DNA of 34,029 nt from Candidatus Kuenenia stuttgartensis (GCA_945861975.1 CAMAXD010000018.1:1-34029), one strand, 5' to 3'. Positions 1 to 34,029 are shown, counted from the stretch's first letter. Notes: generated by a model from the letters alone, not told the origin. Program-made: numbers and translations.

Positions 1-230
1 CCATCTGCGTCCTCGGCATGATCGTCGGACTGAGCGAACTGAGCTTCAACGTCAATCAGGAACTTGAAGACGTCGGGTCCGCCATCGGAAATATCAACCA
101 GACCTACTACTACACACTCGCCAGCGGCAAGAAGGGCGAAGTCGTCGGAGGCACAAACCTCGACTTCCAGGATGAGTGCGACAACAGCTGCGATATCAAC
201 TGCGACTCACCAGCTCAGGGTGAGAGGTAA
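1..230 (+). CDS. Pilin-like small surface protein, copy 1 (5' end missing)
   Basis: The reading frame is already open at the left edge (codons start at base 3) and ends at TAA 228-230, so the N-terminus lies outside the window. The visible part begins inside a hydrophobic segment (ICVLGMIVGL). It continues with a Tyr-rich stretch (QTYYYTLASGKK) and ends in an Asp/Cys cluster, C-x3-C-x3-C, then SPAQGER. It is a close paralogue of the next gene (342-671), and 56 consecutive bases are identical (93-148 and 507-562). By analogy with that complete copy it is probably an exported or membrane-inserted pilin-like subunit (Flp/TadE-like), but no machinery gene is in view, so the role is inferred. It lacks the poly-Ser tail of copy 2. 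Confidence 0.75.
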   Translation, partial: ICVLGMIVGLSELSFNVNQELEDVGSAIGNINQTYYYTLASGKKGEVVGGTNLDFQDECDNSCDINCDSPAQGER

Positions 231-328
231 GCAGCGATATGCTGGCGGCGAAAAGCTCGTCGCTGGAAAAATTTGATACTGAACACTGAACTGAAATCTC
301 AAATTACAAATAAGCAAATTAATAGCCT

Positions 329-332
329 GGAG
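329..332 (+). promoter_or_regulatory. Ribosome binding site fixing the GTG start of pilin-like copy 2
   Basis: GGAG lies 9 bases before a GTG codon at 342. An in-frame TAA at 333-335 excludes any earlier start, so GTG 342 is the first possible start and has a good Shine-Dalgarno site. Confidence 0.65.
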
Positions 333-341
333 TAATTTCTC

Positions 342-671
342 GTGAACTTAATCACCGCTCTGAAGAATGATGAAAACGGCTTCGTAGTTTCTGCTGAACT
401 GGTTCTCGTCGGCACCATCTGTGTGCTCGGCATGATCGTAGGCCTGACAGAACTGTCCTACGGCGTCAACGAAGAACTCGAAGACGTGGGCTCTGCCATC
501 GGCAGCATCAACCAGACCTACTACTACACACTCGCCAGCGGCAAGAAGGGCGAAGTCGTCGGCAGCACGAATCTTGACTTCCAGGATGAATGCGACAACA
601 GCTGCGACATTACCTGCGACAGTCCTGCTCAGGGTGAAAAAGGCAACTCCAGCTCAAGCAGCAGTTACTAA
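342..671 (+). CDS. Pilin-like small surface protein, copy 2 (Flp/TadE-like N-terminus)
   Basis: This 109-residue protein starts at GTG. A short polar N-terminus (about 1-13, ending NDENG) leads into a hydrophobic segment of about 25 residues (FVVSAELVLVGTICVLGMIVG). That layout recalls class III (Flp/TadE) prepilins: polar leader, Gly, then a hydrophobic helix with an early Glu. If cleavage follows the Gly, the Glu falls at +6 rather than the usual +5, so classical prepilin processing is not certain. The mature part is acidic, with a Tyr-rich patch, three Cys in C-x3-C-x3-C spacing among Asp residues, and a C-terminal GNSSSSSSY tail absent from copy 1. It is likely a structural subunit at the cell surface. 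The upstream paralogue suggests a tandem array that may extend beyond the left edge. A hairpin about 350 bases downstream (1027) may terminate it. Confidence 0.7.
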   Translation: MNLITALKNDENGFVVSAELVLVGTICVLGMIVGLTELSYGVNEELEDVGSAIGSINQTYYYTLASGKKGEVVGSTNLDFQDECDNSCDITCDSPAQGEKGNSSSSSSY

Positions 672-738
672 CGTCTGATCGTAAAGCGAATAGCTGCGAT
701 ACAGCCCTCCAAATACACCCGACGAGTTGAACGACTGT

Positions 739-888
739 TTCACCACAGAGTCGACAGAGGGCAATCACAGAGTAAAACAAGACTTGACTTTCCTCCGCGT
801 TCCTCGGCGACCTCTGCGTTCAAAAACGCTTCTGCTTTCTTATCTGTTCCCGTGATTTCTCTGTGCTCTCATTGACCTCTGTGGTAAA
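739..888. repeat. Palindromic CACAGAG repeat element, copy A
   Basis: The element is about 150 bases long. It starts with TTCACCACAGAG (739-750) and ends with CTCTGTGGTAAA (877-888), nearly its reverse complement. The left part repeats ACAGAG in one direction and the right part repeats CTCTG/TCTCTGTG in the other. A related 174-base element with the same ends lies at 33467-33640. It is non-coding and MITE- or REP-like, and it fills most of the 672-1100 gap, in which I see no gene. Confidence 0.7.
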
Positions 889-1026
889 TCGTCCACCCAA
901 AAAAGATCCAATGGTTTGAGGGCAAAGCTCGCTTCAGATGGACAACCACAGCTCAACGTGTGGTCTTCGCACACAGACCAGACCTTTCAACTCAACCTTC
1001 CGAACAACCGTGTCTCCTGTTTCGGG

Positions 1027-1075
1027 ACAAACAGCCCGCATTCCTCGCGAATGCCGGGCTGTTTGTCTTTTGTTG
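1027..1075 (+). terminator. Strong hairpin terminator between convergent genes
   Basis: The perfect 12-base arms ACAAACAGCCCG (1027-1038) and CGGGCTGTTTGT (1055-1066) enclose an inner CATTC/GAATG stem and a CTCGC loop. The arms are followed on the + strand by a T-rich run (CTTTTGTTG). The hairpin sits 35 bases beyond the stop of the minus-strand gene ending at 1101 and 355 bases beyond the pilin-like gene. The T-run favours the + direction, but it may serve both. Confidence 0.7.
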
Positions 1076-1100
1076 TGCAACGGAAAAGATCGTCTTTGTC

Positions 1101-1451
1101 CTATCGCCGTTTCTTAGGGCGAACGATCCAGACCGCGATTCCGATCACCAGAAGAATCGGGAACAGAACCTTGATCCTGTTAACGAATACAGCCAGCAGC
1201 ACGAGCACCGCTAGTCGTCCGCGTCCAAGACCGTTCCAGACCGTTGGTCGACGACTGACCGGAAGGCACAGCCAGAGTGCTCCCAGTACAATCCCGATTC
1301 GAAGACAGGCGGCCGGCCAGGCAGAATCCTGATACCCGCCCCACAGGCCAAATATGGACGCAACTCCGCAGGCCAGCGCGATAGCGCCAACTCGGCGACG
1401 GCGGTCAACTAACGAAACAGTCGAAGGATTGTCGGAGGCCTTACCGGACAT
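1101..1451 (-). CDS. Small integral membrane protein, last gene of the ExbB-ExbD-toroid operon
   Basis: I choose the ATG at 1451, giving 116 residues (MSGKASDN...). It lies 5 bases after the stop of the toroid gene; longer starts would overlap that gene by up to 70 bases. After a basic cytoplasmic-looking N-terminus (VDRRRRVG) there are three or four hydrophobic segments: about residues 22-40 (IALACGVASIFGLWGG), 48-66 (ACLRIGIVLGALWLCLPV) and 78-109 (a long hydrophobic stretch interrupted by NRIK). The C-terminus is basic (VRPKKRR). I recognise no family. Position and spacing suggest co-transcription with the motor genes, perhaps as an assembly or membrane partner, but nothing in the sequence proves this. 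Confidence 0.7.
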   Translation of the reverse strand: MSGKASDNPSTVSLVDRRRRVGAIALACGVASIFGLWGGYQDSAWPAACLRIGIVLGALWLCLPVSRRPTVWNGLGRGRLAVLVLLAVFVNRIKVLFPILLVIGIAVWIVRPKKRR

Positions 1452-1456
1452 CGTGT

Positions 1457-4400
1457 TTACTTTTCGAGTTCCAGATAAAGCGGTAAATGCCGGTAGTAGA
1501 CTTCCAGCATCAACAGATTCAAGCATGTCAGATAATGACGACCACCGCCATTAGCCCATTTGTCAGGCGAAGGTCGAGAAGGATCCCAACTGCCGCTGAC
1601 CAATCCCTCTTTACTCTGAGTCGTAACGAGCAGATCACGTAAACTATTATTCCACTCGTTCCAGTGATCCCCCTGCATATGGAACATCACCTGCGTGGCA
1701 TAGTACCAATAGTAGGCGTCACGCTGGCCAAAATCGGGCAAACGTGTTCGCAGATAATTTGCACCGGCAATCAACTGAGCGTCATCACGTTTGGCCCCCA
1801 GGTATTGCCGCATCAGCAGCCCCTCCGCTGACATGGCTGGGCTGACGTCTTTCGTGGGATGATAGCTGAACTGTCCGGCAGCCGACTTGCTCTGCACAGA
1901 ATCAAGCCAATGACTCACTCCGGCGTAGGCGTCTTTAGGCACATTGAGTCCGGCCATTTCACCACTCTTCAGTGCCATCAATTGCCAACCGGAAACCGAC
2001 GTGTCCGATTCAAACTGCGGACGGTATCTCCATCCTCCGAACTCCTTATGTTGCGACTCGACAATAAAGTCCAAAGCCCTCTGGGCAGGGGCTCGCAGGG
2101 CAGGATCTTTCGTCAGCCCATACGCTTCACAAAGAGCGATGGACGCAATTCCGTGACTGTAAAACCATACGAATTCCGTCTCGTCGGCAAAGAGATCTCC
2201 ATCGGGCTTCTGATGTTCCAGCAGCCACTTCATTCCACGATCAACGACTTCCTGATGCTTTCCGGACTGATGAGTATATCCTGCTCCAAGGAACGCCAGC
2301 AGACTCAAGCCAGTGGCCGCACTATTGGAGACAAAGCTGCCCTCACCGAGCGACTCAGACGTCTCGCCGGGAAAATCATCAATGCTCCAATGTCCATCAG
2401 GATATTGATTGCGAGTAAGCCACTGCAGACCTCGTTCAACAGCCTCCTCTGAGTCCTCTGAACCTCCAAGTGTCTTTGCGGCTTCACGTCGCGCATCTGT
2501 TGTTCGCATCGAAAGACTCTCAGGGATCGAGGCCTCCGGAGAACTGCCACGTCCCTGAACCGACTTTTTTGCCAGTCCGGCAATCGCTTCCGCCGATGCC
2601 AACGACGGCCGATCAGCCCCAACACCCTTGCGCCCTGATGGAGTCGTAATTCGCGAAGTCAACGAAGGATCGCCAGCAATCCCAAAGCCGGAAGACGCCT
2701 GCGAAGGTCCACTTGCCCCCGGTAATCCGGCAGTTCGTCGAGGCAGCGCGCGGGTTCTGGGACCAGCGACAGCAGCAAGTCCCGCAGAAGCTGACTGCGG
2801 GCCAGCAAGCACCAGAGCACCCCCTTGTTCCGCCGCAACAGCTCCTTCGGTTAACCCCGGCAAAGCCCCCATGGATTTCGATCGTGCAAGCCCGGGACCA
2901 CTTCCGGCAGCAAAGCCGTCAGTGGCGGAAAGACGTGCGTTCGGTACTGTCCCACGTTCCCCATCGATGACTCCTGTTGCCACTTTCATTAGCCCGGATG
3001 CTGCAGTCGAAGAGGGGCCAACTCGATTTGATCCGGTTCGACTCTGGATCAATACCCCCGGCTCCCCGATTGCTTTCCCTGTCGGTAATCCGCTGCTCTG
3101 GCGTCCAGTCGAAGTTCGCGCCGGGCCGGCAATCATTCTCTCTGCAGATGGTTTGGTTCCAACTCCAATACCACTCACACCACTTTCACTCGCCGCCGTT
3201 CCAACAGCGTCAGCACCTGGCCCGGAACGTCTTGCAGGCGCAACCGACAAACCCGTATCAGAGCTTAATCCAGGCTTTGCCCCGCCAGCAGATTGTGATC
3301 TCGCAACCTTCACGCCCTGAAGCGAATTCACTGCGACACTAGTGCCCAGCGATCCATTCGATGACTCAATCTCACCCGCCGCCATGGTCCCGCCCGGTAC
3401 TTTTGCCGCGGTCGTCCTCTGTCCAGAGCGAGAGTTTGCAGATTCCGCAAGAGTTGGTCCGGAGGCCTCACTGGTCGCCGAAACTTCAACACTTTCAGCA
3501 GCACTACTTGACGCTGCCTGCGCGGCAGACACTTCCGAGCGTGCCATTAAGGCAACTCCACCATCTACCGGAGCACCTCCAGCTGCTTGCTCAGTTCGCG
3601 CGGACCGAGATGGGACCTTTGCTTTCACAGGCGGCTCTACAACCGGAGAAGGCACGTCGGCCCGCATGCTCGACTCTGCGGCGGATGCTGGATCCGCAGC
3701 CACCCGTCGAGGGACATCTGTATTGCGCTCTTTGAAAGTCGATTGAGTTGCTTCTTTTGAGGCAATCTGGATCTCTTCAGGCTTTGCCTCAACGGCATCG
3801 GCTTCGGCAACCTCTCGTTCGGAAGCAGCGGCATCCACCATCTCCGGAGTCACAGTGGCTTCACTGCGATTCGCGCGAATCTGAGCCGCCTCAATCTGCA
3901 TTTCCGGTGAGTCATTATCGTCTATTTGACGCTCAGCAACTGGAATCTCCGCTGCCGATTTGTTCTGCTGAACTTGATCCTCCAGCCTTGCCTCCTCCGC
4001 TGAAGCTGCTGCTGCGACATCCGGAACTGCGATGGCCTCCGGCTCTTCAATGTCACCCGCTGCCGCCTGACGTTGCATTTGCTCCGCAGAGTCAGCAGCA
4101 AACTCGACCTTCTCACGACGTTCCGGCGTCTCTGCTTGTTCTGCAACTTGAGGCACTTCAACCGCCTCTGACTCCGCCTTTTCAGCTTCGGCGATCATCA
4201 TTTCTGAACGCTCAGGCTCAAGCTCACGATCAGGTGTCTCAGTATCATTCTGCTGTAGCCAAGCTGCAGCAGGATCCGGCACATCACTGGTGGCATAGTC
4301 CGGCAATGTAAACTCTTCACGGGGAATGTGTGAGAGATCAGCAGCCTGAGCAGGTGTCGGTAACGGCCCGCGAAAATCTACGGTTGTCATCGACAGACAC

Positions 4401-4705
4401 AGGAGAAAATGAATCAGCAGGCTCAGAGCAATCGCCCACTGCAATCGGCGTTTGATCACTCCGCGAACCAGAAACGTGACCAGAAGTAACATCGCGATCA
4501 GCGCAAACGCCCACGCGATCTGACCTGAAAGGTGCTGCATACCGGGCAGCGGAACAACACTGGCATCGGTGAAAACAGCCGCCATGCCCTGCAGAGAAAC
4601 AATTCCACAGGCGACAGAGACACCAATGGCGACGAATATTCTCAGTCGCTGAGCAGTTGTCAGCTCGTTCAATTCTTCATTCGAAAGCTGAACAAGATCT
4701 CTCAC
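1457..4705 (-). CDS. Large membrane-anchored protein with long linker and C-terminal prenyltransferase/squalene-cyclase-like toroid
   Basis: This 1082-residue protein has a GTG start at 4705 that overlaps the exbD stop (GTGA), implying translational coupling. Three predicted membrane helices occur at about 21-44, 62-84 and 88-109. The basic loop KRR (85-87) and the basic N-terminus on the inside place everything after residue 110 outside the cytoplasm. Residues about 115-350 are Glu/Ala-rich and probably helical or extended; 350-740 are Ser/Ala/Gly-rich, repetitive and likely disordered. Residues about 753-1082 form an alpha/alpha-toroid of the terpene cyclase/prenyltransferase type, with repeats such as GLQWLTRNQYPDGHW and GMKWLLEHQKPDG. 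The cyclase DxDD acid is not seen; the matching place reads ESDTSVSGW (899-907), so cyclase activity is unlikely. Context with ExbB/ExbD suggests an energised envelope function. Composition explains the many long antisense reading frames over it. Confidence 0.85.
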   Translation of the reverse strand: MRDLVQLSNEELNELTTAQRLRIFVAIGVSVACGIVSLQGMAAVFTDASVVPLPGMQHLSGQIAWAFALIAMLLLVTFLVRGVIKRRLQWAIALSLLIHFLLCLSMTTVDFRGPLPTPAQAADLSHIPREEFTLPDYATSDVPDPAAAWLQQNDTETPDRELEPERSEMMIAEAEKAESEAVEVPQVAEQAETPERREKVEFAADSAEQMQRQAAAGDIEEPEAIAVPDVAAAASAEEARLEDQVQQNKSAAEIPVAERQIDDNDSPEMQIEAAQIRANRSEATVTPEMVDAAASEREVAEADAVEAKPEEIQIASKEATQSTFKERNTDVPRRVAADPASAAESSMRADVPSPVVEPPVKAKVPSRSARTEQAAGGAPVDGGVALMARSEVSAAQAASSSAAESVEVSATSEASGPTLAESANSRSGQRTTAAKVPGGTMAAGEIESSNGSLGTSVAVNSLQGVKVARSQSAGGAKPGLSSDTGLSVAPARRSGPGADAVGTAASESGVSGIGVGTKPSAERMIAGPARTSTGRQSSGLPTGKAIGEPGVLIQSRTGSNRVGPSSTAASGLMKVATGVIDGERGTVPNARLSATDGFAAGSGPGLARSKSMGALPGLTEGAVAAEQGGALVLAGPQSASAGLAAVAGPRTRALPRRTAGLPGASGPSQASSGFGIAGDPSLTSRITTPSGRKGVGADRPSLASAEAIAGLAKKSVQGRGSSPEASIPESLSMRTTDARREAAKTLGGSEDSEEAVERGLQWLTRNQYPDGHWSIDDFPGETSESLGEGSFVSNSAATGLSLLAFLGAGYTHQSGKHQEVVDRGMKWLLEHQKPDGDLFADETEFVWFYSHGIASIALCEAYGLTKDPALRAPAQRALDFIVESQHKEFGGWRYRPQFESDTSVSGWQLMALKSGEMAGLNVPKDAYAGVSHWLDSVQSKSAAGQFSYHPTKDVSPAMSAEGLLMRQYLGAKRDDAQLIAGANYLRTRLPDFGQRDAYYWYYATQVMFHMQGDHWNEWNNSLRDLLVTTQSKEGLVSGSWDPSRPSPDKWANGGGRHYLTCLNLLMLEVYYRHLPLYLELEK

Positions 4706-5163
4706 AGCTCGGGCCCCTCCTTGGCGACCTCCGGCGGAATCACCGCCACTCGATAGTCGCGAATTCCGGCCTTGTTACAAAGACTCATAACCCGTGCGAT
4801 GTACTTCCAGTCGGATCGTTCGTCCCCCCGAATCACGACCGGCTGGTTTCCAGGATTATTCGTTCCTGCCCGCTGCAGCCGTTCCTCTAATTGTGCCTCA
4901 CTGTGCAATTCACCAGCCACGTAGTATTGACCATCAACGTTAATATTGACGACCATCTCACGCGGTCGCATCACCATCGGCATGGCGGCCACTGCATCCG
5001 GCAAAGTTGCATCGAGCGATCCTTCGCCGGAAGCTTTGGACTCTTCTTCAAATCGACTGGCCACCATAAAGAACAGCAGCAACTGAAAGACGCAGTCGAT
5101 CATCGGCGTCATGTCAATGAGACGCTTGCTGGTTCCCTGTCGATTCTTGTAGCGAAACCGCAT
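4702..5163 (-). CDS. ExbD/TolR family proton-channel subunit
   Basis: The protein has 153 residues. A short basic cytoplasmic N-terminus (MRFRYKNRQGTSKR) is followed by the family signature IDMTPMIDCVFQLLLFFMVAS at about 16-36. That stretch includes the conserved membrane Asp (D23), which in ExbD/TolR carries protons. The rest is an extracytoplasmic domain ending near PEVAKEGPEL, as in the family. It starts 2 bases after the ExbB-like gene's stop and its own stop overlaps the GTG of the toroid gene, so the three form one operon. In known systems ExbD/TolR pairs with ExbB/TolQ and energises TonB or TolA; neither is present here. I give no symbol because ExbD, TolR and other subfamilies cannot be separated by eye. 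Confidence 0.93.
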   Translation of the reverse strand: MRFRYKNRQGTSKRLIDMTPMIDCVFQLLLFFMVASRFEEESKASGEGSLDATLPDAVAAMPMVMRPREMVVNINVDGQYYVAGELHSEAQLEERLQRAGTNNPGNQPVVIRGDERSDWKYIARVMSLCNKAGIRDYRVAVIPPEVAKEGPEL

Positions 5164-5165
5164 TG

Positions 5166-6209
5166 CTACGACTTCTCCCTGACACTTGGCGCCGAGGGGG
5201 CCGTCACTGTACGAAGGGCACTACGATCATCGATTGTCGTATTCATTTCCCCACTGCCACTTTTTGAGGACGATGTCGATTCCGGGCGAGGTCCGGTTCC
5301 CTTCAACAGGACTCCCGACGCATCACTCTTCCGGGTCACTCGCCATTTGCCTTCAAACCGTTCAAACAACGGCACGATCTCATTGAAAACATCTTCCATG
5401 CCCCGCAACAGGCGTTCAATTCGCCCCTCAAGCATATTGGCAATCACAATCGCCGGAATTGCGACACTGAGTCCGGCAAACGTCGTAATCAATGCCGTGT
5501 AGATCCCCTGTGCAAGTTCCTGCCCCTTGGCTGTTCCTGTGGAAGTCGAAGTACTGATGACCATAAAGGCCATAATCATTCCCTGCACGGTTCCCAGAAG
5601 TCCCAGCATCGGCGAAATGCTGACCACCACATTGATTGGGCGAATGTTCTGAGCCATTTGGTCAGCTTCTCGACTGACCGCATCTTCGACGGCTTTCTCC
5701 AACTCTGCCTGCGGTCTCCCGACTTTCAGGATCGCCGCCTGCAGAACCCGAGTTAACGGGGAGCGATACTTCAGGCAAACATCGTAAGCCAGTCGCGGAT
5801 CGATACCGCTGCTCTGCTGATTTAACTTCTGCAATCCGACCAGGAGCCCGGGAGGGATGATCCGATTTCTTCGCAGCCCAATTCTTCGCTCAATGGCATA
5901 CGCCATGACAACGATTGAGCACAACGCAATCGGGATCATAAACAGGCCACCCTGAACGGCCAGATCCCATAAAAATGGCAATGGCTGAGGTATCCCCAGC
6001 CGCACAAGTTCATCAGATACGTTTCTGGTAAAAGATTTGGCTTCCGCCATCGTTTCCGAAGAAGAATCTTCGGCTGCAACATTACCCTGAGGTCCATCTG
6101 AGATTTGACCAGATTGATCAACAGGAGCGGACGACTCCTGTGCCAAAGCCGGTGGCAGAGTGAGGCACAGAAAAACCACAGAACCAAAAACAATCAGCGA
6201 AGTTCGCAT
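5166..6209 (-). CDS. MotA/TolQ/ExbB family proton channel with signal peptide
   Basis: I place the start at ATG 6209 (347 residues) because it begins a clear signal peptide (MRTSLIVFGSVVFLCLTLPP, cleavage near ALA-QE at 23/24). An ATG 36 bases upstream would put a polar stretch before it. A short periplasmic region follows, then a first membrane helix at about 85-107 (LFMIPIALCSIVVMAYAIERR). A long cytoplasmic loop leads to two further helices containing ISPMLGLLGTVQGMI and LITTFAGLSVAIPAIVIAN, the classical ExbB/TolQ pore segments. The C-terminus is Ser/Thr-rich. It is the first gene of the ExbB-ExbD-toroid operon. An N-terminal signal peptide on an ExbB homologue is common among homologues outside the E. 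coli type. Confidence 0.92.
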   Translation of the reverse strand: MRTSLIVFGSVVFLCLTLPPALAQESSAPVDQSGQISDGPQGNVAAEDSSSETMAEAKSFTRNVSDELVRLGIPQPLPFLWDLAVQGGLFMIPIALCSIVVMAYAIERRIGLRRNRIIPPGLLVGLQKLNQQSSGIDPRLAYDVCLKYRSPLTRVLQAAILKVGRPQAELEKAVEDAVSREADQMAQNIRPINVVVSISPMLGLLGTVQGMIMAFMVISTSTSTGTAKGQELAQGIYTALITTFAGLSVAIPAIVIANMLEGRIERLLRGMEDVFNEIVPLFERFEGKWRVTRKSDASGVLLKGTGPRPESTSSSKSGSGEMNTTIDDRSALRTVTAPSAPSVREKS

Positions 6210-6645
6210 GGAACATCCTGAGAGGCCATTAATGAGGTACTTCATGGTTCAGTTTCGCCTGAAACAAATTGCAATTCATTTCCTGTGCTGACCCGCAGGT
6301 TACAAAACTCTATGCAGCCGGACATGTCGCTCGCCACTAACTTGACTGCCATCTTCGGGACATTTCAGGATGTCGGCGATTTTCTCCGAATTCTCTCCGG
6401 CTGTTTTCTGTGTTCCAGCATCGAAACAACAAACTCTGTCTCTTTAGAGAACGTGTTCTTCCGGAGCGGAACGGAAACCCCGTGCATCGTTTATCGCCGA
6501 CAATGTGATCCCGCCGACGACGAAGCCCCACTACGCGACAACCTGAACTGTTCGTGCTATTCGGATGTTTTTTCGAGTTTCCCGGGACTTCTGTGCTGCT
6601 TTGCACCAGAGCCGACCGAAAACGCCGCATCTTCGGAAAGCCAAC
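6210..6645. other. Intergenic region upstream of the ExbB operon
   Basis: These 436 bases lie between the unknown gene ending at 6646 and the ExbB-like start, both on the minus strand. Open frames here are short, rich in Cys, Arg and Ser, and lack recognisable domains or ribosome sites, so I call no gene. It presumably holds the promoter of the operon (minus strand, towards 6210) and the 3' end of the upstream unit. I see no clear hairpin terminator. Confidence 0.4.
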
Positions 6646-7347
6646 CTATTTTCGACATCGCTGAAGATGAACCCCATTTCCCTCAATAACCAGTTCCAGC
6701 AGAATATTCTGCAACTGGGAGCAAAGTCGAGTTCTGTGGCGTTCCAGATAAGTATGTTTGCTGCCGGGATCAATCTCCAGAAAGGCTGCCGTACTCAGGC
6801 GGTGTTTAGGGGCTCTCCAGAACGCCAAAAACATCGGAATGTTCACGGTCCCGCGAAGTTTAATACTCCCATCCTGATCAGTTCGGACGATTAATTCGTC
6901 TCCTAATTGCTCAATCGTCGTTCGCAACAGGTCACTTCGAAGCGGAACTTCAGCTGCTCGGTACGCCTGTTTTTTCGCCCAATGCTCCACAGCCACCACG
7001 GCTTCTTCAAGCTCCAGAACCCCGGAGAACTGAACAGGGCTCTTCGTCTCCACAGCCTGCCGCAGAGCTTCAATCAGCGGTTGCAGCATTCTGTATTTCA
7101 TTCGAGTCTCAGGAATTAGCCTGCGGTATTCCCACAGAGCACTATCATCTGCCACCAGGATTTCCAGCACTTTCGCACCATTCCCGGGAGCAACGATATA
7201 ATCGCGAGCGATGCCGGCCGACGCAGCATCACAGGCTTCAAACACGTTCTTGTAGATAAAGTCCAGGCGACGGCGAAGATCTTCAGCAAGGATCTCTGGC
7301 GACTCAACCCACTGCTTGCCCTGTGACTTAGCTTCTCGATTTGACAT
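6646..7347 (-). CDS. Conserved-looking protein of unknown function, 233 residues
   Basis: The protein has 233 residues and starts at ATG 7347. It has no signal peptide and no membrane helices. The sequence is mixed alpha/beta with a charged N-terminal half (residues 15-125, mostly helical) and a more beta-like second half containing TIEQLGDELIVRTDQDG and GSIKLRGTVNIPMFLAFW, ending basic (LQRCRK). The coding pattern is convincing and the frame has no close competitor, but I do not recognise a family. It lies 100 bases downstream of the cytidine deaminase gene on the same strand and could be the last gene of that operon or have its own promoter. It is probably cytoplasmic. Confidence 0.7.
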   Translation of the reverse strand: MSNREAKSQGKQWVESPEILAEDLRRRLDFIYKNVFEACDAASAGIARDYIVAPGNGAKVLEILVADDSALWEYRRLIPETRMKYRMLQPLIEALRQAVETKSPVQFSGVLELEEAVVAVEHWAKKQAYRAAEVPLRSDLLRTTIEQLGDELIVRTDQDGSIKLRGTVNIPMFLAFWRAPKHRLSTAAFLEIDPGSKHTYLERHRTRLCSQLQNILLELVIEGNGVHLQRCRK

Positions 7348-7447
7348 ATGCGAACTACGGTCTGAAATGGCCTATAAGCCCGCCGGACAAATACTGGCGG
7401 CTTCATCAGAGGTTGACTCTCATGAGTCCGATGAATATCAGCGGATC

Positions 7448-7873
7448 TTACAGACTCCCATGATCCAGACGAAAGGCTCGAGGTAGAAGTTCGCTCAGGA
7501 GTACCACTTCCGGGTCATTGGCACCCGCGGAATCGAGATTATCAAGAATTACGGGCAATTGAGGGCTGAACTCCATCAGAAACTGACGACAGGCCCCACA
7601 CGGGACCGGCACTCCGGTCAACGAAATGCAGATGGCTCGAAAGTCCCGATACCCATGAGCTACCGCTGAGCAGACCGCCACTCGCTCTGCACAAATCGTC
7701 AGACCGTACGAGGCGTTCTCAACATTGCATCCTGTGAAAATCTCTCCGGAGTCCGTCAGAACAGCGGCCCCCACATGGTACTTCGAATACGGAGCCCACG
7801 CCTTTTCTCGCACTTTGCGTGCCGCATCGCGAAGAGCAATCCATTCCGGAATCCGAGCCAGCGTCAAGTTCAT
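7448..7873 (-). CDS. cdd: Cytidine deaminase
   Basis: This 141-residue protein has the length of the homotetrameric cytidine deaminases. It deaminates cytidine and deoxycytidine to uridine and deoxyuridine for pyrimidine salvage in the cytoplasm. The sequence shows the N-terminal APYSKYHVGAAV motif (27-38), the substrate-binding CNVENASYG (49-57), the zinc/catalytic motif C61-A-E63 and the second zinc motif P91-C92-G-A-C95. All catalytic residues are therefore present. The ATG at 7873 lies 3 bases after the stop of the LarA-like gene, so the two are almost certainly co-transcribed. The C-terminal extension (PEVVLLSELLPRAF) matches the family ending. Why a salvage enzyme sits in an operon with a glycosyltransferase and a LarA-like protein is unclear. 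Confidence 0.95.
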   Translation of the reverse strand: MNLTLARIPEWIALRDAARKVREKAWAPYSKYHVGAAVLTDSGEIFTGCNVENASYGLTICAERVAVCSAVAHGYRDFRAICISLTGVPVPCGACRQFLMEFSPQLPVILDNLDSAGANDPEVVLLSELLPRAFRLDHGSL

Positions 7874-7876
7874 CAG

Positions 7877-9103
7877 TCACTCCCGTGCAAATGAAAGTTG
7901 ATGCCGACCATCGCGAAATGTTAGTGGAACGGGACGATCGGCGACTCGACATTTCGGATGCTGCAAGAGTTCTTCTCGCAGGTCCTCACTGACATACAAC
8001 GATTCGAGATGCAGTGTATTGGGAATGAACATCCAACGCTGCTCGCCATATCGATCAGAAATCATCCGCATCAAAGTTTCATCATCCGCGATGGTCGCCG
8101 GAATCTTCGCTCGATCCATATCACCCGTCGTCAACGTGTTGATCAACGTTTTGTGCTCATCGATCGCTGAGCGAAGCCTTTGCGTAATGAAGTCCGCATT
8201 CCCGACTCCTATCGCATTTCCCTGACTGGATGCAGAAAGCGATAACGCTGCAATCGTCCGAATGCGTGGCGTCGTCAGATCTTCGAACCCCGGCAGTCCG
8301 CGTCGTCCAATAACGTTTGTATCCATCCCCGTCCCGCTATAGGTCTTGCCAATTGAATCCACAACAAGCACATTCAGATCTTCGACCGGCAGTCGCGGGA
8401 AATAACTGCGATGATGTTCCAGCAACGCCGCCTCACGTCTCAGAATATCCTGCGGTGCAATGGCATGAATCTCTGCGGTTTCATCGTAACCATCTTCAAG
8501 GATGCCGACGCCCGCAAAGATCTTTCCCGAGTCCAGTACAAACTGTCCCATCTCAAGCAGCATATCTTTCATCGCACCAGCCCGCGCGGAGTGAAACGTG
8601 CGTGCCGAGCGAATTTTCCCCATCCCAACCACCATCATCTTGGTCAGTCCACTCTGTATCGGCCCCGCAAAGCAGGTGTGCAGCTTGATTCGATTGAGCA
8701 CAAGCACACCGTCGGATTCCAGACAATGCCGATCCATGAACACTGAACCGGTTCTCACCTGGCCAATCTCAGCCACTTCCATGCTGCTGCGGATCGGCAT
8801 CCCCATCGTGGCTTCGGTAATCCCCAGCGACTCCACCATCTCTCGCTGACCGTCGCCCGTTGCTCCATTATGCGACCCCATCGCCGGAACAATGAAGGGC
8901 AGGGCACCATGATCCTTCAACCACTGACCACAAGCTTTCACGATCACCGGCAAATTGCAGATTCCGCGACTGCCCACGGTGATCGCAATGTCGCCGCGCG
9001 GTACGGGAAGTTTGAGTTGTCCCAACTGCTGAAAAACGGCCGCAGGGATGTCCTTCAGAGGACTTGAAACCAACTGCTGCGAAAACTTATAGACATTCAT
9101 CAT
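7877..9103 (-). CDS. LarA-like (lactate racemase superfamily, DUF2088) protein, putative nickel-pincer isomerase
   Basis: I choose ATG 9103 (408 residues) because it forms an ATGA overlap with the stop of the glycosyltransferase gene; a GTG at 9112 is the alternative. The protein resembles LarA, which uses a nickel pincer nucleotide covalently bound to a Lys to racemise or epimerise alpha-hydroxy acids. Residues that look equivalent to the LarA active site are present: R46 in VGSRG, H78 in AMGSHNGAT, H142 in KLHTCFAG, K155 in SGLTKMM and H171 in ARTFH. The second half (about 200-408) contains GKTYSGTGMDTNVIGR and TLHLESLYVSEDL. The substrate cannot be told. The cofactor genes larB, larC and larE are not in the window. 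It is probably cytoplasmic and sits between a glycosyltransferase and cytidine deaminase (3-base gap). Confidence 0.82.
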   Translation of the reverse strand: MMNVYKFSQQLVSSPLKDIPAAVFQQLGQLKLPVPRGDIAITVGSRGICNLPVIVKACGQWLKDHGALPFIVPAMGSHNGATGDGQREMVESLGITEATMGMPIRSSMEVAEIGQVRTGSVFMDRHCLESDGVLVLNRIKLHTCFAGPIQSGLTKMMVVGMGKIRSARTFHSARAGAMKDMLLEMGQFVLDSGKIFAGVGILEDGYDETAEIHAIAPQDILRREAALLEHHRSYFPRLPVEDLNVLVVDSIGKTYSGTGMDTNVIGRRGLPGFEDLTTPRIRTIAALSLSASSQGNAIGVGNADFITQRLRSAIDEHKTLINTLTTGDMDRAKIPATIADDETLMRMISDRYGEQRWMFIPNTLHLESLYVSEDLREELLQHPKCRVADRPVPLTFRDGRHQLSFARE

Positions 9104-10242
9104 GAGTGCCACGTTCCCGTCATGCGGCCGACAACAGGCTGAGATTCCTGCACATAAGGCGAACCGGCCTGCACTTCGCGATAGACCTGAATAACCTCAT
9201 CCAGCATGCGTGTTTCATTAAAGCGATCACGAATCAACTGCTGCCCGGCGGCCGCGATGGTGCGCGCACGTTCTCGATCCTGAAGCAGCTCAATAATTCG
9301 ATCGGCCAGACTTCGACTATCTGAAGGCGGCACAATCAAGCCTGTCAAATTATCCTGAATAACGCTGACAACTCCGCCCACACCAGAGGCAATCACAGGA
9401 CGTCCCAGAGCCATCGCTTCCAGCATCATGACTCCCAATCCCTGCTGCAGCGAAGGAAGACAGAAAATATCGATTGCAGAAATGTACCCGGCCATGGAAA
9501 CACCGCCGTCCACGAACGTCAGACGCCGCGACAGCTCAAGAGACGAAGCCAGTTGCCGAAGACTCCGCTCCTCAGGTCCACTCCCTGCAATCACCATACG
9601 AATGTTATGCCCGGCTTCGATAACACGATGACAAGCTCGTAAAAAAAAGGCGGCCCCCTTCACGATCTCCAGAGGACCTGCCATTCCAATGACAGGAGGA
9701 CGATTATCGTCAAGCGGAAGACACACAGTCGAAGTCTCCGGCACCGCAACCCCCGGCAGAATCACTCGTCGCTCAATGCCGTCAAGGAACGGAGATTCAG
9801 GAATTTGCGCCTGCACGCTCTCGCTGACACAGATGATCGCTTTCAATTCCGGCGTCGGGGCTTTTAGAGTCAGCGACGCAGCATCAGTCTGATCACCCAG
9901 GCTGACAATCAGCGGTCGATTCAATTTACGAGCCAGCCGAATCCCCTGAGGAAGCAACCTGGAATCCTGCAGATGAATCACATCCGGCCGCTGTTCCTTC
10001 AAGTCTCGGTATAGCGTTCTCAGAACCAGATGGCCCCATACAGGGAAATTATAGCCCTGAATCGTGTGAAGTCTGACGCCCTGCAGCAACGATTCATTCA
10101 GCCCTTCGCAGCTTGTACAGACCAGAGCGGTGTCAAACTCCCGCTTCTCCAGCCCATGTGCGAGACGCAGCGTCAGCAGGGACGAACCACGAAAAGACAT
10201 TTCGGCGTCGAGCAACAGAATGCGTTGAAGACTGTCAGCCAT
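9100..10242 (-). CDS. Family 4 glycosyltransferase (GT-B fold)
   Basis: I prefer ATG 10242 (MADSLQRILLLDAEMSFRG..., 380 residues). A TTG at 10266, directly abutting the upstream stop, is also possible. The N-terminal acceptor half has the GT4-type opening (RILLLD, RGSSLLTLRLAHGLE) and RPDVIHLQDSRL at about 88-99. The donor-binding half has VIGMAGPLEIVKG, MVIAGSGPEERSL and CLPSLQQGLGVMMLEAM. The usual E-x7-E motif appears here as Q-x7-E, with the first Glu replaced by Gln, an unusual but not unknown change. It transfers a sugar from a nucleotide donor to an unknown acceptor, probably an envelope glycan or glycolipid. No membrane helix is seen. The stop overlaps the LarA-like ATG by 4 bases. 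Confidence 0.9.
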   Translation of the reverse strand: MADSLQRILLLDAEMSFRGSSLLTLRLAHGLEKREFDTALVCTSCEGLNESLLQGVRLHTIQGYNFPVWGHLVLRTLYRDLKEQRPDVIHLQDSRLLPQGIRLARKLNRPLIVSLGDQTDAASLTLKAPTPELKAIICVSESVQAQIPESPFLDGIERRVILPGVAVPETSTVCLPLDDNRPPVIGMAGPLEIVKGAAFFLRACHRVIEAGHNIRMVIAGSGPEERSLRQLASSLELSRRLTFVDGGVSMAGYISAIDIFCLPSLQQGLGVMMLEAMALGRPVIASGVGGVVSVIQDNLTGLIVPPSDSRSLADRIIELLQDRERARTIAAAGQQLIRDRFNETRMLDEVIQVYREVQAGSPYVQESQPVVGRMTGTWHS

Positions 10243-10266
10243 AGGATTTGCCGAAGTGCGGTGCAA

Positions 10267-10626
10267 TCAAACTCGTTGTCGAAACTCGAGAAGAGGATAT
10301 TCAGGCAGCGGAACTGTCTGAGCCAGCTCAAACAGTTCCTGAAGCCGCAACCATCCCCGAGTGACCAATTCTGCTCTCTGTCGTGAGTAGTCCGCGTCGA
10401 ATAATCGCCGATCAAAATCACCAGCAACCATCACCGGTTCGAAATCCGGATGGTCAATAAACTGGGCTGTCACCGGATTACACCTTAAATGCCTCTCCGG
10501 CGCAGCCAATAACGATTTTGCGGCGATCTCCCCGATCACAAATCGCAGGTACAGATCACTCTCGCGGATGTTTTCTACTTCATCCCCGCAGACGTCGCAG
10601 AGATATCCCTGATCACAGCGTGCCAT
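10267..10626 (-). CDS. Small protein with CxxC motif, unknown function
   Basis: I choose ATG 10626 (119 residues, MARCDQGYLC...) because the 19 residues before it in the open frame are basic and look untranslated. AGAG about 9 bases upstream is a weak ribosome site. The N-terminus carries a zinc-knuckle-like YLCDVCGDEV (C10, C13) plus C4; a later Cys in HLRCNPVTAQ may complete a metal site. The rest is a helical domain (DLYLRFVIGEIAAKSLLAAPERHL; FDADYSRQRAELVTRGWLRLQELF). I recognise no named family. Its stop touches the start region of the glycosyltransferase gene, so the two are probably one transcript and the product may serve the same pathway. Confidence 0.75.
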   Translation of the reverse strand: MARCDQGYLCDVCGDEVENIRESDLYLRFVIGEIAAKSLLAAPERHLRCNPVTAQFIDHPDFEPVMVAGDFDRRLFDADYSRQRAELVTRGWLRLQELFELAQTVPLPEYPLLEFRQRV

Positions 10627-10690
10627 GAAAACAACTCTTTTGCTTCGCCCTCGAACCATCCCGGCTTTGACGATCGGGATCATTTCGAGT

Positions 10691-11545
10691 TCAGGTTCCC
10701 AAAATCTTCTCTCTCAGTGTTGTCAGAATTTTGACAGCCTGACCAATGTCCGTCTTCTGACGTACCGGATCCTGAGGAATCTCGCGTTCAATCGTCAGCG
10801 GACCTGTGTAACCTATGGCCAATAATGCCCGCAGATAATTCTCCATGCCAACATCGCCGTCGCCCAGAGGAACTTCCTGTCCCCAACCTGTACCGCGAAC
10901 TTCAACAGGAGCCCACTTGGCATCCTTGCAGTGAATACTGCGAACGAGATGGCCCACTTTTTTCAGGGCAGCGATCGGTTCACCAGTGCCGTACAAAATC
11001 ATATTGGCAGGATCGAAGTTAATGAACAGATTGTCGCGCTGGACATCACTGATGAAGTGCAGCAGATGATCAGCAGATTCCTGACCAGTCTCCAGGTGCA
11101 GGTTCTGTCCGTTGGCTTTGATGTGGTCGAGCAGGTCTCGAGTCCCAGTGATCAGATCTTTGTAGCTGGCTGAAGCGGAGTCTTCCGGCACGAAACCAAT
11201 GTGCAGAGCAACCGTGTTGCATCCCAGCAGCTTAGTAAAGTCACTGATCTCTTTCATTTCCTGAACACGTGCCGCGCGAGTGGCCTCTGGAACGAATCCA
11301 ACCGTCTTTGCGGTCGTCGCGATGTCAGCGTAGCTTTCGCCTTCAAATCCACCAAACACGGCCGTGATGGTGATGCCTGCGTCCGAACACTTCTTCAGGA
11401 ACGCAGCGGCTGCAGCGGGATTTCGAGTTCCCGCGTGTGGCGCATGAACCTGAATCGTCGGAACTCCCAGTTCACGAGCAACCTCCAGGTGAACACCCAA
11501 ACCCGCATCAATCGAAGCAAAAACACCAATAGGCCATTTCGACAT
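10691..11545 (-). CDS. Sugar phosphate isomerase/epimerase (xylose-isomerase-like TIM barrel)
   Basis: The start is ATG 11545, set by GGAGAG 4 bases upstream (284 residues, MSKWPIGVFASIDAGLG...). It belongs to the AP-endonuclease-2/xylose isomerase-like TIM barrel family, which isomerises or epimerises sugars or inositols using a divalent metal. Likely metal ligands lie at barrel strand ends: Glu in LHLETGQE, Asp in FINFDPANM, His in RSIHCKDAKW and Glu in LTIEREIPQD. The pattern AALKKVGHLVRSIHCKDAK is typical of the planctomycete-type members. The substrate is unknown. It lies 64 bases upstream of the CxxC gene on the same strand and 139 bases downstream of mobB, so co-transcription is possible in both directions. 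It is a cytoplasmic protein of family-typical length. Confidence 0.88.
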   Translation of the reverse strand: MSKWPIGVFASIDAGLGVHLEVARELGVPTIQVHAPHAGTRNPAAAAAFLKKCSDAGITITAVFGGFEGESYADIATTAKTVGFVPEATRAARVQEMKEISDFTKLLGCNTVALHIGFVPEDSASASYKDLITGTRDLLDHIKANGQNLHLETGQESADHLLHFISDVQRDNLFINFDPANMILYGTGEPIAALKKVGHLVRSIHCKDAKWAPVEVRGTGWGQEVPLGDGDVGMENYLRALLAIGYTGPLTIEREIPQDPVRQKTDIGQAVKILTTLREKILGT

Positions 11546-11684
11546 GAATCTCTCCGCTGCCGCTGAATTAAGTCTCAAATTGTTTCAGGGAGCGCCGCTA
11601 CGGCACATCCAATCCGCCATGTTGGCGTGCCTCGCCCGGGAACGCAACCGTCTGCGAAGAATTCCGATCCCAGCAGTGTTTCGA

Positions 11685-12224
11685 TCAGTGTGAGGGAATT
11701 CCTGCCTGAATTAGATCCAGAATCTGATCAGCGACATTTCTGACGCTGTTTCTCGGCCAGACCGGACACGAAAGTCCACCCACAGAATCATCGGAGACAA
11801 CAGCACGAATTGCGGAGTCTTTAGCGGCGTACGGTTCTTCACTAACAACGCTCCGCCAGACTTCGACACGAGGAGCTGCGGAGTTCAGATCGCCCTCAAC
11901 AATAATCAAAGAACAGTCGGCAAACAGAAACTCGAACTGTTCGTACCGTCGTTCCGCGCGAAGTTCTCGATCCGATGGAATAAACATGGCTGTCATTTGC
12001 GGCGACAGAATCCCCACAGCCGCCGCGCCTGCTTTGCGATGCAAATGAGAATCCTTGCCCGGCGTATCAAGCTCGTGATCGTGATGAGTATGCTTAACTG
12101 TCGCGACCCGAATCCCTCGCGATGTGAATTCACGGACCAGCTCACAAACCAGAGTCGTCTTCCCCGAGTTCTTTCGCCCCACAATATGCACTCGGGCTGG
12201 CTTTGACTGAGATTCTGTTTGCAT
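11685..12224 (-). CDS. mobB: Molybdopterin-guanine dinucleotide biosynthesis GTPase MobB
   Basis: ATG 12224 gives 179 residues (MQTESQSKPARVHIVGRKNSGK...). A longer frame adds 20 residues that resemble no family start. MobB is a P-loop GTP-binding protein thought to assist MobA in attaching GMP to molybdopterin. Seen here are the P-loop G-RKNSGKTTL (about 16-25), a switch-like region with VATVKHTHHDHELDTPGKDSH (the His-rich part is characteristic of MobB) and an LIIVEGDLN Walker-B-like strand, where MobB usually has VEGFK. Length matches the family. No moa, moe or mobA gene is in the window, so this copy is isolated. A head-to-head gap of 373 bases separates it from the ATPase gene. Confidence 0.87.
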   Translation of the reverse strand: MQTESQSKPARVHIVGRKNSGKTTLVCELVREFTSRGIRVATVKHTHHDHELDTPGKDSHLHRKAGAAAVGILSPQMTAMFIPSDRELRAERRYEQFEFLFADCSLIIVEGDLNSAAPRVEVWRSVVSEEPYAAKDSAIRAVVSDDSVGGLSCPVWPRNSVRNVADQILDLIQAGIPSH

Positions 12225-12597
12225 GTGACTACTTTCCCGGTTCTCACTTCGTTGAGAGCCTACTTCACTCAGCCATACAGCCATGACTAGCCTGCGAATT
12301 CAAGGATAGACTCATTGAGGCTGCTCAGTTCTGATAAAGAGCTGCAAATTCAATTTCGACCACTTCGACAGGCAAAAACAGCTCGTAAAGACGGCTCCTT
12401 GATTTCCGGCAAATCGTTCAGGAGTGACTCTGCCTGATCTCAAAGGCCGAAACATCTGTCTCTGACTCATGAGGTTATAACGACAGCCCACAAATATCGA
12501 CCCGCCCTAACTCGGGGTTTTGGCGGAGATATTCCGAGAAGTCCGGTTACGCTAAAGAAAGCGGCTGGGCTCGTTCGATGAAGACGAGGGATCTCGC
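12225..12597. other. Divergent intergenic region between mobB and the ExeA-like ATPase
   Basis: Both neighbours start here and run outward, so the 373 bases should carry two promoters. I cannot place either with confidence. No convincing gene or hairpin is seen. Just before 12598, GAGGG about 8 bases upstream of the first ATG is a plausible ribosome site. Confidence 0.4.
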
Positions 12598-15500
12598 ATG
12601 ATGCGAGACCGGCAGTTATTGCCGATCATTGTGTCGGCCATGGACGGGGTGGTTATGTACGAAACAAATTTTGGATTCCATCGCCAGCCCTTTCAATGTG
12701 CTGATCTGACTCGGGCATTCTTTATCTCCGAGTCCATCCGCAGCATTCTTCCCCAGTTGCTTCACGCCCTGCGTTCCGATCTGGGGATCGCAGTGCTGAC
12801 AGGACCGGCTGGTGTTGGAAAAACCTCCCTGCTGAAACATCTGCAGTTGCAGCTCGTTCATGAAGGACGAGTCGTCCTCTGTTCAGGCGCAGGACTGGAA
12901 ACTCCGACGGAAGTTCTGCAAACCCTGCAGGCCGCATCACTCCTGAAAGCCGGAGAAGGTTCCTCCGAATCCGCATCGTCAGTCGCAGGGCGAAGTCGCT
13001 GGACTGTCGTTGAACAGATGCGGAAGACCACGGAATTCTGGGGTCCCATTCTGCTGCTGATCGACGATGCTCAGCTTCTTTCCGTGCCCGTATTGAACGA
13101 ACTTCGCGCCTTCACGGAAGAAGAGTGGAATGGCCGCGCGCTGGTTCGATGTCTGATCGCCGGACCGCTGAACCTGGAAGAAGAATTGGCTCGACCCGCT
13201 CATGCGGATTTCAGCCGACGCGTTCGCTGCCATGCCTTTCTGGAACCTTTGTCGTCCAAAGAATCGCTCGAATGCCTGAATCGCCACTTATCAGTCGTCG
13301 GCGGAAAACTAAGAGATGTCTTTACTCCGCAGGCCCTCGACCTGATTGCCGTCGCAAGTGACGGATTGCCTCGCTGCCTGACTTTGCTGGCAGATGAGTC
13401 GTTGGTGGTGGCCGCAGAGCGATCAACAAAGGTTGCCGATGAGGATTGTGTTCGCGGGGCACTGACACGTCTGCAACATCTGGCTTATGCATGGAACACA
13501 TCGCCGCTGGTTTCTGATCATCAGAGCAGTTCGACGGAACCAGATTCTGAGTTGCCAACAACTTCGGCAAACATGAAAACGTCGCACTCTTCGACGACTG
13601 TGACTCATGTGGCCGCCGGCATTTTTGAGTTCGGTGCTCCCGGAGTTATCGAGTTCGGTGCCAAATCCACAACCGACGTTTCGATGTCTCGTCCGGTCTC
13701 GGTGACGGTTAATCCCGTCGAGATCGCAGTTTCGGAGCTGTCCAGAAATCGTGAGCCGGCAGCCGCACCTTCCCTGACAACGACACCACAGTTGAGTCTC
13801 GGAGCAATTGAGATCGGATCCACTCGGGCTCAAAGTTTTGAAGTCGGCCATCGCTATCAGCCTGATGCTCTGGAGGCTTCTGACGCAGTCGAAATGGATG
13901 CGTTTGCGTCCAGCTCCGTTGAGAACGACGAAGCGTTGTTTTCCCAAGACACTCAGGAACTGAGCTATCGAGACTCGTTTCACGAACACATGGCAGAATT
14001 TGATGCCGATGCCGCCACAATGTTGCTCGGCGAGCAAACGACTACATTCGAAGACCAGACACAGCCAGGGGCGGACAGTCAGGATTCTGAGTTTGACTCC
14101 ACAAGTATCGAATTCCAGAGTACGATCTCGTCGCAGCACGTCCATTTCATGCACAGCCCAGCGGATGCAAGCCCTTCTGCAGAGTCATCGCCAGTTTCTG
14201 CCGACGCGCACGAACAAATGATTCGCAGTGCGATCGGCGCTGATCTCTCAAGTCGGCTTCCCGTTTTCGATCGCTACACATGGATTGCACTGGGACGTGA
14301 AGTTCCGTCGGGAACTTATTCTGTCTCTTCAGCATCAGACATGCAGCGGGTCACGGACAATGAATTTGGCGCGCACGATGAATGGCTGACAAAAGATTCG
14401 CTCCAGAACGCGCTGGCGTTCGAAAGGATTCCTGTCAGTCGGACAAGTGATGCAGAAATCATGATGATGCTGAAATCGCATCAATTGGAACCAGAGCAGG
14501 GTGAGTTTGTAACGTTTCGCTCCGCGCCTTTGTTTGGACATGGAACGCAGGCAACAAAGGAACTGCTGAACAGAGATAGCGATGCAGCAAGCTTTGCTCG
14601 GGCTTCGACTCCTTTTGCAAGCGTCGAGCCGCGTAGTCAACAGTGTACTCCCATGGAATCTGAGGATGATGTCATCTCTGATGCCAATCGTCAGGTGATT
14701 CAGGATGCGATTCGATCAAGCCTGCTCGCAAGCCTCGCAGAATCGGCTTCAGTAATGCCTGCCGTGGACGCGTTCGACGTTACGGAGTCTTTCGCAACCC
14801 TGGATGGCCCGCTGAATCCTGTCTATCCGGGAAGCACCGAACAGTTTCAGGTAAACGGCTGGCATGACGGTCAGCTCATCTTCACTCCCCCGTCTGCAGA
14901 ACAGACTGAGTCGTTGGCATCGCTTTCCGCAAGGGAAGCAACTCCGGAGCAGGAACGCGTTTCACTGAACTTCGAAGCCGCAAGACTTGCTCGCGATGGC
15001 CAGACTCAGCCCTCCCGGGAATTCACCGGAGCCGCTCATCGCGAGCCCGAACATTCTGCTCCAATATTCTTTTCGCTGCCCGGCGAAGTTCTCACGCTGG
15101 AATGGGATCTTCGCGGCGATATGCTGAGCACTGATGATGCCGGCCCGCTGGCTGATACGCTGGCATCGTTGAGAGATGAAGTGACGAAGTTCCAGAAAAC
15201 TGGTCACATCGCATCACCTGATGATTCTCAGTCGACACTGCCACCCGACGAGTTCAACGCCAGGAAGTCTGACGGATCGCTGGAAAATCTCGTCACCAAT
15301 GCCAGAAATCGGCTTGAGTCGTTTTCGCACGCTGATGCTCATTCGCACGCTGATGCTCATTCGCACGCGGATGTTCATTCGTGCGAGCATGTTCCTTTGT
15401 CAGCCGCGATCGGCTCGGCCTCAGATGCAGCAATTCTGACTCAAACCGCTTCACAAATGCCGGACATTGAACGCCACCTGTTACCCTCAGAAACGGCAGT

Positions 15501-15639
15501 GCTACCAGAAGTCTCATCAGCACCAGCAGACAACCGTTCGCCCACAGGGGCAGCAGAGCCGGGCGATTTCAGCCCTCGTTATTCTCAGTTGTTTACGAAG
15601 CTTCGCCAAGTGCGTTCCAGAGCTGCCGGAAATCGGTAA
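12598..15639 (+). CDS. ExeA-like AAA ATPase with a very long low-complexity C-terminal tail
   Basis: The protein has 1013 residues from ATG 12598 (GAGGG ahead). Family members usually begin at MYETNFGFHRQPF, which would be ATG 12655 (994 residues). Residues about 20-300 form an ExeA/GspA-type AAA domain: Walker A GPAGVGKTS (69-77), Walker B LLLIDDAQ (152-159), FLEPLSSKESLECL and the sensor-like SDGLPRCLTLLADESL. Such ATPases act with secretion or pilus systems or bind peptidoglycan. The remaining 700 residues are acidic, Ser/Asp/Glu-rich and probably disordered. They contain no membrane helix or peptidoglycan-binding domain, unlike ExeA. Two related helical motifs occur in the tail (AHEQMIRSAIGADLSSRL near 14206 and ANRQVIQDAIRSSLLASL near 14683), and there is a His-rich hexapeptide repeat near 15325. 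The role is unknown; a scaffold or protein-binding tail is an inference. Confidence 0.82.
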   Translation: MMRDRQLLPIIVSAMDGVVMYETNFGFHRQPFQCADLTRAFFISESIRSILPQLLHALRSDLGIAVLTGPAGVGKTSLLKHLQLQLVHEGRVVLCSGAGLETPTEVLQTLQAASLLKAGEGSSESASSVAGRSRWTVVEQMRKTTEFWGPILLLIDDAQLLSVPVLNELRAFTEEEWNGRALVRCLIAGPLNLEEELARPAHADFSRRVRCHAFLEPLSSKESLECLNRHLSVVGGKLRDVFTPQALDLIAVASDGLPRCLTLLADESLVVAAERSTKVADEDCVRGALTRLQHLAYAWNTSPLVSDHQSSSTEPDSELPTTSANMKTSHSSTTVTHVAAGIFEFGAPGVIEFGAKSTTDVSMSRPVSVTVNPVEIAVSELSRNREPAAAPSLTTTPQLSLGAIEIGSTRAQSFEVGHRYQPDALEASDAVEMDAFASSSVENDEALFSQDTQELSYRDSFHEHMAEFDADAATMLLGEQTTTFEDQTQPGADSQDSEFDSTSIEFQSTISSQHVHFMHSPADASPSAESSPVSADAHEQMIRSAIGADLSSRLPVFDRYTWIALGREVPSGTYSVSSASDMQRVTDNEFGAHDEWLTKDSLQNALAFERIPVSRTSDAEIMMMLKSHQLEPEQGEFVTFRSAPLFGHGTQATKELLNRDSDAASFARASTPFASVEPRSQQCTPMESEDDVISDANRQVIQDAIRSSLLASLAESASVMPAVDAFDVTESFATLDGPLNPVYPGSTEQFQVNGWHDGQLIFTPPSAEQTESLASLSAREATPEQERVSLNFEAARLARDGQTQPSREFTGAAHREPEHSAPIFFSLPGEVLTLEWDLRGDMLSTDDAGPLADTLASLRDEVTKFQKTGHIASPDDSQSTLPPDEFNARKSDGSLENLVTNARNRLESFSHADAHSHADAHSHADVHSCEHVPLSAAIGSASDAAILTQTASQMPDIERHLLPSETAVLPEVSSAPADNRSPTGAAEPGDFSPRYSQLFTKLRQVRSRAAGNR
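15325..15378 (+). repeat. Three tandem 18-base units coding SHADAH
   Basis: Units at 15325-15342 and 15343-15360 are identical (TCGCACGCTGATGCTCAT). The third (15361-15378) differs at two bases and codes SHADVH. A partial continuation (SCEHV) follows. The repeat is in frame inside the ATPase tail and gives a His/Asp-rich patch that could bind metal. Its exact repetition suggests recent slippage. Confidence 0.9.
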
Positions 15640-15691
15640 GAATCCGGCAGGGAATCTCAACCGGATGAATTTCGGAGTGTTGTGAAACGCC

Positions 15692-17668
<1,977 letters not shown>

Positions 17669-17680
17669 TTGGGAAACGTC

Positions 17681-17705
17681 GTCCATCGGAATTACAGTGA
17701 TGGAC
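17681..17705 (+). terminator. Weak hairpin after glgB
   Basis: The 7-base arms GTCCATC (17681-17687) and GATGGAC (17699-17705) surround an 11-base loop, 12 bases after the glgB stop. No T-run follows, so this may be an RNA-stabilising hairpin rather than an intrinsic terminator. Confidence 0.3.
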
Positions 17706-17791
17706 AGGCAGCAGCAGCGTTCTAAACTCTAGTGCGACAACCCAATACGACAGTGTGTACCTCCAAGGTCAGATTCGATAAGAGACTCAAT

Positions 17792-18094
17792 ATGAAAAGC
17801 TTTCTTCAAGCGGCCCTGTTTTCAGGTTGCCTGTGCCTCGCAGGCTGCTCCGAAACCGGAGTCGAAGTGACCACATCAGCCGCCGGTGCCTCAGAATTCG
17901 TCAACACCGTTTGCCCAATCATGGGCAATGAGATTGATCCGAAAGAGGTTGATGCTTCACTGGTGAAGGATTTCAATGGCAAGAAAGTGGCCTTCTGCTG
18001 CCCACCATGCCTCGAAGAATGGGACGAGCTAACGGACGCAGAAAAAACAGCGAAGTTGTCAAACCCGCCGAAAGGGGATGCTCACAGCCATTGA
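17792..18094 (+). CDS. Small lipoprotein with YHS-like Cys-rich metal-binding domain
   Basis: I choose ATG 17792 (100 residues), which opens directly into a lipoprotein signal peptide (MKSFLQAALFSGCLCLAGC; lipobox LAG-C19). An upstream ATG at 17732 would put 20 polar residues ahead of it. The mature protein has VCPIMGNEID, then FNGKKVAFCCPPCLEEW. This C-P-x-x-G ... F-x-G-K-x-V-x-F-C-C-x-x-C pattern resembles YHS/TRASH-type domains that bind heavy metals such as copper. The C-terminus ends HSH, possibly adding ligands. It is probably anchored in the membrane and faces the periplasm. AAGAG shortly before the ATG is a modest ribosome site. No metal efflux gene is adjacent, so the metal and role are inferred. 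Confidence 0.8.
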   Translation: MKSFLQAALFSGCLCLAGCSETGVEVTTSAAGASEFVNTVCPIMGNEIDPKEVDASLVKDFNGKKVAFCCPPCLEEWDELTDAEKTAKLSNPPKGDAHSH

Positions 18095-18138
18095 TATGCC
18101 GTCTCGACTAGTTTGGAGATGGCTGGTTTTGATCAGGC

Positions 18139-18164
18139 AAAAAGAGAGACTGGCGACGTCTCCC
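18139..18164 (-). terminator. Probable intrinsic terminator of the MFS/oxidoreductase unit
   Basis: Read on the minus strand, GGGAGAC (18164-18158), a 7-base loop and GTCTCTC (18150-18144) form a stem with one G-T pair, followed by TTTTT (18143-18139). It lies about 190 bases past the stop of the MFS gene, so it implies a sizeable 3' untranslated region. Confidence 0.45.
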
Positions 18165-18353
18165 GTTTCAGGACAGATCGCAAGCCGTTCTGGAATTGCT
18201 TGCTGTCGAGATCAAGTCTGGCGAGCCTGAAAAAACGGCCCTTTCCGATGGATCATTTCGGGGCGAGGTCTCCGGGCCTGAAATAGGACTTTTGTTCGAC
18301 GATCGCGTGCTAGTTGACAGCGATGGAAAATCACACCATTGACTGCTCTCACT

Positions 18354-19859
18354 TCACGCTGGCTCCTCTGGTCTTGGCTTTGCCGGCAGCAACAGAAAAG
18401 CCAGTACGATGCCCGTCAAAATGAACAACCCGCAGACAAGAAAACTCAGCCGAAACCCCAGCGAGGTACTGTTCATCCCGAGCGCTGTCCAGCCTGAACT
18501 TTTCACGGCATCGACGATGGCCCCAAACAAGTATCCGGCCGGCGCGGCGGGAACCATCAGCATCGTGACGAAAGCCATGTTGCGTCGGAGTTGATCACGA
18601 CGTGAGGCCGACACGATGTAGTTCGGAGCATAAACCCCGACCAATTCGCCGGCTCCATGGATTCCGAAGGCAACCAGATACCACGGCCCAGTCACACACA
18701 TCGCCCAGATTTGAGCCAGCAGAAAAATCGACGCGGTCGCCAGAATTCCGACGCGAGGATTGGTGCGTGTCAGCAGCCATCCAAGCATTGCTCCGGCAAC
18801 AACTTTGAATCCAAACCGCAGCATGTTCTGAACACCGGCATACTTTTCCGGCAGATCTCCCAACGCTTCTCTGGAATACAGGTTCATGTTCGAAGGAATC
18901 ACATTGCCGGCATACACAAGGATTGTCACCACGGTCGCCAACAACAGAATGCGATGCTGGAAGACCGATCGAAAATGGGCCACAAAAGCAACGACAGCTC
19001 CGACAGCAGAAAGAATTCCCAGTACGCGAAAAACCTGTTCGGAGCTGAACGATCCTGCGGTCGCCCCATGAGACGGATCCACGGGGCTGTCAGCAGCATG
19101 CATCGATGCGATCGAGACAAGCATCAGTAGAATTCCAACAAGCAATCCCCTCACTGCCGAAAGCGGTTCTCTGGGCTGCTCATGTGCAACCGGTTGAATG
19201 ACAAACAACTGCGAGACAACTGCGGCAAGGCCCATCACTGGAACACCTGCAGCAAATAGAATGATGAAGTTGCGAGGATACGCGAGCCCATCAAAGTGCC
19301 ATCCAAACAGATCTCCGCCCAGCAAAGCGGTCTGTCCCAGCGAACCAAGAACAGCCAGCAGCGGCCCCGCACCAAAAGCCAACCCCAAAGCAAGGCCACG
19401 CCGCGACTCATCTGAGCCTCGGCCCATGACTTCCCAAAGCAACCCAATCGCGGCGGGCATTACGGCTCCGGAAACACCTCCCTGCAAAATCACCATGCCC
19501 AGCTTGATCGAATCGGAAACAGATAACGACAATGTGATGGCCAGTATCCCCAGCATGATGGCCGACGTCCCATAAAGCAGTCCCAGATTACGACGTAATG
19601 CCGCAACTCCGGGAGACAGCCACGCGTACAGAGCCGGCATGGCGGTCATCGCAAAGAACAACGTGCCCGGTAAATTTGACGTTCTGGCATCAGCTCCGAG
19701 GCGATCACATAACGAGGCTTGAGTGATCCCCACGTAAAGAACCGGGGCTGCCAGATATTGCGTTCCAGTACACAGAGCAAACAGAATGAGGTTCCGACGC
19801 TGTTCAGGCCAGGAAAGTCCACAGCCTGCGTAAGAAGTCTCGGCCGCTTGTTCGCTCAT
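18354..19859 (-). CDS. MFS-type sugar or nucleoside transporter, 501 residues
   Basis: The protein starts at ATG 19859 with GAGG 6 bases upstream. It has about twelve hydrophobic segments, for example LILFALCTGTQYLAAPVLYVGI, SAIMLGILAITLSLSV, GLLVGILLMLVSIASM, ILLLATVVTILVYAGNVIP and LSFLVCGLFILTGIVLAFLLL. A long central loop (residues about 225-280) separates the two halves, as in major facilitator permeases. The C-terminus is short and charged. I see no signature that fixes the substrate. The partner gene, a Gfo/Idh/MocA oxidoreductase 35 bases upstream on the same strand, suggests uptake of a sugar, inositol or similar polyol that the oxidoreductase then handles. It is an inner membrane protein of slightly above-average MFS length. 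Confidence 0.85.
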   Translation of the reverse strand: MSEQAAETSYAGCGLSWPEQRRNLILFALCTGTQYLAAPVLYVGITQASLCDRLGADARTSNLPGTLFFAMTAMPALYAWLSPGVAALRRNLGLLYGTSAIMLGILAITLSLSVSDSIKLGMVILQGGVSGAVMPAAIGLLWEVMGRGSDESRRGLALGLAFGAGPLLAVLGSLGQTALLGGDLFGWHFDGLAYPRNFIILFAAGVPVMGLAAVVSQLFVIQPVAHEQPREPLSAVRGLLVGILLMLVSIASMHAADSPVDPSHGATAGSFSSEQVFRVLGILSAVGAVVAFVAHFRSVFQHRILLLATVVTILVYAGNVIPSNMNLYSREALGDLPEKYAGVQNMLRFGFKVVAGAMLGWLLTRTNPRVGILATASIFLLAQIWAMCVTGPWYLVAFGIHGAGELVGVYAPNYIVSASRRDQLRRNMAFVTMLMVPAAPAGYLFGAIVDAVKSSGWTALGMNSTSLGFRLSFLVCGLFILTGIVLAFLLLPAKPRPEEPA

Positions 19860-19894
19860 TGTGATCCTCGTTTCCAGCCTGAATGAAAATCACT

Positions 19895-20932
19895 TCATAA
19901 TGGCAACGTAACCGCCTGTCCGGTTCTTGCGGAAATCAAACACGCTTCACACAGTTCCACTGCGGCTCGACCTTCAGCACCACCAACTTTCGGCGGACGC
20001 TGTTCACGTATACTGTCGATGAATTCCTGAATAACGCCGATGTGCGGAAACAATCGAATTGGCGACTTCGGCTCTTTCAGATAATCAAACCGTTCCGGAG
20101 TGTAGACCCGTTCCCATTTGTCGCCTTTGCCGACATCCAGAAACTCGAAGTTCTCCAAATCCAGCATGGCATCTCGACCAAAGACCTGAAACCGAACTTC
20201 ACTGCTTGGCAAACTGGGATTCGGCAGTTCGCCAGTGATCCACATCTGAGCCATGATATTGTCTTCAAACACAATCTGAGCCATCACTGAAAGTGGCGGT
20301 CCGACGATGTCACTGTAGGTTGTTGCCTGAGCAAACACTTTGACTGCATTGCGGCCGGTCAACCATCGCAGAAAGTCCGTGTTATGCGATGCCATCCCCA
20401 TAAAGAGCCCTCCGCCTTTGGGATCCGACATCCATGCTCGTTCATCGAAAAGCTGGCGTGACAAAGGAAGCGGAAAAGCCGAAACCGTTCGCAACATTTG
20501 AATCGGCCCGACCGTCCCATCGTCGATCAGCTCCTTGGCCTTCCGAGTAATCTTTCGAAACCGCTCGGTCTTAACCACCGAGAGATTCACATTCGCCGCT
20601 TCACAAGCCGCGATCATCGCGTCGCATTCGGCGACGGTCGGAGCCATCGGCTTTTCCGCCAGCACATGTTTCCCCGCTGCAGCCGCCATTTGAGTTAAGC
20701 TAAGCCGATCAATGTCCGGCGTCGCCAGCACGACAGCATGCACATCATCTCGTGACAGCAATGACTCAACTGTTCCCTCAGCAGAAACACTGTAATCAGC
20801 AGCCAACTGCCCCGCTCGACGCCCGCCAGCAATCGCGACCAGCCTGCATCCCTGAACATGCCTGGCAGCAACTTCGCTGTACGTCAGCCCCATGAAACCA
20901 CTGCCGATGATTCCAACCCCAATCGTCTGCAT
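19895..20932 (-). CDS. Gfo/Idh/MocA family NAD(P)-dependent oxidoreductase
   Basis: The protein has 345 residues and starts at ATG 20932. The N-terminal Rossmann fold opens with GVGIIGSGFMG (5-15). The family motif EKPMAPTVAEC follows at about 94-104, holding the catalytic/cofactor Lys of the EKP motif. The C-terminal alpha/beta domain contains MGMASHNTDFLRWLTG, where the His-Asn-x-Asp pattern corresponds to the substrate-binding/catalytic His region, and ends with AAVELCEACLISARTGQAVTLPL, a typical ending. The family oxidises or reduces sugars, inositols and related alcohols; the substrate cannot be told here. There is no Tat signal, so it is cytoplasmic, unlike many planctomycete paralogues. 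It is likely co-transcribed with the MFS gene (35-base gap). Confidence 0.92.
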   Translation of the reverse strand: MQTIGVGIIGSGFMGLTYSEVAARHVQGCRLVAIAGGRRAGQLAADYSVSAEGTVESLLSRDDVHAVVLATPDIDRLSLTQMAAAAGKHVLAEKPMAPTVAECDAMIAACEAANVNLSVVKTERFRKITRKAKELIDDGTVGPIQMLRTVSAFPLPLSRQLFDERAWMSDPKGGGLFMGMASHNTDFLRWLTGRNAVKVFAQATTYSDIVGPPLSVMAQIVFEDNIMAQMWITGELPNPSLPSSEVRFQVFGRDAMLDLENFEFLDVGKGDKWERVYTPERFDYLKEPKSPIRLFPHIGVIQEFIDSIREQRPPKVGGAEGRAAVELCEACLISARTGQAVTLPL

Positions 20933-21025
20933 GGATACTCCAAACGGGAATTATTCGAGAGAAGAAAAGAACAGTTGAAAATCAATTCATTGGTGATGCT
21001 GGATCTGTATGGCACCATCCATCGC

Positions 21026-21296
21026 TCACATCTTACCCAACTCGCTGATCACATTCCGAACACGCCAGGCCGGCCGACGGATAGCATCAGCAATCCAGAC
21101 AATGGACCATAACCCCAGAGTAATGATCGTCAACAGCATTTGTCGAAATCGACTGGTCTCGGGACGTAACGCCAGGACATGCTTGTTGCATTTCGCAACA
21201 ATACATGGTCGTCTCCTGCTGAGACACAATCTGTACAATCCGCGCTGCAACTTCCGCAGGGGTCTGTCGTTCCTGGCGTTGTGAGGGTTCATGCAT
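21026..21296 (-). pseudogene. Small zinc-ribbon plus membrane-helix gene broken by a frameshift
   Basis: Two minus-strand frames look like halves of one protein of about 89 residues. The first half (from ATG 21296) reads MHEPSQRQERQTPAEVAAR and on to ETTMYCCE. The frame then shifts near 21200 and continues CNKHVLALRPETSRF, a hydrophobic helix LLTIITLGLWSIVWIADAI and a basic end, with the stop at 21026. Restoring the frame gives a YC-C...C-x2-H-type cluster followed by one membrane helix. That layout is seen in small planctomycete proteins, an association I make from memory. Either the gene is dead or the sequence has a one-base error. I see no clear ribosome site. Confidence 0.5.
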
Positions 21297-21358
21297 CTGA
21301 ATACCCAATCTGCGGATGATCCAAAAAAATGGCGGACTGTTTTCTGGATGAGTGTCGT

Positions 21359-21400
21359 CTTTCGCTCTGGGAAAGCAACGCCACTTTCGCAGAGCGAAAG
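21359..21400. repeat. REP-like nested inverted repeat
   Basis: The perfect 11-base arms CTTTCGCTCTG (21359-21369) and CAGAGCGAAAG (21390-21400) enclose a second, inner GAAAG/CTTTC inversion. The form is that of a dispersed palindromic (REP-like) element. It is the only copy in this window. Confidence 0.65.
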
Positions 21401-21878
21401 TCAACACTCCAAAATCCAAAAACCATCAACGCAGGGCCGTCGTCTCTGTGGGTACTTCTATCGACCGACGAGTCGACGTTTCACAAACAGCAACACCAAT
21501 CTCATTTCACCCCGCACTTCTGAGACTCAGCAGGTTTCCACAAAGTGTGGAACGACAAGTACTTAAGAGGTGTAAGAGAAGGTCGGGACAACAGGACGGC
21601 TATTGAACTTTTCAGGCAGGGGCTGATCAGGGTGGGCACCCGGTCTCCGACGGCGAATTGACGACGGAAAGCCAAAGCAAGATTGAGGAGTTCAAGGTCA
21701 CTTTCCCGGTGAAAAAAGAAGCCTGCGCGGAAAGTAAAGGGCACGGCTCGATGTTGTTAACCTGATCGGCCCGCTCGCACAACCGTCCAGAAAGCTCCCC
21801 AAGGTAGTTTCAACTCGATTACCGGATGTGTCGATCGAGGCAGCATGCGCATCAAGAGGTTACGTCGATCTCCTGTCA
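21401..21878. other. Gap in the decayed zone, no supported gene
   Basis: Open frames here (for example minus strand 21502-21744) are short, with mixed composition and no domain I recognise. They may be further remnants, but I cannot support a call. Confidence 0.35.
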
Positions 21879-22277
21879 TCACGATTTGACCCTCTGGATC
21901 CACTTTCGAGTCAGAAACGAGTTCCAAACGAACAGCAAAATCGCGTCCTGATCCTCTCCATCTAGCCCGATACTATCAGTCGCTTCTCGACTCCGGCAAG
22001 TTCGAAAGCCGGGCGGCATAAACGTGGAGGCTGATAGCTCGAATGTGCTGCCATCGCGACTCCACATCAGTTGCACTTCGCTCAATGGTCCGGGACGCTT
22101 CCACTCCGTGATGTTCTTCCGCAGCTTTTCGGGGTCAGGCAACTGCGCCATGGCGGCCGACCATTCGCGATCGTTATACATGCCGGGAAAGCCAAGGGAC
22201 ATGCGCGGCGCGCGGTGTAGTGGCGGACGCCGTGGGTGTAGAACTGTGCCGACGGCTTTGACGCGTAACTCAGCCAC
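21879..22277 (-). pseudogene. Fragment of a larger planctomycete-type protein (glycosidase-like)
   Basis: The open frame of 132 residues looks like the interior of a longer protein rather than a complete gene. It contains LHRAPRMSLGFPGMYNDREW, then LPDPEKLRKNITEW, and VQLMWSRDGSTFELSAS...FMPPGF. From memory, blocks of the kind HRAPxxxLGFPxRY ... LMxSRDGxxF ... PG occur in order in secreted proteins of several hundred residues in this phylum, related to five-bladed beta-propeller glycosidases. The start is unclear, there is no signal peptide, and the C-terminal part degenerates (LLFVWNSFLTRKWIQRVKS). It lies next to a broken transposase, consistent with gene decay after insertion. Confidence 0.4.
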
Positions 22278-22408
22278 GTCCCCAGGGTTCTTCAGCCTGT
22301 TAATTTAATCCACTATAGCCTTACGCAGTTCTATTAACTCTGGGCTTATTGTTGTACTGCCTTATTCATCGGCCACCTGAAGCGCACCGAATGCACGGAC
22401 GAAGGTCA

Positions 22409-23244
22409 ATGTCGCAAAAATCGTTCAACGAAAGCTACTGGCAATCGCCACCGGGCAAGAGAATTCAGATACTTCTGATCCCAATCAGCCTCGAAGAAAG
22501 GATTCCGGACGATCATCCCGACCGGCTGCGCGATGGGATTCTCGACGGGCTCGACTGGACCGCATGGGAAAGTAGGTACAGAGGAAGAATCGGCCAGCCG
22601 CCGATTCACCCGAGCATCCTGTGCAAGGTTCTGCTGTTCGCCATGATCCGCCGCGTACGCAGTTCGCGAATCATGGAATATCAGATCGAATACTCGGTCG
22701 ATTTCATGTGGCTGGTCTCGGGCCGCACCATCGATCACAGCACGATCAGCAACTTTCGTCGCGAGCACAAGAAGGAACTCAGGGACATCCACCGGCAGAT
22801 ACTTCGCGTCGCGATCGGCATGGGTATCGCGAAACTGTCGGAACTGTGCATCGACGGGATGCGAATTCGAGCCAACGCCAGCCGCCACAAGACTGGATAG
22901 CAGATCGCGTCGAAAAACTGTTGAAGGAACTCGACGTTCAGATCGAAACGGCGATGGCCAAACTGGAAACTTTTGAGCGACAGGTGGCCGAAAGGATCGA
23001 ATAGCAACTGTACGATAATTTTCAGTCTGTTTATGCGATTGGGCTTGGCCAATTAAGAAAGCTCGACGCTTGGATTCTGCCGACGTCGCCAAAACAGGCA
23101 TGGTCCGTTTATGAATCAGAATGTCGGCGACGGAGTCAGAAGAGCGGAGGCATCAAACCGACGGTGATCGCCCGAGGGGCAGGGTGGCACAACGTCTTCA
23201 AGGAAGTTCGACGGAAGGATGCGTTGCGGACTCAAGACCACTAA
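22409..23244 (+). pseudogene. IS1182-type transposase, frameshifted and interrupted
   Basis: From ATG 22409 the frame codes a transposase N-terminus of the IS1182/DUF772 kind: DHPDRLRDGILDGLDWTAW, QPPIHPSILCKVLLFAMIR, YSVDFMWLVSGRTIDHSTIS, NFRREHKKELRDI and CIDGMRIRANASRHKT. It ends at TAG 22898-22900. The continuation lies in another frame (WIADRVEKLLKELDVQI..., as expected after RANASRH), which meets TAG at 23002-23004. It goes on as QLYDNFQSVYAIGLGQLRKLDAWI before losing resemblance; the stop is at 23242. The catalytic C-terminal half is missing. I found no terminal inverted repeats or target duplication. It is a dead insertion sequence remnant and cannot move by itself. Confidence 0.75.
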
Positions 23245-23415
23245 CCCACATTGCGGACAGCGACTGGAGCAAACGAGACTGGCTCCGACTGAAATACAAT
23301 CTTCAAAATGACTTACAGCAGGCGGGATCGCCGTCCCATCTGCGATGTGTGCAATGTGGGCTCAGTTCGCGTATGCAAAAGATCAGTCAACCGGCTATCA
23401 GGTTGCTCCACCAGT

Positions 23416-24417
23416 TCAGACACTTAGCCAGCCAGCTTCCACCTGTTGCCGAAAGAAGACCAGAGACTCTTTGACGGCAGTCAGCAATGGCGTATGCGGC
23501 GCCGAAGGAAATGCGTTCAGGAATGGTTCAAACTCGAGGTCGCAGATGAACGGCACTTCTGCATCTCCGATCGAGATCTGGACGTCTTCACCGTAGCCAA
23601 GTTCCGCTGCAGCCTGATGCAATGTCTCCACGAACTTTCGAGTATCCACAGTGTGACTGGGGAGTGTGAAGACGCCATACTCGGAGAATGGAGCCATGAG
23701 TGCGTTGCCAAAAGCGGCACCCACATCAGGCGAAAAAAGATAATCCTGTCGACTCTTAAAAGGAATCTCATAGGCTTTTCGCAAAGCCACATGCTTCATG
23801 GCTGTCGTCGGGGCTGCAGTTAGCCCGGCATCTCGCCCCGGCCCAAAGAGTACACCAGGGCGAATGCAGAGTGAGGGAATGCCGGTCTCCTGGAACAGAA
23901 AACGCGTGATCTGTTCTCCGGTGAGTTTCCACGCGCCGTAGACATTCACGGGAGCAGTCTCCGCCAGCATCGGCACTTCAGGTCCGGGGTACGAACGACG
24001 TGGGCCGTAAACGGCAACGGAACTTGCGAACACGAAGCGGCTGAGTGCGGGCCTGCATTTCTTGACGGCCTCAATCAGATTCTGAGTTCCCGCAAGATTA
24101 ATCTGCAGGCCAAGATCCCGATTCGCATCGCAATCGGGTGTCTGCAGAGCAGCCAGATGTACAACACGAGTCACGTCATGAGCCCGGAGAACTCTATCCA
24201 GTTGTTGTTGATCTCGGACGTCAAGAGGAACACAGACGAGGCGTGACAGAGTCGAATCGCCAAACAACCGATAGATTCTCGCGGCCGTTACCTCACGTGT
24301 ACCAACAATCACGGTCGCATCTGTGTTTGACAGTAACCATTTGACGACCTGAGTTCCAATGCAGCCAAACCCACCGGTCACAAGAATTCGTTCACATGTC
24401 GATTCTATCACTGACAA
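23416..24417 (-). CDS. NAD-dependent epimerase/dehydratase (extended SDR)
   Basis: The protein has 333 residues. The start is TTG 24417, supported by AAGGAG 9 bases upstream; a GTG 6 bases further in is the only near alternative. The Rossmann motif GGFGCIG (15-21) binds NAD(P). The active site has the Ser region VFASSVAVYG (about 129-138) and Y160-x3-K164 (VYGAWK), so the catalytic Ser/Tyr/Lys set is present. Further family features are PLDVRD (Asp of the adenine pocket), VVHLAALQTP and RPGVLFGPGR. Such enzymes epimerise, dehydrate or reduce nucleotide sugars or related compounds; the substrate is not evident. The gene stands alone, between the decayed IS zone and a gap. It appears intact and cytoplasmic. 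Confidence 0.9.
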   Translation of the reverse strand: MSVIESTCERILVTGGFGCIGTQVVKWLLSNTDATVIVGTREVTAARIYRLFGDSTLSRLVCVPLDVRDQQQLDRVLRAHDVTRVVHLAALQTPDCDANRDLGLQINLAGTQNLIEAVKKCRPALSRFVFASSVAVYGPRRSYPGPEVPMLAETAPVNVYGAWKLTGEQITRFLFQETGIPSLCIRPGVLFGPGRDAGLTAAPTTAMKHVALRKAYEIPFKSRQDYLFSPDVGAAFGNALMAPFSEYGVFTLPSHTVDTRKFVETLHQAAAELGYGEDVQISIGDAEVPFICDLEFEPFLNAFPSAPHTPLLTAVKESLVFFRQQVEAGWLSV

Positions 24418-24426
24418 TACGTCCTT

Positions 24427-24432
24427 CTCCTT
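24427..24432 (-). promoter_or_regulatory. Ribosome binding site supporting a TTG start
   Basis: AAGGAG on the minus strand lies 9 bases before TTG 24417. No ATG is available between this site and the Rossmann motif, so TTG (or the nearby GTG) must initiate. Confidence 0.6.
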
Positions 24433-24934
24433 TGCGACGAGCGAAATTGTTTTCGGAGTCGCAGTTGCCGGTTTGTTGATGAAGTGTTCAATTCAGCGTA
24501 CTTGATTCCAGATTGGTTCACATCTTCGTTTAACGCCGAGCCGGAGGCGACCAACTTCTGCGTTAATCACCCGTTTGTCAATTCAACTTTGTAGCTCAGC
24601 CTTCAATCGGTTTTTGCTGACTGATGGTCGGTGAGTTCCGGCAGAAGCGGGGACTAAGAACGAGTCGTCAACGAAACTGATAACCTGATCGCGTTTACCA
24701 GCATCCATGACTGGATGATAGAACCGACGACTATCAACAGCCAGGCATCCCGACGATCCGGGCTCCTTGGAGATTCCAGAAACCATCAAGATTCCAAAGA
24801 ACACGGTTCGACAATTCGTTTGAACAAAACGGGAAACGGATTATCCTTGCGATGGGCGTCGAGCCGTCTCGACTGTCGCCTGCTCCAGAATGCAGAGAAA
24901 CCTTAAACCCGCGTGATATACGGACAACCGCACG
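24433..24934. other. Divergent intergenic region, no supported gene
   Basis: These 502 bases separate the epimerase (leftwards) from the acyltransferase (rightwards) and should contain both promoters. A minus-strand frame at 24583-24804 has no recognisable domain and I do not call it. I see no hairpin. Confidence 0.35.
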
Positions 24935-25738
24935 ATGATCCCTGACGAATCGCTCCCTCCGATCGCCGCTGGATCAGGGCGAGCCGAAGTCATCGTGGAC
25001 GAAGCTCCTATGTCCGGTCGATTCAATATGGCGATGGACGCGGCCATGCTGGAGTTGGGAGCGACCCGCGACGTTTCAGTGATTCGAATCTACCGATGGT
25101 GTGAACCGACGGTCTCACTGGGCTATTTTCAAGGAGCAGGGGTTCAGCACGAGTCGCCTTTTCCTGGACTGCCGACAGTTCGCAGGCTTTCGGGCGGTGG
25201 AGCGATCCTGCATGATCTGGAAATCACATATTCGTGTACACTCCCGGCCAGCCATCCGGTGCGGCAGGATCCCTCCGAACTCTACGGAGTTATCCACCGT
25301 AGTTTGATCAAGCTGCTGCGGGAATGTGGAGCTAAATGCTTGCTGCGGAGCGATTTCGACGCGAATCAGGCGGCGAAACTTCGAGCTGGCGAGAAGTCCG
25401 GAAACGAGAACGCTCGCCCCAACGCAGAACCGTTCCTGTGCTTCTTGCGGAGCAATCCCAACGATATCGTGCATGAGCGTGGTACCAAGATTGTCGGAAG
25501 TGCCCAGAGGAGGCGAAAAGGCATCACCCTGCAACACGGCAGTATTCTGTTGTCGGCATCGAACGTTTGCCCGACGGTTGAAGGGATTCGGCAACTCTCG
25601 CACGAGTTCGATATTGCTCGATTCTACACAGGGCTGCCAGGCGGGATCGCCGCTTCAATCGAACGGGAATGGACGATTCGCCCTTATTCTGATTTGGAGA
25701 GATCAATTTCCTCGGAATTTCTCTCCAATCCGGCCTAA
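24935..25738 (+). CDS. Lipoate ligase/octanoyltransferase family protein (LplA/LipM-type)
   Basis: The protein has 267 residues and belongs to the biotin/lipoate A/B ligase fold. Seen are an N-terminal NMAMDAAMLE helix (31-40), LGYFQ (62-66), the hallmark RRLSGGGAILHD (83-94) that contacts the lipoyl/octanoyl chain, C169 in PFLCFLRSNP and the acyl-binding K185 in GTKIVGSAQRR, then HGSILL. A Cys at that place and the absence of the C-terminal accessory domain of LplA favour the LipM octanoyltransferase group. LipM moves octanoate from acyl carrier protein to the lipoyl domain of GcvH or 2-oxoacid dehydrogenase subunits. I withhold a symbol because ligase and transferase cannot be told apart by eye. 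It is cytoplasmic and stands alone; lipA is not in the window. Confidence 0.85.
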   Translation: MIPDESLPPIAAGSGRAEVIVDEAPMSGRFNMAMDAAMLELGATRDVSVIRIYRWCEPTVSLGYFQGAGVQHESPFPGLPTVRRLSGGGAILHDLEITYSCTLPASHPVRQDPSELYGVIHRSLIKLLRECGAKCLLRSDFDANQAAKLRAGEKSGNENARPNAEPFLCFLRSNPNDIVHERGTKIVGSAQRRRKGITLQHGSILLSASNVCPTVEGIRQLSHEFDIARFYTGLPGGIAASIEREWTIRPYSDLERSISSEFLSNPA

Positions 25739-26154
25739 GGTTGAAGTGGGAAAGTGACGACCGTTCGCCATGAAGGTGGTTTGGCCCCAGGGCTTTTTCA
25801 ACTTCGTCGAGCTATCAGGCACTATTCGATGTGGTTCTGGTTTCCGAATTTACAATTTCCTGCCGATACTTCAGCCGACAAATCGTTATTTCATGTGGCT
25901 CTGGGATTTCAGAAAACGAAGTCCGCATCACCACAAAGATGTGCGGTTTATGACCTTGGGTCGTCCTGAACTCGTGTCGGCATGATTTTTCGACAATTTT
26001 GCGACCTTGGCGGGCCTTTTTATGCTGGCAGTTGTAAAACGGATTGCTACATTCTTGTTCCAACTAACTTGACCACATCTTGTCTATACGCGCCGAGATA
26101 CTTTGTTCGCGAGCCTCTCGGAAGGGCTTCTCATTCGTTCGGAGTTTCCCACTT
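25739..26154. other. Intergenic region before the FHA gene
   Basis: These 416 bases contain short open frames on both strands (for example + 25770-25985) without domains or ribosome sites. GGAG at 26141-26144 belongs to the FHA gene. The stretch is T-rich after 25980, which could hold its promoter, but I cannot place elements. Confidence 0.35.
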
Positions 26155-27090
26155 ATGGTCGCAGCGGAACTGAAAGTTGTCGGCGGTAAACACGCCGGCC
26201 AGGTCATTCCCCTGAATCGGCGCAAGTTTCTGATCGGTCGGGAGCAGGATTGCCAGCTCCGCCCGAACAGCGATATGGTCAGCCGTCACCATTGCGTTTT
26301 CAGCATTGATGATTTCTCTGTGCGTCTCAGGGACTTGGGCAGCACCAATGGGACATTGGTGAATGGTGAGCGGATCCGTAAGGAAACGGTTCTTTCATCG
26401 GGCGACAGAATCCTTATCGGAAATCTCGATTTTGAACTGGTGATTCGCCAAGGTGTCAGTCTGCCTGATTCGGATAGCAAGACAATGCCTCCGATCCCTT
26501 TGACAAACGAAGACACTCAGGTCAACTCCCGCACAGTGCTGGAAATGCCAACAACGCCGATTGCGGCTGCGGAGCCAGTGATTTCAAAAGCTCCCGAGAC
26601 AACTCAGGTTGTGCCGATTCAAAGCATTGCTGAGGCCTCCCTAACGGCTGCCGCTCCAGTGGTCAGCACGGCGGAGACAATGGTGATGCCGCCGCAGGGG
26701 CAGATGATGCCCGGACAGTATCCATACCAGCCAATGATGAATCCCATGATGCAACCAATGATGCAGCCCATGGGTTATCCCGGCGGAATGTACGGTGGCA
26801 TGCCTTATCAGCAGATGATGCCAGGATACGGTCAAATGTATCCTCAAATGATGCCACAAATGGGCTATCCGATGCAGGGACAGCCGGTTGCCCCTGCTGC
26901 TCCAACTCCAGCTCCAGCGGCCGCTGCAGGAATTGAGGTTGCATTGCCGGATCCCTCGCTCACCGGTGCTAAAGAAAGCGAAGCGCCCAAGGGCAGCTCC
27001 GGGGCATCATCCTCTGACAGCACAAAGCCAACAGGTGCAGCCGACGCGATCATCAAACAGTACATGGGGCGTCGCCCCGGCAATAGTTAA
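26155..27090 (+). CDS. FHA-domain protein with Met/Pro/Gln-rich middle region
   Basis: The start ATG 26155 is set by GGAG 10 bases upstream and by the domain edge (311 residues). FHA domains bind phosphothreonine peptides. Here the domain spans about residues 5-97 with the key residues R29 (LIGRE), S43-R-H (MVSRHHC) and N65-G (LGSTNGTLVNG), so phosphopeptide binding should be intact. Residues about 100-180 form an acidic/Pro linker. Residues about 180-250 are a low-complexity tract of repeated MMxPMMQPM, GGMYGGMPYQQ and QMMPQMGYP. A short conserved-looking end (DAIIKQYMGRRPG) closes the protein. No membrane segment is seen. It likely docks Ser/Thr-kinase-phosphorylated partners, with the tail as a flexible or phase-separating segment (inference). 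A hairpin terminator follows, then the 75-residue gene. Confidence 0.92.
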   Translation: MVAAELKVVGGKHAGQVIPLNRRKFLIGREQDCQLRPNSDMVSRHHCVFSIDDFSVRLRDLGSTNGTLVNGERIRKETVLSSGDRILIGNLDFELVIRQGVSLPDSDSKTMPPIPLTNEDTQVNSRTVLEMPTTPIAAAEPVISKAPETTQVVPIQSIAEASLTAAAPVVSTAETMVMPPQGQMMPGQYPYQPMMNPMMQPMMQPMGYPGGMYGGMPYQQMMPGYGQMYPQMMPQMGYPMQGQPVAPAAPTPAPAAAAGIEVALPDPSLTGAKESEAPKGSSGASSSDSTKPTGAADAIIKQYMGRRPGNS

Positions 27091-27114
27091 TTAAATGTAA
27101 AGCATGGACACCAT

Positions 27115-27153
27115 ACGGGCTTGCGGATTTCCACAAGCCCGTCTTCGTTTGTT
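27115..27153 (+). terminator. Hairpin terminator after the FHA gene
   Basis: The 9-base arms ACGGGCTTG (27115-27123) and CAAGCCCGT (27134-27142) are perfect with a 10-base loop. They are followed by CTTCGTTTGTT, 25 bases after the FHA stop. Confidence 0.65.
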
Positions 27154-27198
27154 GAGACTCCGCCAAGCGGAGATCACGATCTCGGGAGAAGACGAGTC

Positions 27199-27426
27199 AT
27201 GGCGGAACCAAACGATCTGCAACGAAAATACAAAGAGTTCATGGACCTGATGCCACTGACTTTGGCGCTGGCTGGACTGCCTGCCAGCGACCATGGCAAG
27301 TATTTTACGGCTGAACAGATCGAATCCAGACTATTTACGCTGCGCCACGCATGGAAAGCAGCACGTCAAATCACACGTGAATGCATCCAGCCCAGTAACT
27401 CGCCGAACTCCTCAAGCGAATCCTGA
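27199..27426 (+). CDS. Small helical protein of unknown function, 75 residues
   Basis: I choose ATG 27199 because GGAG lies about 10 bases upstream; the frame's earlier ATG (27121) lies inside the terminator hairpin. The product (MAEPNDLQRKYKEFMDLMPL...) is compact and probably all-helical. It contains LTLALAGLPASDHGKYFTAEQIESR, then LRHAWKAARQITREC and a Ser/Pro/Asn-rich disordered tail. I believe very similar short proteins occur beside FHA genes in related planctomycetes, but this is from memory. No membrane helix or Cys cluster is seen. It sits downstream of the FHA gene across a terminator, so it probably has its own or read-through transcription. Confidence 0.75.
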   Translation: MAEPNDLQRKYKEFMDLMPLTLALAGLPASDHGKYFTAEQIESRLFTLRHAWKAARQITRECIQPSNSPNSSSES

Positions 27427-28549
27427 CCTGCGGACGCTTCGGTGACCTGAACCCACTCGGACACTATTGCACGATTCCAAGTGTCCGTGTTGTCGTGGTT
27501 CCGATTGTTACTTGCGCAGAACTGAGAAATCGCCAGACTCTTTTCGGCTCGGTTCACGTGTTGCCTTCCGGGCTCGCCGTTTCATGACTTAGGGGTCTGT
27601 GGTGCCCGCCACGGCTGCTTCGCAATGGACTAAAGTCCGCCCGCCTACTCGCGTCCGAATGATTGGACTCAAGCCTCTCTTTGCTTTAAGTCCACGATGT
27701 CCCAGCAGTGAAGCCTGTTCACTCTCCTGAATATCGCCAACCTGACAACGGCTTCGTGGCGGGTTTTAGTTATGCCCCTCAATGTAGCCGCAAAAAAGTC
27801 GTATTGCGCCTGTCAAAAAGATCGGCTTGGCGATCGCTTTTGCGTCATAGGGCACTACTGCCATTAGAGGCTGTCCTATCCCTTTGGAACTGTGTTGGTC
27901 GATGAGCAGAACGGCAGCATTGACCATCGCCCAGCGATAAACCCACTCCTTCACCATCACCGCGCGGTTTCACATGCCGGGATTTCGCAAAAAGCCTGCT
28001 CAGAACGCCTGAAAAAACTGGCACTGGCTCCCGCAGAGATCACGGAATCATGGCGAAAAGGTACAACTAAACGGATTCGAACTTTTGCAACTACGCTCGG
28101 GATCTCCTGACGCTCGTCGAATAACGAATCAATCTCAGCACTTCGGGGCACCAGCAGTGCATTCCTCGGGCTGATGGAATTCGAGAGGCAGGATCTTCGC
28201 CAGAGCTGCAATAGCCACATGGACAAACAGCCAACTACGGTGACGAATCATTTCTGATGCTGCAGAATCGTGCCTGCTCGGGTCTATGGAATGTGTGAAG
28301 AACCCGGGGAACTCTTAACCATTTGTTCAGAAATGTGAGTAAAAATCCGCAGAGGCGGGCGCTGCAATTCCAGATCGGGTCTCATTTGCCTTTCGGGTTT
28401 GACAGTGCCTCCTGGATTGCCAGTCTGATTGACTGTCGGCTCAACTTCCCCTTGGTTACACGCAACGGAAAAGTGGCAGCGAACTTAACGGCATGAAACT
28501 TCCGCCCCCAGATCTTCTCCGGCCAATGTTCTTGAATCATCAAACACTC
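27427..28549. other. Long gap upstream of the response regulator, no supported gene
   Basis: More than 1.1 kb holds only short open frames. A minus-strand frame at 27766-27960 (MVKEWVYRWAMVNAAVLL...) is the most protein-like but has no domain I know and no ribosome site, so it may be a remnant. The stretch 27627-27694 contains repeated GGACT/AGTCC inversions. The last 300 bases should hold the response regulator promoter. Confidence 0.35.
27627..27694. repeat. Cluster of GGACT/AGTCC inverted repeats
   Basis: GGACTAAAGTCC (27627-27638) is nearly self-complementary. A second pair, TGGACT (27664-27669) and AGTCCA (27689-27694), is extended by AAGC/GCTT and forms a hairpin. The arrangement resembles dispersed palindromic elements. 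Confidence 0.45.
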
Positions 28550-29233
28550 ATGTCACCTAACATCCTTCTCGTCGAAGATGAATCTGCAATCGCAGAGATT
28601 GTCATGTACAATCTTCAGAAAGAAGGATTCGCCGTCAGTTGGGAAAATGATGGTGTCAAGGGATTGTTGAGAGCTCAGTCCATGATCCCCGATTTGTGTA
28701 TTCTTGACATCATGCTGCCGGGCCTTGATGGGCTGCAGATCTGCCGCGTTCTCAAGAGCGAATCGCGGACAAGATCAATACCGATCTTGATTTTGAGCGC
28801 AAAGAGTCAGGAGACCGACGAGATTCGCGGCTTCAACATGGGAGCTGACGACTATGTTGCGAAACCTTTCCGAATTCAACCGCTGATCCATCGCATCAGA
28901 GCATTATTGCGCCGAGTGGAGCAGACGGAAGAATCGTGTAACGTGCTCGCACTACATGGAATAGAAATGGATCGCCGTAATCACCTTGTGTCCGCCCGTG
29001 ACGTCACAATTGATTTGACACCAACTGAGTTCCGCATGGTGTGGACGCTGATGTCGCAACCTGGCCGAGCCTTCTCTCGCACCGAGTTGTTAGAGGGGGC
29101 TCGCGGTGAAGATATTTACACGCTGGAGCGAACAATCGATGTTCATGTTCGTTCGATCAGAAGAAAGATGAGTGAGTACGAACACCTCATCGAGACCGTC
29201 CGCGGGATCGGATATCGGTTCCATCGAAAATAG
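28550..29233 (+). CDS. OmpR/PhoB-family response regulator
   Basis: I prefer ATG 28550 (227 residues, MSPNILLVEDE...), the normal family start; ATGs at 28493 and 28529 add up to 19 residues and none has a good ribosome site. The receiver domain (1-115) has the acidic pocket E9-D10, phosphoacceptor D53 in CILDIMLPGLDG, S83 in ILSAKS and K105 in VAKPF. The C-terminal winged helix (about 130-225) shows the PhoB/OmpR features LTPTEFRMVWTLM, SRTELLEGARG, TIDVHVRSIRRKM and ETVRGIGYRF. It is therefore a DNA-binding regulator activated by phosphorylation. No histidine kinase is adjacent on either side, so the partner is unknown. The PhoB-like wording (IRGFNMGADDYVAKPF) suggests the phosphate-type subgroup, without proof. 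Confidence 0.93.
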   Translation: MSPNILLVEDESAIAEIVMYNLQKEGFAVSWENDGVKGLLRAQSMIPDLCILDIMLPGLDGLQICRVLKSESRTRSIPILILSAKSQETDEIRGFNMGADDYVAKPFRIQPLIHRIRALLRRVEQTEESCNVLALHGIEMDRRNHLVSARDVTIDLTPTEFRMVWTLMSQPGRAFSRTELLEGARGEDIYTLERTIDVHVRSIRRKMSEYEHLIETVRGIGYRFHRK

Positions 29234-29431
29234 CCGGCATTACGAGGCAAGAGTTTCCCACATATCTTATGTTCCAACCCCACAGCTATCCAGAAGACAT
29301 CGACTTTATCGCGATCAAGCCAACAAGTCGCGCGCGATTCCAACTCAAAACAAAAGCAACGCTTTTCATGGACGTTACTCCACGCTGACTTACTTCGGTT
29401 TCCGGCGACAGAACTCTCCTCAAAATCGTTC

Positions 29432-29461
29432 CTGAGGAAGATTCAAACGGATCTTCCTCAG
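29432..29461 (-). terminator. Hairpin between convergent genes
   Basis: The perfect 11-base arms CTGAGGAAGAT (29432-29442) and ATCTTCCTCAG (29451-29461) have an 8-base loop. The hairpin overlaps the stop codon of the phosphoesterase gene. On the minus strand it is followed by GAACGATTTTG, a modest T-run. It may terminate both that gene and the response regulator. Confidence 0.55.
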
Positions 29462-30339
29462 AGCCAGGCGAGTCGGAGTTCGCCGTCGCGGTCTTCGATA
29501 ACGGCGGTGCAGTTTTCGACCCAGTCGCCGGCGTTGCAGTAGGTGATTCCATCGATTTCGATGTGCTGAGGTGCGTGGATATGGCCGCAGATGATTCCGT
29601 CGCATCCACGATGGCGGGCGTGGCGAACAATCTGATTGCGATAGTGGCTGACATGTCTTGCAACGGAACTCAAACGTTGCTTCATCCTGGTCACGAATGA
29701 GCCGTTTCCATGAATCGCAGCAGAAGTAACTCGGCTCCATACTGAATTCACTCGCAGCATGCCTTCGTAAAACAGGCTCAGGAATCCAACAGTCAACGAC
29801 GATGCTCGTTCATAGTGATCAAACTGGTCACCATGCAGAACCAGGAACTGCCGCCCGTCTGCCATTTCGTGATGAAACTCTTCCGCGACTTCAAGCATGT
29901 CACACTGTCTGATCAATCGCAACATCATGGGGAGTCTCAGGAAATTATCATGGTTGCCGATGGCCAGTCGGATGCGTGTTCCGCTTTTGGCCAGATCCAT
30001 CAAACGAGCGACAATCTGATTGCATTCGGCCTGCCAATGCCAGTGACTCTGCAGACACCATCCGTCAATGAAGTCGCCTACGAGATAAAGATTCTCAGGC
30101 TCATATCGATTGAGAAATTCCAGTAGCGACTGAACCCGTGAGTGCCGGAAGCCGAGATGAAGATCGCTCAAAAATAGCGACCGAACCCGAGTGGTCTTCG
30201 GAGGGACTGTTGATTCAGGAGGCTTCCGACTGATCGCCTGCTCCGGTGCCCAGAATTCATTGTCTGTTAATCCCGGCAGATGCGGAGCGATAAAATCCAG
30301 AGGTTCGTCGACAAGAAGATCTTCTGTGAAACTCATCAT
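29458..30339 (-). CDS. LpxH-like metallophosphoesterase (UDP-2,3-diacylglucosamine hydrolase family)
   Basis: I choose ATG 30339 (293 residues) because it avoids a 71-base overlap with the upstream gene that the GTG at 30438 would cause. The calcineurin-like fold shows all five metal motifs: LFLSDLHLG (D59, H61), VGDFID (D89), IGNHDN (N129, H130), VLHGDQFD and CGHIHAPQH, then NAGDWVENCTAV. This matches the COG2908 group that includes LpxH, which splits UDP-2,3-diacylglucosamine in lipid A synthesis. E. coli LpxH has GNRD where this has GNHD, so it may be a paralogue with another phospho-substrate. The 50 residues before the domain are not typical. It is cytoplasmic and the last gene of an envelope-type cluster. 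Confidence 0.85.
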   Translation of the reverse strand: MMSFTEDLLVDEPLDFIAPHLPGLTDNEFWAPEQAISRKPPESTVPPKTTRVRSLFLSDLHLGFRHSRVQSLLEFLNRYEPENLYLVGDFIDGWCLQSHWHWQAECNQIVARLMDLAKSGTRIRLAIGNHDNFLRLPMMLRLIRQCDMLEVAEEFHHEMADGRQFLVLHGDQFDHYERASSLTVGFLSLFYEGMLRVNSVWSRVTSAAIHGNGSFVTRMKQRLSSVARHVSHYRNQIVRHARHRGCDGIICGHIHAPQHIEIDGITYCNAGDWVENCTAVIEDRDGELRLAWL

Positions 30340-30367
30340 GATCTCACGTCCCTGCGAAGTGAAGAGT

Positions 30368-31291
30368 TCAACGTTGGCGGCAGATGGGAGCAATATTCTC
30401 CCGAACAAACGCCGCGTTCGTAGATCCGAAATGACCACCGAAATTCCAGGATTTGGCCATACTCTTTTTGTACGGAATCTGATTCAGTCTCGGCCCTTGC
30501 TCCCGTGAAATGCCAGCGGACACTGAATCATGATCCCTGGTGAGGAACCCCAGTGCGCCAGCCGATACGGTATAGTGACGGTCCATTGTCCCGAAGAGCA
30601 TGGTGCCTATCCCGACAGTGGGCAAATCCAGCGGAGAGTAAAAGTTCCAAATGCCAGCCGTCGTGCGACTCAGAAGACGCTCCACATCAAATTTTCGTGA
30701 AACAGCTGCAGACAACAATGTGACCGAAGTCACAGCCTGATCTTCTCGCAGTTGCTCCAGAACGAACAACGCCATCCCTGCACCGGCGGAGTGACCGATC
30801 AGGTGAACCGGCTGGCCCGGGAAGTTGCGCTGGTAGCCGACAATCAACTCCGCAACGACCCGGGCCTGAGTACGATTGTGTCGCTGCATAGCCAGATGCA
30901 GCGGGTTCCACGGACGAAAGCGTCGCCAGTCGATGATTTGAATCGCGTGCGACAACTGGCCGGCAACGAGGCCGCGAGCAATACTGTCATTGATAGAACT
31001 GCAACCTTCGATGCCCGGGAGAATGATAATCAGCCCATGTTCCAGACGGCTCGAACAAGAAAGTAGTCTGTGAAACTTTGCTCCGCTTCGACCGAGCGGC
31101 GCGAGGAATAAGCCAAGCATGGACTGCAATCCAAGCCTGAAGACCGCCGCGCGGTCAGGAACGGTATCCGGCTGAGCGGAAGCAGAAAACAGGAGCCCGT
31201 CCACGTGAGACTGTTCGGCGTACATGACCAAGTTGATCGTCTCCGGAAGAGCTGCGTTTTGTTTCGATCTGTCACTCACAGCGAGCAGCAT
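30368..31291 (-). CDS. Alpha/beta hydrolase
   Basis: The protein has 307 residues; ATG 31291 lies 10 bases after the stop of the PAP2 gene, indicating one transcript. Strand and turn LIIILPGIEGCSS (about 87-99) form the oxyanion-hole region. The nucleophile elbow is G166-H-S168-A-G170 (VHLIGHSAGAG). Likely acid and His partners lie later (LDLPTVG; MDRHYTV or the C-terminal GGHFGSTNAAF), but I cannot fix them. No signal peptide is seen and there is only a weak hydrophobic patch (LGLQSMLGLFLAPLG, about 53-67). Family members are esterases, lipases or thioesterases; genes for lipid phosphatases and glycosyltransferases around it suggest a lipid substrate. The length is normal for the fold. Confidence 0.82.
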   Translation of the reverse strand: MLLAVSDRSKQNAALPETINLVMYAEQSHVDGLLFSASAQPDTVPDRAAVFRLGLQSMLGLFLAPLGRSGAKFHRLLSCSSRLEHGLIIILPGIEGCSSINDSIARGLVAGQLSHAIQIIDWRRFRPWNPLHLAMQRHNRTQARVVAELIVGYQRNFPGQPVHLIGHSAGAGMALFVLEQLREDQAVTSVTLLSAAVSRKFDVERLLSRTTAGIWNFYSPLDLPTVGIGTMLFGTMDRHYTVSAGALGFLTRDHDSVSAGISREQGPRLNQIPYKKSMAKSWNFGGHFGSTNAAFVRENIAPICRQR

Positions 31292-31301
31292 CGAATAACT
31301 T

Positions 31302-31844
31302 CTATCCCACGAGCAGCAGGCTCAGCTGACTAATAAGCATGCCAAACAAGGCTCCCAGCACAACGTCCGTTGGATAGTGGAGCCCCAGGACAACGCGGGA
31401 GATTGCGATGAGAACCGTAAAGCCAAGCAGCAGCGGCAGCAATGCCGGGAACCACGAAACGGCGATCACTGAAAATGCGACAGCATGCATCGTATGCCCC
31501 GACGGAAAACTGTACTCATCCAGAGCTACAGTTCCCTGCATGATCGCCTCGTAGACAGCACCGGGGCGTGGTCGCTGAGTCACACCTTTCACTGACTTGT
31601 AAACCAGAAGCGTGATAAGTGCGGTCAGCCCCATATGCAGGGCCGCTTTGATTCCATAGTGACCGTGAAGCAACGGCAGAATCACCATCAACGCATACCA
31701 GAATTTCCCGTTGCCAAGATTACTAATAACTCGGAAGAACGGTGAGACTGTTCGCCATTTCAAAGTTCTGTTCATCAGAAACGTAATCTGGCGATCCCAA
31801 TAGACCATTTGATTAATGGCCGCTTGCCGTCGACTGGTCTTCAT
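31302..31844 (-). CDS. PAP2-family membrane phosphatase
   Basis: This 180-residue integral membrane protein has about five or six helices (for example WYALMVILPLLHG, HMGLTALITLLVY, VIAVSWFPALLPLLLG, VVLGALFGMLISQLSLLLVG). All three PAP2 signature motifs are present: K86-x6-R93-P94 (KGVTQRPRP), PSGH (114-117, YSFPSGHTMHA) and S149-R-x5-H156-x3-D160 (SRVVLGLHYPTD). The enzyme dephosphorylates lipid phosphates such as phosphatidate, undecaprenyl pyrophosphate or a lipid A phosphate, usually on the outer face of the inner membrane. The substrate here is unknown. It is the first gene of a tight unit with the alpha/beta hydrolase (10-base gap) and the phosphoesterase (28-base gap). Confidence 0.93.
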   Translation of the reverse strand: MKTSRRQAAINQMVYWDRQITFLMNRTLKWRTVSPFFRVISNLGNGKFWYALMVILPLLHGHYGIKAALHMGLTALITLLVYKSVKGVTQRPRPGAVYEAIMQGTVALDEYSFPSGHTMHAVAFSVIAVSWFPALLPLLLGFTVLIAISRVVLGLHYPTDVVLGALFGMLISQLSLLLVG

Positions 31845-32052
31845 AGAGCCCTCCCTGGAATGACGACAGATTTAACACCAGATCCTCTAACTGCCACATG
31901 CACCGATCGCTCTGTCATGAGAGAATTGCCTCGCTGGCTGCTTTTCGCGATTCCACCAACCACAAAGTCTGAGATTCAACACCAGCAATATCGAATCCCG
32001 CGACAACCTCCATTAATTCTCGGACATGAACGTTAAACCTATAGCGCGATTT

Positions 32053-32073
32053 GAATTCATTTCTGATGAATTC
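32053..32073. repeat. Perfect 8-base inverted repeat downstream of the glycosyltransferase gene
   Basis: GAATTCAT (32053-32060), loop TTCTG, ATGAATTC (32066-32073). It lies 18 bases past the stop of the minus-strand glycosyltransferase. An A-rich rather than T-rich tail follows, so an intrinsic terminator is doubtful; it may mark the 3' end or bind a protein. Confidence 0.35.
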
Positions 32074-32090
32074 CACGTTCAGATATCTTC

Positions 32091-33380
32091 TTAAACACCG
32101 GAACCTACGTGCTGATGCATGCGTGAGGTTTCCATGTTGACCGCAGGTTTCGTTTTTCCCGGCGCCAGTAACTGAAACAGTCGCACCAGTGCTTTTGTCA
32201 GAAGTGTGGCCATCATTCCAGGCCGACGATTCCCAATCCGGCTCGGCGACATAAGCTGAAACTCGCTGATCACCTGCTGATACTGTGAACGCACCTCATC
32301 GCTCGAATGTCTCCATGTTCTCGTCTGAACCGATTCCAGAGCTGCCACGGACATTTGCTCCTGACGGTCGACCGACTGGATGATCTCTCCAACGTACTGG
32401 CTGGCTTCAGTCGCATTACGAGGAGTAAACAGGAACCCGTTCGAGCCATGGTGAACGAGGCTGGTGACTCCGCCTGCATTCGCTGCAATAACCGGCAAGC
32501 CACAAGCCATCGCTTCGAGGATAACATTCCCCATCGTCTCCGTTTCAGAGGCGTAGACAAAAGCATCGGCCGAGGCATAAGCCGCCGCCAGTTCTTCGCC
32601 ACGAAGGTACCCAACGAAATGAGCCTTATATCGCGAGAATCGCCGAACAAGTTCATCACGCTGAGGACCTCCCCCAACAATGGCGAGTGTTGCCTCGGGA
32701 ACTCGTTCAAGGACCTCGGTCAGAAAGCTGACATTCTTTTCAGAAGCGAGGCGTGAGACCGTCAGTAGCAGAGGTGATTCCGGATGATTGCCGCTTAGCC
32801 GGCTTCGCATTGCTGCAGATTTCCGCTCAGGGTTGTACAAACGGCAGTCAACGGCCGGTGGCCACAGCGCAACTCGTTCGAATCCTCGTTTGCGAAGGTC
32901 GTCGGCCATAAAATCAGAGACGGTCAGGTTTCGATCGGCCATATTATGATAACTTTTCATCAGCCACCACAACAGCCGAGAAAGCATTCCCAGTCCACGA
33001 TACTGCTTTACGAACTCGCCATAGAGGGTATGGAACGAGAACAACACGGGAAGCTGCAGATCGCTGCGACAGAGCAGGTCATAACACTGAAACCCAAATG
33101 CGAACGGATTCAGAAAATGAATCACATCAGGACGAAACGCTTTCAGTTCCTGAATGAGTCGCTGGTCAGGGCGACCGATCGCGTACTCGGGATAACTGGC
33201 ACATGGGAAACTGGGAAACTCGATCAAAGGAACCGGGGAATTACGGTACTCCGCAACCTTCGGACAGATGACGATCACTTCGTCCCCGTTGGCCAGCAAT
33301 TGCTGAATAAGATTGACCGTGCGCCCCACAACGCCGTCGATCTTCGGGAGAAATACCTCAGCCACAATCGCAATCCGCAT
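32091..33380 (-). CDS. Family 4 glycosyltransferase (MgtA/SqdX-like)
   Basis: The start ATG 33380 is set by TGGAG 8 bases upstream and by the family opening MRIAIVAEVFLPKIDGVVG (429 residues); the longer frame adds 17 poor residues. The N-terminal half binds the acceptor (FRPDVIHFLNPFAFG, FSFHTLYGEF). The donor half shows LLTVSRLASEKNV, AIVGGGPQRDEL, VGYLRGEELAAAYA and the E-x7-E motif in ETETMGNVILEAMACG. The opening resembles GDP-mannose-dependent mannosyltransferases and SqdX-type glycolipid enzymes, so a lipid acceptor is plausible. It may be peripheral at the inner membrane. A 246-base gap separates it from the PAP2 gene on the same strand, so the two share direction but perhaps not a transcript. 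Confidence 0.92.
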   Translation of the reverse strand: MRIAIVAEVFLPKIDGVVGRTVNLIQQLLANGDEVIVICPKVAEYRNSPVPLIEFPSFPCASYPEYAIGRPDQRLIQELKAFRPDVIHFLNPFAFGFQCYDLLCRSDLQLPVLFSFHTLYGEFVKQYRGLGMLSRLLWWLMKSYHNMADRNLTVSDFMADDLRKRGFERVALWPPAVDCRLYNPERKSAAMRSRLSGNHPESPLLLTVSRLASEKNVSFLTEVLERVPEATLAIVGGGPQRDELVRRFSRYKAHFVGYLRGEELAAAYASADAFVYASETETMGNVILEAMACGLPVIAANAGGVTSLVHHGSNGFLFTPRNATEASQYVGEIIQSVDRQEQMSVAALESVQTRTWRHSSDEVRSQYQQVISEFQLMSPSRIGNRRPGMMATLLTKALVRLFQLLAPGKTKPAVNMETSRMHQHVGSGV

Positions 33381-33466
33381 CGCGGAACTCCAGCAGAAAA
33401 CAGTCAATCTATTCGGTGAGCGGTCAGACATTGAGTCCGCCGAATGGTCTTCTTGAATCGCCGCTT

Positions 33467-33640
33467 TTCACCACAGAGGACACAGAGAGCACAGCGGAAA
33501 TGCAGGGAGCGGCCATCGGAATTCGGAATCGCATGTGCTGAACCGAGAAGGAAGACCCAATGCGGCTTTCCCAGCGGACTCTTTCCTTCCCGTATGTCGC
33601 GACTCCTCTGTGATTCCCCCTCTGTGTTCTCTGTGGTTAA
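33467..33640. repeat. Palindromic CACAGAG repeat element, copy B
   Basis: The element spans 174 bases, starting TTCACCACAGAG (33467-33478) and ending CTCTGTGGTTAA (33629-33640), with internal ACACAGAG and CTCTGTG units in opposite directions. The ends match copy A (739-888), but the middles differ. It fills most of the gap 33381-33737, in which I find no gene. Confidence 0.7.
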
Positions 33641-33737
33641 TCCCTTTGCGTCAGGTCTTATTGCATAGCGTGGCCTGACGGCGACAGGATCGACCAAACT
33701 CGGAGGGCTGGCCCTGCCGCACGCCAAGGAAGTATCG

Positions 33738-34029
33738 CTACGCAGGTCGACGCGCTACGGCGAGAACTATGCTGTGGTGATCCACAACCGGAAAGACCAG
33801 TCGATTCAGAATCGCCTGTTGCCAGCGTTTCGCTTTATGCAGCCCAATCTCTTCAATGAACGGGGTCAGCCAGCCGCCGTGATATCCGTATTCGATGAAG
33901 GAAGCGAAATCAGGGAACTTCAGCTCTGGCTCGAAAGTTTCCGACATCAGAATCTCAAAACCGTTCTTCTTCAGGACTTCAATGATATCCCGTTCGCTGT
34001 TCGGACAAATCATGCCCTGCAGATCAGGG
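33738..34029 (-). CDS. C-terminal part of a probable SAM-dependent methyltransferase (5' end beyond window)
   Basis: The minus-strand frame is open through the right edge (residues PDLQG precede the ATG at 34013), so only about the last 97 residues are visible and the ATG is probably internal. The stop is at 33738. The pattern DLQGMICPNSERD followed by IIEVLKKNGFEIL resembles the late strands of class I methyltransferases, where a strand after the motif region precedes a helix and the final beta hairpin. The end VVDHHSIVLAVARRP also fits a closing strand. The catalytic SAM-binding loop lies outside, so the family is inferred. It is likely a cytoplasmic enzyme. Copy B of the palindromic repeat lies 97 bases past its stop. 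Confidence 0.6.
   Translation of the reverse strand, partial: PDLQGMICPNSERDIIEVLKKNGFEILMSETFEPELKFPDFASFIEYGYHGGWLTPFIEEIGLHKAKRWQQAILNRLVFPVVDHHSIVLAVARRPA

Follow-up and report, generated by a model that had tools for sequence, protein, structure and literature searches.

We identified in Candidatus Kuenenia stuttgartensis a minus-strand cluster encoding an ExbB/ExbD motor followed by a membrane-anchored protein that ends in an (alpha/alpha)6 toroid, and this toroid system probably acts as a periplasmic force transducer that is driven by protons, as TonB and TolA are. Ton and Tol are the textbook systems by which energy of the inner membrane is put to use at the outer one. If this assignment is right, Planctomycetota run parallel Ton/Tol-like machines that differ in their working head, frequently more than one to a genome and in TonB-less lineages, which opens a way to study how the planctomycete outer membrane is energised and how unusual uptake works. 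With Ser95, His99, Pro135 and Tyr137 of the toroid protein named, the idea is testable at once. The new element is the toroid head; SHLS-anchored transducers with a non-TonB head and a TPR neighbour have already been described (PMC12204202). A literature search, with most subscription papers and preprints outside its scope, found nothing relevant joining ExbB/ExbD with squalene, prenyltransferase or toroid.

Gene layout and the ExbB/ExbD motor

The window, the whole stretch of 34,029 nucleotides analysed, is contig C18 of a 6.26 Mb genome (G000) that is 94 % complete. ORF calls placed exbB, exbD, the toroid gene and a fourth gene in succession on the minus strand, separated by 2, -4 and 5 bases, the layout already proposed in the sequence-only reading of this DNA. 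That reading had the gene set right, but the end it gave to the cluster, 6209, is a downstream ATG inside the exbB ORF, whose start is at 6245. exbB (5166..6245, minus strand) encodes the proton-channel subunit, matches PF01618 (MotA_ExbB) at 100 bits and has a signal-peptide-like N-terminus. exbD (4702..5163, minus strand; PF02472, 81 bits) encodes the single-TM subunit and carries the pore Asp23 within the sequence DMTPMIDCVF. The toroid transducer gene (1457..4705, minus strand) has a GTG start, overlaps exbD by 4 bases and encodes 1082 amino acids, and gene 4 (1101..1451, minus strand), starting 5 bases past the toroid stop, encodes a small membrane protein of 116 amino acids. At the contig end (window 1-671) a short ORF (MNLITALKNDENGFVVSAELVLVGTICVLG...) is present in two near-identical tandem copies, each with one hydrophobic N-terminal stretch.

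The pore motifs, Asp23 of ExbD and the two pore threonines of ExbB, are present; in an alignment with E. coli ExbB the equivalents of T148 and T181 (the pore Thr residues), S34 and P190 are all conserved. The position of E. coli ExbB Trp38, a contact of the TonB His, is Met here and Val, Leu or Met across the toroid-linked ExbB family, and co-conservation of the anchor His with this Trp was ruled out because the Trp is absent from the family. ExbB and ExbD of E. coli assemble in a 5:2 stoichiometry. The Kuenenia genome contains ten MotA/ExbB-family genes. In a quick tree, with long-branch warnings elsewhere in it, the toroid-linked ExbBs, the window exbB among them, form very nearly one clade of 60 rows (SH-aLRT 96). 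Two rows within it are labelled otherwise: L087, in which a toroid is near but at a greater distance, and L027, from a genome (G028) in which TPR-exbB and exbD-toroid are separated by 0.78 Mb.

The TonB-like anchor and the D-box-like segment

The N-terminus of the toroid protein contains three hydrophobic helices, in agreement with the three membrane helices first read from the sequence. Helix 3 (residues 86-108; 4382..4450, minus strand), RRLQWAIALSLLIHFLLCLSM, carries a TonB/TolA-type Ser95-x3-His99 (codons 4409-4423) and is flanked on its cytoplasmic side by positive charges (VRGVIKRR), and by the positive-inside rule the long low-complexity linker read in the translation (residues 138-735; 2501..4294, minus strand) would therefore lie in the periplasm. 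Ser-x3-His is the best-conserved part of the SHLS of TonB and TolA and contacts ExbB or TolQ in cryo-EM structures, the Leu and second Ser being less conserved in TonB (PMC12215075). These last two residues are absent from the toroid protein, which by register has Met106 and Asp110 in their place.

Aligning the N-terminal 170 residues across 21 relatives, with identity down to 20 %, showed only Q89, S95, L96, H99, P135 and Y137 to be invariant. Of 117 distinct toroid proteins in which a last TM helix could be detected, 83 have S...H in it, against 12 of 787 background TM helices from neighbouring genes (odds ratio ~158, Fisher p ~1e-75, uncorrected for relatedness). His occupies the second motif position in 107 and Asn in eight of 115 toroid proteins with a recognised motif, a ratio that is no free survey as the motif finder took only these two residues. 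The Asn-bearing proteins are scattered over several separate places in the toroid tree. Judging from its title, Swayne and Postle 2011 (a reference in PMC8928145) reports that Asn fully substitutes for TonB His20. Among the proteins that do not match the motif, L155 has Tyr, the pair L131/L134 has Thr, and one clade lacks the His. TonB and TolA use Ser-x3-His to dock on ExbB and TolQ, and its presence in helix 3 supports the toroid protein as the partner of the motor.

In TonB a beta-strand directly after the TM helix is bound by ExbD, and the E. coli D-box peptide is QPISVTMVTPAD; the TonB D-box has a reported Kd of about 19 uM (PMC10907165). The toroid proteins share a conserved segment of the form hydrophobic-T-hydrophobic-P-[DE]-Y about 33-36 residues past the anchor His. 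Its representative in the window is EEFTLPDY (residues 130-137; 4295..4318, minus strand), whose P135 and Y137 are invariant in the 21 relatives and which fits the seven-residue D-box pattern in part. In 45 of the 80 linked proteins P[DE][YHF] follows the His at a distance of 33-49 residues, compared with 3.9 after shuffling and 0 in a control linker stretch. The expectation that this segment would be predicted as a strand was not borne out by a model of the isolated N-terminus, which is of low confidence (pLDDT 58.8) and has no strand at LPDY. One protein (L196:1207-5328) reads EITVSMVAPDAL after its Ser-x3-His helix, close to the E. coli peptide.

In the mechanism we propose, ExbB and ExbD would, by homology, form a proton-driven motor on which the toroid protein docks through helix 3, its Ser95-x3-His99 meeting ExbB, and ExbD may grip it through EEFTLPDY. 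The linker of ~600 residues would span the periplasm, and the squalene-cyclase-fold toroid would take the place of the TonB C-terminal domain, binding its ligand or partner at a distance from the inner membrane. Proton flow, acting through helix 3 and the D-box-like segment, would then cause the long arm to pull or move the toroid head against its target. A TPR protein of ~1100 residues, periplasmic in this scheme and encoded at another place in the genome, would probably serve as scaffold or target.

The C-terminal toroid domain

Pfam gives the toroid protein a weak match to SQHop_cyclase_C (32 bits). For the C-terminal 375 residues, AlphaFold with 58 homologues gave a confident model (mean pLDDT 90.4, pTM 0.90) that folds into helix pairs arranged as a 12-helix ring (domain residues 736-1079; 1469..2500, minus strand). 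Its best structural neighbour is squalene-hopene cyclase (2sqc; Z 26.5, rmsd 3.4, 295 residues), followed by terpene cyclases, AprG, 2-epimerases and GH76 enzymes, and on account of these neighbours we assign the domain as an (alpha/alpha)6 ring; a profile search agrees (2sqc, E 1.1e-20). D-x-D-D is absent both from residues 708-1082 as read in the sequence and from the 58-sequence consensus, bearing out the original description of a toroid lacking the cyclase acid, and with the motif missing, terpene cyclase activity was discarded. At the position where TonB or TolA carries its C-terminal domain, we found no Pfam TonB match and no TolA-III domain, and a vWA domain is likewise absent by both Pfam and the model; the toroid stands there instead. 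Over this domain, orthologues of the toroid gene share 95-96 % (G015, G004), 77 % (G001, G011), 66 % (G023) and 61 % (G022) identity.

A somewhat unlikely alternative is that the toroid is an enzyme with a working active site for a glycan, peptidoglycan or lipid, the motor positioning it or feeding it substrate, rather than a head that binds passively. Across the 58 toroid sequences, which are about 40 % identical to that of the window, 14 columns are invariant and 31 nearly so, suggesting a conserved site, and the strongly conserved polar and aromatic residues (Y142, E153, W185, R186, Y187, D194, S196, Y241, Y291, Y294, W308, W333, R349 and E361) would suit catalysis, as would the sugar-acting fold neighbours AprG, the 2-epimerases and GH76. 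A shared fold however shows no function; the toroid contains no known catalytic signature, DxDD included, and the clustering of conserved residues at the cavity or ligand end of the ring is not significant (25/44 vs 155/328, p = 0.11). An extension of this alternative, in which phylum-wide machines move a squalene-cyclase-fold enzyme as their head, with several copies per genome sharing motors, is improbable. Were the head an enzyme, membrane energy would be spent on catalysis or substrate pulling in the periplasm or at the outer membrane.

Distribution, the TPR gene and related transducers

We used the toroid to scan 84,980 species genomes, and the best 80 loci returned are all from Planctomycetota, including Rhodopirellula baltica, Blastopirellula marina, Stieleria, Rubripirellula and Roseimaritima. 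Among the 58 named loci testable for upstream genes (≥ 1.5 kb upstream), 51 have exbB and/or exbD directly upstream of the toroid: 44 have both, two have exbD only and five exbB only, the last being an effect of the distance rule as their exbD ORF overlaps the toroid ORF. Since the same order recurs in dozens of Planctomycetota genomes, the association is more than chance. A toroid relative is present in 133 of 149 genomes sampled across the phylum, and two genomes from other classes (L263, L266) likewise show the exbB-exbD-toroid linkage. Matches in the phylum sample reach 14 in one genome (G148), and there are none in a few families (f48, f49). The large toroid system (an exbD-linked toroid of 1000 residues or more) is patchy within the genus, occurring in 5 of 18 genomes, and its role may accordingly be accessory, for example in taking up certain substrates, and not one of housekeeping.

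The four-gene linkage first proposed stands for exbB, exbD and the toroid; it does not extend to gene 4, which has no Pfam match and no identifiable family, is kept only in the two closest, 95 %-identical relatives, and was rejected as a core part, so that it probably lies outside the core set. The conserved fourth part of the system is a large TPR gene (~1090 residues); 57 of the 89 linked loci have it ahead of exbB in the same orientation. In the Kuenenia genome it is outside the window, on contig C201, and is 63 % identical to the copy in G001. Among 40 relatives it is present in exactly the ten with a large toroid (G000, G001, G004, G011, G015, G022, G023, G028, G033 and G037) and is missing from the remaining 30; the chance of such a match is ~1.2e-9 (one over 40 choose 10, ignoring relatedness). 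Synteny of the TPR gene with the operon is broken in G000, G004, G015 and G028, and as the gene lies away from the operon in the first three of these, its co-inheritance is not a matter of synteny only. The Vibrio TonB2 system with TtpC, TtpB and TtpD also has an obligatory TPR partner, TtpD2; unlike the toroid system it contains a true TonB, and TtpD2 is 425 amino acids and encoded downstream of tonB2 (PMC6957404).

None of the 18 genomes in the genus has TonB_C, 35 of the 40 relatives lack it, and neither TonB_2 nor the plug domain of TonB-dependent receptors was found in the Kuenenia genome. A separate TonB serving this ExbB/ExbD pair, which the sequence-only reading had set against its own proposal, is thus missing from the whole genus as far as TonB_C is concerned. 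Three of the ten large-toroid genomes (G023, G028 and G037) encode a TonB_C protein elsewhere, and therefore both systems can coexist. Relative to TonB-ExbB-ExbD of E. coli, the toroid system shares the motor pore Thr and Asp, the Ser-x3-His of the transducer TM helix and a long linker, and has after the helix a segment that resembles the D-box in part; it differs in its toroid in place of TonB_C, in two additional TM helices and a linker of ~600 residues, and in the lack of TonB_C in the genus and of a plug domain in the Kuenenia genome.

At least seven further toroid genes are present in the Kuenenia genome. Unlinked toroid genes, which the sequence-only reading had named as a possible refutation, do exist, but most keep the anchor. 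Ser-x3-His is retained by 30 of 39 unlinked single-TM toroid paralogues, which is consistent with shared motors. The E. coli TonB gene is likewise unlinked to exbB/exbD. Toroid proteins without the motif include a 543-residue group and secreted proteins of 353 residues. His is lost from the TM helix in a group of 520-550 amino acids (L095, L100, L101; L093, L098, L102), some of which lie near a divergent exbB, and the nearest paralogue in the same genome (G000:C111, 543 aa) belongs to this group.

The common occurrence of toroid paralogues away from exbBD, together with the TonB_C proteins of the three genomes above, would fit a toroid protein that is simply operon-linked, its Ser-x3-His inherited and ExbBD driving another transducer. 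This is very improbable given that TonB_C is missing throughout the genus, that the Ser-x3-His and D-box-like segment are selectively conserved and that linkage and co-inheritance are kept across families. A membrane-bound squalene or hopanoid cyclase lying beside transport genes by happenstance is scarcely credible, for the toroid protein shares with class II terpene cyclases the fold and the high structural and profile scores given above but has one of a cyclase's two barrels, lacks D-x-D-D and carries a long hydrophilic linker and a TonB-type inner-membrane anchor. The anchor, the D-box-like segment, the gene order, the ExbB clade and the absence of TonB_C from the genus all favour the toroid protein as the moved partner of ExbB/ExbD, as was initially proposed. 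Against it count the missing Leu and second Ser of SHLS, the absence of Trp38 from the ExbB family, the partial D-box match with no strand in the N-terminal model, and the many paralogues that lie away from exbBD, some of them without the His.

A number of related arrangements were observed. A second toroid system in the Kuenenia genome is apparently split between two contigs, with exbD and an 813-aa toroid protein bearing Ser-x3-His on G000:C33 (L138:8466-11455), and TPR and an exbB cut by the contig end on G000:C40 (L227:6462-10407); the C40 ExbB groups near other toroid-linked ExbBs (support 80). Transducers ending in vWA, with SHLS and located beside TPR-tolQ-tolR genes, have been proposed in PVC and other bacteria (Williams-Jones et al. 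2025, PMC12204202). They resemble the toroid system in their SHLS-type anchor, motor genes, TPR gene and non-TonB end domain, and differ from it in that the latter ends in a toroid and usually has one exbD, not a tolR-like pair; the main text of that paper has no mention of toroid, squalene or prenyl. A TPR-exbB-exbD-exbD cluster, the arrangement reported for vWA transducers, lies close to a contig end in the Kuenenia genome (L226:703-3952, G000:C592). L117:14859-16835 encodes a vWA protein of 658 residues whose TM anchor is of the Ser-x3-His type (SLIAH), in the same region as an exbD-toroid pair, and resembles the vWA force transducers described in 2025. In some linked toroid proteins (L087:9448-13053 and L088:5254-9393) a PD40 (TolB-like) beta-propeller lies between TM helices 1 and 2, and is followed by a Ser-x3-His/Asn helix, a linker and then the toroid.
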